DNA from: Candidatus Symbiothrix sp.
GTDB taxonomy: Bacteria > Bacteroidota > Bacteroidia > Bacteroidales > Azobacteroidaceae
Length of the DNA: 64,000 bases
Assembly: GCA_031261285.1 (NCBI GenBank)
Contig: JAISKM010000070.1
Coordinates: 1 to 64,000, forward strand
Reading direction: 5' to 3'
Shown piece after piece: positions 1 through 64,000 of the stretch. Numbering within the stretch: the first letter of the stretch is position 1; every line of letters begins with the position of its first letter. A program made the position numbers and the translations under genes. The notes beneath the pieces were generated by a model. It was given only the letters and a program-made list of their open reading frames with translations, had not been told where the DNA came from and did no database searches.

Positions 1-304
1 CGATAAGAATATCAGTGGAAGTAGCGTCATCAACTGCAGCTGTCTTGTTATAGACCAACAAGCCAACGACAGTGTCGGGATCGGTTTCAACAGGAAAGTC
101 ATCGGGTAAAGCCATGAGGCCGGTGATTTCCACCTGAGGTAAGAGCAGACCGCCTTTTGTGCCATCCAACCGGAGGTTGACGCCACTGTCGGCACTCGGC
201 GCATCACCATCGCCAATGGAAACTTGGGCGGTGAGTGATGACCAATTACCGGTTACTAAAAAAGTAGTAACCAGCACTACTAAAAATGTTTTTTTCATTT
301 GCAT
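1..304 (-). CDS. Secreted surface protein, N-terminal part (truncated by window edge), same family as 18518..19616 and 20109..20465
   Basis: Minus-strand translation MQMKKTFLVVLVTTFLVTGNWSSLTAQVSIGDGDAPSADSGVNLRLDGTKGGLLLPQVEITG...VVGLLVYNKTAAV; signal peptide plus the GGLLLPQ...LVYN motif shared with two other ORFs here. Confidence 0.8.
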   Translation of the reverse strand, partial: MQMKKTFLVVLVTTFLVTGNWSSLTAQVSIGDGDAPSADSGVNLRLDGTKGGLLLPQVEITGLMALPDDFPVETDPDTVVGLLVYNKTAAVDDATSTDILI

Positions 305-640
305 ATAATTTTTTCGCCTCCCTGTCCCCCTTCGTTCGGCAATTTTTTAAAATAACAAAGCGTGAGGAACTATAAAACTCTCTGTTCTCAAGGCTCAGCA
401 AAGCCCATACTACCAAAGAGCAATAGCCTCACGCATCTGATTACATATAAAATAAAATTATATACAAAAAAAGATACGTGAGCGCTTTTGCCCACATCCC
501 GGTAGTAATTCGAATTTTGCTGATTCTGAGAACGGGATATGTCTTAAACGCTACGTTTTTTATAAATAAGTCCTTCTACACAATTGACGACACTTCGTCT
601 GCATAGAATTGGTGCAAAGGTAAGCATTTTTTTTCAAACT
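305..640 (-). ncRNA. Candidate structured 5' leader RNA with promoter (copy A)
   Basis: Homologous in order and structure to 18163-18517; promoter TTTG...TTACCTTTGCA at about 613-638; complementary loops at 516-522 and 396-402; closing stem 360-367/427-434; conserved TTGCCGAACGAAGGGGGACAGGGAGGCGAAAAAATTATATGCAAATG before the start. Confidence 0.7.
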
Positions 641-838
641 ATCAAATAATTTTGAAAATAATTTCAAAAATGTTTGGAAAATTGAAAAATATGTTTTACA
701 ATACCTCTGAAGAGTTGATGGAGTACATGCACAACCTTTATGTGTATGAACAAAACGAGATGTCATCGTTTTACTTTTCCTTAATGAATTGCACAGTAGG
801 GATTGTCTGGTCGCTCAAAAGCGTTACTAAAAGATTTG

Positions 839-1756
839 TCATATTTTTAATTTTTGTTGTTTAAAATCATTCCCCGTCAGCAACCCTTTAATGCCCAAAA
901 TTTGCAACCGCTTAGCGATTGCCTTCATTCGGTCTGCATTAAAAACAGTGGGCTTCAATGGCGTTTTGATAAAAATGTAGGGATTTACTCTCAAGCCGAA
1001 ATCTTTGGAAATCGCGGATAGTTTATACATAATTTGATCGAGATAATTGACCGGATTGGCGCGTGTTACTCTGCCTGTAGGTGGGGATAATGATACTTTG
1101 CACTCGCCAACAAATATCTGATTATCAATGGTCCAAACTACGTCTATTTCGTTGTCGTTGGTTTTTTGTTCGTTGTCGCGAAAAATTTCTACACCTCGTT
1201 TGATATGTTCATCGTTTAAGCATTTGTCGTTTTTAATTCGATTGAATATGTATTTTTCAAACCGTTCTCCGGGGTTATTGCCGGTTTCATATTTTGTTGC
1301 TTTCAGTTTAAAATGCAAGCCATAAAGCGACAGATATTCTTCCACATTTATTCGGTAGTTGAGCGGCACATCTTCGCCCGTCCTTACATTTTCAATTTTG
1401 TTTATGCCGATAGGAATATAATAATACTCAGCCTCATATTTGAAAAAATGCTGAAAAATAGCAATCGACATTATCTTTGTTCCGCCGGTAAGATTGATAA
1501 TATAGCCATCGTCTTTCGAAAAATTACATTTGTTCAGTTTTTTGCGGGCATCGGGCAAATCGTCTTCCGAAACAATCACAATTTGAATATCTTTTTTGTC
1601 TATTTTCAAGGCATTGCAAAACCGGGCAGTCATTGATTCGCCCATTCGCGCGGTGGTAATGAAAATATGCCGGTCGAACTTCCCTTCCATCTCTTTTGCC
1701 AAAAGGAAGTTGGGAAGCAGGTGTTCGCTGATGAGGGAAACGAGATGGGTAGTCAT
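839..1756 (-). CDS. Card1/Can2-like CARF + PD-(D/E)XK nuclease (DUF1887 type), type III CRISPR ancillary effector
   Basis: N-terminal CARF-like segment with NLTGGTKIMSIA motif; C-terminal NEIDVVW...FVGECKV resembling the D...ExK nuclease core. Confidence 0.75.
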   Translation of the reverse strand: MTTHLVSLISEHLLPNFLLAKEMEGKFDRHIFITTARMGESMTARFCNALKIDKKDIQIVIVSEDDLPDARKKLNKCNFSKDDGYIINLTGGTKIMSIAIFQHFFKYEAEYYYIPIGINKIENVRTGEDVPLNYRINVEEYLSLYGLHFKLKATKYETGNNPGERFEKYIFNRIKNDKCLNDEHIKRGVEIFRDNEQKTNDNEIDVVWTIDNQIFVGECKVSLSPPTGRVTRANPVNYLDQIMYKLSAISKDFGLRVNPYIFIKTPLKPTVFNADRMKAIAKRLQILGIKGLLTGNDFKQQKLKI

Positions 1757-1761
1757 GATTT

Positions 1762-3024
1762 TTATTCCTTATTGTTTGCTTTTATTTCCACCGGATACCA
1801 TTCCGTAGCCTCAACGATTTTGTCGGTATCTTCCCAATCAAGACGCATAAAGTCAATAATGCCATCTTCTTTCGGAAAAAGCGAATGGCAATAACGCGGA
1901 AAAACCTCTTTTGGAACAATGCCGATATAATCTGCACCGGTTACCATCTTATAGATTTCAACGGATTGCGACAATTTAAACGGAATATGGTTATTATACA
2001 GGGCAATAGCAAATTTTACCGTTTCGTTTACCCTTGAACTTGCGCTACCGGCAAGGCGTAATTTCCACTCCGAATTTTCACGACTCACAAAGAGCGAAAT
2101 GTGCGTTGAATTTCCACCGCGACAAACTTCCCAAGGATGACCAAACCGCCACTCTCCACGTGTAAACCATTCTGTAAATTCTTCGATAGAATCGGGATTT
2201 ATTTCCTTCAAACCGTCATCGCGTCCGTCGGAAAATGCACGATAGGCATCTACATTTGAAATATCGGGACGTTTCTTGAAATATCCGTTGGCATCATAAC
2301 CTAACCTGCAAAAAGCGAAAAATTTACCTGCGGTCATTTCCGATATTCCCGGCAATGGACAATCGTCAGCCGATTGCGCTACGATTTTTGCCAAAACAGT
2401 TATGCCTTTCTTTGTCAATCCTTTTGCAATCATTTTCTTTTCATCAGGATTGATTTTCCAATAATCCTTCCGTAAAATCTTTCCATAACGGCGATTATAG
2501 GACAATTTTTCGTTCAAAAACCGGTTGTAACCGGCATTGTCTTTTACTATCCAATCGCAATAATAATTGACTAATTCGTTCAAAAGAGTCAAAAGTTCCG
2601 AGTTATCAATATCGCCGTAATACTGGGGAATTTCCTTTGCAAGGTGAAAAGTCAATTCGCTTTCGATACTGAAATAGTATTCTCCGTTGTATTGGTTGGT
2701 CGCAAAGTGATACCAATGTTGTGCATCGGGATAATGATAGAGCCAGGTTTCTTCAAACTGCTCACGATTATCGACTTCGCCGTTTTTTTTGTATTCGCGA
2801 TACGAACCAAAATCTTTGATGGTGCCTCTGTCAAGACAAAACCAAAAATCACGATAATCATCATGCTCCGCATCAGCAGCGATGACCGTCATCGTTTGAA
2901 AAATCTGCATCAAAACACTTTTGTCGCAGTCTTTTACGACAATCGGCTGCGCTTTGGCAACCTGCAACAGGCGGTCGAAGTGGGGAGCTTTTGTGGGTGT
3001 AGGGTGTACAAGGGCTGTATTCAT
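1762..3024 (-). CDS. Hypothetical protein, 420 aa, family not recognised
   Basis: Long ORF, 5 nt upstream of the Card1-like gene and 12 nt downstream of the AAA ATPase gene, same strand. Confidence 0.75.
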   Translation of the reverse strand: MNTALVHPTPTKAPHFDRLLQVAKAQPIVVKDCDKSVLMQIFQTMTVIAADAEHDDYRDFWFCLDRGTIKDFGSYREYKKNGEVDNREQFEETWLYHYPDAQHWYHFATNQYNGEYYFSIESELTFHLAKEIPQYYGDIDNSELLTLLNELVNYYCDWIVKDNAGYNRFLNEKLSYNRRYGKILRKDYWKINPDEKKMIAKGLTKKGITVLAKIVAQSADDCPLPGISEMTAGKFFAFCRLGYDANGYFKKRPDISNVDAYRAFSDGRDDGLKEINPDSIEEFTEWFTRGEWRFGHPWEVCRGGNSTHISLFVSRENSEWKLRLAGSASSRVNETVKFAIALYNNHIPFKLSQSVEIYKMVTGADYIGIVPKEVFPRYCHSLFPKEDGIIDFMRLDWEDTDKIVEATEWYPVEIKANNKE

Positions 3025-3036
3025 ATTTATTTCAAT

Positions 3037-4221
3037 TTAAAATAATTCTATCGGATTTATTTTTAAGAACTCATCCAAAGGGGTGCCATTGGTACCGACC
3101 AATAATAATTTGGCATCGGGATACTGACCCTTAAAAAGCGACATACCCAAATTTTCCGAACAGACACCGCTTTTAACTTCCAAACCTATCATTTGTTCTT
3201 TCTTTTTCATCAAAAAATCGATTTCGTAATTGCCTGCGTGCCAATATAGAAGTTGATAGTCGCTTTTGATGGCATTGTTCAACAAATGCGAGCCAACGGT
3301 CGATTCAAACAGTCGTCCCCATAAATCGTGCTCTTTCTGTGCCTTTTCAAAGGTGGTATCCAACTGCAACGAAAGCAAGGCATTGTTATAAACTTGAAAC
3401 TTGGGACTTGAGGCACGTTTATTCACAGCACTGCCGGAATATTTTTCTAATCCACCCAATAATCCACTGTCATTCAATAGTTTAAGATAATGGGCAAGTG
3501 TCGTTGTATTGCCTGCATCAAGCAGTTGACCGAGCATCTTGGTATACGACAAAATCTGTCCGGAAAACCGGGCACCTAATTCAAACAGATTTCGAAGCAA
3601 AGCCGGTTTGTCCACCCGTGTGAGCATCAAAATATCTTTTGATATACTTGTTTCAACGAGCGCGTTGCGAATATATTCTTTCCATCGGGTTTCATCGCCA
3701 ATGAGCGGAGCTGAACCCGGATAACCGCCAAAATAAATGTACTGCTGCAAATTCCATCCAAATGCCGATTGCATCTCGGAGTAAGTCCAATGTGATAAAT
3801 GGATGATTTCAAACCGTCCGGCAAGTGACTCTGTCAATCCCTGTTGAATCAGCAGTCGCGATGAACCCAAAAGAATTAACTTGATGTTTAATCCCATTCG
3901 AGTATCCGCATCCCATTCCTTTTTAATTGTTTCACTCCAATTAGTGATTTTTTGCACTTCATCAATTACTAAAAGAAACTCCTTTTGTGTTGAGATTTTC
4001 ATCCTAATCCGCACTTCTTCCCATATTTGGCTTATCCATACGGCATTACCTGCGCTCACGCCATCAGCACTTTCGTATTTATGGGGAATAGCCACCTGAT
4101 CAAGTGCCTGCAAAACCAAAGTAGTTTTTCCTACCTGTCGCGGTCCGGCAAGCACCTGAATAAACCTCCTCGGCTCTTCAATTCGCGAGATAACATTCTT
4201 TAATTCAATTCGTTCTATCAT
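3037..4221 (-). CDS. AAA_14 / DUF4143 family ATPase
   Basis: Walker A AGPRQVGKTTLV, Walker B LLVIDEVQKI, typical C-terminal DUF4143-like nuclease-fold region. Confidence 0.9.
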   Translation of the reverse strand: MIERIELKNVISRIEEPRRFIQVLAGPRQVGKTTLVLQALDQVAIPHKYESADGVSAGNAVWISQIWEEVRIRMKISTQKEFLLVIDEVQKITNWSETIKKEWDADTRMGLNIKLILLGSSRLLIQQGLTESLAGRFEIIHLSHWTYSEMQSAFGWNLQQYIYFGGYPGSAPLIGDETRWKEYIRNALVETSISKDILMLTRVDKPALLRNLFELGARFSGQILSYTKMLGQLLDAGNTTTLAHYLKLLNDSGLLGGLEKYSGSAVNKRASSPKFQVYNNALLSLQLDTTFEKAQKEHDLWGRLFESTVGSHLLNNAIKSDYQLLYWHAGNYEIDFLMKKKEQMIGLEVKSGVCSENLGMSLFKGQYPDAKLLLVGTNGTPLDEFLKINPIELF

Positions 4222-4233
4222 AATTTTATTGTT

Positions 4234-4296
4234 TACTCAATGTATTGAGTATTTTTACTCAATACATTGTGCAAAGATACTCATAATATTGAGAAT
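4234..4296 (-). promoter_or_regulatory. Palindrome cluster around the AAA ATPase promoter
   Basis: TACTCAAT-GT-ATTGAGTA (4234-4251) plus degenerate copies at about 4256 and 4279, around TATCTTTG (-7 element) upstream of the 4221 start. Confidence 0.6.
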
Positions 4297-5289
4297 ATCT
4301 GCATTGCAACTGTTTTTTTTTTGAAAAAGTGGTTTCGAGATTGGTTCGTGTATTATGCGGTCAACTAACACATAATGGTCGTTGCCAAAAAGTGATTTTT
4401 CTATTTTGTCAGCTTTGATATTCTTATTGTTGGGAAACTCATCTACCCTCCGCCTAAAATCAATTTTTTGTTCTTTATTATGGACTTTTTCTGCCAGCGA
4501 AGCCAAAATTGCTATCCTTATTGCACCTTTTATTGAACTGCCGGGAATGTAGGGCAAGCCCATTCCATTGTGAATGGTTTCTTTGAGTGTATCATTAGCA
4601 TTTACGGTGGAAAACAAAGGGAATCTCCGTATCTTGTCGGCTAACAGAATCACGATATGTGGTTCTTTATTGATATAATTGGGCAAAGACACATTGCTTT
4701 TGAACATCACATCAAACGCAGCAAAGTTAATGTTTTTGTATTTGATTGCGCCTTTTTCTTCAAAATTCAAAATATTTACTTTCACTTCTTTGTCGAAATG
4801 AACGTTTATTCCTTTGGCAAAAGAAAGGATGTTGCCGACAATAATTTTTTCAAGAAATTCACATCTGCCTTTCAGGTCTTCAATTTGAAGAAATTTTGCA
4901 TAATTTTCCTGATTCAACGGTAGATATTTTCGCAGTTGGTAGGTGAATTTACTTTCCCAAACCTGCACAAGAATCTTGTTTGCCTTCACGCTTTCAAGTT
5001 CGATTGTCATTTCTTTATCGCCGAGTTTGACATTACTTTTTGCCGAAGAAAAAAACGCACCGATACTTTCCGTGCCTTCCTCAATGCACACAATAGCAGC
5101 TTTTCCGTTGATGCGTTTGTACTGAATCAACGGATATTTGTAACGAAAACCATCGTCCGTATGATTATGAAACAACAGATTGTTCGAGGTCAACATATTT
5201 ATTACCACACCGCGAAATTTTGAAATCTCATTTTGCTTGATGGGATTGTCAAAAATGATGACAAGTAGAGATGTTTGAGTATTATTCAT
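4255..5289 (-). pseudogene. Cas6-like N-terminus fused to a truncated Csm5-like RAMP fragment (probable deletion chimera)
   Basis: Residues about 1-205 (FRGVVINML..LLFHNH..FRYKYPLIQYKRING..LNQENY..NILSFAKGI..LPNYI) resemble Bacteroidetes type III Cas6; the next part contains GLPYIPGSSIKGAIR, a Csm5/RAMP signature; the C-terminus runs through the next gene's promoter. Confidence 0.7.
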
Positions 5290-5357
5290 GTCGCATCGTT
5301 TGCTGCAAAGATACGAAATAATTATTAATGGTCAATGGTTAATTTGCTCGATTTTTT

Positions 5358-6470
5358 TTAGAGTAGTCGATACAGCCCACCAGGGAAACAGCGCACCACG
5401 CCTTTCATTTCCAAATTGAAAAGCAGGGCGGCTAATTTGCTGACGGGTAAATTCAGGGTTACGCACAGTTGATTGAGCAGTTTGCCTTCTGATGTGGTTA
5501 ATTGCTTGACAACCGGTTGCTCTTCTTCGGTTAGTTCTGTGAACAGGCTGCGTTGGACGGCTTGGGGTGTTTTTGGGGCTTCGAGCCAACACATTTCGCG
5601 AAAAATATCGTCTGCGCAGGTGATTAACGCGGCTCTTTTTTGTTTGATTAGCTTGTTGCATCCGATAGAGTAGGGGTCTGTGGCTCTGCCGGGGAGTGCA
5701 AACACGTCTTTATTGTAGCTGTCGGCAATGCTTGCCGTAATCAATGCGCCACCTCTCTCGGCCGATTCCACCACGACGGTGCAATCAGACATTCCGGCGA
5801 CAATGCGGTTGCGCTTGACAAAATTTTGACGGTCGGGGTTGGTTTCGCTCATGAAGTCGGTCAACAATCCGCCTTGATTCAGCATTTCAACTGCCGTATT
5901 TCGATGTTCAGGCGGATAAATACGGTCGAGTCCGTGCGCCAACACGCCCACCGTCGGCAATGTATGTTTGAGTGACGAGCGATGCGCCTGAATGTCAATG
6001 CCGTAAGCTAATCCGCTCACTATCAGGGTGTCTGGATACGTTTTTGAAATATCCAGAATCAATTTGTCCGTCATTTCTTTGCCATACGTGGTGGCATGGC
6101 GCGTGCCGACAAAACTGATGATTTTCGTCGCATTCAAGTTCGCATTGCCGCGAAAATAGAGCATGATGGGGGCATCTACACACTCTTTTAGCTTTTGTGG
6201 GTAGTTCGCATCTTGAATGAACAGGGCTTGAATGTTGTTTTTCCGAATAAATTTCAGCTCTTTTTCCGCACGCCTCAACGCTTCGCCCGTATGAATATCT
6301 GCAATCACACGTCGCGAAATACCGGGAATGTGTTCCAACAGTCGCGCTTTTTCTTTGAACAACAGCGACACATCAGGCAGTGTATCAATGACTTGCTTTG
6401 CCGTGACGGCTCCGATGCCCTTGACGAGCGTCATGCCGATTTGATAAACCAAATTTTGGTTGGTATCCAT
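5358..6470 (-). CDS. dprA: DNA processing protein DprA/Smf
   Basis: Rossmann-like fold motifs IISFVGTRHATTYG...VSGLAYGIDIQAH...NRIVAGMSDCTVVVES; C-terminal winged helix. Confidence 0.95.
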   Translation of the reverse strand: MDTNQNLVYQIGMTLVKGIGAVTAKQVIDTLPDVSLLFKEKARLLEHIPGISRRVIADIHTGEALRRAEKELKFIRKNNIQALFIQDANYPQKLKECVDAPIMLYFRGNANLNATKIISFVGTRHATTYGKEMTDKLILDISKTYPDTLIVSGLAYGIDIQAHRSSLKHTLPTVGVLAHGLDRIYPPEHRNTAVEMLNQGGLLTDFMSETNPDRQNFVKRNRIVAGMSDCTVVVESAERGGALITASIADSYNKDVFALPGRATDPYSIGCNKLIKQKRAALITCADDIFREMCWLEAPKTPQAVQRSLFTELTEEEQPVVKQLTTSEGKLLNQLCVTLNLPVSKLAALLFNLEMKGVVRCFPGGLYRLL

Positions 6471-6517
6471 GGCTACAAAAGTACGAAAAAAATTATAAAA
6501 TGCAAATTTTTTGCAAT

Positions 6518-7747
6518 TTAATTACGCTTTGTTCGGAAAAATACTGCAAATAAAATACCTACTACCAAAGTATAACCGGTGAATGTAAACCAAATGGCCG
6601 GCCACGCACGCACGCCGGCGACGGTAAAATAATCAATGACTTGAGCGGCGGCAAATTGTCCGACCACCGCACCCGCACCCATCTCAGCCATCATCCACAA
6701 GCCTTGTGCACTTGCGCGAATGGGTTCAGGTGCTTCCCGTTCGATGAATAATGAGCCGGAAATGTTGAAAAAATCAAACGCCATGCCATAAACGACCATC
6801 GACAACAGCAGCCACACAAAGCCTGTATCCGGATTTCCAATGCCAAAAAAGCCGAATCGCAGTGCCCAGGCACCGATGCTCATCAGCATAATTATCTTAA
6901 TGCCGTATTTGCGCAGCACAAACGGAATCGCCAAAATAAATAGAGCCTCCGAAATCTGCGAAATCGACAACAGTATAAGCGGGTATTTTACGGTGAATGA
7001 ACCGGGATAACCGGCACGAAAATCATCCAGAAAGGGCATTCCCCACGTATTGGTAATTTGCAGGCAGATGCCGATCAACACCGCAAACAGAAAGAAAATC
7101 CGCATTTGTTTTTGTTTGAACAGCGATAACGCATCCAAACCAAAGGCGATTTTCCACGAAAATTTGTCTTGAGCCATCCCTTTTCCTCCCCCTCTTGAGG
7201 AGAGGGTCGGGGGGAGGCTAAATGCGTACAAACCCAGCACAGCCGAAGCTCCTGCTGCTAACAGCAACTGGTTGGCACTAAACGTCCAACCCTGCAAATT
7301 CACAATCCACATGGCGACGATAAATCCCACTGTGCCCCACGTGCGAATCGCCGGAAAATCTTTATCCGTATCGAAACCGGATTTACTTAACAGGCTGTAA
7401 CTCAGCGAGTAACTTAATGAAATTGTGGGCATAAACACGGCTAAATAGCAGCCCATCAGCCAGGCAATTTGGCTGTAGGAAGTGGCGCCTGCCGCAAAAA
7501 AGAGCACAATCGCACCGGTGAGGTGACAACTGCCGAACAAGCGTTCGCTATTCAGCCATTTATCGGCAATGATGCCGGCAATTCCGGGCGTAATGAGCGA
7601 CGCCAAGCCTGCCATCGCATAAATAAATGCAATTTGTGCAGGCTCTGTGCCAATGCTATACAGATAGCCCCCAAACGAAATCAACCAACTCCCCCAGATA
7701 AAATACTGGAGGAATTGCGTGATGATTAATCTTATTTTTATACCCAT
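6518..7747 (-). CDS. MFS nucleoside permease (NupG/XapB-like)
   Basis: 12-TM protein, start MGIKIRLIITQFLQYFIWGSWLISFGGYL typical of nucleoside:H+ symporters. Confidence 0.85.
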   Translation of the reverse strand: MGIKIRLIITQFLQYFIWGSWLISFGGYLYSIGTEPAQIAFIYAMAGLASLITPGIAGIIADKWLNSERLFGSCHLTGAIVLFFAAGATSYSQIAWLMGCYLAVFMPTISLSYSLSYSLLSKSGFDTDKDFPAIRTWGTVGFIVAMWIVNLQGWTFSANQLLLAAGASAVLGLYAFSLPPTLSSRGGGKGMAQDKFSWKIAFGLDALSLFKQKQMRIFFLFAVLIGICLQITNTWGMPFLDDFRAGYPGSFTVKYPLILLSISQISEALFILAIPFVLRKYGIKIIMLMSIGAWALRFGFFGIGNPDTGFVWLLLSMVVYGMAFDFFNISGSLFIEREAPEPIRASAQGLWMMAEMGAGAVVGQFAAAQVIDYFTVAGVRAWPAIWFTFTGYTLVVGILFAVFFRTKRN

Positions 7748-7756
7748 GCTGTTTTT

Positions 7757-7840
7757 GGGGTGAAAGGTGAAAGGTGAAGGGTAAAGGGTGAAGGGTGTCC
7801 ATCGTACCTTTTACCTTGCACCTTTTACCTTTCACCTATT
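7757..7840. repeat. Heptameric tandem repeats in inverted orientation (GGTGAAA)n / (ACCTTTT)n
   Basis: ggtgaaaggtgaaaggtgaagggtaaagggtgaagggtg followed by accttttaccttgcaccttttacctttcacc; could fold into a long hairpin. Confidence 0.8.
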
Positions 7841-7841
7841 T

Positions 7842-8762
7842 TTATTTGTTTACTTGAAATTTCGTGTTGCCGTTCACAAGAAAATCGACGATTTGCTTTG
7901 CTGCTGCTACACCGGCGTTGTTGTTGGCTTCTGCCGTTTGGGCGCCCATCTTTTTCGGGGTTGAAAAATAGCGTTTTGCAAATTTTTCTTTCAATTCGGC
8001 GTCGTTGCCCGGCATGATGTCCGTCACATATTTGAAATCGGGACGGGCTTCCATTACCTTCACCAATTCGGCTTCGTTGATGACCTCCTTGCGTGCTGTG
8101 TTGACCAAAACCGCGCCTTTCGGCATTTTGTTCAATAAAGCGGCGTTGATGGAATTTTTCGTTTCAGCCGTTGCAGGGATGTGCAGAGAGATGAATTGAC
8201 TGGTCGCGTAGAGTTCTTCGGCGGAAGAAACCGCTTTCACGCCATCGTTTTCAATCACTTCTTTCGGACAGAACGCGTCGTAGGCATAAATTTCCATGCC
8301 GAAACCTTTGGCGATGCGTGCCACATTGCGTCCGACATTGCCATAGGCGTGGATGCCCAATTTTTTGCCCCTCAATTCACTGCCTGAACTGCCGTCATAG
8401 AAATTGCGCACGGCATACACCATCAAGCCGAGTGCCAATTCTGCCACGGCATTGGAATTTTGTCCGGGTGTGTTCATCACCACCACGTTGTGGGCAGTTG
8501 CAGCAGCCAAATCCACATTGTCGTAACCCGCACCGGCGCGCACCACGATTTTCAATGCTTTGGCAGCGTCCAACACTTCCGCGTCGATGATGTCGCTTCG
8601 GATGATGATGGCGTTGGCATCGTGTACGGCATCCAACAACTGCGATTTTTCCGTATACTTCTCTAACAGAGCCAGTTCCATGCCGGCGCCGTCAATCACT
8701 TCTTTAATGCCTTTCACTGCTTCTGCCGCAAATGGCTTGTCTGTAGCTATTAAAATTTTCAT
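7842..8762 (-). CDS. serA: D-3-phosphoglycerate dehydrogenase
   Basis: 2-hydroxyacid dehydrogenase fold; GKKLGIHAYGNVGRNVARIAKGFGMEIYAYD NAD-binding motif. Confidence 0.85.
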   Translation of the reverse strand: MKILIATDKPFAAEAVKGIKEVIDGAGMELALLEKYTEKSQLLDAVHDANAIIIRSDIIDAEVLDAAKALKIVVRAGAGYDNVDLAAATAHNVVVMNTPGQNSNAVAELALGLMVYAVRNFYDGSSGSELRGKKLGIHAYGNVGRNVARIAKGFGMEIYAYDAFCPKEVIENDGVKAVSSAEELYATSQFISLHIPATAETKNSINAALLNKMPKGAVLVNTARKEVINEAELVKVMEARPDFKYVTDIMPGNDAELKEKFAKRYFSTPKKMGAQTAEANNNAGVAAAKQIVDFLVNGNTKFQVNK

Positions 8763-8785
8763 ATTTTATAATATTAGAATATAAG

Positions 8786-10159
8786 TTATTGTGCGAATTT
8801 TACGCCTTGCAATTTATTCCAGCCACCACGCGTGAAGTCGGGAATTTCTACCGGAGCAGAGCCGTTGTCCAATGAAATTTCCGTCAATGGAATCAACGAA
8901 CACCATTCTGCGAGGTCATACACGTCCATATCTAATGGCAACCCTTTTTGCAAGCAGTAAACCAAACGGTAGTCCATGATGAAGTCCATACCGCCGTGAC
9001 CGCCGACTTTCTTTGCTTTTTCCTCGATGTCTTTGGCAATCGGGTGTTTGTATTTTTCCAACAAGGATTTTTGAACGTCAGCCGGCAAAAAGCGGTGCGC
9101 CGTCAAATTTTCGTGATTTCCGGCTACAGCAGGGTCAATGTCGCCGCCATCCAAAGCAATGCCTTCCACCGGATATTTGTTTACAAACCCTTTTGTGCCG
9201 GTCAATTGATACATGCGGTTGTAAGGACGCGGGGAAGTCACATCGTGTTCAATCAAAATAGATTTGCCTTTTTCCGTGCCAATCAAAGTGGATGTGTGGT
9301 CGCCATTGCGGAAGTTTGATGTGTCGTGATTGTCTTGTTTTTCTTTGATAAATGCCGGATTACCAATGGCTTTTGTGTCCACAGACACCAAATAATTCAA
9401 CTTGTCGCCCCGGTGAATGTTCATCGCCATACAAACCGGACCTAAGCCGTGAGTAGGATACAAATCGCCACGATGTGCTTCATTGTATTTCATACGCCAA
9501 TTGTCCCAATATTGATTCCAATAGGGTTGCAAACCGTGAATGTAAGCCCCTTCGCCATGAATCACTTCGCCCAACAATCCTTGTTGCACCATATTGAGCG
9601 TGGTTAATTCAAAAAAATCATAGACGCAATTTTCAAGCGGCATACAGTGTTTGCGCGTTTGTTCCGATGTATTGATTAACGCCCAAATGTCGTCCATTGT
9701 CAGGGCAGAAGGTACTTCGATGGCGACATGTTTGCCGTCTTTCATCGCTTGTAAGCCAACAGGCACGTGGTGCGCCCAATCCGTAGCCACATAAATCAAA
9801 TCCACATTAGGCAACGCGGTCACTTGATGGTACACCGCAGTGTCACCATAAAATTCCAACGCTTTGGGCTTGCCGTATTTTGCCAATGTCTGTTGTGCTT
9901 TCTCCACATTTTCTTGCACCACATCACAAAGCGCCACGATTTCCACACCATCAATTTGTGCCCAGCGAGGAATTGCACTTTGCCCACGCATGCCTAATCC
10001 GACGAAAGCCACGCGCACGGTAGGGATTGGAGTAGCGGTTAATTGAAGCACGTCCGTTTGTCCGGCAGGGCGTACAGGCGTTTTTGTTTTAATGACATCC
10101 GCGAATGATGTCATGCTGAATAAGGCGCAGCAGATCGCCAAAATTAATTTATTTTTCAT
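8786..10159 (-). CDS. Gfo/Idh/MocA oxidoreductase-like, GH109-type glycosidase
   Basis: Signal peptide, VAFVGLGMRGQSAI, YPTHGLGPVCMAMNIHRGD typical of GH109 proteins. Confidence 0.85.
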   Translation of the reverse strand: MKNKLILAICCALFSMTSFADVIKTKTPVRPAGQTDVLQLTATPIPTVRVAFVGLGMRGQSAIPRWAQIDGVEIVALCDVVQENVEKAQQTLAKYGKPKALEFYGDTAVYHQVTALPNVDLIYVATDWAHHVPVGLQAMKDGKHVAIEVPSALTMDDIWALINTSEQTRKHCMPLENCVYDFFELTTLNMVQQGLLGEVIHGEGAYIHGLQPYWNQYWDNWRMKYNEAHRGDLYPTHGLGPVCMAMNIHRGDKLNYLVSVDTKAIGNPAFIKEKQDNHDTSNFRNGDHTSTLIGTEKGKSILIEHDVTSPRPYNRMYQLTGTKGFVNKYPVEGIALDGGDIDPAVAGNHENLTAHRFLPADVQKSLLEKYKHPIAKDIEEKAKKVGGHGGMDFIMDYRLVYCLQKGLPLDMDVYDLAEWCSLIPLTEISLDNGSAPVEIPDFTRGGWNKLQGVKFAQ

Positions 10160-10185
10160 ATTTTATTATTTTTCGTTTATTTTTT

Positions 10186-10251
10186 GTCATGGCGGGCTTG
10201 ACCCGCTATCCCCCGAAACAACGAGGGGTTTGCGGGTCAAGCCCGCAATGA
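10186..10251. repeat. About 66-bp inverted-repeat element (MITE/REP-like)
   Basis: GCGGGCTTGACCCGC (10192-10206) and its exact reverse complement GCGGGTCAAGCCCGC (10232-10246), flanked by GTCAT/ATGAC. Confidence 0.85.
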
Positions 10252-11328
10252 CGCCTCTGTTACAATTGCTTGCAATTTATCCTGATTGCGCTCCAATTCT
10301 TGCAGCAGTTTTAACTGTGCTTTGGTGCGTTGGAGGTTGTGTTCAGGGTGCTGAATTTTGTAATAGGTATCGCCATTCAAATAGTCTGTGAAAAAGCGAA
10401 CGGTCTGCATATAGGTCAGCAGGCGTGCGCCAAACGGCAGATTTTCGATTTCGATGGGCAATAAAAAGCTGCTTGCGGTTTCCAAATAGCCTTTGGTGTA
10501 AGCCTCAAAAATGTCCACATTCACACCCACTTTGTTCAAATCGGCATCGTCTTCGTCGCCTGTATTCGCTCCTGTGCGGATAAAATCGCCAAAATCGGAC
10601 AATACAAATCCCGGCATCACCGTATCCAGATCCACTACACAGAGGATTTTACCGTCTTCACCAAACAACACATTATTCACTTTCGTGTCGCAATGGTTGA
10701 TGCGTTTCGGCAGTTTGCCTTCGCGATTCAAGCGATTGGCTTTGCACATTTCTTCAGCGCGATTTTCTATTTCCTTGATAATTTCCTTGTTACTCGCCAC
10801 ACGACCCGCTTTATCGTTTTTTAGGGCTTCGCGAAACTCTTCCAAACGAAATTCCATGTTGTGGAAATTCGGAATTGTTTCCTCGATTTTTTCCGGAATA
10901 TCTACCAGGTAGCCCTGAAATTCGCCAAAAGCCTTGCCTGCTTCATACGCCAATGCGGGTGTGATAGCATCGTAGCCTTTTCCGCCGGAGATAAACAGGT
11001 AGATGCGCCAATAGTTTTCGCCATCGAAATGAAAGAGTTTGCCGTCTTTTGTCGGGATAATGGTCAGCGTTTTGCGTTCGATGTCTGTTTCGCCTTTGGC
11101 TTTCAATTTTTTACGAATGTGGTTTGTCACGTGTTGAATATTGTTTTGCAACAGTTCCACATCCTTAAAAATGGCGTGATTGACACGTTGCAACAGGTAA
11201 TCCGGTGCGTCCGCTTCTTTTGTTTTTACGCGAAACGAGTCGTTGATGAGGCCTGCTCCCAGTGGCGCGATGCCTTCCGGTGTACCTTTCAGGTCGAATT
11301 TGTTTACTAAATCAAAGTATTTATCCAT
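10237..11328 (-). CDS. Aminoglycoside phosphotransferase-fold sugar kinase (N-acetylhexosamine kinase-like)
   Basis: RINHCDTKVNNVLFGEDGKILCVVDLDTVMPGFVLSDFGDFIR kinase catalytic motifs. Confidence 0.8.
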   Translation of the reverse strand: MDKYFDLVNKFDLKGTPEGIAPLGAGLINDSFRVKTKEADAPDYLLQRVNHAIFKDVELLQNNIQHVTNHIRKKLKAKGETDIERKTLTIIPTKDGKLFHFDGENYWRIYLFISGGKGYDAITPALAYEAGKAFGEFQGYLVDIPEKIEETIPNFHNMEFRLEEFREALKNDKAGRVASNKEIIKEIENRAEEMCKANRLNREGKLPKRINHCDTKVNNVLFGEDGKILCVVDLDTVMPGFVLSDFGDFIRTGANTGDEDDADLNKVGVNVDIFEAYTKGYLETASSFLLPIEIENLPFGARLLTYMQTVRFFTDYLNGDTYYKIQHPEHNLQRTKAQLKLLQELERNQDKLQAIVTEASLRA

Positions 11329-11367
11329 GATATTAAAAAAATTATGAATTATGAATTATGAATTATG

Positions 11368-11440
11368 TTCGACCCCTACGGGGTCGGATGTTTATAGCCA
11401 ATTTGTTTTTCTATAAATATGCGACCCCGTAGGGGTCGAA
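11368..11440. repeat. Inverted-repeat element with CGACCCC(TA/GT)GGGGTCG termini
   Basis: CGACCCCTACGGGGTCG (11370-11386) and reverse complement CGACCCCGTAGGGGTCG (11422-11438), inner TTTATAG/CTATAAA; preceded by (GAATTAT)n heptamers. Confidence 0.85.
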
Positions 11441-11444
11441 TTAA

Positions 11445-12401
11445 TTAATCACTAATTATTTTCCGGCGCAAGACCTTTATCATGTCCGTTGTCATTGCGT
11501 CGAGGTTGTATTTTGGATTCCATCCCCATTCTTCGCGGGCGCAAGTGTCGTCGAGGCGATCCGGCCACGATTCTGCGATGGCTTGTTTGAGGGGATCCAC
11601 GTCGTAAACCATTTCAAACGTTGGAATTTGCTTTTTGATGGCTTGATACAGCATGTTCGGTTCAAGACTCATCGCTGCGATATTGAACGAGTTACGGTGT
11701 TTCAATTTGGTTGGGTCGGCTTCCATCAAATTCACACAAGCATCCAGCGCGTCGGGCATATACATCAAATCCATGTACGTCCCCTGTTTGATGGGGCACG
11801 TGAATGTTTCGCCTGCAACGGCTTTGTAATAGATGTCGACGGCATAATCTGTTGTTCCGCCGCCGGGCAACGTCAGATTGGAAATCAGTCCAGGGAAACG
11901 CACCGACCGCGTATCGACGCCAAAACGGGTAAAATAATAGTCGCTCAGTAATTCACCTGCCACTTTGGTGACGCCATACATGGTTGTCGGACGCTGTATG
12001 GTATCTTGTGGCGTCGGATTCGGCGGTGTGCCGGGTCCAAAAGCACCGATCGAACTGGGGGTAAAAACAGCACAGCCGACCTCACGAGCTATTTCCAAGC
12101 AATTGATCAAAGCGCCCATGCCCACATTCCAGCTAAGCATTGGATTTTTCTCGGCTGCTGCCGATAGAATCGCCACCATATTATATATGGTATCAATGTT
12201 GTATTTTTTGACCGCATCAGCTATTTGTTGGCGATTCGTCGCATCAATTTCCACGGTTGGTCCTTCGTCAAAAAAGCCGTCAGGGTAGGGTGGGGCGATG
12301 TATCCGCACACCACATTATCGCGTCCGTAAAGGCTTCGCAGTTTTTTACTCAGTTCCGAACCGATTTGTCCGGTACTCCCGATAATAAGTATTTTTTTCA
12401 T
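11445..12401 (-). CDS. NAD-dependent epimerase/dehydratase, probable SDR-type L-threonine 3-dehydrogenase
   Basis: MKKILIIGSTGQIGSELSKKL...YNMVAILSAAAEKNP...YGVTKVAGELL; start moved in from the 12431 ORF start. Confidence 0.8.
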   Translation of the reverse strand: MKKILIIGSTGQIGSELSKKLRSLYGRDNVVCGYIAPPYPDGFFDEGPTVEIDATNRQQIADAVKKYNIDTIYNMVAILSAAAEKNPMLSWNVGMGALINCLEIAREVGCAVFTPSSIGAFGPGTPPNPTPQDTIQRPTTMYGVTKVAGELLSDYYFTRFGVDTRSVRFPGLISNLTLPGGGTTDYAVDIYYKAVAGETFTCPIKQGTYMDLMYMPDALDACVNLMEADPTKLKHRNSFNIAAMSLEPNMLYQAIKKQIPTFEMVYDVDPLKQAIAESWPDRLDDTCAREEWGWNPKYNLDAMTTDMIKVLRRKIISD

Positions 12402-12588
12402 GTAATAGTTGTGTAACAAAATCGAATGCAAAAGTACATATTTTTTTGCAACAGAGCAAGCCTTTTTTCACAAATTATGCAAGTAAAAAAAATATTTTAA
12501 TTTTTTTTCAAAAACATTTGCAGAATAAAAAAAATGTTGTACCTTTGCACCGCAATTGAGAGCAATCCTGATTGTTGGTACAAAAATT

Positions 12589-12662
12589 GGTTCGGTAGTT
12601 CAGTTGGTTAGAATGCCGCCCTGTCACGGCGGAGGTCGCGGGTTCGAGTCCCGTCCGGACCG
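12589..12662 (+). tRNA. tRNA-Asp (anticodon GTC)
   Basis: Cloverleaf GGTTCGG...CCGCC-CTGTCAC-GGCGG...GGGTTCGAGTCCC...CCGGACC-G; no encoded CCA; promoter TACCTTTGC upstream. Confidence 0.97.
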
Positions 12663-12688
12663 CAATAAACGTTGATTATCAACGATTT

Positions 12689-12745
12689 GCAAAAAAAAAG
12701 GACTAAATCAGGGACTTAATCCCTTTTAGTCCTTTCTTTTTTTTA
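12689..12745 (+). terminator. Intrinsic terminator downstream of tRNA-Asp
   Basis: aaaggactaaa-tcaggga-cttaa-tccc-ttttagtccttt followed by a T run. Confidence 0.8.
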
Positions 12746-12930
12746 ATCAAAAATGAGATGATACATATTGAATAATCATAATTCAAGCCACGTTTCCATG
12801 TGTTCATTACTAATATAAGTATCCGACGGATTTTTCTTTTTCCTCATATTTGTCGTGGATATTACAATCGGTCGTTTGGTATCAACGATTGGGGCGAGAT
12901 AGGCACGCCGCCATAAACTTATTGTTATAA

Positions 12931-14280
12931 TCACTCAAACCGAATGGTTTTTGCCGGTGCAATCTTGGCGACCAAATAGGAGGGTCCAATCAGCATTAGG
13001 AGGGTGCACAGGAGCACGCCCAAATTGATGAGTGCCCACGCGCTAAACGTTAGATTGATAGGCGCTTCGGTGAGATAATAGACATTCGGATCTAATTTGA
13101 AGATGCCAAATTGCTTTTGAATAAAGCACAATCCTACTGCAATCAGATTGCCCCAAAAGAGACCTTTTGTCATCAGAAAAACGGAGAGATGCAGAAATAT
13201 CTTGCGAATATTGGTGTCGTTTTCGCCCATGGATTTCAAAATGCCAATCATATTGGCGCGCTCCAAAATGATGATAAGCAGTCCGGAAATCATAGAAAAC
13301 CCCGCTACAAGCATCATCAACAGCAAAATAACAGCCACATTCATATCCAAAACGTCCAACCACGCGAAAATCATCGGATTGATTTGTTTGATGGAACGCA
13401 CGTAATAAGGATTACCCAGTGCATCGGTCTGACCGGACAAATTCAAAAACATCGTTTCGTATGTTTGGTCAAGTTGATTGTAGTCATCAACCAAAATTTC
13501 CAAACCGCTGACAAGAGTGTAGGTATTGCGGGGCGTAGCCCGCAACGCAATGACGCTACTATCTGAGGTCGTTGGTAACTGGTAACTGATAACTGGTAAC
13601 TGGTAACTGGTAACTGCCAACTGCCAATTGTTTAAACGTTGAATTTGCTGAATGTCTGTCAGGATAAAGAGGTTGTCGTAATCAGAAAAATGGGTTTGAT
13701 AAATGCCGGCAATGCGAAATTTGCGTGCCTGAATGCGGTCGCTCATCAAGTAGGTAACAAAACTGTCGCCCAGTTTGAGTTGCATTTTGTCTGCAATATT
13801 TTGAGAGATCACGACTTGTGAACTGAGGGAATCGGGACTGATGGTTAGAATGTCGCCGCCGGTCAGATTTTCTCGAAAAAACGTCCAATCAAAATCAGTG
13901 TCGATACCTTTCAGGACTACCCCTTGTGCCAGATTATTCGCTTTTATCAATGCCGGCATCGTGGCGTAGGATTGGACATGACGGACATTAGGCAGCATCC
14001 GCAACGCACTTAACAGACTGTCGGAAACAGCTATCGGCTGCGTGTCGTAGGCTGCATTGCCGGTTGGTGGTGTGATTTGGATATGCGAACCGAAGCCAAT
14101 CACTTTATTGCGAACTTCCTTTTGAAATCCGGACGTGACGGCAACAGACAGAATCATCACCACCAATCCGAGTGTCATGCTGATGATTGCAATGCGGATG
14201 GCCGGTGAGGATTCCAACTTCGCCTCTTTTTTGTCGGAAAAGAGGCGTTTAGCAATGAAAAAAGACAAATTACTTTTCAC
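12931..14280 (-). CDS. ABC transporter permease, LolC/LolE (lipoprotein-releasing) family
   Basis: FtsX-type permease; start probably GTG (VKSNLSFFIAKRLF), since the upstream ORF extension lies in a repeat. Confidence 0.85.
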   Translation of the reverse strand: MKSNLSFFIAKRLFSDKKEAKLESSPAIRIAIISMTLGLVVMILSVAVTSGFQKEVRNKVIGFGSHIQITPPTGNAAYDTQPIAVSDSLLSALRMLPNVRHVQSYATMPALIKANNLAQGVVLKGIDTDFDWTFFRENLTGGDILTISPDSLSSQVVISQNIADKMQLKLGDSFVTYLMSDRIQARKFRIAGIYQTHFSDYDNLFILTDIQQIQRLNNWQLAVTSYQLPVISYQLPTTSDSSVIALRATPRNTYTLVSGLEILVDDYNQLDQTYETMFLNLSGQTDALGNPYYVRSIKQINPMIFAWLDVLDMNVAVILLLMMLVAGFSMISGLLIIILERANMIGILKSMGENDTNIRKIFLHLSVFLMTKGLFWGNLIAVGLCFIQKQFGIFKLDPNVYYLTEAPINLTFSAWALINLGVLLCTLLMLIGPSYLVAKIAPAKTIRFE

Positions 14281-14312
14281 GTCTGTCGTTGCGGGCTCGA
14301 CCCGCAATCCCC

Positions 14313-15341
14313 TTATTTCTTCGGAGACAACTTTTCACTGATTTTTGCTTCAATTTCGTCGGCTAATTCGGGATTGTCTTTCAACATTTCTTTGGCAGCA
14401 TCCCGTCCCTGACCGATTTTTGTGTCGCCGTAGGAATACCAGCTGCCACTTTTCTTGATGATATCCAATTCCGCACCCAGGTCTACGAGTTCACCGATCT
14501 TAGACACTCCTTCGCCAAACATGATGTCAAATTCAGCTTTGCGGAAAGGTGGCGCCACTTTGTTTTTCACCACTTTCACGCGGGTTTGATTACCCATCAC
14601 GGTATCACCGTCTTTGATAGGCGTGCTCTTGCGAATATCCAAACGCACCGAAGCGTAAAATTTCAGAGCATTACCCCCTGTGGTGGTTTCCGGATTACCA
14701 AACATGATGCCGATTTTGTCGCGCAACTGATTGATAAAGATGCAAGTCGTGTTCGTTTTACTGATGGCAGCCGTCAACTTGCGCATCGCTTGCGACATCA
14801 AACGGGCATGCAAACCCATTTTGGAATCGCCCATTTCGCCTTCCAATTCGGCTTTTGGCGTCAATGCAGCCACAGAGTCAATCACGATGATGTCAATAGC
14901 TGATGATCGAATCAACTGCTCGGTGATTTCCAACGCCTGTTCGCCCGAGTCGGGTTGCGAAATCAACAAGTTTTCTACGTCCACGCCCAATTTCTCCGCG
15001 TAGAATCGATCAAACGCATGTTCGGCATCCACAAAAGCAGCAATCCCACCTAATTTTTGGGCTTCTGCAATCGCGTGAATTGCCAAAGTAGTTTTTCCGG
15101 ACGATTCCGGACCGTAGATTTCAATCACCCGTCCGCGAGGATAACCTCCAACGCCCAGAGCGGCGTTCAGTCCAACCGACCCTGTTGGGATGACGGCAAC
15201 TTCTTCGACAATGCTGTCGCCCATCTTCATGATGGAGCCTTTGCCGTAGTTTTTTTCGATTTTGTCCATGGCGGCTTTTAGAGCCTTCAATTTTTCAGAG
15301 TTAACTTCTGATTTTTCCACTTTTTGTTCTTTTTCACTCAT
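14313..15341 (-). CDS. recA: Recombinase RecA
   Basis: [52 protein letters not shown]; typical length. Confidence 0.99.
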
Positions 15342-15377
15342 TTTTTTTAATTTTTAAATTGTTTTGTTTTTTATATG

Positions 15378-16586
15378 TTACATCTCTAAATCGGCGTTTA
15401 GGATTTCGTGCCAAGGCAAGCCTTGCTTATTTAGCTGCTCCATGAACGGATCCGGGTCGAATTGTTCGACGTTGAAAACACCCGGTTCACGCCACAATCC
15501 TTTCATAAACATCATTGCGCCAATCATTGCCGGCACGCCGGTTGTGTAGCTCACGCCTTGTGCGCCTGTTTCTTTGTACGCGTCCTGATGCTTGCAGTTG
15601 TTGTATATATAATAGGTCAACTCTTTGCCGTTTTTGTCGCTGCCTTTGATGCGGCAGCCGATGCTGGTTTCGCCCGTGTAATTTTCGCCGAGTTCGCCCG
15701 GATCGGGGAGCACGGCTTTCAAAAATTGGATGGGGACGATTTCTACACCATTATATATAATCGGATCGATGCGTGCCATCCCGATATTCTGAATCACGCG
15801 CAAATGAGTCAGATATTCCTGTCCAAACGTCATCCAGAAGCGTGCACGCTTCAAAGAAGGATAATTTTTAACCAACGATTCCAATTCTTCGTGATAGATG
15901 ACATACGATTCTTTCGGCCCTATGTTAGGGTAGTTCAATGCTTGATGAATTTCGTGCGGCTCTGTAATCACCCATTTGCCGTTTTCCCAATATTTGCCTT
16001 TTTGAGTCACTTCGCGAATGTTAATTTCCGGGTTGAAGTTCGTCGCAAAAGCCTTACCGTGGTCACCAGCATTGCAATCCACGATGTCTAAATAGTCCAT
16101 CCGGCTGAAATGATGCTTCGCAGCATACGCCGTGAAAATACTGGTCACGCCCGGGTCAAAGCCACAGCCCAGAATGGCTGTCAACCCTGCTTTTTTGAAT
16201 TTATCCTGATACGCCCATTGCCACTTATATTCAAACTTGGCTTCATCTTTCGGTTCGTAATTAGCTGTGTCCAAATAGTTTACACCGGCCTCGAGGCACG
16301 CGTCCATAATCGTCAAATCCTGATAGGGTAGAGCGACGTTGAGCACCAGTTCCGGTTGAAAACTACGAAACAACTTGACCAAACCGGACACATTGTCGGC
16401 ATCAACTTGTGCCGTTTGGATTTTTTTGTTGCCATACTTCGTGCCGATAGCGTTTGCAATAGCATCACACTTGGATTTCGTCCGGCTTGCCAGCATAATT
16501 TCGCTGAATACGGCATGATTTTGGGCGACTTTATGGGCTACAACCGTTCCCACACCGCCTGCACCAATGATTAAGATTTTTGACAT
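15378..16586 (-). CDS. Saccharopine dehydrogenase family / carboxynorspermidine synthase-like
   Basis: MSKILIIGAGGVGTVVAHKVAQN...ILGCGFDPGVTSIFTAYAAKHHF. Confidence 0.85.
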   Translation of the reverse strand: MSKILIIGAGGVGTVVAHKVAQNHAVFSEIMLASRTKSKCDAIANAIGTKYGNKKIQTAQVDADNVSGLVKLFRSFQPELVLNVALPYQDLTIMDACLEAGVNYLDTANYEPKDEAKFEYKWQWAYQDKFKKAGLTAILGCGFDPGVTSIFTAYAAKHHFSRMDYLDIVDCNAGDHGKAFATNFNPEINIREVTQKGKYWENGKWVITEPHEIHQALNYPNIGPKESYVIYHEELESLVKNYPSLKRARFWMTFGQEYLTHLRVIQNIGMARIDPIIYNGVEIVPIQFLKAVLPDPGELGENYTGETSIGCRIKGSDKNGKELTYYIYNNCKHQDAYKETGAQGVSYTTGVPAMIGAMMFMKGLWREPGVFNVEQFDPDPFMEQLNKQGLPWHEILNADLEM

Positions 16587-16688
16587 GTTATCAATTTTTA
16601 TTTTTTTGCAAAGATAATAAATAGTTATGAATTATGAGTTATGAATTATGAGTTTTTTTAATCATAGTCCATCACAAAATCAAAAAAA

Positions 16689-17024
16689 TCACAGTGCGGA
16701 CAATTCATTTTTCAGCGTCAGCAATTCCGTGCGAAGGCGTTTTAGGCGGTCGACGACCTCACCTTTTTTGACGTAATGGTCACGATTGTCATTGAGTTTT
16801 TGTTTTGCTCCGGCTAAAGTCATACCTTGGTCTTTGACCAAATAATAGACCGTGCGGATTTCTTCGATGTCCGACTGGCGGTATTGACGGATGTTGCCGT
16901 CGGTGCGTCCGGGTTTGATGTTCGGAAATTCCGTTTCCCAATAGCGCAACGTCGGCTCCTCAATGTTAAACATTTCAGCAACTTCTTTGATGGAGTAAAA
17001 AAGTTTTTGTACTTGAAATCTCAT
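16689..17024 (-). CDS. MerR family transcriptional regulator
   Basis: YSIKEVAEMFNIEEPTLRYWETEFPNIKPGRTDGNIRQYRQSDIEEI. Confidence 0.9.
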   Translation of the reverse strand: MRFQVQKLFYSIKEVAEMFNIEEPTLRYWETEFPNIKPGRTDGNIRQYRQSDIEEIRTVYYLVKDQGMTLAGAKQKLNDNRDHYVKKGEVVDRLKRLRTELLTLKNELSAL

Positions 17025-17035
17025 GGTTTTATTTC

Positions 17036-17989
17036 TTATCTGTTTTCGGAATCAAAAAGCATTTGTTCGTATTCTTTCGGCGTCAAATTCATGAAGCAAT
17101 ATTTCGCGGGATTGTCATATTGACCGTTTACAATGACTTCATAATGGACGTGATTGCCGGTTGCCGTGCCTGTTGAGCCAACCGTAGCGATGAGTAAACC
17201 GCGCGTCACTTTTTGTCCGGCACGCACTTTTAGTTCGCGACAATGCCCGTAGCGCGTTTTGTAGCCAAAACCATGGTTGATAACCACAGTATAACCATAA
17301 CCATTTTCCCACCCGGCAGATTCGACGACTCCGTTGCCTGTCGCGTGGATTGGAGTCCCTGAAGCAGCATTGATGTCCACACCCGTATGCGCCCGGCGAT
17401 CGCCAAAAATCGGGTGTACACGCAAGCCAAAGCCCGACCCAATGCCTTTGCTTTGTTTGGGTGATAGCGGCATGATGCTGGGCATATTTTTGATACGTTC
17501 CTCCTTCGTCTTGACCATTTCTGTCAGTTCGTCGTAAGAATTGGATTGTACGGCCAACTGTTTGGTCATCATATCTAATTTCGCTGTGATAGCGATGACC
17601 AAATCAGCGTTGTTCATTGTCAACAGGTGCTCGTAGCGGTTAGTTCCCCCGAAACCCGGCTTGCGGATAGACGACGGAATCGGTTCGGCATTGAACACGC
17701 CACGATATAAATTGTCGTCGCGGTCTTCCAATTCGGACAAAATTTGCTCATTTTGGTCGAGCTGTTTGGACAAAATTTGATATTGTGTTAATAAAAGTTT
17801 ATTTTCTTTTTTTAACTGTTGTTTGATGGGCGAATCGAGCGAATAGTCAGCCACCGCAAATAAAATGCCACCGATGAGGATGCCCAAAAATAATTGCCTG
17901 AAAATTGACCAAACTCGCTGCCACACAGAGGGATACACCTTGTCATAACTGAGTGTATCCGGGTTATATTTATAAAAACTTTTACTCAT
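17036..17989 (-). CDS. M23 family metallopeptidase
   Basis: GFGLRVHPIFGDRRAHTGVDINA...GYGHCRELKV...GNHVHYEV. Confidence 0.95.
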   Translation of the reverse strand: MSKSFYKYNPDTLSYDKVYPSVWQRVWSIFRQLFLGILIGGILFAVADYSLDSPIKQQLKKENKLLLTQYQILSKQLDQNEQILSELEDRDDNLYRGVFNAEPIPSSIRKPGFGGTNRYEHLLTMNNADLVIAITAKLDMMTKQLAVQSNSYDELTEMVKTKEERIKNMPSIMPLSPKQSKGIGSGFGLRVHPIFGDRRAHTGVDINAASGTPIHATGNGVVESAGWENGYGYTVVINHGFGYKTRYGHCRELKVRAGQKVTRGLLIATVGSTGTATGNHVHYEVIVNGQYDNPAKYCFMNLTPKEYEQMLFDSENR

Positions 17990-18162
17990 TTATACCTTCA
18001 ATTTGTAATTCAATTTGCAAATATAATACTTTTTTTCGAAACTGAAAACTATTTTTTTGTAAAAGTGATAATCCAGATGTAAATTAAGATCAATCGCGCA
18101 CATCAGTGTGCTGTAAGATACTTCGGATTTTGCAAGTGTTTTAAACTATTTTTTATTTTAAT

Positions 18163-18517
18163 TTGGTGATTTAAAAAAAATGCTTTACCTTTGCAGCAAT
18201 TTGAAACCCGCAAAGCGTTGCGAAAAGGTGCGAAGGTCGTTTGATAACAATGCGAAAAGCGTTTAAATATTACTTTGCTTTAGAAAATCGGCAAAATTTT
18301 CAAGTAATACAAAGTGATAGACAACAAATGCCTTGCGTTCTTTGTTTGTATATAGTTATATTAGATACAAGTAAAGGCGCAGGTTCTGTTGTTTCATCTG
18401 TATTACTGGGTGTTTGCCGATACCTCTAAAGCGGATGAATTTAACAGTTCCTGCGCTTTTTTATGTTTAAATTTGCCGAACGGAGGGGACAGGGAGGCGA
18501 AAAAAAATTATGTACAA
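18163..18517 (+). ncRNA. Candidate structured 5' leader RNA with promoter (copy B)
   Basis: Promoter TTTG(18163)...TTTACCTTTGCA(to 18196); hairpin loop CGGCAAA (18289-18295) complementary to loop TTTGCCG (18413-18419); closing stem GCGCAGG(18377-18383)/CCTGCGC(18450-18456)+T6; conserved TTGCCGAACGGAGGGGACAGGGAGGCGAAAAAAAATTATGTACAAATG. Confidence 0.7.
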
Positions 18518-19616
18518 ATGAGAACATTTAATTTTAGGAGATTGCGGATCAAGTCCGCAATGACACTACTGGTTGCCGGTTTTCTGGTAACTGGTAACTG
18601 CCCAAGTGGCAATCGGTAGCGACGGCACCGTTACGCCGGGTGCACTGTTGGATTTATCACAAGCCACTGATGCCGGCGGCTTGTTGCTGCCACAAATTGA
18701 GAGCGCAGACACGCTCATTGAGGAGTTAAGAAAGCCCGGCATGCTGGTTTATAACAAAACAGATGGCAAAGTTTACACCTATAATGGCACCTTCTGGGCT
18801 GTCGGTGGTGGGGGATCTGACACTCCTTTGATGAATGTGGCGATAACGCCCAGCATACCCGTGGCGTTATACTCGACCGGCGGTTTAAAACAATTGAACC
18901 CTGCCATTTCTATTGCCGATTCCACGACGATAGTGTGGAAAAGTAGCAATACAGATGTGGCTGTGGTTAGTGATAAAGGTATAGTATCTCCTGTGGCAGA
19001 TGGGAATGCAGATATCACAGTTTCGTTTGGTTCACTAACCTCTGATCCTGTAGCTGTAACAGTAACCACACCTACTTGTGGTTTGCCTTTTACCGCTCCA
19101 TCTGATAAGGTTTATAATACTGCAAATTATAGTAACACCGGTTTAACTAATCTGTGTTGGACTACGACCAATTTACAGGAGGCTGGGCAAATTGCTACTT
19201 GCTACAGTAATAATTGTACTTCTTATCCTACTCGCGGTTATTATTATACGGTTGGAAACGCATCTGCTGCTTGTGCAGCTCTCAATGGAGACGGCGCCAT
19301 AGGCTGGCGATTGGCTACTTTGACGGAACATACCGCTTTGAAGGATGCTTTCCCTAATTTAGAAGCCGGTGTCGGTACCGTGGGTACTACCAGTACTTTA
19401 CAAGCCGCATGGAATTCAATCGAACATGCCGCGGGGGGCAATTACACAAATGGTGGCACTCGTACATGGGATGGCTGGAACCAATATCTTGAATTCTTTA
19501 CAAACGAAGCCTATGATATCGGGGTATGTTTCAATGTTGGGGCGGGCGCTTGGATCGATAATAATAATGTCAATGGGGCTGAATATTGGCCGTTGCGCTG
19601 TGTACGCGATTTGTGA
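18518..19616 (+). CDS. Secreted surface protein with BIG2-like and FISUMP-type C-terminal domains; frame broken at a 7-bp repeat in the signal peptide
   Basis: Signal peptide MRTFNFRRLRIKSAMTLLVAGFLVTG in one frame (18518-18619), mature domain AQVAIGSDGTVTPGALLDLSQ...WPLRCVRDL in another (to 19616). Confidence 0.75.
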
Positions 19617-19715
19617 TGTGGTTAGGCTTGACCGAAGAAGTATAATCCTTTGAATCTTTCTTTTTACACTTTTTTTGAAAAATAGTTGGTAGATTCAAAA
19701 AAATGCTTAACACGG

Positions 19716-19892
19716 GGGATGATTGTTTCCATCCCGATAGGGATGATAGCCCGGTAGAAATGTCAATCATCCCCACCTCCAGCATCCTGTTGGGATGCTA
19801 CCAAGCACAACAAAATGGTGGCATACCTACGGCATGCGGGAATGGCCGACGAACATTATTTTCTACCGAGCTACCATTCCTATCGGAATGCA
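19716..19892. repeat. Nested palindromic repeat block
   Basis: CATCCCGATAGGGATG, TAGCCCGGTAGAAA / TTCTACCGAGCTA, GCATCCTGTTGGGATGC, CATTCCTATCGGAATG. Confidence 0.75.
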
Positions 19893-19936
19893 GGGAACAA
19901 ACAAAAATTAAAAACAAATAGAAATGATGCTGGTGA

Positions 19937-20090
19937 ATGTAGCCCGTAGGGCTTTCAGATCAATAGAAAAACAGATGTCCCCTCCGAAATTATTGCCCGT
20001 AGGGCATACACGGTGAAAGCCCTACGGGCTTACGATAGGAGGGAATTGTTCATTTTCTATTGATATTAATGCCCTAACGGGCAAGGAAAA
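19937..20090. repeat. Second nested palindromic block
   Basis: TAGCCCGTAGGGCTTTCA / TGAAAGCCCTACGGGCTTA; ATCAATAGAAAA / TTTTCTATTGAT; TTGCCCGTAGGGCAT / ATGCCCTAACGGGCAA. Confidence 0.75.
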
Positions 20091-20108
20091 ATTTAAAAAT
20101 ATAAACGT

Positions 20109-20465
20109 ATGAAAAACAATAATTTTAGAAGAGTACGGATGGGATTGCGGATCAAGTCCGCAATGACATCATCATCGGTGCGGATTACATCCGGGATGAC
20201 ACTGTTTACAATAATCTGCTTGCTGATTGGGCAAAGCACGCTTCATCCTTATCAGGCCAACGCACAGATTTCAATTGGCAGTGCGAACGATTCCGTCACA
20301 GTTGGCGCTGTGCTGGATTTAAGCCAAGGCTCCGGCGGGCTGCTTTTGCCGCAAGTGACGGACACAATTGCTGCTACGCGCACAGCCGGCATGATGGTGT
20401 TCAGCACGGCTGACAGCAAAGTCTATACCTACAATGGTGTTACTGCCACGTGGGTTGCTTTTTAG
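20109..20465 (+). CDS. Short secreted protein, paralog of the 1..304 and 18518 genes (N-domain only)
   Basis: ISIGSANDSVTVGAVLDLSQGSGGLLLPQVTDTIAATRTAGMMVFSTADSKVYTYNG. Confidence 0.75.
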   Translation: MKNNNFRRVRMGLRIKSAMTSSSVRITSGMTLFTIICLLIGQSTLHPYQANAQISIGSANDSVTVGAVLDLSQGSGGLLLPQVTDTIAATRTAGMMVFSTADSKVYTYNGVTATWVAF

Positions 20466-20586
20466 ATGGCTCTGGTCGGAATGTATGAAAGGCTGAAAGC
20501 CTAACCTATCAAGAAAGAGTGCCCGCGGGGTTTTGTTTTCGTTTCATTTTTACCTTGGCGGGTACTTCTTTCTTTTATCATTAGTC

Positions 20587-20670
20587 TTGAACTGTGATTA
20601 AATTGATTTTTTGAGGGCTATGATTTTTTTAATCATAGTAAATCATTTACTCCATTTAATCACAGTTCAA
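20587..20670. repeat. About 84-bp palindromic element, TTGAACTGTGATTAAAT...TTTAATCACAGTTCAA (copy 1)
   Basis: Complete terminal inverted repeats; same family at 27687-27768 and partial copies at about 44730-44778, 29257-29272, 16659-16695. Confidence 0.85.
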
Positions 20671-20708
20671 TTTTTTTTCATACCTTTGCAAAAAAATAAA
20701 AAATAGCA

Positions 20709-23426
20709 ATGACAGCAAAAGAAATTCGTCAATCGTTCAAAGATTTTTTCGCAAAAAATGATCATAAAATCGTTCCGTCCGCACCGATGGTGATCAAGGG
20801 CGACCCGACATTGATGTTTACAAATGCCGGTATGAACCAGTTCAAAGACATTATTTTGGGCAATGTGCCTATCAAATATCCACGCGTTGCCGATTCGCAA
20901 AAATGTCTGCGCGTGAGTGGCAAACACAATGATTTAGAGGCAGTTGGGCACGACACCTATCATCACACCATGTTTGAAATGTTGGGCAACTGGTCGTTTG
21001 GCGATTACTTCAAAAAAGAGGCGATTGCCTACGCTTGGGAATACCTGACGGAAGTGCTGAAATTGGACAAAAGTAAACTCTATGTGACGGTGTTTGAAGG
21101 CAGTAAACCGGAAGGCTTGGAACGCGACGACGAAGCCGCCGGCTATTGGGAGCAATACCTCCCGAAAGACCGAATCATCAACGGCAGCAAAAAAGATAAT
21201 TTCTGGGAAATGGGCGATACCGGACCATGTGGACCGTGTTCTGAAATCCACATCGACCTCCGTCCCGAAGCCGAACGCGCCAAAGTCGACGGTTTGACCT
21301 TAGTTAATAACGACCACCCGCAAGTGGTAGAGATTTGGAATTTGGTGTTTATGCAATACAACCGCAAAGCCGATGGCTCGCTGGAAGGACTTCCAAACAA
21401 AGTAATCGACACCGGAATGGGCTTTGAACGCCTTTGTATGGCAGTGCAAGGCAAAACGTCCAATTACGATACCGACGTTTTTCAACCGATAATAAAGACC
21501 ATTAGCACTGTCACGGGAATACCCTACAACTGCACCCCTCCCTTGAGGGGAGGGGCGGGGGGAGGGGCTGACATCGCGATGCGCGTGATTGCCGACCACA
21601 TCCGCACGATTGCATTTGCGATTATAGACGGACAATTGCCCTCCAATGCAAAAGCCGGCTACGTCATTCGCCGTATTTTGCGCCGCGCCGTCCGTTATGG
21701 TTACACGTTTTTAGGGCAAAAACGCCCCTTTATGTACAAATTAATTCCCGCCCTGATTGATTCGATGGGCGATGCTTATCCTGAATTGATTACACAAAAA
21801 GACCTGATTGAAAAAGTCATCAAGGAAGAAGAAGATTCCTTTTTGCGGACATTGGAGAAAGGTATTTTAAAATTTGATAAATATGTCAGCGATATGATAA
21901 TTAGCAATGATACAATACCTCCAATGGAATATAATGGTATTGATTTATCAAAAATACCAGGGACAAATTTTGAAAATAAACATAAAAATAATACAATTGA
22001 GGGAAAATTTGCTTTTGAACTTTACGACACTTATGGTTTTCCATTAGATTTAACAGAATTAATGGCGAAAGAAATAGGTTGGACTGTAGATATCGTTGGT
22101 TTTGACGTGGAAATGCAAAAACAAAAAGAGCGTGCACGCAATGCCGCTGCAGTAGAAACAGGCGATTGGATTACCGTGAAAAATGGCGATCCAGAGTTTG
22201 TGGGCTACGATTTCACAGAAGCCGATGCACAAATCCTCCGCTACCGTCAAGTAAAACAAAAGGGTGCTGATTATTATCAAATTGTGCTCGATCAAACGCC
22301 GTTTTACGCCGAAATGGGCGGACAAGCGGGCGACAGCGGTTGGCTGATTGATTCCAAAGGCAACAAAATTGAAATTTTTGATACGAAACGTGAAAATAAT
22401 TTGGCAGTGCATCTGACAAAAAAACTTCCTGCTGACGTGACAGACACATTTCAAGCAACCGTTGACGTCAAAAAACGTCGCGCTACGGAAGCCAATCACA
22501 CGGCAACGCACCTCGTGCACGAAGCGTTGCGTGAAGTTCTGGGCACACACGTAGAGCAAAAAGGCTCGTCTGTGACGCCAGAATCGCTACGTTTCGACTT
22601 CTCGCATTTCCAAAAACTCACCGACGAAGAAATCCGCAAAGTAGAGCAAATTGTCACGTCAAAAATTCGCGAAGACCTGCCTATTGACGAAAAACGTCAC
22701 GTGCCAATCGCCGAAGCAAAAGACATGGGAGCCATGGCATTGTTTGGCGAAAAATATGGCGATGACGTCCGCGTGGTAAAATTCGGTTCGTCCGTCGAAC
22801 TTTGTGGAGGCACGCACATTGCGTCCACCGGTCGTATCGGCTCGTTCCGCATCTTGGCGGAATCTTCCGTAGCCGCCGGCATCCGTCGCATCGAGGCCAT
22901 TACAGCCGAAAATGTCGAAAAATATTATCACGCACAGCAAGATGTTTTGCGTGAATTGAAGTCAGTATTCAACAATGCGCCGGATTTGACACAGGCGATT
23001 CGCAAATTTGTAGACGAAAACGCCGACCTGAAAAAGCAAGTCGAAGGCTTTGTGAAAGACAAATTGGTGCAAGTCAAAAAACAGTTGATAGAATCCAAAC
23101 AGCAGCTCAACGGCATCAATTTATTCACGCTCCGAGGTCCGTTCTCAGCCGAAATGGTTAAAGATTTAGCGTTCCAAATCCGAGGCGAATTTCCCGAAAA
23201 ATCCTATTTCGTAGCTGCAACATCCTTCGATAACAAGCCATTGCTAAGCGTTATGCTAAGCGACGACCTCGTAAAAGAAGGTTGGAACGCCGGACAAATC
23301 GTCCGCGATGCCGCCAAACACATCCAAGGCGGCGGCGGCGGTCAACCGCACTTCGCCACCGCCGGAGGCAAAGACGAAAGCGGACTTGCCAAAGCGTTGC
23401 ACGAGATGGTCGGCAAAATTGGGTAA
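20709..23426 (+). CDS. alaS: Alanyl-tRNA synthetase
   Basis: [27 protein letters not shown]...[14 protein letters not shown]...[16 protein letters not shown]; contains an in-frame repeat insertion. Confidence 0.98.
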
Positions 23427-23453
23427 AAATTTGTTTTATCAAACTAATATTCA

Positions 23454-23530
23454 TCTAAAACGTTCTTTTGAAAGAACGTTTTAGATATAAAAATGTTCTT
23501 TCAAAAGAACATTTTTTGTAAAAAACCGTT
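23454..23530 (+). promoter_or_regulatory. Two long palindromes plus a half-site upstream of the AAA ATPase gene
   Basis: TCTAAAACGTTCTTT-TG-AAAGAACGTTTTAGA (23454-23485), AAAATGTTCTTT-CA-AAAGAACATTTT (23490-23515), half-site ACCGTTCT; promoter TTACCTTTGCAG just downstream. Confidence 0.7.
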
Positions 23531-23571
23531 CTATGTAAAAAATAATTATTACCTTTGCAGAAAAAAAAGAT

Positions 23572-24765
23572 ATGGATTCGCTATTTAGAAATTCTGCACG
23601 AGTGCTCAATGCTGTCACATTGCATTATCATCGGTATATCTATGATTCTATTGATTGGGATAGCCGGTTAATTTGTATTACCGGTCCTCGGGGAACCGGA
23701 AAAACAACATTAATGCTACAATATATTAAAGAAAATTTTCTAAATAGGGATAAAGCTCTTTATGTCAGTTTGGATAATATTTGGTTTACCCAAAATTCTC
23801 TGATTGATTTAGCCGAAAAATTTTATAATTATGGAGGCACTCATCTGTTTATAGATGAGGTACATAGATATCCAACGTGGTCGATTGAAATAAAAAATAT
23901 ATACGACAGTTTTCCGGATATGCACGTTGTTTTTACGGGTTCTTCTATTCTTAAAATTTACCAATCGGGGGCGGATTTATCCAGGAGAGTGATCAATTAT
24001 AATTTATCGGGGTTGTCTTTCAGGGAATATCTTTTGTTTGAGCACAAGTTGGATTTTCCGGTCATTTCCTTGATTGATTTGCTCAAAAATCATGCTTCTA
24101 TTGCTTCAGAAATCACTTCTAAAGTAAAGATATTACCGGAATTTAAACGGTATTTGGAATATGGTTATTATCCTTTTTACAAAGAAGGTTTGAAAACCTA
24201 TCTGTCTCGGTTGCAAAATGTAGTAAATACGATTTTAGATAGCGATTTGCCTGCAGTTGAACCGGTTGAATATGCCACCATTCAGAAAATAAAAAAGATG
24301 TTGATGATACTCTCCTCTCTGGTGCCTTATACGCCGAATATCAATCAGTTGAGTGGAGAGATTGAATCCAATCGTGCTAATACCATCAAATATTTAGGCT
24401 ATTTAGAAAGAGCCGGATTGATAAAAATGCTTTCATTGTATCAAAAGGGGATGGGATTATTGACGAAACCGGAGAAAATTTATTTGGATAATACCAATTT
24501 ATTGTATGCGTTGACCAATATTCATGTGAATATCGGAAATGTCAGGGAGACTTTTTTTGCCAATCAATTGTCTGTCAAACATGCGATAAATACTTCCAAA
24601 CAAGGCGATTTTCAAGTAGATGGCAAATGGCTATTTGAAATAGGCGGTTCAAGAAAAACGTTTGATCAAATAAAGGATCTGGAAGATAGCTACATTGCCG
24701 TGGATGAAGTTGAAACGGGACATGGGCATAAAATTCCGTTGTGGTTGTTTGGATTTACTTATTGA
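23572..24765 (+). CDS. AAA_14 / DUF4143 family ATPase (second copy)
   Basis: CITGPRGTGKTTLMLQYIKE, LFIDEVHRYPTWSIEIKNIYD, VVFTGSSILKI. Confidence 0.9.
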   Translation: MDSLFRNSARVLNAVTLHYHRYIYDSIDWDSRLICITGPRGTGKTTLMLQYIKENFLNRDKALYVSLDNIWFTQNSLIDLAEKFYNYGGTHLFIDEVHRYPTWSIEIKNIYDSFPDMHVVFTGSSILKIYQSGADLSRRVINYNLSGLSFREYLLFEHKLDFPVISLIDLLKNHASIASEITSKVKILPEFKRYLEYGYYPFYKEGLKTYLSRLQNVVNTILDSDLPAVEPVEYATIQKIKKMLMILSSLVPYTPNINQLSGEIESNRANTIKYLGYLERAGLIKMLSLYQKGMGLLTKPEKIYLDNTNLLYALTNIHVNIGNVRETFFANQLSVKHAINTSKQGDFQVDGKWLFEIGGSRKTFDQIKDLEDSYIAVDEVETGHGHKIPLWLFGFTY

Positions 24766-24829
24766 TTTTAGAAATAAATGAATTAATAATGAAAAAAATT
24801 GTACCTTTGTACTTCAGAATAACATTAGA

Positions 24830-25873
24830 ATGAGCAACTTAGAATCCTTAGTTCGAAAAAATATCACGGCTCTGAAGCCTTACGCCTGCGCGCGGCATGA
24901 GTTTCAGGGAGAGGCATCGGCGTATTTGGACGCGAACGAAAATCCGTATAACAGTCCGTGCAACCGCTATCCCGACCCTTTGCAAGTCGATTTGAAAACT
25001 GAGATTGCAAAGTTGAAACACGTGCGTCCCGCGCAAATCATGATTGGCAATGGGAGCGACGAGCCGATTGATTTGACTTATCGGATTTTTTGCGAACCGC
25101 GTGTGGACAATGTGGTGGCGATGAATCCGACCTACGGCATGTATGAAGTAGCTGCCGGCATCAATGATGTGGAATACCGCAAAGTGCTGCTCAACACCGA
25201 TTTTTCGTTGGATGCCGACCGTCTGTTGGCGGCTGTGGATACGCATACAAAGGTTATTTGGCTCTGTTCGCCCAACAATCCGACCGGAAATCTGTTGAAT
25301 CGCGACGAAATATTCAAGATTTTAACGCAATTCAAAGGCATTGTGGTGATTGACGAGGCATACAGCGATTTTTCGACCGGAAAAAGTTGGTTGGAGGAAC
25401 TCGATAACTATCCGAATCTCATTGTGTTACACACCTTTTCAAAGGCGTGGGGATTGGCATCCATGCGATGCGGCTTAGCATTCGCCTCCGAAGAAATCAT
25501 CGCCTACTTTAATAAGGTCAAATATCCGTACAACGTTAGCGAATTGACGCAAATGGCTGTGTTAGAACAACTAAGCGGCGGCGACAAATTCAAAAACGTG
25601 TGGGTGAAGCATATTCTGGAAGAAAAAGAAAAACTGATTGAGGCATTAAAAACAGTGCCCGTAGTCAAAGAAATTTACCCATCGGATGCTAATTTCTTGT
25701 TGGTAAAAGTGACCAATGCGACGCAAATTTACAATGCCTTAGTACAAAAAGGCATCATTGTACGCAACCGCACGTCCCTCGCCTTATGCGAAAATTGCAT
25801 CCGCATCACAGTAGGCACCCCCACAGAAAACGCAGATTTGTTAAACGCATTAATGCATTGCGGATCAATGTAG
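24830..25873 (+). CDS. hisC: Histidinol-phosphate aminotransferase
   Basis: [21 protein letters not shown]...[21 protein letters not shown]. Confidence 0.95.
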
Positions 25874-25936
25874 GGGCGACCCTTGTGGTCGCCCACAATG
25901 ACAATCGTAGGGAACGCCCCTTGTGGTCGCCCACAA
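25870..25936. repeat. Two tandem copies of a palindromic repeat (GGGCGACC-CTTGT-GGTCGCCC)
   Basis: gtaggggcgacccttgtggtcgcccacaatgacaat / gtagggaacgccccttgtggtcgcccacaataat; same 21-nt core at 37780-37800. Confidence 0.9.
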
Positions 25937-25944
25937 TAATAAAA

Positions 25945-27075
25945 ATGATGAAGAAAAAAGCACTATTTATAGATCGAGACGGAACACTAATCGTGGAACC
26001 GCCTGTGACAGAGCAAGTGAACACACTGGAGCAGCTGGAATTTCTGCCCGGCGTGTTGCGCAATTTGGCTCTCATTCGTGAAAAAACGGATTTTGAATTG
26101 GTGATGGTCACCAATCAGGATGGTTTGGGCACGCCCGCTTATCCACAAGAAAATTTCGATACAGTGCAGAAAAAAATGCTGGAAATTTTCAAAAATGAAG
26201 GTATTGTTTTTGACACTATTTTGATTGATAAATCCTATCCCGCCGATAATTTGCCGACGCGCAAACCCGGAATAGGCATGCTAACAACTTATATGACAGG
26301 CGATTACGACTTAGAAAATTCATTTGTGATTGGCGATCGCCTGACGGATGTGCATCTGGCGGACAATTTGGGTGCGGGTGCGATTTTAATCAATAAAGAA
26401 CCCCTTTCTGATAAGCAAAAAAATAAAAATAAAGTGAAGTCGCATTCACGCGTGGTCGAAAATTGGGATCAAATTACCGAATTTTTATTGGCGAAAGAAC
26501 GTCAAGCGACTATCGACCGCAAGACCAAAGAAACCGATATTCACACCGAAATAGATTTGGATGGCACGGGTAAAACGCTGATTTCTACGGGCTTGAGTTT
26601 TTTTGACCATATTCTCGAACAAATTGGCAAACATGCCGGTATTGATTTGACTATTCAAGTGAAAGGCGATCTGCATGTAGACGAACATCACACAATTGAA
26701 GATACGGGAATCGCGCTTGGAGAGGCTCTGTTACAGGCACTTGGCGATAAGCGAGGCATCGAACGCTATGGTTTTTGTTTGCCGATGGACGATTGTCTGT
26801 GCACGGTAGCACTGGATTTCGGTGGACGTCCGTGGATTGTATGGGAGGCCGATTTCAAACGCGAACGGGTAGGGGATGTGCCGACGGAACTGTTTTTTCA
26901 TTTCTTCAAATCGCTGAGCGATGCGGCAAAAATGAACCTGAATATCCACGCAGAAGGCACCAACGAGCATCATAAGATCGAAGGAATTTTCAAAGCGTTT
27001 GCGCGAGCTATCAAAATGGCGATTCGTCGCGATGTGTTTAATTATGAAATTCCTACGACAAAAGGTTGTTTGTGA
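25945..27075 (+). CDS. hisB: Bifunctional histidinol-phosphatase / imidazoleglycerol-phosphate dehydratase
   Basis: [20 protein letters not shown]...[21 protein letters not shown]; start placed after the upstream repeat. Confidence 0.95.
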
Positions 27076-27118
27076 AAAAAAATAATTATCTTTGCAGAAA
27101 ATATTAAATACTAACAAT

Positions 27119-27682
27119 ATGAAGACAAAATTTTATCTTTTGGGGTTGGCAGCGGTGACTTTATTGGCATCCAGTTCTTGTAAACCCAAACAGAGCGCGT
27201 ATCAACAGGTATACGAAGTAGCAAAAGCGAAACCTATTGTGTACGCTGCGCCTGCCGACGAAGATCGGACATTGATCAGATCGACTGCGCAACAACCTGC
27301 TTCTCGTAAACAACAAGCGGCTAAGGAAGATGTTGCTACTGTTAAATCAACTGCAACTTCCAAATCGGCAACGGCTGCTGCAGTTGCGGCTCAGACAGCT
27401 TCTTTCCAAAAGGAACGCATAACATCAGTCGATGGCGGTGCTATTCAACGCTACAGCGTAGTGGTTGGCACGTTCATCAACCAAACGAACGCTAAAGGAT
27501 TGAAAGAAAAGATGCAATTTGATGGCTACCGTCCGGTCATTGCTCAAAACGGACAAGGCATGTATCGCGTCCTGGTTGCTACTTTTAACGACCGCGCCAG
27601 TGCCGTAGCTGAAAAAGAACTCATCAAAGAAAAATACGCGCCGGATTTCGAGGACGCTTGGCTCTTAGAACAAGATTTCTAA
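27119..27682 (+). CDS. SPOR domain lipoprotein
   Basis: Lipobox-like LLASSSCKP; C-terminal YSVVVGTFINQTNAKGLKEKMQFDGYRPVIAQNGQGMYRVLVATF. Confidence 0.85.
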   Translation: MKTKFYLLGLAAVTLLASSSCKPKQSAYQQVYEVAKAKPIVYAAPADEDRTLIRSTAQQPASRKQQAAKEDVATVKSTATSKSATAAAVAAQTASFQKERITSVDGGAIQRYSVVVGTFINQTNAKGLKEKMQFDGYRPVIAQNGQGMYRVLVATFNDRASAVAEKELIKEKYAPDFEDAWLLEQDF

Positions 27683-27686
27683 ATGT

Positions 27687-27768
27687 CTGAACTGTGATTA
27701 AATGATTATTTGATAGGCATGATTCATAAATCATAGTCCATCATTCAATCACCAAAATCACAGTTCAG
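27687..27768. repeat. About 82-bp palindromic element CTGAACTGTGATTAAAT...AATCACAGTTCAG (copy 2)
   Basis: Terminal inverted repeats identical to family members listed at 20587. Confidence 0.85.
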
Positions 27769-28177
27769 AATAAGAGGGGATTTCTTTGACAAAAGAATAG
27801 TCGCCGTTGAGGATGTGGCAACAGTAGTGCTGCAAGCCATTGCTGATGATGAGCCAAGGGACATTTAAGATACTATTATAGCGCGCTATCTGGTTGAAAG
27901 CCTGTTGGTTAATCGTTATCGTGGGTGCTTTGTACTCAATGATTAATTGCGGTTGCAGCAGGCGGTCGTAAAGCACCGTGTCGCAGCGGCGCGTGACATT
28001 GCCCATCGCGATGGTCACTTCATTGGCGAGCAAACCTTCGGGATAGCTTTTTTCTTCGATCAAATAGTTGATAAATTGTTGACGCACAGACTCTTCCGGA
28101 GTAAGCCGCACATACTGTTTACGCAACCGGTCAAAGACATATTCTTTGTTGTCCTGTATTTTTACTTTCAAATCCAT
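27758..28177 (-). CDS. HSDR_N domain (type I restriction enzyme R N-terminal-like) protein
   Basis: RKQYVRLTPEESVRQQFINYLI...LQPQLIIEYKAPTITINQQAFNQIARYN. Confidence 0.85.
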   Translation of the reverse strand: MDLKVKIQDNKEYVFDRLRKQYVRLTPEESVRQQFINYLIEEKSYPEGLLANEVTIAMGNVTRRCDTVLYDRLLQPQLIIEYKAPTITINQQAFNQIARYNSILNVPWLIISNGLQHYCCHILNGDYSFVKEIPSYSEL

Positions 28178-28244
28178 CGTGTTTCTGCAAATAGTTTGCA
28201 AATATACAAAATAATTCATAACTCATAACTCACAATTCAACTTC

Positions 28245-29258
28245 ATGGCAGTTAAAAGTTTCGACGAAATAAAAAGAGAGGTCAAGGCAAAGCAATTTGC
28301 CCCGGTCTACCTGTTTCAGGGAGAAGAGGGTTACTATATTGACCAACTGACCGATTTGGTGTTGGAAAACGCCTTGGAAGAACATGAACGGGATTTTAAC
28401 CAAACGATTTTTTATGGTATAGACAGTGATGTCAATGCCATTATTGATGCCTGTCGCCGTTATCCAATGATGGCGGAACGGCAATTGGTGGTGGTTCGCG
28501 AGGCACAAAACCTGAAAAATATCGACGAATTGCTGCATTATGTCACGAACCCGTTGCCGTCGACCGTGCTTGTCCTCAATCACAAGCATAAAAAGTTGGA
28601 CATGCGCAAAAAGTTAGGAACCACGATTACTAAATCGGGCGTCGCTTTTGAGTCCAAAAAAATCTACGATAATCAAGTTCCGGCGTTCATTATCAACTAT
28701 TTAAAAGACAAGAAAATCAGCATTGACGCACAATCTGCCCAAATTTTGACGGATTATCTGGGTGCCGGCTTGAGCAAAATTGTGAATGAATTGGATAAAT
28801 TGGCCATTAGCTTACCTGCTGATAACCGGCAAATTACGCCCGAAATTATCGAAAAAAACATCGGTATCAGCAAAGATTTCAACAATTTTGAACTACAAAA
28901 AGCCATTGCCAATTTGGATGTGGTAAAAGCCAATCGCATCGCCCGCTATTTCGAGGAAAATCAGAAAAATAATCCGCTGGTTATGACGTTAAGCCTTCTG
29001 TTCGGATTTTTTACCAATCTGATGATTTGTCATTATGAAAAAGACAAATCGACCAACAGTTTAAAGCAGGCATTAGGTGTTCAATGGGACATTCAAGTGA
29101 TTGATTATCAATTTGCTATGAAGCATTACAACGCTGTGAAAACCATGCGCAATGTAGCACTGATTCGCGAATACGACGCCAAGAGCAAAGGTTTTCAAAA
29201 CAGCCTGACCCCCACAGAAAAACTGCTTCCCGAACTTTTATTCAAGTTAATGCATTAA
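28245..29258 (+). CDS. holA: DNA polymerase III subunit delta
   Basis: PVYLFQGEEGYYIDQLTDLVLE...SLLFGFFTNLMICHY. Confidence 0.9.
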   Translation: MAVKSFDEIKREVKAKQFAPVYLFQGEEGYYIDQLTDLVLENALEEHERDFNQTIFYGIDSDVNAIIDACRRYPMMAERQLVVVREAQNLKNIDELLHYVTNPLPSTVLVLNHKHKKLDMRKKLGTTITKSGVAFESKKIYDNQVPAFIINYLKDKKISIDAQSAQILTDYLGAGLSKIVNELDKLAISLPADNRQITPEIIEKNIGISKDFNNFELQKAIANLDVVKANRIARYFEENQKNNPLVMTLSLLFGFFTNLMICHYEKDKSTNSLKQALGVQWDIQVIDYQFAMKHYNAVKTMRNVALIREYDAKSKGFQNSLTPTEKLLPELLFKLMH

Positions 29259-29510
29259 TCACAGTTCAGACTTTACAGAGGATTCGCACTGAACGTGTCA
29301 CCCTGATTGATGTCGCCCGTCGTGTAACCTTTGTTAAACCACTTGTATCACACTTTTATTGCTTTATTAGTTTTCATTATGATAGTAAAACACTCAAAAA
29401 GTAAAAAAGTTCACTAATTTATACAAAAGTAGAAAAAAAAATCATAACTCATAACTCATAACTCATAATTATTTTATATATTTGCACCCATAAAATAAAA
29501 ACTGTATCTA

Positions 29511-32234
29511 ATGGACAAAAAAAGAGTGTACCAATTCGGCAACGGAAAAGCTGAAGGTAAAGCGGATATGAAAAACCTCCTTGGAGGAAAGGGTGCTAAC
29601 TTAGCGGAAATGAACTTGATAGGGGTACCGGTGCCTCCGGGTTTCACGGTGACGACCGAAGTGTGTACCGAATACAATAAATTAGGGAAAGATGCTGTCA
29701 TTCAGCTGATTAAGTCTGATGTGGAAACTGCTATTAAACAGATTGAAGCAACGACCGGTACCGGTTTTGGCGATAAAAATAATCCTTGCCTCGTGTCTGT
29801 ACGCTCCGGTGCACGCGTGTCGATGCCCGGGATGATGGATACGGTTCTCAATTTGGGATTGAATGATGAAGCCGTTGAAGGCATTGCGAAAAAATCGGGC
29901 AACGAACGGTTTGCGTGGGATTCCTACCGCCGGTTTGTGCAAATGTACGGCGATGTCGTGCTCGGCATGAAACCTGAATCCAAATTGGAAATCGACCCAT
30001 TTGAGGAAATCATGGAAACCGTGAAAAAGGCGCGCGGCATCGAATTAGATACGGAATTTACGGTGGCTGATTTGAAAGAATTGGTGCTCAAATTCAAAGC
30101 GGCAGTCAAAAAACAAACCGGAAAAGATTTTCCTGATTCGCCTTGGGAGCAACTCTGGGGTGCAATCTGCGCCGTATTCGATTCTTGGATGAACGAACGT
30201 GCAATCTTGTATCGTCAAATGTATCGCATCCCGGAAGAGTGGGGAACTGCGGTGAACGTGCAGGCGATGGTTTACGGCAATATGGGGCAGACTTCGGCAA
30301 CAGGTGTCGCATTTACACGCGATGCTGCAACCGGCGAAGATATTTTCAATGGCGAATACCTTATTAATGCACAGGGCGAAGACGTAGTGGCAGGTATTCG
30401 TACCCCGCAACAAATCACGCTCGAAGGCTCCAAACGTTGGGCAGCGCAACAAGGCATTTCCGAAGCCGACCGTGCAGCGAAATTCCCGTCAATGGAAGAA
30501 ACAATGCCCGCGTGTGCCAAAGATTTGATTGAAACCCAACAGAAATTGGAAGACTATTTCAAAGATATGCAAGACCTCGAATTTACCATTCAAGACGGTA
30601 AATTGTGGTTGCTGCAAACGCGTAACGGCAAACGCACCGGTGCGGCGATGGTGAAAATCGCTATGGATATGCTGAAACAAGGCATCATTGATGAAAAAAC
30701 CGCATTGTTGCGTCAAGAGGCTGATAAATTGGACGAATTGTTGCATCCGGTATTCAAAAAATCGGCGTTGGCAGCAGCGAAAGCCATCACCAAAGGTTTG
30801 CCGGCATCTCCGGGCGCGGCTACCGGAAAAATTGTATTCCATGCCGACGAAGCCGAAGAATGGGTAAATCGCGGCGAAAAAGTGGTGCTTTGTCGCATCG
30901 AAACGTCGCCGGAAGATTTGCGCGGAATGGCTGTGGCAGAAGGGATTATGACAGCGCGTGGCGGAATGACTTCCCACGCAGCCGTAGTGGCTCGCGGTAT
31001 GGGAAAATGCTGTGTGTCAGCGGCTAACGGCGTACAGATTGATTATAAAGCCAAGACAATGGTCATTGGCGATACGAAATTAAAAGAGGGCGATTGGATC
31101 TCGCTCAACGGTTCTACAGGCTTGATTTATGCCGGAAAAATCGAAACGCAAGAAGCCGAATTGAGTGGCGACTTTGGCGAATTGATGGCTCTCTCCGATA
31201 AATATGCCCGCCTGAAAGTGCGCACGAATGCCGACACGCCAACCGACGCCCAAGTGGCACGCCAGTTTGGTGCACAAGGCATCGGACTTTGTCGCACGGA
31301 ACACATGTTCTTTGAAGGCGATAAAATCATTGCCATGCGCGAAATGATTTTGGCAAAAGATGAAACAGGACGCCGTCAAGCGCTGAAAAAATTGTTGCCA
31401 TTGCAACGCGCCGACTTCACAGGCATCTTTGAGGCAATGCAGGGACTTCCGGTGACGGTTCGCCTGCTCGACCCGCCTTTGCACGAATTTGTGCCTCACG
31501 ACGAAAAAGGTCAACAGGAAATGGCGAAAGTCATGGGCATCTCGTTTGACGAAATTCACAACCGCGTGGAAAGTCTGTTGGAACAAAACCCGATGCTCGG
31601 ACTGCGTGGCTGCCGTTTAGGCAATCTCTATCCCGAAATCACCGAAATGCAAACGCGTGCAATTATCGAAGCGGCGTTGGATTTGAAGAAAAAAGGCATC
31701 CCGACACAACCGGAAATCATGGTGCCGTTGACCGGTATCCTGTACGAATTTTCGGCACAGAAAAAAATCATTGACGATACGGCACAGCTCGTCTTTGACG
31801 AACGTAACGACAAAATCCCGTATAAAGTGGGCACGATGATTGAAATTCCACGTGCTGCTTTGACGGCACAACGCATTGCCACCGAGGCAGAATTTTTCTC
31901 GTTCGGAACAAACGACTTGACGCAAATGACGTTTGGTTACAGTCGCGACGACGTAGCAAAATTCCTCCCGATGTATATCGACAAAGGTATTTTGAAAGCC
32001 GATCCGTTCGCCGTCTTAGACCAAAAAGGAGTAGGGCAGTTAATCGAATTGGCAACATCCCGTGGTCGCGACGCACGTCCGGGCTTGAAATGTGGTATTT
32101 GTGGCGAACATGGTGGCGAACCAAGTTCCGTAAAATTCTGCAACAAAGTAGGGCTTGATTACGTCAGTTGTTCCCCATTCCGCGTGCCAATCGCCCGTCT
32201 GGCGGCTGCGCAAGCGGTGGTAGAGCAGGCGTAA
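29511..32234 (+). CDS. ppdK: Pyruvate, phosphate dikinase
   Basis: LLGGKGANLAEMNLIGVPVPPGFTVTTEVC...GGMTSHAAVVARGMGKCCV. Confidence 0.98.
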   Translation: MDKKRVYQFGNGKAEGKADMKNLLGGKGANLAEMNLIGVPVPPGFTVTTEVCTEYNKLGKDAVIQLIKSDVETAIKQIEATTGTGFGDKNNPCLVSVRSGARVSMPGMMDTVLNLGLNDEAVEGIAKKSGNERFAWDSYRRFVQMYGDVVLGMKPESKLEIDPFEEIMETVKKARGIELDTEFTVADLKELVLKFKAAVKKQTGKDFPDSPWEQLWGAICAVFDSWMNERAILYRQMYRIPEEWGTAVNVQAMVYGNMGQTSATGVAFTRDAATGEDIFNGEYLINAQGEDVVAGIRTPQQITLEGSKRWAAQQGISEADRAAKFPSMEETMPACAKDLIETQQKLEDYFKDMQDLEFTIQDGKLWLLQTRNGKRTGAAMVKIAMDMLKQGIIDEKTALLRQEADKLDELLHPVFKKSALAAAKAITKGLPASPGAATGKIVFHADEAEEWVNRGEKVVLCRIETSPEDLRGMAVAEGIMTARGGMTSHAAVVARGMGKCCVSAANGVQIDYKAKTMVIGDTKLKEGDWISLNGSTGLIYAGKIETQEAELSGDFGELMALSDKYARLKVRTNADTPTDAQVARQFGAQGIGLCRTEHMFFEGDKIIAMREMILAKDETGRRQALKKLLPLQRADFTGIFEAMQGLPVTVRLLDPPLHEFVPHDEKGQQEMAKVMGISFDEIHNRVESLLEQNPMLGLRGCRLGNLYPEITEMQTRAIIEAALDLKKKGIPTQPEIMVPLTGILYEFSAQKKIIDDTAQLVFDERNDKIPYKVGTMIEIPRAALTAQRIATEAEFFSFGTNDLTQMTFGYSRDDVAKFLPMYIDKGILKADPFAVLDQKGVGQLIELATSRGRDARPGLKCGICGEHGGEPSSVKFCNKVGLDYVSCSPFRVPIARLAAAQAVVEQA

Positions 32235-32251
32235 ACCAATAACTATACTTC

Positions 32252-32288
32252 CTTGAAAAAGCTCTCGGTGATGTCGAGAGCTTTTTTT
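32252..32288 (+). terminator. Intrinsic terminator after ppdK
   Basis: AAAAAGCTCTCG-GTGATGT-CGAGAGCTTTTTTT. Confidence 0.9.
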
Positions 32289-32289
32289 A

Positions 32290-33603
32290 TTAGCATTTCA
32301 CAAAATCCAGTACCCAATCAATATCAATTATTCCGCCTCGTCCTTTTCTGTCAAATCGCATAAACCGATTCTTAATTTTATATCCCCATTTATTTATTAG
32401 TTTAAAACCATTCCTTTCCGCAATGATAGAAAGAAAATCCGCTGTGTCAAAGTGGATATTGCTAACATCACTATCTCCTACAACCATTATGTAGTGAGCT
32501 TTCTTTTTCATACATTCTGATATTGATTGAAAATGCTTGTTCATTTCCATAAAATACTTGTATGTAATGTATGCGTGTTTACGACCGTTTTTTTTATCAC
32601 TATCAAAAACTTGTTGTAATTTATTATCTAATGCTTCAATGCCTAAATTGGCAGTATTTGGGGAATAATTACGAAATTCAGTAACAGGTATTTGTTTGTT
32701 CCCGATATATAATTTTTTTTTCTTATTCTGTTGTTCTTGTGTCTGCATTTGAAACAAATCGCCAATCCAAAATAACTCAACCATTTGATTATAAACATAA
32801 TCTATCGCTTTAATATAGGGCGGCGAAGTAATTGCTAAATCAATTTTTTGTCCGTTAAAAGTTTCTGATATTGTTTCACTGCTAGATAAAATCAACGTAT
32901 TTGCTGTTTTTAAATTTGGATAATTGGAAAAATCAATAATTCTTTTTACAAAATAATCAAGTTGTGAAAGGAAAGTTAAATAAACTTCTTCCGGTTGTTT
33001 GATTTTTGTGTGTGAAACATACGTTTTCTGAGACTCGTCATCTGCGTTGGAAACCCTACGAATAACAGAAGAAAAACAAATGATTAACAGGTCCTGTATA
33101 TCATTTATTTTTTGCTCTTTCCCGAATAGTTCCGGTATGCTATTTATTAGTGTTCTTATGGTAGAAAGTTTTGAAATGGCATCATCCGTAAACCAATGAT
33201 TTAGTGTTTTACAATCAGGTGTAAATAATTTTTTTTGTGGTTTGTTTAGATTATTTTTAAGCCATTCAATAATTTTTTGTAATTCAAGTTCATTGATTCT
33301 TGTTGTTTTAACTTTTGAAATCATCGCCGACAGTGGATCAATATCAATTCCAACAGAAAAATTTCCGGACAAAGTACTCTCAACTAATGTAGTACCACTT
33401 CCACAAAAAGGGTCAAGAATTAGGTTGTCTTGTTTATTGGTTAGATATTTATTTATTGCCCATCTTGGAATTTGAGGGATAAATTTTGCTGGATATTTAT
33501 GAAATCCATGTGTATATTGTGTTACACTATTAGTGTTAATACTCAATATCACTCCATTTTCAATATCATTTGGGATAATATTTTTAACTGTCCGGTATTC
33601 CAC
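32290..33603 (-). CDS. DNA methyltransferase (amino-MTase, SPPY motif)
   Basis: LILDPFCGSGTTLVESTLSG; LAITSPPYIKAIDYVYNQMVELFWIGDL. Confidence 0.9.
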   Translation of the reverse strand: MEYRTVKNIIPNDIENGVILSINTNSVTQYTHGFHKYPAKFIPQIPRWAINKYLTNKQDNLILDPFCGSGTTLVESTLSGNFSVGIDIDPLSAMISKVKTTRINELELQKIIEWLKNNLNKPQKKLFTPDCKTLNHWFTDDAISKLSTIRTLINSIPELFGKEQKINDIQDLLIICFSSVIRRVSNADDESQKTYVSHTKIKQPEEVYLTFLSQLDYFVKRIIDFSNYPNLKTANTLILSSSETISETFNGQKIDLAITSPPYIKAIDYVYNQMVELFWIGDLFQMQTQEQQNKKKKLYIGNKQIPVTEFRNYSPNTANLGIEALDNKLQQVFDSDKKNGRKHAYITYKYFMEMNKHFQSISECMKKKAHYIMVVGDSDVSNIHFDTADFLSIIAERNGFKLINKWGYKIKNRFMRFDRKGRGGIIDIDWVLDFVKC

Positions 33604-33604
33604 T

Positions 33605-35053
33605 TTAATTTTCTTTTTTTAGTAAAACAATACTTTCTCTCAAATATTCTTTAAGAGGTTCTAATTCTTTTTTCTGTTGCGAACTCGTTGTTAAATGTCT
33701 TGTAATAAATATATTCTCAACCTTAAACCCAATTTCTTTTGCAATTTGTGCTGTTAAAATATCAGAGGGAATAATTACTCCTGAATAGGCAGAATTGCCA
33801 ATCACAATGCCAACATAGCCACCTCGTTGTGTTTGTAAATATAATTTTTTCAATAATGTGTGCATGTCATCAAAATAGCCTCGCACGACTGAAGGAATTT
33901 TATTACTCCATAAATTGTCACGGTCAAATAACGCAATCAAATTTTCGAGATGACAGTTTTTGTAATTTATAGATTTCCCATTCAAAGAACTGATATTTGA
34001 ACGAAAACCGGTTTCTCTCATTTTTTTGAAATCCTCTTTATTATTGACAAAATCACCTAACCAAAGTTCCACTTTGTGTATTTCAAAATAATCAAAACAG
34101 TTGCAGTATGGTGGAGAGAAAAAAGTAAATTGTAATTTATCTGCAAAGATCTCATCAAAATTCAAACAATCATAGTGAATTACGATCGGTTTTTTATCAG
34201 AATTTCCATAATCATTCTTAATATCTGACAAAAACAATTTAATTTTCGCAAATAATTTGTTTTTTACAAATAAAAATTTGTCTGCTGGGAAGTGTTTGTT
34301 TTCCCAATCGTCTTTAGCAATATTCAAATATCCAGAATGGGTCCTTTTTCGATTTTTGTATTTGATTCCGTTCCCTTCCTTTTTTATATTTGAAACTTCT
34401 TCAACAATTGAAAGCCAAGCGACAAAGAACAAATTTTGAACTTTTATGTTTTCTATTGATTTTATGTGTTTTTTTAATTGTAAAATTGTTTGCAAAATTT
34501 CATCATTAAACATTTTTACTGCCAAATCAAATGAAATTTCAAATCTTTTATCCGATTTTATAATTGCATTTAATATTTTCAATTCTGCATTAATGGCTTT
34601 AATATCTGCTTGATTATATCTCTCATTTTCTACGGTTGCCACTAATGTAGATATGGGATTCACATCAATACCAAACGATTGCAGATTTTTATGACGAGCT
34701 GCTAATAATGTTGTACCACTGCCGGAAAAAGGATCAAACACTTTTCCTGTTATTTTTAATTCGTTTAAAAAAGCTGTTACTAACCGAATGGAATATCCTT
34801 CACGATAAGGAAACCACCTTTGTACTGGTGTTAAATGAGCTTGCTGGAAATGGACTTGATTTTCAAATGAATGGGCCAGACTGAATGTGATATCTTTTTC
34901 CAATGATCTAAATACAGATAATTGGTTTAATTGCTTGTCTTGTTGTAACAAATTATCTTCTTCAAATAAAGAATATTGCACAGTTGGTTCGCTGACAATG
35001 GCATACTCCAAATCATCAACATGATAATTATAATATTTTTCGTCTATTTCCAT
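33605..35053 (-). CDS. Second DNA methyltransferase (amino-MTase, SPPY motif)
   Basis: VFDPFSGSGTTLLAARHKNLQSFGIDVNP; FTFFSPPYCNCFDYFEIHKVELWLGDF. Confidence 0.9.
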   Translation of the reverse strand: MEIDEKYYNYHVDDLEYAIVSEPTVQYSLFEEDNLLQQDKQLNQLSVFRSLEKDITFSLAHSFENQVHFQQAHLTPVQRWFPYREGYSIRLVTAFLNELKITGKVFDPFSGSGTTLLAARHKNLQSFGIDVNPISTLVATVENERYNQADIKAINAELKILNAIIKSDKRFEISFDLAVKMFNDEILQTILQLKKHIKSIENIKVQNLFFVAWLSIVEEVSNIKKEGNGIKYKNRKRTHSGYLNIAKDDWENKHFPADKFLFVKNKLFAKIKLFLSDIKNDYGNSDKKPIVIHYDCLNFDEIFADKLQFTFFSPPYCNCFDYFEIHKVELWLGDFVNNKEDFKKMRETGFRSNISSLNGKSINYKNCHLENLIALFDRDNLWSNKIPSVVRGYFDDMHTLLKKLYLQTQRGGYVGIVIGNSAYSGVIIPSDILTAQIAKEIGFKVENIFITRHLTTSSQQKKELEPLKEYLRESIVLLKKEN

Positions 35054-36435
35054 TAGGCAAGTTTCAATTTTTCATCCACTGCCTGATCTGAAAATTCTAC
35101 TCTGTATGTAGTGGGAGTAGCATATAATATATTTTCATTATTCTTCCTAACAGGGTCATTGATAATACTGACAAATGTACCATCATTTGTGAAATAAATG
35201 CGGTAAATATAAAAGTGATCCTTATGCTGTTCGGCAGCTACCCACTCATTGCGAGTCATGTTTATAGAATCCCATGTATCCGTAAAATTGGGCTTACTTA
35301 CACGCTTAGTTGTTTTTACTTCTATATATCTTGTAAATTCCGGATTTTTCAAATTTCTACTTGCTTCGATAGAAATTATATCATAGCCCAATCCTTTTAT
35401 TTTCCAAAAAGGTTTTACTTTGTTTACTAATCTGGGATTGAAAGATTTTACAATGTTTTTTTCGTGATTAAATACAAAGATTTCTCCATCATTTCCCAAT
35501 TCAGTCGATGATTGTGAATCTGCCGGTCTTTCGGGCACCATTAAACTTCCTGTATCTAAACTATTTATTGATGTTTTAAATTTATCTTCTTCTATTTGGT
35601 CTAAACTTCCAAAATATATTTGCCAATCCGATTCAATTTTTTTACCAATTTTTTTTTCTTCTAAATTGTATTTTGAATAATCAAGAGCGAGTGGTTTATT
35701 TAGATTATCTATAAAATAATCAATTGCGATTTGTTCTTTTGTATTGAGCCAAACTTTTTCTTTATCCTCTCTTATAAGATTTGCTAATTTTAAGTAATCA
35801 AACTGTTCATTTATGTGTTGATACCCCCACGCATAATTTTTAGAGATATCAACCTCCTTTTTCAATCCTTTTTCTCTGTCATATAATATTACAGATAAGA
35901 CTTCGTCAACAGAAACTTTTCCTTGGAGAACTTGTAAAGCATTCAGCACATAATATGCAATTTCTTTTTTTGTCAAAAGCACACTTTTCTGCCGTGCCAA
36001 TTTTAAGAGAGATAATACAAAATGATATGGTTTAAATGAAATATTATGTTGTATTTTATCAATAGTTGTACTAATCTTTTGGGAACCATTGGGTTGTTGA
36101 AATTTATAGCAAATGCTTTTAAATAAAGCGGGCTGGTCATTATCTCTCAAATATTTTATAGATCTATCTGACAGGTAGATAATTCCTTCTTTTTCAAAAA
36201 TAAGACCGAGTAATTTGTCTACACTTTCAGTTCTGTGGTTTTTGATTCTCTTACTATTACTGTCCACTTTCATATATTCTGACAATTTTTCATCAAATGT
36301 TTTAGCAAAACTCTTTGCCGGAATCGGACATATTTCGTTTAAAATTTCTGAGTAAATAGGCAAGTAATTATCCATTTTCAAAATGGATTTACCCCTAATT
36401 ATCGTGCATCTATATTGAATATCTGGATTATACAT
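35053..36435 (-). CDS. DUF3883-type PD-(D/E)XK domain protein, probable restriction endonuclease
   Basis: C-terminal LGYDIISIEASRNLKNPEFTRYIEVKTTKR...MTRNEWVAAEQHKDHFYIYRIY; stop/start overlap with the MTase gene. Confidence 0.75.
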   Translation of the reverse strand: MYNPDIQYRCTIIRGKSILKMDNYLPIYSEILNEICPIPAKSFAKTFDEKLSEYMKVDSNSKRIKNHRTESVDKLLGLIFEKEGIIYLSDRSIKYLRDNDQPALFKSICYKFQQPNGSQKISTTIDKIQHNISFKPYHFVLSLLKLARQKSVLLTKKEIAYYVLNALQVLQGKVSVDEVLSVILYDREKGLKKEVDISKNYAWGYQHINEQFDYLKLANLIREDKEKVWLNTKEQIAIDYFIDNLNKPLALDYSKYNLEEKKIGKKIESDWQIYFGSLDQIEEDKFKTSINSLDTGSLMVPERPADSQSSTELGNDGEIFVFNHEKNIVKSFNPRLVNKVKPFWKIKGLGYDIISIEASRNLKNPEFTRYIEVKTTKRVSKPNFTDTWDSINMTRNEWVAAEQHKDHFYIYRIYFTNDGTFVSIINDPVRKNNENILYATPTTYRVEFSDQAVDEKLKLA

Positions 36436-37014
36436 TAGTATTCATTTTTTATTTTTTAGAAGCTACAAAGGTACAACTTTTTTTTCAATTTCTAAAATTA
36501 CGTTGCCATAAATGTAGAGCAAACTTGACCATATAAAATAAAAATTTAACCATTAACCATTGAGCATTAACAATTATTTTGTACCTTTTAGAGTGTAATG
36601 TGCAAGAGATTGATTGATAATATGAATTTCATATTTTTTTTGCCCCATTTTTCGCAAAAGTTTATTAAAGAAGGTGGATGGCATTATCTTCACTTACGAT
36701 GGATTGGTGGATATTAACGGGAAGATTATCTTTGAGAATAGTCACCTTTTTGAGCAAAGCATCATGCAATCAATTATTCTCACGATACGAATATCTATAA
36801 ACGATGGGCAGAAATGATTGTTCAACAGAAAGCCGGCGAACAAGGCAAAGGAACCTATTTCACGGGCTATGCCAGTCGCAAAAATCGCAAAAATTATGAC
36901 TATTCGCATGAGGATATATTGAAGTGGTTTATATTCCACCGACTATTTTTTAGACCAATTACTGTGAAATCTGAAATCTTTTTTCTACCTTTGTCCTCTA
37001 TATTTTAGTTGAAA

Positions 37015-37527
37015 ATGAAAAAAATAATTTTCTGGTCATTGGTCATTGGTCATTGTTTGCTGCTTACCGCCTGCTCGTTTTCTTACGGCTTCCAGGGCGG
37101 AAAATTGAATTATGACATCGTGAAAACCATTACGATACAAGACTTCACGAATCGTGCCACGCTGGTGAATCCGAATTTGGCACCCACGTTTGACCGCGCG
37201 TTGCGTGACCGTTTCGTTGAACAGACCCGTCTGACAGCGGTCGACAACAATGCCGACATCACTATCGAGGGCGAAATCACAGGTTACGACATCATGGGAA
37301 CCGCCGTCAAAGAGGACGCTTACGCCTCGCAGACGCGCCTGACAATCAGCATTCACGTGATCTACACCAACTTCAAAGAGGAAGGCAATGACGTAGACCA
37401 AACATTCACCGCATTCCGAGAATTTCCGGCATCCAGCAGCCTCTCGGAAGTAGAAGACACTTTGGTGCGTGAAATTGTGACGGAATTGGTGGATATGATT
37501 TACAATGCCACTGTGGCGAATTGGTAA
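37015..37527 (+). CDS. LptE-like LPS assembly lipoprotein
   Basis: Lipobox LLLTACSFSYGF; VKTITIQDFTNRATLVNPNLAPTFDRALRDRFVEQTRL. Confidence 0.8.
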   Translation: MKKIIFWSLVIGHCLLLTACSFSYGFQGGKLNYDIVKTITIQDFTNRATLVNPNLAPTFDRALRDRFVEQTRLTAVDNNADITIEGEITGYDIMGTAVKEDAYASQTRLTISIHVIYTNFKEEGNDVDQTFTAFREFPASSSLSEVEDTLVREIVTELVDMIYNATVANW

Positions 37528-37541
37528 AAAACTATAAGGTT

Positions 37542-38141
37542 ATGCAAGCACACGAAATTATAGATTTGATGGCTCAAAAGAAGCCTTTGACGGAACATTC
37601 GTTATCGGAATTGCAATTGCTGACGGAGGAATATCCGTATTTTGCGACGGCTCAGGTACTTTTTACGCTCAATTTGAAGAGTCAAAAGGACAGCCGGTTT
37701 AATGCCAATCTGCGAAAATCAGCCTGTTACACCGGCGACCGTCGTCAATTGTCTAATCTCGTTGAACAATTACCCGTTTGGGCGACCCTTGTGGTCGCCC
37801 CGTCGCCCAACGCCCCAACGCCCAACGCTCCAACGGTGTTGCCGTCCGCGATTGATTCATTTTTGGAACAACAAACAGATGAGCAGCCCGAAGAACTAAT
37901 GTATGCTGCTCCCGCCGATTATGCGGAACAATTTTTAACAGATGCCGAAAATGCTGACGAAAGTGTTGATACAGAGAGCTTTTTCTCCGAAACGTTGGCA
38001 AAAATTTACATCAAACAGAAAAAATATGACAAGGCTTTGGAAATTATTTACAAATTAAATTTGCATTATCCGGAAAAAAGTCGTTACTTTGCAGACCAAA
38101 TGCGATTTTTGGAAAAATTGATTAATAATTCAAAAAAATAA
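37542..38141 (+). CDS. Conserved hypothetical protein, Bacteroidales-type
   Basis: MQAHEIIDLMAQKKPLTEHSLSELQLLTEEYPYFATAQ...FFSETLAKIYIKQKKYDKALEIIYKLNLHYPEKS. Confidence 0.75.
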   Translation: MQAHEIIDLMAQKKPLTEHSLSELQLLTEEYPYFATAQVLFTLNLKSQKDSRFNANLRKSACYTGDRRQLSNLVEQLPVWATLVVAPSPNAPTPNAPTVLPSAIDSFLEQQTDEQPEELMYAAPADYAEQFLTDAENADESVDTESFFSETLAKIYIKQKKYDKALEIIYKLNLHYPEKSRYFADQMRFLEKLINNSKK

Positions 38142-38149
38142 AGGTAGAA

Positions 38150-38512
38150 ATGTATATTTTTATTACAGTATTGATTGTAGTGGCGGCTATTTTGCTTGCC
38201 TTGATTGTGGTGATTCAAAATTCTAAGGGTGGCGGTTTGGCTGCCGGGTTCGCGTCTTCTAACCAAGTGATGGGCGTGCGCAAAACCAACGATGTGCTCG
38301 AAAAAGCAACGTGGTGGTTGGCAACAATCGTGGTGGTGTTGTGCTTAGGCGCTTCGTTTACCATGAGTAGAGGAACGGTTATCGAATCGGATAATGTAAC
38401 GAAAGAGATTCTCGATCTCGCTGTGCCACAACAAAATACAAATCAAGCACCGCAGTTTGAACCGACTGTTACAGAAGAAGCTCCGGCTGCTCCTGCAGTT
38501 CCACAACAGTAA
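38150..38512 (+). CDS. secG: Preprotein translocase subunit SecG
   Basis: MYIFITVLIVVAAILLALIVVIQNSKGGGLAAGFASSNQVMGVRKTNDVLEKATW. Confidence 0.95.
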   Translation: MYIFITVLIVVAAILLALIVVIQNSKGGGLAAGFASSNQVMGVRKTNDVLEKATWWLATIVVVLCLGASFTMSRGTVIESDNVTKEILDLAVPQQNTNQAPQFEPTVTEEAPAAPAVPQQ

Positions 38513-38531
38513 AATCTCCGGCATTCGGGTG

Positions 38532-39839
38532 TTAGCGAGTTCTTGTTTTTCCCAACTTGATGTAATCGACCAACGGAAGATTGGCGGGGCAGGTGAATAA
38601 GCAGCAGCCGCATTCGATGCAGGCATGCACGGCGTTTTCTTTCAACTCGTCGAGCATATTCCGCTGAGCCAATTTGTACAACAAAAATGGTTGCAGTCCC
38701 ATCGGGCAGGCATCCACGCACTTGGCGCAGCGGATACACTCCGATTTTATGCCACGTTTCGACTCTTTTTCGGTCATAAACAAAACGGCACTCGAACCTT
38801 TGAGCGTAGGTGCATCCAGATTACTGATGGCGCGTCCCATCATGGGACCGCCGCTGATGATTTTGCCCGTATCTGCAGGCATGCCGTCAATCGCTTGAAT
38901 CAATTTCGAAAGAGGCGTACCAACCCGTACAATAACGTTTTTCTGTTTTTTTAGCTTTTTCCCTGTAATGGTGACGCTATTTTCAACCAGCGGTTTATTT
39001 TTTTGCACCGCTTCATACACGGCAAAAGCACTACCGACGTTGGAAACGATGCAGCCTGTTTCGATGGGCAATGCCCGGTCGGGCACTTCAAGTCCTGTAA
39101 TCGCCTTTATTAACTGTTTCTCGCTGCCTTGCGGGTATTTAGGCTTCAACGACACAATTTCAATGCCGTCGTAATTTTTGACCAATTGCTTGAGATGTGC
39201 AATGGCGTCGGGCTTGTTTGTTTCAATGCCAATGCAGGCTTTATCGACGGTGATGGCTTTTTTCAGAAGTTGAACACCGATTAGTAATTCTTCGCCTTTT
39301 TCGAGCATCACACGGTGGTCGGAAGTCAGGTAAGGCTCACATTCGGTACCATTTATGATGAGAATTTTGGCTGTTTTGCCTTCGGGAACAGTCAATTTTA
39401 CGTGCATCGGAAACATTGCTCCACCCAACCCGACCAACCCGGTTTCGGCTATTTTAGCTTTGATTTCTTCCGCTGATTTAGACAAATCGCGATTGATTTC
39501 CGTGCTGCGATCAATGCTTTCGTCCCAGTCGTCGCCTTCTACTTGGATGCAAATAGCAGGCTTTTTAATTCCTTGATAGTCAGCCGTTTCTTCTATTCCA
39601 AGCACGGTTCCGGACACCGACGAATGCACATTTGCCGACACAAATCCGGTGGCTTTAGCAATCAATTGACCCGTTTTGACGCGATCACCTTTGGCAACAA
39701 CACATTCTGCCGGTGCACCGGTGTGTTGCGATAAAAAAATCTTTACAACACCTTCGGGAGGCAGTTGTTCCAAAGCCGCAGTCTGCGATAGTTTATTTTC
39801 AGATGGATGAACGCCACCTTTTTTGAATGTTTTAATCAT
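38532..39839 (-). CDS. rnfC: Electron transport complex subunit RnfC/RsxC
   Basis: GGVHPSENKLSQ; two 4Fe-4S motifs CIRCAKCVDACPMGLQP / CIECGCCLFTCPANLP. Confidence 0.95.
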   Translation of the reverse strand: MIKTFKKGGVHPSENKLSQTAALEQLPPEGVVKIFLSQHTGAPAECVVAKGDRVKTGQLIAKATGFVSANVHSSVSGTVLGIEETADYQGIKKPAICIQVEGDDWDESIDRSTEINRDLSKSAEEIKAKIAETGLVGLGGAMFPMHVKLTVPEGKTAKILIINGTECEPYLTSDHRVMLEKGEELLIGVQLLKKAITVDKACIGIETNKPDAIAHLKQLVKNYDGIEIVSLKPKYPQGSEKQLIKAITGLEVPDRALPIETGCIVSNVGSAFAVYEAVQKNKPLVENSVTITGKKLKKQKNVIVRVGTPLSKLIQAIDGMPADTGKIISGGPMMGRAISNLDAPTLKGSSAVLFMTEKESKRGIKSECIRCAKCVDACPMGLQPFLLYKLAQRNMLDELKENAVHACIECGCCLFTCPANLPLVDYIKLGKTRTR

Positions 39840-40684
39840 ATTTCAGTATCCTTTTTTCTGGGTGGAAAATTCACTTCTTTGATACTTCCCATGGGGCATG
39901 TGTCGACACATTTGCGGCACAAACGGCATTTGTCTGCGTCGATGTAAGCCAAATTAGTTTCAATTGTAATCGCTTCAAACTCGCAATTTTTACGACAAAT
40001 AGCGCACGCGATACAAGCCGTTTTACACTCTTTACGGGCAACGGGACCTTTGTCTTTATTCATGCACGACACATAAATGCGGCGATTTTTAGGTCCTTTT
40101 TTGCGTAATTCCACCAGCAATTTAGGACAGGCTTTCACACAAGCGCCACACGCGGTGCATTTCGTTTCGTCAATTTCAGGCAATAGCGTTTCCGGATTGA
40201 TGTGAATGGCATCAAACTCACAAGCCACCACGCAATCGCCTTTGCCCAAACAGCCGAACGAGCAATCGGTATCGCCCGAGTAGGTAGCTGCCATGACGGC
40301 ACACGAAACGGCTCCGTCAAATTCATTCGTTCGCGGACGATTTTCGCACGATCCCGAACAACGTACCACAGCAATCACCGGCTCTTTTGCTTCCACTTTT
40401 TTGCCAAGCATTTCGGCAATTTTTGCCATCGTTTCATTGCCGCCAACAGGACAAAAAAGCGGTGAAATATCATCTGATTTGACTACTAATTCGGCGAATG
40501 CACGACAACCGGTACTGCCACATCCGCCACAATTGGCACCCGGCAACAGGTTTTCTACTTCATCTATTCGCGCATCTTCAACTACTTTGAATTTTTGCGC
40601 CACGATGTAAAGCACCACTGCCAAGCCAATAGCCAGTATGCCAAGCATGAGTATAGTCGTTAAAATTGTAGAACTCATTTGCAA
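39836..40684 (-). CDS. rnfB: Electron transport complex subunit RnfB/RsxB
   Basis: LLPGANCGGCGSTGCRAFAE plus multiple 4Fe-4S motifs. Confidence 0.95.
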   Translation of the reverse strand: MQMSSTILTTILMLGILAIGLAVVLYIVAQKFKVVEDARIDEVENLLPGANCGGCGSTGCRAFAELVVKSDDISPLFCPVGGNETMAKIAEMLGKKVEAKEPVIAVVRCSGSCENRPRTNEFDGAVSCAVMAATYSGDTDCSFGCLGKGDCVVACEFDAIHINPETLLPEIDETKCTACGACVKACPKLLVELRKKGPKNRRIYVSCMNKDKGPVARKECKTACIACAICRKNCEFEAITIETNLAYIDADKCRLCRKCVDTCPMGSIKEVNFPPRKKDTEI

Positions 40685-40691
40685 TTATTTC

Positions 40692-41144
40692 TTAATTTGT
40701 TTCGATGCGAAAACTAACTTTTTTCTCTATTTTATCATTCAACTGATGAATGATGACATAATACAAAGCAACTACTGCAAACGCCGCCAAAGCAGATATA
40801 CCTTCACTCAGCCGGCAAATTTTCACAAAAATGATGATCCCCGCGATAAACACACTAAGCGGAATCACAAAAGCCAATAGCACCGCATAAAAACCAACTG
40901 ACCGCTGCAAAGTCACCGTCACCGTATCGCCAACTTGGAGGTTGTAATTGCCATTTTGCAGAGTTATCTGTTGTGTCTGTGAATCCAGTGACTGACACAT
41001 AGATTTGGATTCGCAAGTGGCACATGCGGACATACGCTGAATATCGACAATGATTTCATCGTCGACAATCGCTGAAACAATACCTGTATGGCGTATTAAT
41101 TGAGACATCAAAACATTCTTTGTACACGACAAAGGTACAAACAA
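40692..41144 (-). CDS. SoxR-reducing system protein RseC family
   Basis: VQRMSACATCESKSMCQS-like N-terminus, two TM helices, next to rnfB. Confidence 0.85.
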   Translation of the reverse strand: MFVPLSCTKNVLMSQLIRHTGIVSAIVDDEIIVDIQRMSACATCESKSMCQSLDSQTQQITLQNGNYNLQVGDTVTVTLQRSVGFYAVLLAFVIPLSVFIAGIIIFVKICRLSEGISALAAFAVVALYYVIIHQLNDKIEKKVSFRIETN

Positions 41145-41166
41145 ATTTTGAATTACAACTTATAAC

Positions 41167-41712
41167 TTACTTTTCGATTAAAAGTTTCAAATTTTCCAAA
41201 TTTTGTTGAATCACTTGTTTGGTGAAATCATCTGTCAGATTGCCGTGTTCGTCAAACTTGGTTTGTACGGCATTGATGAGCACTTCAGGTTTCATCACCA
41301 ATTTCATATCAAACAGGCGAAAAAAGTTTAGAAAAGCAGCCTGCATTCGCACCGTGCCCCACATACCGGGAGTAGCACCCATCAGTGAAACCGGTTTGCC
41401 AAGCAACGGATTATTTTTGCCGCGAGAAGCCCAATCAAGCGCATTTTTCAAACCGCCCGGAATGGAATAATTGTATTCCGGCGACACAATCAACAAGCCA
41501 TCCACCGTGTCTAATGTGTTCAAAAACGCACTTACGGCGGCCGGAGGCGTTTCCGTATCCAAATCTTGATTGTACAAGGGCAGTGCATCGAACGGCACAT
41601 CTATTATTTCCATACTTTCGGGCGCTAAGCTTGTCGCCACGTTCAACACTTTTTTGTTATAGGAATCTTTGCGCAAACTGCCGCAGAATCCCGCGATTTT
41701 TATTGTCTTCAT
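41167..41712 (-). CDS. NADPH-dependent FMN reductase
   Basis: MKTIKIAGFCGSLRKDSYNKKVL...PEYNYSIPGGLKNALDWASR; start moved in from 41865. Confidence 0.9.
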   Translation of the reverse strand: MKTIKIAGFCGSLRKDSYNKKVLNVATSLAPESMEIIDVPFDALPLYNQDLDTETPPAAVSAFLNTLDTVDGLLIVSPEYNYSIPGGLKNALDWASRGKNNPLLGKPVSLMGATPGMWGTVRMQAAFLNFFRLFDMKLVMKPEVLINAVQTKFDEHGNLTDDFTKQVIQQNLENLKLLIEK

Positions 41713-41722
41713 AACTATTTTT

Positions 41723-42487
41723 TTATTTGTATAACAGTAGGGTGTGGACAGCCAAATCAATATCCCCTTGCGCCAAAAGCGTGATGAATTTGCTGCCGAT
41801 GATGGCGCCTGAGGCGTTGGCGAAGGCGGCTTGCAACGTTTCACGGTTGGAAATGCCGAAGCCAATCAGGCGCGGATTTTTGAGTTGCATCGCATGGATG
41901 CGGCGAAAATAATCGAGGGTAGGGGTGTCGAACGCGTTTTTGGCACCTGTCGTACTCGCCGCAGAAACCATGTAGATGAAGCCTTCGGTGTGTGCATCAA
42001 TCAGTCGAATACGTTCCTCAGACGTTGCCGGCGTGATGAGCATGATGATTTTCAGGTCGTATTTGTCGGCGATGGGTTTGTACGTTTCCAAATAATCTTT
42101 GAACGGCAAATCGGGAATAATCATGCCGGAAATGCCGCTTGCAACGCTGTCCTGACAAAATTGTTCAAACCCGTAGTGCATCACGGAATTGAGATACCCC
42201 ATCAAAATCAACGGGATTTGCACCTCATGTTTGATAGCCGCTAACTGACTGAAAAGCAGTTTCAACGTCATGCCGTTGCGCAAAGCAATGGAGCCGCTGT
42301 CCTGAATGACGGGACCATCTGCCATTGGGTCGGAAAACGGAATCCCCACCTCAATCATGTCTACGCCGTTGGCTTGCAACGCCTTGATGACATGAGTCGT
42401 ATCGTCTAATTTCGGGAAACCTGCCGTGAAATAAATCGACAGAATCTCCGCTTTTTTTGTTTTGAAAAGTTCGTTTATTTTGTTCAT
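41723..42487 (-). CDS. trpA: Tryptophan synthase alpha subunit
   Basis: [28 protein letters not shown]. Confidence 0.97.
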
Positions 42488-42499
42488 GATATTAGCCCC

Positions 42500-43288
42500 C
42501 TAAATCCCCCTCAAGGGGGACATTAAAGCCCCCTTTAGGGGGTTGGGGGCCGGTTTTATAAATTGTTTTAACTTCTCTATATCTTTAACTCCGGGTTCTA
42601 CTTCAAAGCGGCTGTTCAAGTCGATAGCGAATAATTGCGGCAAATTCAACTGTTTGATGGCTTCTGCGTCTTCCGGCGCAATGCCGCCACTCAAAAAGAA
42701 AGGCGTTTTTCCGTTGTATGCTGATAAAATTGACCAGTCAAATTTCTTTCCCGAACCACCAAATTGAGGCGTTTTTGTGTCAAACAGAAAATAATCGCAT
42801 ACGGATTCATATTCTGCACAGCGTTTGAAATCGTCTGTTGATGCGATTTGGAAGGCTTTTATAATTTTTGTTGGGCAAACGTTGTTTATTGGGCGTATGC
42901 AATACGCCCCTACGAGGGTGTTGCAAAATTCGGGCGATTCGTTGCCGTGCAATTGCACCATTTGTAAATCAAATGTTTCGACGGCGTCCAAAATTTCTGC
43001 TTGGGTTGCATTGACAAATATGCCAACTTTTTGAATAGTTACCGGAATCGCTTTAACAGCCTCCACATTGAGGTTTTTGTCGTAGCGTGGCGATTGTTTA
43101 TAAAAGATGAAACCCATGAAATCAATCGGCAATTGGCTGACAGCTAAGATGTTATCAGCGTCGCGCATCCCACACACTTTTATTTTCAAAGCGCTGCCAT
43201 TACGAGAGGCGCTGTCATTGCGTTGCGGGCTCCGATCCGCAATCTCACCCGCAACCCCCTGAAAAGTAGTGCAATCTATCGTTTTCAT
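42500..43288 (-). CDS. trpF: Phosphoribosylanthranilate isomerase (with three repeat-derived segments)
   Basis: LKIKVCGMRDADNILAVSQLPIDFMGFIFYKQSPR...VQLHGNESPEFC...FFLSGGIAPEDA. Confidence 0.93.
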   Translation of the reverse strand: MKTIDCTTFQGVAGEIADRSPQRNDSASRNGSALKIKVCGMRDADNILAVSQLPIDFMGFIFYKQSPRYDKNLNVEAVKAIPVTIQKVGIFVNATQAEILDAVETFDLQMVQLHGNESPEFCNTLVGAYCIRPINNVCPTKIIKAFQIASTDDFKRCAEYESVCDYFLFDTKTPQFGGSGKKFDWSILSAYNGKTPFFLSGGIAPEDAEAIKQLNLPQLFAIDLNSRFEVEPGVKDIEKLKQFIKPAPNPLKGALMSPLRGI

Positions 43289-44739
43289 GATTTCAACTCC
43301 AATAAAACGACGTTTTCAACGTGCTGCGTATGTGGAAACATATCCACCGGTTGCACGCGCGTCACTTTGTATTTCACATCCAGCAGGCTCAAATCACGCG
43401 CTTGTGTCGCCGGATTACAACTGACATAGACTATTTTTTGCGGTTCGGCAAACAAAATCGTGTCAATCACATCGTCGTGCATCCCGGCGCGCGGCGGGTC
43501 GGTGATAATCACGTCCGGACGACCGTATTCGGCAATAAATTCCGCGTTCAGCAAGTCCTTCATATCGCCCGCGAAAAAGAGTGTGTTGGTGATGCCATTG
43601 ATTTCGGCATTGACTTTTGCGTCTTCAATGGCTTCCGGAACGTACTCAATACCAATGACTTGCTTGCATTGTTGCGCTATAAAATTGGCAATCGTTCCCG
43701 TTCCCGTGTAGAGGTCATACACCAATTCTTCACCTGTCAAGCCTGCAAACTCGCGAGCCGTTTTATACAGTTCATAAGCCTGCTCGCTGTTGGTTTGATA
43801 GAATGATTTGGGACCGATTTTGAACCGGAGGGGCACAAAATTTTGTGCCCCTGCATGCGTGGCCCCTGCATCCATTGTTTCAAAAATATGGTCGTTGCCT
43901 TTAAACACTACGATTTCCTGGTCGGTAATCGTGTCGTTGGCTTTTTGATTGACACTGTATAATAAAGAAGTGATTTCCGGAAATTTGTCAGCCAAATGTT
44001 GCATCAACGCGTTGATTTTCTCTGTGTCATGTTCAAAAAACACCACAATCAGCATAATTTCGCCTGTGGTGGACGTTCGGACAATGATGTTGCGCATCAA
44101 TCCGGTTTGTTTTTTCAAATTGAAAAAGGCATAGCCGTTTTTAGTGCAAAAATCCTTGATTTCCAGACGAATCGCATTCGACGGATCGGCTTGTAACCAA
44201 CATTTTTTAATGTCCATGACCTTATCAAACATGTTCGGAATATGAAAACCGAGCACGTTCATATCGTCAAATGTTTCGCCGGATTGCAGTTCTTCCATCG
44301 TCATCCAACGCCAGTCGGAAAACGTAAACTCCAATTTATTGCGATAAAATTTTGTCTTTTGGGAGCCTAAAATCGGCGAAATCTCAGGGAGTTCAATCTT
44401 CCCGATGCGGGTCAAATTGTCCGTCACTTGTTGCTGCTTGTAGCGAATTTGCTCGGAGTAGGGGAGAATCTGCCATTTACAACCCCCACAGACACCATAA
44501 TGTTCGCAAAATGCTTCCGCCCGTTGGCCGGAATATTGGTGAAAATGCACCGCGCGCCCTTCGGCGTAACTGTTTTTGCGACGGGTCAGCTGAATATCGA
44601 CCACATCGCCCGGCACCACAAACGGTACAAAAATAACCCAGTCGTTGTACTTCGCAAGCGCTTTACCCTCGGCAGCAACGCCTGTGATGGTAATGTTTTC
44701 TAATATCGGTAATGTTTTTTTTTTCGCCCTCATACACAA
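43285..44739 (-). CDS. 23S rRNA (uracil-5-)-methyltransferase RlmD/RumA family
   Basis: CGGCKWQILPYSEQIRYKQ...YDLYTGTGTIANFIAQ...VYVSCNPATQARDL. Confidence 0.9.
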   Translation of the reverse strand: MCMRAKKKTLPILENITITGVAAEGKALAKYNDWVIFVPFVVPGDVVDIQLTRRKNSYAEGRAVHFHQYSGQRAEAFCEHYGVCGGCKWQILPYSEQIRYKQQQVTDNLTRIGKIELPEISPILGSQKTKFYRNKLEFTFSDWRWMTMEELQSGETFDDMNVLGFHIPNMFDKVMDIKKCWLQADPSNAIRLEIKDFCTKNGYAFFNLKKQTGLMRNIIVRTSTTGEIMLIVVFFEHDTEKINALMQHLADKFPEITSLLYSVNQKANDTITDQEIVVFKGNDHIFETMDAGATHAGAQNFVPLRFKIGPKSFYQTNSEQAYELYKTAREFAGLTGEELVYDLYTGTGTIANFIAQQCKQVIGIEYVPEAIEDAKVNAEINGITNTLFFAGDMKDLLNAEFIAEYGRPDVIITDPPRAGMHDDVIDTILFAEPQKIVYVSCNPATQARDLSLLDVKYKVTRVQPVDMFPHTQHVENVVLLELKS

Positions 44740-44762
44740 ATCATAGCCCTCATTTAATCAAT

Positions 44763-45464
44763 TTAATCACAGTTCAGAATATTATGTAGCAACGACAACA
44801 GGATGTAGGCTATAATGGACAGACAGACGCCCAACAAAGGGTAAGCAACTGAACAGCAAGACATTAGAATGATAGCAACGATGATGATTGAAAACGCCCA
44901 TTGGTTCTCTTTCCATTTCGTACTTTTGAATTTCAACGACAACATCGGAATTTCCGAAACCATCAGCAAACAAAAAATAATCAACAGCACGACCAAACCG
45001 ACCATCGTCACCATCGAAAAAGACGGCGAAAAATAATGTAGAGATGGAATCAAGGAAGCCCAAAACAGTGCACAGGCCGGAACAGGCAATCCCAGAAAAG
45101 AAGTGGTTTGACGGGTGTCCACATTAAATTTTGCCAATCGCAAGGCCGCAAAAACCGGCAGTAAAAGTGCCAAAAGTGGCAAATAGCTGCTTTCGTAACT
45201 ATTGAAATAGGTGTAAAGCATCAAGCCCGGAGCCACACCAAAACTGACCACGTCAGCCAGCGAGTCTAAGTCCGCACCGGTGGAGGAATAGGCTTTTAGT
45301 AACCGTGCCGCAAAACCGTCGAAGAAATCAAATACCGCCGCCAACACAATAAAAAGGAATGCGCCCTCCTGATTGTGGTAGGTCAAAACCGTGATACACG
45401 CCAAACAGCCGGCAAACAAATTGAGGCAGGTAATAAAATTCGGTACGTGTTTCATACTATTCAT
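44763..45464 (-). CDS. pssA: CDP-diacylglycerol--serine O-phosphatidyltransferase
   Basis: [35 protein letters not shown]. Confidence 0.95.
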
Positions 45465-46129
45465 GAGGCAGGTTGTTTAAACTTGGCGACAACTGTTTGA
45501 TTTCCATACACTTTTTGATCCAATTCGACTTCAATTTCTACATCAAGCGGCAGAAAAAGATCTACGCGCGATCCGAATTTGATAAAACCCAACTGTTCGT
45601 TGATATGTGCTTCGTGTCCGATTTCGGCATACGTGACAATGCGGCGCGCCATGGCACCGGCAATCTGGCGTACAAGTATTTGTGTGCCGTCTTTTCGTTC
45701 AATCACCACCGTCGAACGCTCGTTTTCCAGACTGGATTTCGGCAGATAAGCGGCTTTAAATTTGCCGTCTTGATGCCCGTAATGGATGATTCTACCATTG
45801 ATAGGCATCCAATTGACATGCACATTGGTGATGCCCATAAAAATGGAAATTTGCAAACACTTGTTCTTAAGATATTCAGCTTCAAACACTTCCTCGATCA
45901 CCACCACACGACCATCAGCCGGTGCAACCACGATGTCTTTGGTGTTGTCAGGGAAAAAGGGGCGCGGGTTGCGAAAAAAATTGACAATCATCAGAAAAAA
46001 CAGAATAGAGATGCCTGACATGATGTAGAACATTGTATTTTTATCGGCATAACGCAACGCAACATTCACTGCCACCAATAGAATTAAGGCGACGAAAATT
46101 ATTTTGTACCCTTCTTTGTGAATTCTCAT
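45461..46129 (-). CDS. psd: Phosphatidylserine decarboxylase
   Basis: [15 protein letters not shown]...[13 protein letters not shown]...[11 protein letters not shown] (GS maturation site). Confidence 0.95.
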
Positions 46130-46439
46130 GTTTTTTGTTTAAGTAAAAAACTCCGCAAAGATAGGAAACTTTTTAATACTTCGCAAATTATTTGACAAAA
46201 AAGAAATAGTTTAAAATTGGCTGTTAGTGAATAGTTAACATGAATGATCACATACCTTCACGTGAAAAATAACAGAACGATCGTCTGTTTATCTACTTTT
46301 ATTTTTGTCGATTGATGTCCGACAAAAAGCCAATGGTCTTCCTGTTTGGCGAGCGTGCCGCACAGGAAAACCATTGGACAGAACAAACTAATAGTATTTT
46401 TATTTACCACCAACGTGGATCGCCTATTTTATTGACAGT

Positions 46440-48143
46440 CTATTGCATTCTCCATTTTTTTGCTCCGGCCGTTTTTGCTCCTGCAAAATTATATTTGATG
46501 GTGTAATTATCCTCTGTGGGAGCATTAAACAATCCGGTTTCATCCACATCGAGAGATTCAAGACCGTCCAATGGATACGTCGTTGTGCCAACGGTGGTCC
46601 AAGGAAAATTCGTTTTATATGAATTGGTCACTCCCAAGGTAGTTGCAGTACCCACCAAGGTGATAGCACCGGTTGGGCCCGGTTGGTAAGTTCCACCGGC
46701 AGCTGACAAAGTTTTCATGGACGGACCAAATACGGTATTGGTTACCGTCAATGTGGTAGCCGTGGCACCCAAGCGGAATAAAGGCGTACCATTACTTGTG
46801 GCTTCCATCGGAGCATAACAGAAGGTACAATCTTTGATGTCAATATTCAGAGAACCGGAGTTCGTGACCCGGGCATCAAACAACATGACTGTATTAGTAA
46901 TTGTAGAATTACTGAATGTAACATGTTCCAGATAAGCGGCTAAATTGGTCGTCGTGACAGCTCCTTGATTGCCGATACCATTGAGTGTACAGCCTTCAAA
47001 TGTAAGGTTACGAACACCTTCATTGGCGGCTTGCATGCGGACTATGGCACGGTATCCCTGAATGCTGCAATCTTGAAACAACATATTGTTTACCACAGAA
47101 GTTGTTCCGTTTACATTATAAACTTGGCGACCACCAAATCCTGCATCTGTGGTTGCAGAAATCGGAGTAGTTAAAGCAATATCGCTGATGAAATCTATCT
47201 TTTTGAAAGTAATGTTTTCAATTACCGCACCGGTGTTACTTTGCAATCCACCACTTTGTACGAATATTGCATTTCCTTCGAGAGACAAACCGGTAACAAA
47301 GGCTACAGACTTGTTCAACTTGATAGTATTGTTCACTTTATAGGAAAATCCACCTTTCAGGATAATCGCAAGTCCTTCCGTTGCATCCATTACGGCTTTT
47401 ATTTCTGCCGATTTCAGTGTATCGGGATATTCGTAAGCACGCAAATCTAAATATTTACCGGGGCCATAGAGGGCATCAAAATCTTCGCCGGCTGCTGTCT
47501 TAACGGTAATACGACCTTCGTATGTATTACTCGTTTGTTCCTCTCCCGAATACGCATACGCTTTATAGGCAGTTGACGGCTGCAAACCATAGATAGTGAT
47601 TTGACCGTTACTAAAGTCGATAGCACTTACCTCTTCCTCAACAGTGTCTCCTCCATTGTCCGGCACAATTTTAATATAAGTAATGGGTGTACCGTCCGTT
47701 TTCCAGGAAATCAATGCCGCCACGTCAATCGTCCGTACATCTATTAATTTCGTAGGATAGTTGATCGATATAGCATCTGTTTCATACGTTTCCGATGCGA
47801 TACCTGTGCCGATGGCTTTTATTTTCACTACGTATTTTTCATCCCATTCCAAATCGGCAAATGTATAGGGTGATGAAGCCGTACTTGCTTGGCGGTAACT
47901 TTCCAAAACCGGTTTTTTGTCGGCATCCTCACCAATCACTTTAAATAATTCTAATTCATAATCAGTAGCTCCTTTGATGTTGTCCCAAGTAGCCACTACA
48001 TTATTTGTTTTATTGTCTAAGGAAACGATGGGTCTGAAAAGACGCGGAGCATCTCCCACATTTTCATCATCACTACAACCGCCGGCACTCACTCCAATCA
48101 GTAAGCAAAGTGCCATGTATTTGATAGAATTTAATAGTTTCAT
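46440..48143 (-). CDS. DUF4957/DUF5123-like secreted lipoprotein of a PUL
   Basis: Lipobox IGVSAGGCSDDE; FN3-like N-terminus, right-handed repeat C-terminus; downstream of SusD. Confidence 0.7.
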   Translation of the reverse strand: MKLLNSIKYMALCLLIGVSAGGCSDDENVGDAPRLFRPIVSLDNKTNNVVATWDNIKGATDYELELFKVIGEDADKKPVLESYRQASTASSPYTFADLEWDEKYVVKIKAIGTGIASETYETDAISINYPTKLIDVRTIDVAALISWKTDGTPITYIKIVPDNGGDTVEEEVSAIDFSNGQITIYGLQPSTAYKAYAYSGEEQTSNTYEGRITVKTAAGEDFDALYGPGKYLDLRAYEYPDTLKSAEIKAVMDATEGLAIILKGGFSYKVNNTIKLNKSVAFVTGLSLEGNAIFVQSGGLQSNTGAVIENITFKKIDFISDIALTTPISATTDAGFGGRQVYNVNGTTSVVNNMLFQDCSIQGYRAIVRMQAANEGVRNLTFEGCTLNGIGNQGAVTTTNLAAYLEHVTFSNSTITNTVMLFDARVTNSGSLNIDIKDCTFCYAPMEATSNGTPLFRLGATATTLTVTNTVFGPSMKTLSAAGGTYQPGPTGAITLVGTATTLGVTNSYKTNFPWTTVGTTTYPLDGLESLDVDETGLFNAPTEDNYTIKYNFAGAKTAGAKKWRMQ

Positions 48144-48158
48144 AACTTTATTGTATTA

Positions 48159-50225
48159 TTATTTATTACGGATACCATAACCTTCATTCGATAAAACACC
48201 CGCAGAAGTAGTTACTTTTGAACTCGGGATCGGCATTACATACGGCGTCGGTATAGACCGAAGAGCGTTAAGGTTTGCCGTTGCCGGAACAAAACCGCTT
48301 GTGATTGCAGGTTCTGTTAATCCGAAGTAACTGTATAGAACATTTTCCGAAATAACGCCTTTCTTGATTGCATCGCCACCGCCATCTGTTCCATACGGTT
48401 GTTTCGTTGCCGGATCTGTGTCGGAAACAGAACAAAATGTTTTTGCAAAGTCCACCCGATACAGATTATCGCTGGTGTATCCGGTTTTAATATCGTTTTC
48501 AGCAACTGTTTCGGCACTTTTGTATGGCTCTACTTTATCATCACGAGCAGTGAACATATCATTTTCCCACTCTATCATTCCGCCTTTAATTTTGTAATAC
48601 AGTCTGTTTGCCACATTTAAGTCTTCGATAGGCTTGTTTTTGTCATAAACGCCATCTGCAGGATTAAGTTGGTGTGCATTGATGGTCACTTTGAGCATCC
48701 ATTCGATAGCATCAACAATGGCATCGCTGTAGTAATTCCAGCGGATAAGGTCGAATTTGCGGACACATTCTCCACCAAATTCCCAAGCACGCTCATCTAT
48801 GATTGCTTTCTTGAATGAGTTATAACTACTGTGTTGATTGATATAATTATCTACCATTGCCGTTTTGTTCGAGGCATTCACAAATGCCCGGTCGCGCACA
48901 CGTTTCAACATGTTTTTCGCTTCAGCATCCGGTCCGTGATTAATTTCATTGTTGGCTTCTGCCAGCATCAACAACACATCCGGATAGCGAAGAACAGGCC
49001 AGTTGATACCGGTGTTTTTACCGTCACTAAAAGTTGCCATATCCAAGCGATTCCATTTGGCCGGCGCAATAGCCCATGCCCCTTTGGCATTTTGAGTATC
49101 ATCTGACAGATAGGAAACAGGCGCGCAAGTAACGTTCAATCGCTGGTCTTCTTTATCGAAAGAAACAGCATAAGCCGGAGCCATAAATGTGTACATCGTG
49201 GTAGTTCCTTTGCTACCTCCGGTTACCGGGATACCAATACACCAGCCCACATCACCACCGCCGTTTTGAATAAATCCCATTTCAAAGAGGACATCTCCGT
49301 TCGGTTTGTTTGCTGAGTTGATTTCTGTATAGAAAATATTCTTGAAATCGGCAGGAAGTGCACGGTCTTTCAATTTGATGAGTTTGCGGCAATACGCTTG
49401 GGCTACTTTGTAAAAGTCATCGCTGGATTGAGCTGTTTGTTCTGCGCCATTTTCATCGGTATAAGTTACCGGATCAATCTGATCGTCGATACGACAACGC
49501 GACATGGTTCCGTCTGCTTGCATGGAATAACCTGCACGGAAGAGCGCCAACTTGGCAATAAAGCCGATAGCAAACTCACGATTCATCCGTTCCGCTCCAT
49601 CCTTTACCCGTTCTGCCCACATCATATTTTCTTCTACATTCACCAAATCTTGAATGAGGTGTGAATAGATAATATTTTTATCTACCCGTGGCGTATTATT
49701 ATCTACACCGTATTTGGAAGAAGTGGTTGCAAACGGTACATCTGCCCAAAAATTACACAACAGGAAATAGCGATAGGCACGCAAACAATACGCTTCACCT
49801 AATAATTGCTGCATGTCTACGTTCCCATTCAGATACATTTCACTTGCTTCGATTCCTTCAATCACTTGATTAGCAAAATCAATGGCATTGTAATTGTGAT
49901 TCCAAGCTGTGAGGACATCTCCAAAATCACGGGTATTAATCGCCCAAATACCACGACGGGTGTTTTCGACCGATTGTGCTTTATTTACAGGACCGAGTTC
50001 AACATCCGTGTTTTGCATCCAGTTATTAGACATGCGAGACGTATAGGAGTCTTCTGTGAAATAAGAGTAGACCCGATCGATCATTTTACGGGCGTCTGTC
50101 GGATTGGAGCAGAGATATTCAAGATTATCGTTAGATAAACTTTCCGTAGTCAAAAAATCTTCACAGGAAGTCATCGCAAAGACACTTCCAAGGAAAATTG
50201 CTAAATATAATAGTTGATTCTTCAT
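48159..50225 (-). CDS. RagB/SusD family outer membrane lipoprotein
   Basis: Lipobox MTSCEDFLT; AYCLRAYRYFLLCNFWADVPF; AWEFGGECVRKFDLIRW. Confidence 0.95.
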   Translation of the reverse strand: MKNQLLYLAIFLGSVFAMTSCEDFLTTESLSNDNLEYLCSNPTDARKMIDRVYSYFTEDSYTSRMSNNWMQNTDVELGPVNKAQSVENTRRGIWAINTRDFGDVLTAWNHNYNAIDFANQVIEGIEASEMYLNGNVDMQQLLGEAYCLRAYRYFLLCNFWADVPFATTSSKYGVDNNTPRVDKNIIYSHLIQDLVNVEENMMWAERVKDGAERMNREFAIGFIAKLALFRAGYSMQADGTMSRCRIDDQIDPVTYTDENGAEQTAQSSDDFYKVAQAYCRKLIKLKDRALPADFKNIFYTEINSANKPNGDVLFEMGFIQNGGGDVGWCIGIPVTGGSKGTTTMYTFMAPAYAVSFDKEDQRLNVTCAPVSYLSDDTQNAKGAWAIAPAKWNRLDMATFSDGKNTGINWPVLRYPDVLLMLAEANNEINHGPDAEAKNMLKRVRDRAFVNASNKTAMVDNYINQHSSYNSFKKAIIDERAWEFGGECVRKFDLIRWNYYSDAIVDAIEWMLKVTINAHQLNPADGVYDKNKPIEDLNVANRLYYKIKGGMIEWENDMFTARDDKVEPYKSAETVAENDIKTGYTSDNLYRVDFAKTFCSVSDTDPATKQPYGTDGGGDAIKKGVISENVLYSYFGLTEPAITSGFVPATANLNALRSIPTPYVMPIPSSKVTTSAGVLSNEGYGIRNK

Positions 50226-50248
50226 TGTTGTTCTTATTAATTTGTGAG

Positions 50249-53200
50249 TTAAAATGATACATTAAGCCCCAGTGTCCAAGAGAAAGACTTTGGATAGATA
50301 GAATAATCTACGCCCGGCGTAATTCCGGAGGAAGAACTATTGCGCATAGCGGAACTAACTTCAGGATCATATCCGGTGTAGTTCGTCCAAACATGCAGAT
50401 TGTTTAATGTACAATAGGCTCGCACTTGATTGCTTGCAAACTTTTTGGTGAAAGTTTTCGGAAGCGTGTAGCCAACCGTCAAATTTTGGAAACGTAAGAA
50501 TGATCCGTCTTCTATTGCCCAAGAAGTTACCACAGGATTATTATCCGCTGAGGTCAATGGAGACCAATATGTTTTTCCTGCATTCACCGATTTCAATGTT
50601 TCATAATCTGTGATTATTTCCCCGCTTGCCCGGTCCAAATAAGTCCATGCAGAAGTGGCAGGATTCATATAGTCACGGAGATTGGCTTCCGAGTTGCGAT
50701 AGAATTGTGTACTTACAATTTTATCCATATTATAAACATCATTTCCATAGACAAAATTAAACAAGGCAGATACATCAAAATTTTTATAAGTCGCATTTAA
50801 TCCGAATCCGCCTGTAAATTTGGGAGTTGCCCGGCCAATAATTTGACGGTCTTTGGTATCTATCACATCATCACCATTCAGATTTTTCAATTTCATGGCT
50901 CCCGGACGAAGACCATTGGACGGATCCAAATGTGGATTTGCCAATATCCCCTCTTTTAACTGATATTTTCCACTACTGCTAAGCAAGAATTGTGTTTTTC
51001 CATTGGCATCCACGTAAGTTTGAAAGTCATCCACCTGATAAATGCCGTCATAAACATAGCCATACATCAAACCGACCGGTTGTCCTACGATGACACGATA
51101 ATCATCCGCATCTCTTGTATCGGTCGAAAAGGCTCCGGATTGATAGGACATCTCTTTGGTATCAGCTAATTTATCTACTTTATTCTTATTAAATCCAATA
51201 TTAAAATTGGCTTGTAACGAGAAGTCTTTCGTTTGAGCAACGACTGCATCCATGGTTATTTCCACACCACGATTGGATGTTTGTCCGATATTTTCTTGCA
51301 TAGTGGAATATCCGGGCGCCACAATTTGACGTTCTACCAACAAATCTTTCGTTGTATTCCAATACCACTCCACACTACCGGAAAGTCTTTCTTTAAAGAA
51401 ACCGTAGTCAAGCCCGATATTTCGAGTAATCGTTGTTTCCCATTTTAGAGTAGGATTTGCCATTTGTGAATTAGACAGTTCGTAATTAGGATTCAAAATA
51501 TTGCCGGCTCCATATTTCTTGGTAGAACTGGAGGCTTTGTATAGTGTGGTGTACATACTGTTGCCAATTCGGTTATTTCCTACTTCTCCATAACTGGCAC
51601 GCAATTTTAAATTAGAAAGCCAATTTTTGGTGTTAGTCATAAATTCTTCTTGCGAAATACGCCAAGCCACAGACGCCGCCGGGAAATATCCCCAACGATT
51701 GTCGCCCAGGAATTTTGAAGAACCATCGGCACGGAAAGTAATGGTTGCTAAATAACGCTCGTCATAATTGTAATTAAAACGTCCGAACCAGGAAGCCATT
51801 TTTTCCGGCTCTGCTAAAGAACTACTAATGATTGCTGATCCGGTTTCTCCGGAATTAGCTTGCATAGCAGCAAATGTTTTTTCAGGAGTAATGTCTTTTT
51901 GATAGAATTTACCGTTCATTTGCATCGTTTCCGATTCGCTGACATTAATTTCTTGTCCAAGCATCGCATCCACACGGTGTTTTTGGGCAAAAGTGCCATT
52001 CCATGTCAACGTATTCACGACATTATAACTGCTGGCATCCCGCTTGTTCCAGTCTGCCAGAGGTAAACTGCCACCATTTTGAATAGCCGTACTGGTATAG
52101 GGTCCATACCAATTTTTGATACCTCTGAATGCGTATTGATAACCACCTGACAAACGATAGGTAAGATTTTTCAAGATATTCCAGTCTAAACCGCCGGTAA
52201 AGTTGTATCTCCGCTCATTTGTTTTTTTATAGTATTGCGCAGCCAGTTCTGCCAACGTCATTTTGCTTTTTAGATACTCCTCCAACTCTTCTTCGGAAAG
52301 AGTAGACAGGTCAATTTCAACAACATCTTTTAAACCACCTACCGGAGCTTTCATCTGCGCATCATACGAACGCACTTTATAGCTTCCACCGCTTGTGCCG
52401 GAACCATCGGTTTCGGTGTCGGAAATACGCGCACCAAAATCAAATTTAAGATTTGATGCTATCTCGTGATTCAACTTAAAGTTCAGGTTGGTACGGTTAT
52501 AGCCCGTGTTACGCATCAAGCTATTGTCGGTTACATACGTCCCGCTCAAATTAAACTTGGTTTTATCTGTTCCGCCGGTTATACTCAAGTTGTGAGATTG
52601 AGAGATGCCTGCATGACTGAACATATCTTCCTGCCAATCCGTTCCTTTTTGGTATTGATAAAGGTCAACATCCCCATAACTGCCGAAAGATTTTTCAAAA
52701 TTGGAAACGGAATTTTTCAATGCCGCCCGTTCATATTGAAGCATAATGTAATCGTAGGGATTCATCACATCAATTTTTCTTGCCAACTCTTTCCCTTGGA
52801 AATAAGTGTTGTAAGAAATTTTGGTTTTGCCGCCTTCTGCGCCCTTGGTAGTGATAAGGATTACCCCATTGGCTCCACGAGAACCGTAAATAGCCGTAGA
52901 AGAAGCATCCTTCAACACCGTTATATCCTGAATATCTGTGGGAGATACATCACTGATACTGCTCACCGGAAATCCGTCAACAATATAAAGAGGTGTGTTG
53001 TCGCCGGTAATCGAGCCACCACCACGCACGCGAATAATGATTTCAGCATCGGGAGAACCGTCCGCTGTTGTAATTTGTACTCCGGCTAACCGTCCGGTCA
53101 GTGCTGCTGCCGTACTTGTTACCGGAACTTTAACGATTTCTTTTCCGCTAATCGTATTGATGGCACCCGTCAAGTCTTTTTTTCTGACTGAACCGTAACC

Positions 53201-53554
53201 GATGACCACAAATTCATCCAGTTGAGAAGCGTCTTCTTCGAGACTCACATTAACCACACTTCCCGTGATGGTAACTTCTTTGGTTTTCAGACCTAAATAG
53301 CTAACCACCAACGTGTTTTTATCGTTAGGCACCGACAGGGAATACTTTCCGTCGATATCCGTAGCTGTGCCCACAGAGGTTCCTTTGACAGAAACGCCTG
53401 CTCCAATGATCGTTTCCCCGGTGGGGTCGGTCACAACTCCCGAAACAACCCGGGATTGTGCATTCATCTGTGCGCAAACAAACACATTCATCAATAACAC
53501 CATCATCATGGACAGTGTTACGCTTCGTTGTTTTTTCATTCTTAATAGATTCAT
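50249..53554 (-). CDS. SusC/RagA family TonB-linked outer membrane protein
   Basis: VVSGVVTDPTGETIIGAGVSVKGTSVGTATDIDGKYSL; plug IYGSRGANGVILITTKG. Confidence 0.97.
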   Translation of the reverse strand: MNLLRMKKQRSVTLSMMMVLLMNVFVCAQMNAQSRVVSGVVTDPTGETIIGAGVSVKGTSVGTATDIDGKYSLSVPNDKNTLVVSYLGLKTKEVTITGSVVNVSLEEDASQLDEFVVIGYGSVRKKDLTGAINTISGKEIVKVPVTSTAAALTGRLAGVQITTADGSPDAEIIIRVRGGGSITGDNTPLYIVDGFPVSSISDVSPTDIQDITVLKDASSTAIYGSRGANGVILITTKGAEGGKTKISYNTYFQGKELARKIDVMNPYDYIMLQYERAALKNSVSNFEKSFGSYGDVDLYQYQKGTDWQEDMFSHAGISQSHNLSITGGTDKTKFNLSGTYVTDNSLMRNTGYNRTNLNFKLNHEIASNLKFDFGARISDTETDGSGTSGGSYKVRSYDAQMKAPVGGLKDVVEIDLSTLSEEELEEYLKSKMTLAELAAQYYKKTNERRYNFTGGLDWNILKNLTYRLSGGYQYAFRGIKNWYGPYTSTAIQNGGSLPLADWNKRDASSYNVVNTLTWNGTFAQKHRVDAMLGQEINVSESETMQMNGKFYQKDITPEKTFAAMQANSGETGSAIISSSLAEPEKMASWFGRFNYNYDERYLATITFRADGSSKFLGDNRWGYFPAASVAWRISQEEFMTNTKNWLSNLKLRASYGEVGNNRIGNSMYTTLYKASSSTKKYGAGNILNPNYELSNSQMANPTLKWETTITRNIGLDYGFFKERLSGSVEWYWNTTKDLLVERQIVAPGYSTMQENIGQTSNRGVEITMDAVVAQTKDFSLQANFNIGFNKNKVDKLADTKEMSYQSGAFSTDTRDADDYRVIVGQPVGLMYGYVYDGIYQVDDFQTYVDANGKTQFLLSSSGKYQLKEGILANPHLDPSNGLRPGAMKLKNLNGDDVIDTKDRQIIGRATPKFTGGFGLNATYKNFDVSALFNFVYGNDVYNMDKIVSTQFYRNSEANLRDYMNPATSAWTYLDRASGEIITDYETLKSVNAGKTYWSPLTSADNNPVVTSWAIEDGSFLRFQNLTVGYTLPKTFTKKFASNQVRAYCTLNNLHVWTNYTGYDPEVSSAMRNSSSSGITPGVDYSIYPKSFSWTLGLNVSF

Positions 53555-53575
53555 TTTTAACAGATTTATTGATTG

Positions 53576-54877
53576 TTATTTGACCCGTATTTTTTTACTT
53601 TTAGTTCCTGCTTTCACAATATAAATTCCTTGAGCAAAGGTATTCGGAATAGCTTTGCCCGTGTCGCCAATCCCCTTATAAACCAGCGTACCTGCCGTAT
53701 TGTAAATATAAATATCCGAATTAGCACCGGTATCTTCGGGGTAAAGCGTGGAAATAGCAGTCGGTGAACTGATTTCGCCGGAGGTGTTGACATTCAACGT
53801 GGCTCCTGCTCCGCGCGTGCTCGTGATAGCCGCCTCAACTTCTGTGGCAGGAATCGCACTATATGGATAAGTAGGAGCAACGGTAGTGGTGCCTACGTTG
53901 GCAGGCAGGCTTTTTCCTGCTACCGGAATGCAGTCTACCAATTTCATGGATGCTGTGGTTCCGCTTTCTGCAGCGGCTTGTGCCATTACACCAATTTTTT
54001 TAAAATGAACGCCTTCGATATAGCAAGTGGTTCCTTGACTTCCACCGGTAAGATTAATGCCTTTGGTGGTAATAGATTTTCCTCTCGTGCCATTGGGTGA
54101 TAATACCGGATCTATCTCACACGTATCTTTTGTAGTTACATTATAATAACAATTCAATATATGTAATTCGGCATTTCGAGCACGTGGCATACGGTCTACG
54201 CAACCATCCGACCAATAACAAAACTGAAAGGTAATGCTATAATGTCCATCGGCAGGAACATTTGTTCCGCTTCCACCAATCAGGTTGGTCAGGCGGTGAT
54301 CGCCATTTCCATCGCCGGTCATTCCGATGTAACGATACGGTTTTTTATAACCAAATTTACACCACGAAATAGTAATGTTGTCTGCATTGTTGGTATTATC
54401 AAAATTCCCATCCATACCATCGTAAAATTCGCAATGATCAACCCACAAATTAGTACAGTTGGTGTTTTGTATCAAATCGCGCCCATCCATATCCCAAGCA
54501 CTCGGACCTTCAAAAATCAGATTGCGGATAATGAAATTGTTGGATCCGCTGCTGAAACCCAAAATTCCGGAGTTGCCTGATTGGATCAGTTTTACGCCCG
54601 GCAAGCCCAATAGGGTTTTGTTAGTCACTTTTACACTAATCATATCATTTACTCCAAAGTTGATGTTTTGTGTTACAACAATAATGGCAGGAGGCGTATT
54701 TTGTAATGCAGCCTTTAAGGTAGCAACCGAATTGACGGTTACGACAATACCACCAGCTCCACCGGTAGCATTTCTGCCGAATCCGGTGGGGGAGGTCATG
54801 CAATAGTCTTGTGCCTGAAGTGTGAGCACACAGACCAGGCACAAGACGAAAAGGATAGTTCTATAAATCACTTTCAC
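53576..54877 (-). CDS. Pectate lyase (PL1-like) with T9SS-type C-terminal sorting domain
   Basis: FGRNATGGAGGIVVTV...LWVDHCEFYDGMDG...RMPRARNAELHILNCYYN; C-terminus IYIYNTAGTLVYKG...QGIYIVKAGTKSKKIRVK. Confidence 0.9.
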   Translation of the reverse strand: MKVIYRTILFVLCLVCVLTLQAQDYCMTSPTGFGRNATGGAGGIVVTVNSVATLKAALQNTPPAIIVVTQNINFGVNDMISVKVTNKTLLGLPGVKLIQSGNSGILGFSSGSNNFIIRNLIFEGPSAWDMDGRDLIQNTNCTNLWVDHCEFYDGMDGNFDNTNNADNITISWCKFGYKKPYRYIGMTGDGNGDHRLTNLIGGSGTNVPADGHYSITFQFCYWSDGCVDRMPRARNAELHILNCYYNVTTKDTCEIDPVLSPNGTRGKSITTKGINLTGGSQGTTCYIEGVHFKKIGVMAQAAAESGTTASMKLVDCIPVAGKSLPANVGTTTVAPTYPYSAIPATEVEAAITSTRGAGATLNVNTSGEISSPTAISTLYPEDTGANSDIYIYNTAGTLVYKGIGDTGKAIPNTFAQGIYIVKAGTKSKKIRVK

Positions 54878-54885
54878 TCGTTAGC

Positions 54886-55605
54886 TTATTTGCGTGGTTG
54901 CACAATTTTCCGTGAAGCAACCGAATGATCATCGTACACAGTTTTTTCAATCACCAAACCTTCATAATTAGCATCAATTTGGCGACCCAAAACATCGTAA
55001 CGCGTCACGGATACGACTGCTTTGTCGGCTGTAATTTCAGAAACAGCGGCAGACCCTCCGGTAACAATGATTTCATAAATATTGCAGGCTGCATTACAGA
55101 ACAGATACAGTGTGGCTGCACCACCGGTATAGTTGACCGTACGTTTGAGTTTGCCATCGGCAGCGGCATACACAAACTCGCCAATAAGGTTAGTCCCATC
55201 CGTCAAGAAAATTTTCCGATCGGAAGAACTCGAACCTGTCGTTCCTACAACATCTACCTTTACATTACCGTTAACAGGGAAAGATACATAGCGTTGTGTC
55301 GGCATATTGACAGTAGGAACTGCATCTGTAGCGTTTGCGCCAGAGTATCCAGCACCATTAAATTGGAAACGGACAGTGTAGCTAACTCCTTCTATTTCTG
55401 CAGCACCTGCGGTAATCGCACCCATATTAGTGCCGGTACCTGCATAGATATACAAACCGTCAACCGTATCTGACTCAGAATAACCAGCAGTTGCACCAGC
55501 CCAATTATTACTGAAATTCCAGTCATAATTTTGTGCATTTGCACTTACTGAACTCATTAACAGCACTGCTACGAGTGCTAATACTTGTGTAATTGTTTTT
55601 TTCAT
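54886..55605 (-). CDS. Secreted hypothetical protein with YDVLGR-type C-terminal domain
   Basis: Signal peptide MKKTITQVLALVAVLLMSSVSANAQ; C-terminus VSVTRYDVLGRQIDANYEGLVIEKTVYDDHSVASRKIVQPRK. Confidence 0.75.
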   Translation of the reverse strand: MKKTITQVLALVAVLLMSSVSANAQNYDWNFSNNWAGATAGYSESDTVDGLYIYAGTGTNMGAITAGAAEIEGVSYTVRFQFNGAGYSGANATDAVPTVNMPTQRYVSFPVNGNVKVDVVGTTGSSSSDRKIFLTDGTNLIGEFVYAAADGKLKRTVNYTGGAATLYLFCNAACNIYEIIVTGGSAAVSEITADKAVVSVTRYDVLGRQIDANYEGLVIEKTVYDDHSVASRKIVQPRK

Positions 55606-55662
55606 GATATTTATTTTTAATTTTAATTTATGATGCAAATGTAAGCATTTTAAAAATAAAGC

Positions 55663-55708
55663 AAGGGTGACAGATTTCCCATTCATAGAGGACAAATATA
55701 TCACCCTT
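55663..55708. promoter_or_regulatory. 46-nt conserved hairpin element (copy 1)
   Basis: AAGGGTGACAGATTTCCCATTCATAGAGGACAAATATATCACCCTT; ungapped match to 62715-62760 with compensatory arm changes. Confidence 0.65.
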
Positions 55709-55718
55709 AAAAATTAGA

Positions 55719-58700
55719 TTAGTTGTGTAGTCGCACAATTTTTCGTGAAACAACCGAATTGTCGTCATAAACGATCCGTTCAATCACAAAACCTTTATAA
55801 TCAGCATCTACCGGACGACCCAAACTGTCGTAATAAACAACTGATTTCACCACTTTGTCGGCAGCCACATTATCCATGCCGGTTGGAGCACCAGCGGGTG
55901 TTCTTGTGATTTTTATTTCGTCAATCACCACAATGCCGGAACTTTCCGTTCTGAAATGGATATAAGACGAGGTTGTTCCACTCGTTAGCGGAAAACTTTT
56001 AGTCGTCAATTCAGCAGGTCCGGCACTTCCGGCTTCATTTAAAAGACCACCCAATCCCGAACTGCCACTTTTGTCAATATCAATTTGGAATTTTTTACCT
56101 GCTTCACCGATTACTTTATAGGTTACATGCAACGTAACGTCTTCTCCGGTGAGGTCTAAATTTTTCGTTGCAAATCGACCGCCATTCAAATCCATGCTTT
56201 CGGCTATGGAAGACTTCATGTCACTGCCTCCACCTCCTACAACATAGCCGGTTTCATCGGTTAAACCGCCGGTCAACGCATTTCCTGTTGCGTTTTCAGG
56301 AGTCAATCGATTGAATGTTTCCAGGAAAACAGTTTCTTTTCCTGCACCGGGATCCGGCAAGACAGTAAATCCGACATGGTAAGTTGCTGTTGTCGTGCCG
56401 TCTTCTGCGATCACTTCGATAGCAGTTTGCGCCGTTAAATCGGCAGCTGGAGTAATGTCAACCGTAGCATTGGCGTCTGTTGCTTCAGCGAGCACCGTCG
56501 GAACTGCTGTTGCCGTATAAGGCAGATTCACCGTATATTCTAATTGTTCGGGCACCAAAGTCACTGCGCCGCCACCCACTGTCAAAGATTTCAACGTCAC
56601 ATCGTCGTTCAAAGCCACCGTCAGTGTCACCGTGTAAGCTTTACTGGCAACGGCAGCTTCCGAAGTTTCAGCATCGTAAGCCGTATAAGTCACCGGAGCC
56701 GTGAAATCTTGTGCACCTGCCGGCGTATAAGACAGCGCGGAACCTCCAAGAGTTACAGCCGGAGCAAGCGCGGTCAAATCCGAGCCATAAGGTAATTCAG
56801 CGGTAATCGTTTCCAATTCATCATCTATTACGGCTTCCTGTTCACCGATTTTAAAGGATGTAATCACCGGTGCCGACAACAGATTGAAACCGATAAGATA
56901 AATGGCTTGTGTCGTGCCGTCTTCTGCGGTCACTTCAACGGAAGTTTGAACCGTTAAATCGGCAGCAGGAATAATGTCAACCGTAGCATTGTCATCTGTT
57001 GCTTCAGCAAGTACTGTCGGAACCACGGTCGCGTTATAAGGCAAATCCACCGTATAAACTAATTGTTCGGGCACCAAAGTCACTGCGTTACCGCCCACTG
57101 TCAAAGATTTCAACGTCACATCCGTGCTTGGGTCGGCTTCCGTAAAATGAATCGTGTATGTTTGTGTTGCAAGCCCATCTTCTGCCGTCACCAACACCGA
57201 AATGTCAGTTGGGAAAGTGTTAGCCGTTCTTTCCGGAGCACTTACTTCTGCCGTTACATAATTTTTTTCGGCAGTCACATCCTCTGGTTCCGGCACTGCC
57301 GAACCGTAAGGCAATTCGATGTCATAACCATACACATCCGAAGCAAAACCGGTAACGGTTTCTCCTTTATATTTTAAATCTTTCAGAGTAGCATCGTCGC
57401 TTAAAGAGACAGCCACCGTCAATGTCACAACAAACGCTCTGTTTCCGGCACCAATAGCAGTTGGGTCTATATCATCATAAACCGTATAAGTCACCGGAGC
57501 CGTGAAATCCTGTACGCCGAGCGGAGTATAGGACAGCGCAGAACCGCCTAAAGTAATAGCCGGCGTGATTGCGGTCAATGAACTTCCGATGGGTAATTCA
57601 GCCGTAATCGTTCGTTCCGTCTCATCTATATCCGCTTCCTGTTCGCCGATTTTAAAGGATTCAATCGTTGGCACCAAAACAGTGAAACCAATCAGGTAAG
57701 TTGCTTTTGTTGTACCGTCTTCTGCGGTCACTTCAACGGAAGTTTGCGCCGTTAAATCGGTAGCAGGAATAATGTTAACCGTGGCATTGGCATCTGTTGT
57801 TTCAACTTCCACCGCCGGAACTTCGGTCGTCGTATAAGGCACATCCACCGTATATTCTAATTGTTCGGGCACCAACGTTACCGTGTTGCCATTCACTTTC
57901 AACGATTGCAACGACACATCCGTGCTTGCTGCTTTTTCTGTGAAATGGATAGTGTATGTTTGCGTTGCGGTCTCATCTTCTGCAATCACCAACACCGTAA
58001 TGTCAGTTGGGAAAGTGTCAGAAGTCCGTTCCGGAGTACCAACACTTGCATTGCCATCAGTTGGCACTGCGGTCACATCGCCTGCTTCCGGCATTGCCGA
58101 ACCATAGGGCAATTCGATTTCGTATTCGTCAATAGCCGGATCAAAACCGTCGACGGTTGCTCCGTCATATTGCAAATCGCTCAACGTAGCATCGTCGTTC
58201 AAAGCCACCGTCAGTGTCACCGTGTAAGCTGTGTTTGCCGAACTGTCTCTGTTGTAAGCCGTATAAGTAACCGGAGTGGTGAAATCTTGTGCACCTGCCG
58301 GAGTATAAGACAGTGCCGAACCGCCAAGAGTAATCGCCGGTGTAATGGCAGTTAAATCAGTTCCGTAAGGCAATTCTGCTGTAATATCGGTTCCTTCAAT
58401 AGTCGCCAACACTTCGTTCACTTCAAAAGAAGCAATTGTTGGAGGAGCCGGCGTCACAACTAAATAATTCATCTTTGTGTTTCCGGAAAATTTGAAAGTC
58501 AAAACAGAACCGGTTGGAATATTGAGGCCTGTTATTTTAACCGAAGCACACGCAGAGGTACTTGTGTTATTGAAACTGCCGATAAGTGAAACACCTTCAG
58601 TTCCCAACACTTCCGTTTCGCCCACTTTAAAACTGGTTAATGTCCTTGTACTACCACTGCTTGCACCCTTCAGTTCGATGGCTTGAGCGGTAGTTGAATT

Positions 58701-60179
58701 TAATGTAACGACGTAGTCCGTCACATCACCTGTTCTATAGGCAGTCGTAATACCATCAGGAGTGCAATATGCAGCATTCGTTGTACATGCATTAGCTAAA
58801 TCACCGGATACGGCTCCGGATGCAGCGTTATACAGATAAGGTCTCGTCGTTGAATTAGTGGCATCGCCATAATACAAAACGACATCATCAGCAGCGGTTG
58901 GTGCCGGCAAAAGATTGAAGCTAACTAAGTAAATTGCCTTTGTCGTGCCATCTTCTGCGGTCACTTCAATGGAAGTCTGACCCTCCAAACTTTCAGCAGG
59001 AGCAATCACTTTCGATGCATTAGCATCTGTCGTTTCAGCTGTTACCGTCGGAACTTCGGTCGTCGTATAAGGTAGATCCACCGTATATTCTAATTGTTCG
59101 GGCACCAACGTTACCGTGTTGCCATTCACTTTCAACGATTGCAACGACACATCCGTGCTTGCTGCTTTTTCTGTAAAATGGATGGTGTATGTTTGCGTTG
59201 CAGTTTCATCTTCTGCTGTCACCAATACGGAAATATCAGTTGGGAAAGTGTCGGAAGTCCGTTCCGGAGCATCCACTGTTGCATTGACATAATTTTTTTC
59301 TGCGGTCACATCCTCCGGTTCCGGCACTGCCGAACCATAAGGCAATTCAATGTCATAACTATAAGTATCCGGATCAAAATGGGCAACGGTTTCTCCATTA
59401 TATTGTAAATCTTTCAAAGTCGCATCATCGCTCAAAGAGGTAGCCACAGTTAGTGTTACGGTGTACGCTTTGCTTGCTGCACCATCAGCAGAAGGATCTT
59501 CATCATCGAAAACTGTGTAAATGACCGGACTTGTGAAATCTTGTGCGCCTTCCGGAGTATAAGACAGTGCCGAACCGCCAAGAGTAATCGCCGGAGTAAT
59601 AGCACTCACATCAGTTCCTATTGGCAATGTAGCCGTAATCGTTCCTTCTTCATCATCAATGTCAGCCTCTTGTTCGCCGATTTTAAATGATTCAATCGAG
59701 GGGGTCTCCGGTATAGTGGGCGGATAGAATGTGATACTTGTCGGATAAACGGAACCGTCATCTCCCTTGATAACAATGGTAAGTTCTCCTGTGTCATTTG
59801 TTTGAAACGTTTTAGTTTCACAATTTCCTCCTGAATGTGTGATTTTTTGAGATGCTTGACTACCTATTACTACATCGTAATGACGATTAGAGCTAGAATG
59901 AACAGACAAAGCAAAAGATTCTACATTTTTAATGGTAATTGTCAAAGTACGACTGCTAGAACTCAAGTTATAAAAATCATCTGTAATACCGCAATAGGTT
60001 TTACTACCAGACCAATTGTTTGTAGAGTTTGTAATAAAATCACTGGCTGAAATATTTGCGTTTGTCAAATTGTACGTTGTTTCTCCCGTAATTTCTTGAA
60101 ATGTTTGTGCCTTCACATTTCCCACACTTAGCAGCAATACTGCGAACAGTGCTAAAATTTGTATAATTCGCTTTTTCAT
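55719..60179 (-). CDS. Large secreted protein of tandem cadherin-like beta-sandwich repeats
   Basis: Signal peptide MKKRIIQILALFAVLLLSVGNVKA; repeated SDDATLKDLQYNGETV..YDIELPYGSAVPEPEDVTAEKNYV.. modules; C-terminus YYDSLGRPVDADYKGFVIERIVYDDNSVVSRKIVRLHN. Confidence 0.8.
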   Translation of the reverse strand: MKKRIIQILALFAVLLLSVGNVKAQTFQEITGETTYNLTNANISASDFITNSTNNWSGSKTYCGITDDFYNLSSSSRTLTITIKNVESFALSVHSSSNRHYDVVIGSQASQKITHSGGNCETKTFQTNDTGELTIVIKGDDGSVYPTSITFYPPTIPETPSIESFKIGEQEADIDDEEGTITATLPIGTDVSAITPAITLGGSALSYTPEGAQDFTSPVIYTVFDDEDPSADGAASKAYTVTLTVATSLSDDATLKDLQYNGETVAHFDPDTYSYDIELPYGSAVPEPEDVTAEKNYVNATVDAPERTSDTFPTDISVLVTAEDETATQTYTIHFTEKAASTDVSLQSLKVNGNTVTLVPEQLEYTVDLPYTTTEVPTVTAETTDANASKVIAPAESLEGQTSIEVTAEDGTTKAIYLVSFNLLPAPTAADDVVLYYGDATNSTTRPYLYNAASGAVSGDLANACTTNAAYCTPDGITTAYRTGDVTDYVVTLNSTTAQAIELKGASSGSTRTLTSFKVGETEVLGTEGVSLIGSFNNTSTSACASVKITGLNIPTGSVLTFKFSGNTKMNYLVVTPAPPTIASFEVNEVLATIEGTDITAELPYGTDLTAITPAITLGGSALSYTPAGAQDFTTPVTYTAYNRDSSANTAYTVTLTVALNDDATLSDLQYDGATVDGFDPAIDEYEIELPYGSAMPEAGDVTAVPTDGNASVGTPERTSDTFPTDITVLVIAEDETATQTYTIHFTEKAASTDVSLQSLKVNGNTVTLVPEQLEYTVDVPYTTTEVPAVEVETTDANATVNIIPATDLTAQTSVEVTAEDGTTKATYLIGFTVLVPTIESFKIGEQEADIDETERTITAELPIGSSLTAITPAITLGGSALSYTPLGVQDFTAPVTYTVYDDIDPTAIGAGNRAFVVTLTVAVSLSDDATLKDLKYKGETVTGFASDVYGYDIELPYGSAVPEPEDVTAEKNYVTAEVSAPERTANTFPTDISVLVTAEDGLATQTYTIHFTEADPSTDVTLKSLTVGGNAVTLVPEQLVYTVDLPYNATVVPTVLAEATDDNATVDIIPAADLTVQTSVEVTAEDGTTQAIYLIGFNLLSAPVITSFKIGEQEAVIDDELETITAELPYGSDLTALAPAVTLGGSALSYTPAGAQDFTAPVTYTAYDAETSEAAVASKAYTVTLTVALNDDVTLKSLTVGGGAVTLVPEQLEYTVNLPYTATAVPTVLAEATDANATVDITPAADLTAQTAIEVIAEDGTTTATYHVGFTVLPDPGAGKETVFLETFNRLTPENATGNALTGGLTDETGYVVGGGGSDMKSSIAESMDLNGGRFATKNLDLTGEDVTLHVTYKVIGEAGKKFQIDIDKSGSSGLGGLLNEAGSAGPAELTTKSFPLTSGTTSSYIHFRTESSGIVVIDEIKITRTPAGAPTGMDNVAADKVVKSVVYYDSLGRPVDADYKGFVIERIVYDDNSVVSRKIVRLHN

Positions 60180-60239
60180 GATATTTAGATTTTTTTTGTT
60201 TACATTCAAACTGTTTTTTACCTCATTTTTACCTCATTT

Positions 60240-60385
60240 GCTTTCAACAAAACAACCTCAGTAGCAAATAAATCGTCTCTTACTTTGTTCTACCAACCTC
60301 ATTACCTCATTTCTTGCCATTAAATAAGGTAATGAGGTTAGGGTTCATTACATTCACATTAGGCTACTAAGGTTGTTTTGTTTGG
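60240..60385. repeat. Nested inverted repeats between two secreted-protein genes
   Basis: AACAAAACAACCTCAGTAGC / GCTACTAAGGTTGTTTTGTTT outer arms, CCTCATTACCTCATTT / AAATAAGGTAATGAGG inner arms. Confidence 0.75.
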
Positions 60386-60408
60386 AAAATCAGGTAAAAA
60401 TGATCCTT

Positions 60409-62670
60409 TTAATAAATCAGCTTTGTGCGTTTCACCGCACCGTTTTCATATACATCTTCGCGGATATAGATGGTGTGTCGTTGCAGTTGGTTAATCTGAT
60501 TGCCAAGCAAATTGTAATACTTCGTTGCCACAACAGCACCTTCTGCACCAACCGGCGACAAACCGGTAGGGGCACACGTTTCTTTTACAACTACATAATA
60601 AATGTAGTTTTCGTTATCACCCTTTTCAATAGTATAGGTGCCTGCAGTTCCCAATTGTAGCGATCTTTCTTCAAAAGTAGTTCCAATACCGGTGATCGTT
60701 TTGACGGTATTCAGTTTCAAAGAACTGCTTGCTTTGTTGGCTACCACACCCACAATCAAAGTGGCACCATCCGTAGTGGTTGTAAAGACAATGCTCGCAC
60801 TACTTTCCATTTTTAATCCTGTGGTTAGCGATACACCTTTATAGCTCTGCGTCCCTCCGTTCGTAGTGCCTTTCCCTGTGATCGTGAATGCGTTGTCGGT
60901 ATTGACACTGGTTGCCTGAATGTATTCCTTGACGCAAGCACCACTACCCGGATCAGCACCGGGGTCTGTACCGGGGTCTGTTCCCGGATTAGTACCGGGG
61001 TCGGCGTTGCCTGTATCAACACCACCGATTTCCAAGACAGTGCCTTTGTATGTTTTGACAAGTGCGGAAAGCGCGGAAATAATTGCGTCATTGGTGTCTT
61101 CCGTGTCAGGAAAAGAATATTTCAAATCGCCGCCGTTCACGCGACCTGCATACTGCATCACCGTTGCCTTGGCCTCTTCCGGCGTTTGTACTGCGTAGGA
61201 ATACATAACATTCGGGTCGGTATCAAAATTGTTGTAAGTGAAGTTGCCGCTGAACGTCTTGATACTGCTTGGAACCGGTTCCTCGCGACTGCTCACCACC
61301 ACTGCGTCAAAATCCACCGTGGGGTTGGGATAGCCGGTGTCACCATAAGGCACAAAACGACCGGGATTCACAATGACATTGTTGTATGCCTTGATGATGC
61401 CGCCGGTTTCGCTCGAAAAAGTGCCGTTAGCAGACTTGTTGGAAGAAGTTGCCGCATCCCACACATCCGTACCTTGCAACGAAATCAACATCGGCTTTTT
61501 GCAATGACGGAAATAATTGTTTTCTGCAAAAATGGACGGTCCGCCTTTGGCTGCTCCGATACCGTATTTGGAATTGCCGTCATAATAGTTGTTGTAAACG
61601 TGTACGGTATGAAAGCGTACGCGCGGGTGACGGCTGTCGGAATGATCATACCAATTGTGATGATAGGTCAACACCTCCACAGGCTCGGTGCCGTTGCCCA
61701 GCAAATTGCATTTTCCGGAATCCCAAAAGTGGTTGAAAGAAAAAGTAGAATAGCCTGACGTTTTGCTGTCAAGAGCACCATCGCCCTTGTTTTTGTCGCC
61801 ACCGCCGTCTTTGCCGTAAAAGAAATCGTTGTTGTGCACCCAGATATTTTTATTTCCTTCCTCCAAAGAAACGCCATCATCGGGAAAATTCATAAATCCG
61901 ATATTCCGAATTTCTACATTCACGCATTCCCTGATATGAATGCCCCAACCATTAGCCGTTGCATCCTCACCAACCCCTTCTATCGTGGTATTCATCGGGG
62001 TAGCCGATTTGCCTTTTGAGTCTAAAAGCGAAAGGCTGTTGATTTGATCGATCATATCACTTCCGGTTATATTACCAATCATGCGAATGGCTAACGGAGC
62101 GTTGTCATATCCTTTTTCTCTTCCCTGTAATATGTCGCCAATACCTGTGCGCGTTTCCACTTTTCCTTTATTATCTACCACAACACCCAACTGCACTGTT
62201 TTTGCATTAGCTGCCGTCAAATAAAGTATCCGGGCACCTGATCTCAACGTTCCGTCATCATTATAGGCGCCTGAGGCTGTTTTTTGCGGAGAATGAACAG
62301 AAAAAGCAAAGCCTTCGCGCGTATGTGCTTTGACATTCAGGATTTCCGAAACGGCTGCTTGTGCCGTATTTTCTTGATCATCCAACACCGGCACCACTTT
62401 TAGTTGGTAATTTCCGGCTTTCAACCCCAAGGCATCCGCCCGGAAATAAGTCGCATACCGGCGAACCAGCATGCCATCTAATTTTTGGTAATCCGCCTCT
62501 TGCGCATCCGCAGCCTTAACATAAACATTGTAACCGTCAGCATCTGCCAGTGGTGACCATTTGACGAACGCCGATTCCAGCCACCCGGAGGACTCAATAA
62601 GTGCCACCTGCGCTTCCAAATGCAACATTGCCGGCAAAACCAAGACAAATAAAATAAACAACTTTTTCAT
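60409..62670 (-). CDS. Pectate lyase-like protein (PL1-type) with PGTD linker
   Basis: Signal peptide MKKLFILFVLVLPAMLHLEAQ; NIWVHNNDFFYGKDGGGDKNKGDGALDSKTSGYSTFSFNHFWDSGK...SRHPRVRFHTVHVYNNYYDG. Confidence 0.9.
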   Translation of the reverse strand: MKKLFILFVLVLPAMLHLEAQVALIESSGWLESAFVKWSPLADADGYNVYVKAADAQEADYQKLDGMLVRRYATYFRADALGLKAGNYQLKVVPVLDDQENTAQAAVSEILNVKAHTREGFAFSVHSPQKTASGAYNDDGTLRSGARILYLTAANAKTVQLGVVVDNKGKVETRTGIGDILQGREKGYDNAPLAIRMIGNITGSDMIDQINSLSLLDSKGKSATPMNTTIEGVGEDATANGWGIHIRECVNVEIRNIGFMNFPDDGVSLEEGNKNIWVHNNDFFYGKDGGGDKNKGDGALDSKTSGYSTFSFNHFWDSGKCNLLGNGTEPVEVLTYHHNWYDHSDSRHPRVRFHTVHVYNNYYDGNSKYGIGAAKGGPSIFAENNYFRHCKKPMLISLQGTDVWDAATSSNKSANGTFSSETGGIIKAYNNVIVNPGRFVPYGDTGYPNPTVDFDAVVVSSREEPVPSSIKTFSGNFTYNNFDTDPNVMYSYAVQTPEEAKATVMQYAGRVNGGDLKYSFPDTEDTNDAIISALSALVKTYKGTVLEIGGVDTGNADPGTNPGTDPGTDPGADPGSGACVKEYIQATSVNTDNAFTITGKGTTNGGTQSYKGVSLTTGLKMESSASIVFTTTTDGATLIVGVVANKASSSLKLNTVKTITGIGTTFEERSLQLGTAGTYTIEKGDNENYIYYVVVKETCAPTGLSPVGAEGAVVATKYYNLLGNQINQLQRHTIYIREDVYENGAVKRTKLIY

Positions 62671-62714
62671 GAGTATTAAATTAATGCGCAAATATACCTC
62701 TATAAAAATAAAGT

Positions 62715-62760
62715 AAGGATGTTATATTTCCCATTTATAGGGGACAGATATAACATCCTT
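62715..62760. promoter_or_regulatory. 46-nt conserved hairpin element (copy 2)
   Basis: AAGGATGTTATATTTCCCATTTATAGGGGACAGATATAACATCCTT. Confidence 0.65.
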
Positions 62761-62809
62761 AAAAAGAGGGCAAATTCTTTTGAATTTCCTTTAACGACCG
62801 GCGTTTATT

Positions 62810-64000
62810 TCAATTGATAAACGCCATAATTTCGCCTTTCTGCACTTGTGCGCCTTGTTTGACATACGTGCCGACGATTGTGCCGCCGTATCCGGTTTTT
62901 ACAGGCTCTATTCCGTAACTATTTTGAATGAAGCATAGATTTTCGCCTGTTTCGATCGACGCTCCCTCGAATGGAGCCGTAGAGGCATCCATCACATCGT
63001 ATTGCCAGATGACTTGTCCTTTGCAAGGCGCATGTACCGGTTTGGCATTGGGATAGATGGCCGTGATTTCGTCAAAACTGAACATCGGAATTTCTACGAC
63101 CGGACGTTTGATAATGATTGGCGTACCCGCTTTCTCTTTGGCATCTTCCAATTCCTTATTGAAACGCTCTTTGGCAGCTCCCGATCTCATATCGCGGTAT
63201 TGCCGTTCGTGCATCGCAAATTCAAACAGTTCTTCCTGATCCGGACCTTCGTCCCACTCTAATTCTTGCATTTCTTCGCGAAAACGATCCAGTTCGTCGG
63301 GAAATGGTGCTTGCGGATCACCGTCATAAAATTCCAGATTATTGACTTTTGCCAATTGAATGATTTCCGGATCTAATTTTCCGGGTAGTTTTCCCATTTT
63401 TCCGAGAATCATGTTCCAGGCATCTTTGTCTATCATCGAGAAGCGAAGCTCATCTTTTGCCTCCGAAAAAATATTCATCAGGGCAATATTTTTCACATAT
63501 TGACTGAAGGGAGTCACCAACGGCGGATTTCCGAGCATTGGCCAGATACTTTCCACTTCATTGAACAACTGAACGAGCAAATTGTTCAGCGTCACTTCTT
63601 TCTTGCCGTGTTCTTTGAGAGCCATGTTGATGGCATTGTGCATGCCTTTCAAATCCGCCATCATCGACCCCATCATGCCACCGGGCAACCCGCAACCGAC
63701 TAATAGAGAGGTCATTATCTTATTGCCCGGGTCAATGAAAAATCCCAGGAAATCGTCGATGAACGTTTGCGTCAGACGGCGGGCTTCCATGTACGCTTCC
63801 ATATTGATTTCCGGCACCAAGAACCCGGCGTCTTTCAACAGTGCTTGAATCGTGATCACGTCCGGATGCACCATGCCCCACGAAAGCGGTTCCATTGCCA
63901 CATCCAAATAATCAACGCCATTCTTGGCGGCTTCCAACATCGACGCGACGGAAAATCCCGGTCCGGTGTGTCCGTGATATTGAACCGGGATATTCGGGTG
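62810..64000 (-). CDS. Oxaloacetate decarboxylase alpha / pyruvate carboxylase subunit B-like protein with biotinyl domain (5' truncated by window edge)
   Basis: HTGPGFSVASMLEAAKNGVDYLDVAMEPLS reading off the window edge; C-terminal ENLCFIQNSYGIEPVKTGYGGTIVGTYVKQGAQVQKGEIMAFIN. Confidence 0.85.
   Translation of the reverse strand, partial: HPNIPVQYHGHTGPGFSVASMLEAAKNGVDYLDVAMEPLSWGMVHPDVITIQALLKDAGFLVPEINMEAYMEARRLTQTFIDDFLGFFIDPGNKIMTSLLVGCGLPGGMMGSMMADLKGMHNAINMALKEHGKKEVTLNNLLVQLFNEVESIWPMLGNPPLVTPFSQYVKNIALMNIFSEAKDELRFSMIDKDAWNMILGKMGKLPGKLDPEIIQLAKVNNLEFYDGDPQAPFPDELDRFREEMQELEWDEGPDQEELFEFAMHERQYRDMRSGAAKERFNKELEDAKEKAGTPIIIKRPVVEIPMFSFDEITAIYPNAKPVHAPCKGQVIWQYDVMDASTAPFEGASIETGENLCFIQNSYGIEPVKTGYGGTIVGTYVKQGAQVQKGEIMAFIN

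Follow-up and report, generated by a model that had tools for sequence, protein, structure and literature searches.

Two leaders in the window

The window, which is the first 64 kb of its contig in a genome of 2.83 Mb, contains two leaders, copy A on the minus strand and copy B on the plus strand, and each ends at the start of a gene (Table 1). Members of this family have a common order of elements from 5' to 3'. A promoter and the P1 hairpin are followed by a 5' domain, S1, in which stems P2 and P3 enclose block X1, the loop K of hairpin 1 and block X2. Then come P4 with its AT-rich apical stem and a 3' domain, S2, in which P5 encloses X2', the loop K' of hairpin 2 and X1', and finally a U-run, the P6/P7 tail and the start codon. 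The series X1-K-X2 of S1 is complementary to X2'-K'-X1' of S2. The folding energies of leaders A and B lie well under those of shuffled sequence (z = -4.6 and -5.6, respectively), and the only Rfam match in the window is a tRNA.

Table 1. Positions of leader features and adjoining genes in the window
Feature	Copy	Position	Strand	Remarks
Leader	A	297-646	-	read from sequence
Promoter, Bacteroidota type (predicted)	A	615-646; TTTG 646-643, TACCTTTG 622-615	-	read directly; same elements before aligned copies
Hairpin P1	A	574-608; TTCTA 608-604 / TAGAA 578-574	-	varies among copies, pairing kept
5' domain S1	A	496-552; P2 5' strand 552-549; P3 538-534/500-496	-	local stems covary over 39 diverse leaders
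S1 code parts	A	X1 533-527; loop K 522-516; X2 508-501	-	X1 pairs with 390-384, X2 with 414-408
Hairpin 1, GAAT-CAGCAAA-ATTC	A	526-512; stem 526-523/515-512	-	
P4	A	428-482; CTCACGTATCT 482-472 with AGATGCGTGAG 438-428	-	base of rod (putative antiterminator); AT-rich apical stem
3' domain S2	A	360-434; P5 arms 5' GCGTGAGG 434-427, 3' CCTCACGC 367-360	-	
S2 code parts	A	X2' 414-408; K' 402-395; X1' 390-384	-	
Hairpin 2, GGGC-TTTGCTGA-GCC	A	406-392; stem 406-403/394-392	-	
U-run after P5	A	349-359	-	terminator-like
3' pseudoknot (predicted)	A	314-370; P6 GTTCCTC 370-364 with GGGGGAC 330-324; P7 TTGCC 342-338 with GGCGA 318-314	-	
Secreted-protein gene	A	1-304; ATG 304-302 or 298-296	-	3' of leader; cut by contig end at position 1
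Leader	B	18162-18520	+	read from sequence
Promoter	B	18162-18193; TTTG 18162-18165, TACCTTTG 18186-18193	+	
5' domain S1	B	18258-18331; P2 18258-18264 with 18326-18331; P3 18269-18277/18310-18318	+	
S1 code parts	B	X1 18277-18284; K 18289-18295; X2 18302-18310	+	
Hairpin 1, GAAAAT-CGGCAAA-ATTTTC	B	18283-18301; stem 18283-18288/18296-18301	+	
3' domain S2	B	18377-18456; P5 arms 18377-18383/18450-18456	+	
S2 code parts	B	X2' 18400-18407; K' 18412-18419; X1' 18425-18432	+	
Hairpin 2, GGGT-GTTTGCCG-ATACC	B	18408-18424; stem 18408-18411/18420-18424	+	
U-run and pseudoknot	B	18447-18500; P6 18447-18451 with 18486-18490; P7 18473-18477 with 18496-18500	+	
Gene	B	18518-19616; ATG 18518	+	Big_2 and Big-like domains

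An earlier note on this DNA had placed both leaders where we find them, and had noticed that the loops of hairpins 1 and 2 are exact reverse complements in copy A and likewise in copy B, which direct reading of the sequence confirms. This 7-nt complementarity is real but is not the whole story, as X1 and X2 pair too. The S1 loop region is complementary to its S2 counterpart over nearly its whole length, and the K loops make up one third of it. Two stems that the note had drawn in copy B need correction: the stem round hairpin 1 is ATTACTTTG/CAAAGTGAT rather than ATTACTT/AAGTAAT, AAGTAAT being part of block X2, and hairpin 2 is closed by GGGT/ATACC rather than by GGTG/TACC. The note had also put the start of a secreted-protein gene after both leaders; this is so, but the copy B gene is frameshifted shortly after its start and is open again from 18606. 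Compared with its paralogues this gene has a short deletion (window 18518-18640) among the GGTAACTG repeats in the part that encodes the signal peptide; such repeats point to slippage or phase variation, unless the assembly is in error. In copy A, a terminator-like hairpin followed by ATCTTTTTTT lies directly after the S1 domain (497-476, minus strand).

Copies of the leader and their pairing code

The structure had been described as present in two copies; the genome has at least 52. The conserved 3' tail was found at 39 places in the genome at up to 3 mismatches, versus 6 for the reversed control. Of these 39 tail-match loci, 29 went into R1, a covariance model for the 3' domain, which gave 52 matches in the genome at E 2e-11 or better. 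In genomes G000, G002 and G014 many contigs break off directly behind a leader, and the count therefore probably understates the number of copies. Most copies in the genome precede paralogous secreted proteins, which where tested had Big_2 domains, weak FISUMP similarity or no family, and several are arranged in tandem as leader-gene-leader-gene. Three copies have a different kind of gene after them (DUF2158, DUF2971 and, in the third, one with no Pfam match). Most of the copies examined face a gene in the transcription-sense orientation. At L016 and L018 a complete leader is preceded by another module of promoter, P1 and S1-like sequence that lacks an S2 of its own; the arrangement looks as if two leaders had recombined.

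In a 29 x 29 matrix of S1 versus S2 pairing energies, the own partner was the best one in both directions for all 29 copies of this genome, own pairs having a mean of -36.3 kcal/mol versus -15.4 for swapped ones. The same was true of 36 of 36 leaders from two related genomes (-31.8 versus -10.9 kcal/mol). This preference across the wider family excludes chance complementarity in copies A and B, and as a pattern the copy-specific code is well established.

The code also differs far more among copies than the frame around it. Leaders of G014 and G002 are about 94% alike elsewhere; the mean pairwise difference is 0.56-0.58 in the code columns, defined as those with a difference above 0.4 and nearly all of them within code blocks, versus 0.06 elsewhere. 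Among eight G000 leaders the difference was p = 0.453 in the code, 0.100 in the frame and 0.226 at the fourfold synonymous sites of the adjacent gene, with 0.196 in the P1 region (seven leaders). The code exceeded the fourfold sites in all 28 pairs of G000 leaders, which are not independent and have only 33-49 fourfold sites each. Compensated sites are expected to change more slowly than neutral ones, yet the code changes faster than fourfold sites, which indicates diversification, and the sequence comparison points to its serving copy-specific pairing. Over-dispersion of codes within genomes was considered and rejected, because in a direct test codes within a genome were no further apart than codes between genomes (p 0.72; 36 leaders, two relatives). 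Selection for orthogonality is therefore read from the rate of change only; the codes look random, and this is already enough for orthogonality. It is possible, with the balance tilting somewhat against it, that each leader has its own barcode, renewed by selection at duplication, and that the genome holds dozens of co-resident, mutually orthogonal two-state RNA switches.

Window copy A, L023, L027 and L029 have X2 in common but differ in X1 or K. Blocks can thus be shared singly, which keeps hairpin-templated mutation among the readings. G-U pairs are nearly absent from the code blocks (7 of 719 cells), and this scarcity could reflect copying between the arms at the DNA level. As to whether orthologous leaders keep their code, L058 and L059 have the same one, but the two records are nearly identical there.

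Two mutually exclusive folds

The leaders can be drawn in two ways. In the local fold, P2 and P3 form around hairpin 1 and P5 around hairpin 2, with the U-run following. In the other fold, X1:X1', K:K' and X2:X2' together with P4 make a single long rod. Homologs strongly support a covarying structured leader RNA with loop-loop pairing, as the earlier note had proposed. In 36 leaders of the two relatives, 97.7% of the 1329 rod cells are paired (slid controls, 36-42%), with 256 double-change cells against 68 +/- 6.5 in shuffled alignments, 19 pairs with two-sided changes and several Watson-Crick types at most code positions. K pairs with K' in 99.6% of cells, with two-sided changes in 6 of the 7 pairs, which is the mark of kissing between complementary loops. 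In 39 diverse leaders, whose alignment blurs the code, 80.3% of rod cells are paired and 251 show double changes versus 84 when shuffled. The same 39 leaders pair in 88.0% of the cells of the local fold (slid controls, 43-52%), with 92 versus 35 +/- 5.5 double-change cells. In the G002/G014 set the local fold is nearly invariant, and those leaders therefore provide little evidence on it either way. The bases of P4 and P5 pair in 97.8% and 98.1% of cells (39 leaders); they draw on one common strand and so exclude each other. Higher up in P4 as drawn (columns 91-96), only 44% of cells are paired.

G-U pairs exceed A-C mismatches both in the rod (43 versus 13, p 4e-5) and in the local fold of the diverse leaders (121 versus 41, p 1e-10), favouring pairing at the RNA level. 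It bears on a DNA-level explanation. On that view the inverted arms would serve a mobile or duplicating cassette as its site of recombination or of single-strand hairpin formation, and quasi-palindrome correction would keep a fast-mutating code matched. The many dispersed copies with conserved frames, the almost perfect Watson-Crick pairing of the code and the absence of the leader at orthologues of one downstream gene would suit such an element. A DNA palindrome does not predict the G-U excess, though, and the leaders have a conserved promoter upstream, a gene start downstream and a single orientation; copying between arms would also equalise the hairpin stems, which are non-complementary between them. 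We consider this explanation very improbable.

After P5 the T fraction is 0.76 over 12 nt versus 0.29 over the next 12 (39 leaders). The H-type pseudoknot P6/P7 follows the U-run, and its 5' strand lies within the 3' arm of P5; in the 39 diverse leaders its mean score is 27.0 versus 18.6 (sd 8.6) for shuffled tails. With the pseudoknot left out, the rod is on average 6.9, 14.2 and 11.8 kcal/mol lower than the local fold in three genomes, and in window copy B no more than 1 kcal/mol separates the two. A simple terminator scan did not list P5, whose stem is long and interrupted. The leaders thus combine mutually exclusive covarying helices with a GC stem and U-run before the coding region, as attenuators do. 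Attenuation by a leader peptide was rejected: by inspection the leader alignments have no consistent leader-peptide frame, and no shared frame with regulatory codons was seen, an MYK frame standing by the start in some copies only.

The earlier note had predicted a kissing-loop RNA. The loops do pair, but a static kissing loop is only part of the structure, the pairing belonging to the long rod. A two-state attenuator is the better fit, because the rod competes with a pair of local hairpins and a U-run comes after the second of them, and we regard a two-state leader as the best mechanism. On the structural model, the leaders probably act in cis, the rod as antiterminator and the local hairpins as terminator, with a copy-specific and fast-diversifying code. 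Hairpin 1 would form first in transcription, and the emerging 3' domain would zip onto the 5' domain, aided by the kissing contact K:K', so that the rod would be complete before the 3' arm of P5 exists. The rod would then block the P5 terminator and the gene would be on, while the freed 3' arm of P5 could pair downstream as the P6/P7 pseudoknot just before the start codon. If some signal held the 5' domain as a hairpin, P5 would form at the U-run and the gene would be off. Alternatively P6/P7 could act on translation, since the 3' strand of P6 is downstream of the U-run. X1, K and X2 would be the code by which a leader recognizes itself, and its fast diversification among duplicates is plausibly explained if common codes would let copies cross-pair.

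The leaders might instead act in trans, with terminated leaders or shorter 5' pieces building up as small RNAs. Their S1 would pair with S2 only in nascent transcripts of their own gene, which would give each copy its own antisense-like code. Copy-specific complementarity, the near absence of G-U from the code, the terminator-like hairpin with seven T right after S1 of window copy A and the S1-like modules without their own S2 upstream of L016 and L018 are all in keeping with this. However, every parsed leader has both halves, so intramolecular pairing should usually win, and the mid-leader terminator is not general; control in trans therefore seems distinctly improbable.

A riboswitch reading of the leaders is possible. 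Two alternative folds round a U-run are the usual riboswitch plan, the 5' domain has a conserved AAGCGTTT(A)AGATATTA, and single-copy members occur across the class. P1, P2, P3 and hairpin 1 would then be the aptamer of a metabolite or protein sensor, and the code the neutral drift of helices that need only to pair. Neutral drift, however, does not predict a paired code that differs twice as much as the fourfold sites of the adjacent gene, and the downstream genes are unrelated (surface proteins, lipoproteins, a glycosyltransferase, a methyltransferase and a histidine kinase), so that without a common function they suggest no ligand. Such a sensor is in our judgement unlikely.

Distribution and relation to known RNAs

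Rfam had been proposed as a check, and no leader tested, including loci at the level of the order and class, has a match to a known class at the gathering score; at E up to 10 there were low-scoring chance matches only. BTnc231 (RF04180) was rejected as a candidate: it gave one weak match, none of its listed genome matches coincides with a match of our second model, R2, in the same genomes, and none reaches the cut-off. We found no description of the family in the literature searched. A Flavobacterium transcriptome study describes Flavo-1, there called widespread in Flavobacteriaceae, together with 64 structured 5' regions, some of them conserved without Rfam matches (PMC9723704). Some members of the leader family may be among those 5' regions, unrecognised as a family. 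Flavo-1, Bacteroidales-1, Bacteroid-trp and others are, like the leaders, structured RNAs of Bacteroidota, but the leaders have no Rfam match. With trp-type leaders, riboswitch platforms and the T-box the family has in common serial exclusive strands (a:b, b:c, c:d), a GC stem with a U-run and a position in the 5' leader. It differs from these attenuators in having no leader peptide, specifier or known ligand, and in having a three-block copy-specific code, unrelated genes and up to 50 or more copies per genome.

In ColE1 RNA I/RNA II, CopA/CopT and Sib/Ibs, specificity is determined by the complementarity of loops, and this differs from copy to copy, as in incompatibility groups. The leaders are alike in this, but in kissing-loop antisense control the partners are on opposite strands or in two RNAs, whereas those of the leaders lie in one transcript, about 115 nt apart. 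The UpxY (NusG-paralogue) leaders of Bacteroides capsule loci exert copy-specific control of surface loci by leader read-through, with specificity residing in the protein. The copy-specific control by read-through that we propose resembles theirs, and no UpxY-type protein gene adjoined the leaders examined.

Of 61 genomes from the genus and order, 22 had R1 matches; the numbers of matches in two relatives were 49 and 40. Model R2, which is the P5/S2 domain of 39 leaders and does not include the upstream S1, matched 45 of 147 genomes of the order and 32 of 197 in a class sample, mostly of other orders. As an independent check, the upstream S1 complements S2 at z below -4 in 14 of the 16 order-level matches in which P5 could be located and in 10 of 10 class-sample matches, of which L216 is from the leaders' own order. 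A DNA pattern matched uncultured Bacteroidia, Tannerellaceae, Parabacteroides sp. 52 and a roe-deer Bacteroidaceae MAG, and similar DNA occurs in records of Parabacteroides distasonis and Phocaeicola massiliensis. Because tail and code vary, searches with a long exact pattern of the tail, and with a strict pattern of S1 over 394 genomes, matched nothing. A phage collection contained no match to the leader, and a single viral-contig match was rejected as not being a leader. This is a real and widespread RNA family of Bacteroidia outside Rfam: almost one in three of the genomes sampled from the order has it, and gut bacteria, P. distasonis for one, are among the carriers. If the switch model is true, 50 or more orthogonal RNA switches would coexist in one genome as a natural library in which the frame is fixed and the code varies. 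RNA-RNA specificity, interference between paralogues and compensatory evolution would then be directly testable, and the library would be useful for circuit design.

Leaders stand before many surface-protein genes. The downstream genes examined, which include glycosyltransferase 8, methyltransferase, DUF805, histidine kinase, CsgG-like, OMP beta-barrel and lipoprotein-like genes, have no common pathway, and orthologues of one of them occur in two relatives without the leader. At L089:673-1765 the second leader is separated from its gene by an inserted transposase-like sequence, which we take to be of the ISAs1 type. The secreted genes also contain a palindromic repeat (ATTGCGGATCAAGTCCGCAATGA and variants), at times more than once, in frame within the sequence that encodes the signal peptide; examples are L090:2530-2860 and L088:2190-2400, and many other copies have it too.

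What the first reader, a model, noticed from the sequence alone, without database searches (positions are those of the whole stretch)
18163..18517. Leader copy B: terminator-like closing stem suggests an expression platform
In copy B the GCGCAGG...CCTGCGC stem is immediately followed by TTTTTT, and in copy A by TTTGTTATTTT, about 60 nt upstream of the start codon. The TTTGCYGA loop lies inside this long stem, so kissing with the upstream CRGCAAA loop could change whether the stem forms. That is the logic of an attenuator. An alternative is a separately terminated ncRNA of about 265 nt followed by a second element (GCCGAACGRAGG..ACAGGGAGGC) at the RBS.
Basis: inference. Interest (0 to 1): 0.72.

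Follow-up and report, generated by a model that had tools for sequence, protein, structure and literature searches.

The report
Self-coded RNA attenuator leader family
The stretch is one of roughly 70-90 copies of a previously uncatalogued RNA leader in this gut-type bacterium; each copy appears to switch its gene on or off by folding in one of two ways, and each carries its own private base-pairing code, which suggests a natural set of dozens of RNA switches that avoid interfering with one another.

Summary
Leader B (about 18,198-18,500) belongs to a multi-copy RNA leader family: 94 places in its own genome at E<=0.01 (68 read). It also occurs in 55 of 120 sampled relatives, has named Bacteroidales hits, and gave 1 weak hit in 147 other Bacteroidota. 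It is absent from Rfam.

In 116 of 122 copies two hairpins carry three segments each (v1, v2, v3 and v3', v2', v1'). These pair with each other within the copy but differ between copies. Cis pairing sums to 2554, against a maximum of 1535 in 10,000 permutations. Copies at least 95% identical elsewhere share no segment. A further helix (segment 1:2) pairs with the 5' strand of the terminator stem (2:3) and changes together with it across classes.

Energy models give two competing folds: an antiterminator (v helices plus 1:2) and a terminator (2:3 plus U-run). They are near balance in native copies of this genome. Code-swapped chimeras favour the terminator by 9-13 kcal/mol.

So the attenuator reading is supported computationally, with a three-part lock instead of one kissing loop. 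No transcript data were available. Trans-acting or dimerising ncRNA, and a static pseudoknot, remain open.

The parts
18162..18193 (+). Bacteroidetes-type promoter: TTTG...TACCTTTG, -7 box at 18186-18193
   Evidence: TAnnTTTG box in 74 of 122 copies vs 10 after shuffling
18209..18222 (+). small 5' hairpin P0 just after the inferred start of transcription (about 18198)
   Evidence: fold; start site inferred from the box
18267..18318 (+). hairpin 1 (HP1): stem ATATTACTTTG / CAAAGTGAT, inner stem GAAAAT / ATTTTC
   Evidence: conserved stems in class 2
18277..18284 (+). code segment v1 GCTTTAGA, pairs with 18425-18432
   Evidence: copy-specific covariation
18303..18311 (+). code segment v3 AGTAATACA, pairs with 18399-18407
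18332..18339 (+). segment 1 CTTGCGTT: antiterminator strand, pairs with segment 2
   Evidence: covaries across classes
18346..18370 (+). small hairpin TTGTAT...ATACAA between segments 1 and 2
18376..18383 (+). segment 2 GGCGCAGG: 5' strand of the terminator stem, shared by both folds
18399..18407 (+). code segment v3' TGTATTACT
18425..18432 (+). code segment v1' TCTAAAGC
18450..18456 (+). segment 3 CCTGCGC: 3' strand of the terminator stem
18457..18462 (+). U-run of the terminator-like stem
   Evidence: T-run after the stem in 120 of 122 copies
18475..18498 (+). second conserved element GCC-GA...GA-GGC directly upstream of the start codon
   Evidence: function unknown
18518..19616 (+). downstream gene: ATG at 18518, frame broken near codon 33, rest open from 18606 (Ig-like Big_2 domain, 'RCVRDL' C-terminus)
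615..623 (-). copy A: -7 box TTACCTTTG
501..534 (-). copy A: v1 (527-534), v2 (516-524), v3 (501-507)
384..437 (-). copy A: segment 2 (427-437), v3' (408-414), v2' (395-402), v1' (384-390)
349..367 (-). copy A: segment 3 CCTCACGC (360-367) and TTTGTTATTTT (349-359)
316..340 (-). copy A: GCCGAACG...GGGAGGC element before the start codon (about 296-298)

Best explanation
Leader B is a cis-acting RNA attenuator of a new Bacteroidales leader family. Transcription starts at its own promoter and runs through HP1 and segment 1, then through segment 2 and the v3'-v2'-v1' arm, then segment 3 and the U-run. In the ON fold, segment 1 pairs with segment 2 and v3, v2, v1 zip onto v3', v2', v1'; this long imperfect hairpin ties up the 5' strand of the terminator and lets polymerase pass. 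In the OFF fold, HP1 keeps its own stem, 2:3 pairs, and transcription stops at the U-run, releasing an RNA of about 265 nt. The copy-specific codes lock each leader to itself; they probably diverge because dozens of near-identical leaders coexist in a cell and cross-pairing would be harmful. Shown: anatomy, covariation, copy numbers and phylogenetic range. Computed: near-balance of the two folds and loss of the ON fold when codes are swapped. Inferred: actual termination, read-through, the trigger, and selection against crosstalk.
For: (1) Three nested copy-specific helices in 116 of 122 copies, found with a covariance model built from HP2 only, so HP1 was not selected for; sum of cis scores 2554 vs permutation maximum 1535. 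(2) Own-genome BLAST set: cis 24.7 vs trans 13.4, with cis the best partner in 32 of 35. (3) Helix 1:2 scores 6.8 vs 4.45 for shuffled linkers (maximum 4.63) and changes with segment 2 across classes: CUUGCGUUC:GGGCGCAGG, UUCACGU:GCGUGAG, UUCCAUGUCU:AGGCAUGGGA, CUCAUGUCA:UGGCAUGAG. (4) Folds: native E(antiterminator)-E(terminator) is -0.5, +1.1 and -4.0 kcal/mol (classes 1-3) and -6.6 (relatives); chimeras with swapped codes are at +9 to +13, with the antiterminator favoured in 0-4%. (5) T-run in 120 of 122; promoter box in 74 of 122; start codon usually about 45-56 nt after the U-run. (6) Orthologues G004/G028: v1 and v2 changed with matching changes in v1' and v2'. (7) Divergence: v1-v3 0.43-0.58 vs about 0.05 in other stems and 0.28 in upstream intergenic DNA; no v segment is shared by the four own-genome pairs at least 95% identical elsewhere.
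Against: No RNA data. The window copy leans to the terminator by 4.1 kcal/mol or to the hybrid by 2.5, depending on the constraint used. The energies ignore pseudoknots and co-transcriptional folding. The v segments lie in loops of both hairpins, so they could also pair while the terminator stem stays formed. The terminator hairpin is unusually long (about 80 nt) with a weak U-run in some copies. No trigger is identified. v2 is less variable than v1 and v3 and is often GCC in relatives. Some codes are conserved between distant genera (G066/G027), so divergence is not universal.
Confidence: 0.58

Rival explanations
1. The v helices are loop-loop contacts of one stable pseudoknotted fold that exists together with the terminator stem. 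There is no switch; the leader is a structural 5' UTR or a processing or stability element.
For: v segments lie in the internal and apical loops of the two hairpins, do not overlap their stems, and helices are 4-11 bp (median 8), at most one helical turn, as expected for loop-loop contacts.
Against: Segment 1 covaries with segment 2, which is also paired in the terminator stem, so at least one helix is mutually exclusive; native leaders lie near energetic balance.
Confidence: 0.2
2. The main product is the terminated ncRNA of about 265 nt. It recognises copies of itself, as a homodimer or by acting in trans on its own nascent leader, and the code makes this locus-specific.
For: Own promoter, terminator-like end and conserved length; codes unique to each copy with no pair sharing all three, as expected if copies must not cross-react; paralogous sRNA families exist in Bacteroides (PMC11697453).
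Against: Start codons sit at a nearly constant distance downstream, tying the element to genes; cis pairing needs no trans partner.
Confidence: 0.15
3. The RNA is a guide for DNA recombination, in the manner of IS110 bridge RNAs or of a serine-recombinase element. The loops are guide sequences and the element moves with cargo genes.
For: Two hairpins with variable internal loops resemble the bridge-RNA plan (PMC11208160); small serine recombinases lie directly upstream in four loci (L026, L030, L051, L066); G028/G007 share only the element of about 355 bp.
Against: No IS110 transposase in this genome; most copies have no recombinase; the loops are complementary to each other; internal non-Watson-Crick pairs are 9 G.U vs 2 A.C, favouring function as sense RNA.
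Confidence: 0.04

Closest known systems
Transcription attenuators with 1:2 antiterminator / 2:3 terminator (classical cis-acting leaders)
   Same: Own promoter, terminator-like stem with U-run before the gene, competing helix on the terminator 5' strand.
   Different: No leader peptide or known aptamer recognised; antiterminator carries three hypervariable copy-specific helices; tens of paralogous copies per genome.
pT181-type antisense attenuators and their engineered orthogonal variants (PMC3753616)
   Same: Attenuation controlled by base pairing of hairpin loops; changing loop sequences makes independent regulators.
   Different: There the partner is a separate antisense RNA, and the orthogonal sets were made by engineers; here both partners are in the same RNA and the set is natural.
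IS110 bridge RNA (PMC11208160)
   Same: Two hairpins with variable loop segments.
   Different: Bridge RNA loops pair with target and donor DNA and need an IS110 recombinase; here loops pair with each other and no IS110 transposase is present.
FopS paralogous sRNAs of Bacteroides thetaiotaomicron (PMC11697453)
   Same: Multi-copy RNA family in Bacteroidales, sigma-ABfr promoters.
   Different: FopS act in trans on susC mRNAs through a shared seed; no private codes are described. No sequence comparison was made here.

Membership tests
Transcription attenuator (cis-acting leader) | promoter upstream of the leader, gene downstream | tested here: met
   TAnnTTTG box in 74/122 vs 10 shuffled; start codon usually about 45-56 nt downstream
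Transcription attenuator (cis-acting leader) | terminator-like stem followed by U-run | tested here: met
   120/122 copies
Transcription attenuator (cis-acting leader) | mutually exclusive antiterminator helix that covaries | tested here: met
   1:2 vs 2:3 share segment 2 and covary across classes; near-balanced folds
Transcription attenuator (cis-acting leader) | measured regulated termination | not testable with these tools
   no transcript data
Known Rfam family | match at or above gathering score | tested here: not met
   whole window: only a tRNA; four loci at relaxed threshold: three below-cut-off matches to unrelated families
Riboswitch | conserved ligand-binding core shared by all copies | tested here: inconclusive
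   stems and loops differ between classes; only the architecture is common
IS110 bridge RNA | IS110 recombinase gene next to the RNA | tested here: not met
   no PF01548 match in the genome
IS110 bridge RNA | loops pair with target and donor DNA | not tested
   loops were shown to pair with each other instead
Integron attC site | single-stranded DNA hairpin site used by an integron integrase | not tested
   no integrase search made; G.U 9 vs A.C 2 favours RNA on the sense strand
pT181-type antisense attenuator | separate antisense RNA that triggers termination | not tested
   no antisense promoter analysis; pairing partner found within the same RNA
FopS sRNA | shared seed and sequence similarity to FopS | not tested

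The most novel reading that the evidence does not exclude
Bacteroidales genomes carry natural sets of up to about 70-90 mutually orthogonal RNA switches of one family. Each leader recognises only itself through a three-part private base-pairing code, and the codes are driven apart by selection against crosstalk among coexisting paralogues.
Probability: 0.35. Interest if true: 0.92.

Novelty: new variant of a known kind. Interest (0 to 1): 0.8.

Why it matters
If the mechanism holds, this is a widespread, uncatalogued class of leader RNA in Bacteroidales, including named gut genera (Bacteroides, Phocaeicola, Parabacteroides, Butyricimonas, Coprobacter). It would control surface and accessory genes. 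A natural family of many self-specific attenuators is something synthetic biologists have had to engineer; PMC3753616 names the lack of natural attenuators as a main obstacle. It would give a ready library of orthogonal switches, and a direct test of whether RNA crosstalk shapes genome evolution.

Tried and rejected
- Rfam at gathering and relaxed thresholds: nothing relevant.
- IS110 bridge RNA: no transposase in the genome.
- Serine recombinase as partner: directly upstream in only four loci, absent from most copies.
- A loose scan for any inverted repeat plus three helices gave too many false positives and was dropped.
- DNA-level function: the G.U vs A.C count argues for RNA, weakly.
- Diversity-generating reverse transcriptase as source of the codes: DGR-type RTs are present, but the code changes are matched on both arms and not restricted to adenines by eye. 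This was not tested further.
- Phage origin: no match in phage records. In the viral contig scan 8 of 11 stretches had model hits, but host origin is not excluded.
- Paper searches for similar leaders found none.

Full report
What was checked. Copy A lies at about 296-650 on the minus strand. The leader folds better than all 100 shuffles.

It is a repeat family. BLAST with the leader found 42 matches in the window's own genome. A covariance model (R1) built only from the second hairpin, from 26 copies, found 107 matches at E<=0.01, or 94 distinct places after merging overlapping and antisense hits. The same model found matches in 55 of 120 relatives, and 1 weak one in 147 other Bacteroidota genomes. 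A pattern scan of named genomes gave loci that R1 confirms in Bacteroides timonensis, B. acidifaciens, Phocaeicola massiliensis, Butyricimonas synergistica, Coprobacter secundus and others. A Parabacteroides distasonis record also matches. R1 E-values come from a shortened calibration and are rough.

Common plan. Aligned copies and weaker copies read one by one show the same order: promoter, HP1, linker, long terminator-like hairpin (HP2), U-run, gene start. Sequence classes differ completely in their stems but keep the plan. Downstream genes in this genome are mostly exported proteins with a 'GGLLLPQ' motif and lectin-like ends. In relatives they are very varied.

The code. HP1 has variable segments v1 and v3 in an internal loop and v2 in the apical loop; HP2 has v3', v2', v1' in the matching places. 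Within a copy they are complementary and nested; between copies they are not. In 122 copies the summed cis score was 2554, against a mean of 1284 and a maximum of 1535 in 10,000 permutations. 116 of 122 have at least 18 Watson-Crick pairs in three helices, each 4-11 bp with median 8. Because R1 contains no HP1 sequence, this complementarity was not selected by the search.

How fast the code changes. Among 18 class-2 copies, v segments differ at 0.40-0.58 of sites. Other stems differ at 0.00-0.06, and upstream intergenic DNA at 0.28. Of four own-genome pairs at least 95% identical outside v, none shares a v segment, and no pair shares all three. In one orthologous pair (G004/G028, 92% identical) v1 and v2 changed on both arms in matching fashion. 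But G066 and G027 keep the same code in different families, and v2 is often GCC in relatives. Fast divergence is therefore typical of the many-copy genome and not a rule. Selection against crosstalk is an inference.

The switch. Segment 1 in the linker pairs with segment 2, the 5' strand of the terminator stem, and covaries with it across classes: cis 6.8 against 4.45 for shuffled linkers. The 1:2 helix has more G.U pairs (27%) than 2:3 (14%). With HP1 and HP2 joined by the v helices, this makes one long hairpin that excludes 2:3. ViennaRNA puts the two folds close together. When HP2 of one copy is put behind HP1 of another in the same class, the terminator fold wins by 9-13 kcal/mol, and the antiterminator is favoured in 0-4%. 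So the matching code is what makes the antiterminator competitive. These energies leave out pseudoknots and folding during transcription.

Sense-strand RNA. Inside v helices, non-Watson-Crick pairs were 9 G.U, 2 A.C and 3 others. G.U is tolerated in RNA and A.C is not, so this favours the transcribed strand as the functional molecule. The numbers are small.

What is not shown. No transcript, terminator or regulation was measured. The trigger is unknown. A stable pseudoknot, or a terminated RNA that acts in trans or dimerises, would also use such codes.

Relation to known systems. The plan is that of a transcription attenuator. pT181-type attenuators use loop pairing with an antisense RNA, and orthogonal sets were engineered from them (PMC3753616). 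Bridge RNAs share two variable-loop hairpins but pair with DNA and need an IS110 recombinase (PMC11208160), which is absent here. FopS is a different multi-copy RNA idea in Bacteroides (PMC11697453); that paper also mentions a six-member sRNA family next to transposases/invertases, which could not be compared. No paper describing this leader was found in the library searched, which omits most subscription journals.

Noticed in passing
window 18518-18606: The gene after leader B has a broken frame near codon 33 compared with intact paralogues; the rest is open from 18606. Assembly error, pseudogene or switching repeat cannot be told apart.
   Followed up: partly
window 10228, 18540, 20143: A palindromic repeat (GATTGCGGATCAAGTCCGCAATGACA) occurs in several places and, in the surface genes, is translated as part of the signal peptide (RIKSAMT). 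Some paralogues carry several copies in tandem.
   Followed up: no
L306-L309 (G000 C96, C138, C170, C114): Four reverse transcriptases with the GxxxSQ motif typical of diversity-generating retroelements; L309 has a 107-bp stretch 76% identical to C12 about 15,155-15,260. Possible link to the variable C-termini of the surface proteins.
   Followed up: partly
L026, L030, L051, L066: A small serine recombinase (Pfam Resolvase) ends within about 100 nt of the element in four loci; the L030 copy has an in-frame stop.
   Followed up: partly
L186, L203, G059:C416: Genes that look by eye like Rpn-type PD-(D/E)XK nucleases/transposases lie upstream of the element in some genomes (not searched against a library).
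   Followed up: no
window 19687-19711 and 19712-20108: Promoter-like stretch before the second gene (20109) with no leader behind it; palindromic repeats fill the space.
   Followed up: no
class 3 copies, e.g. L130, L131: Sequence downstream of the terminator (GGACAAAA) is complementary to its 3' strand (TTTTGTCC); in classes 1-2 AGUUCC may pair with GGGGAC near the start codon. A possible second switch at the ribosome site, seen by eye only.
   Followed up: no
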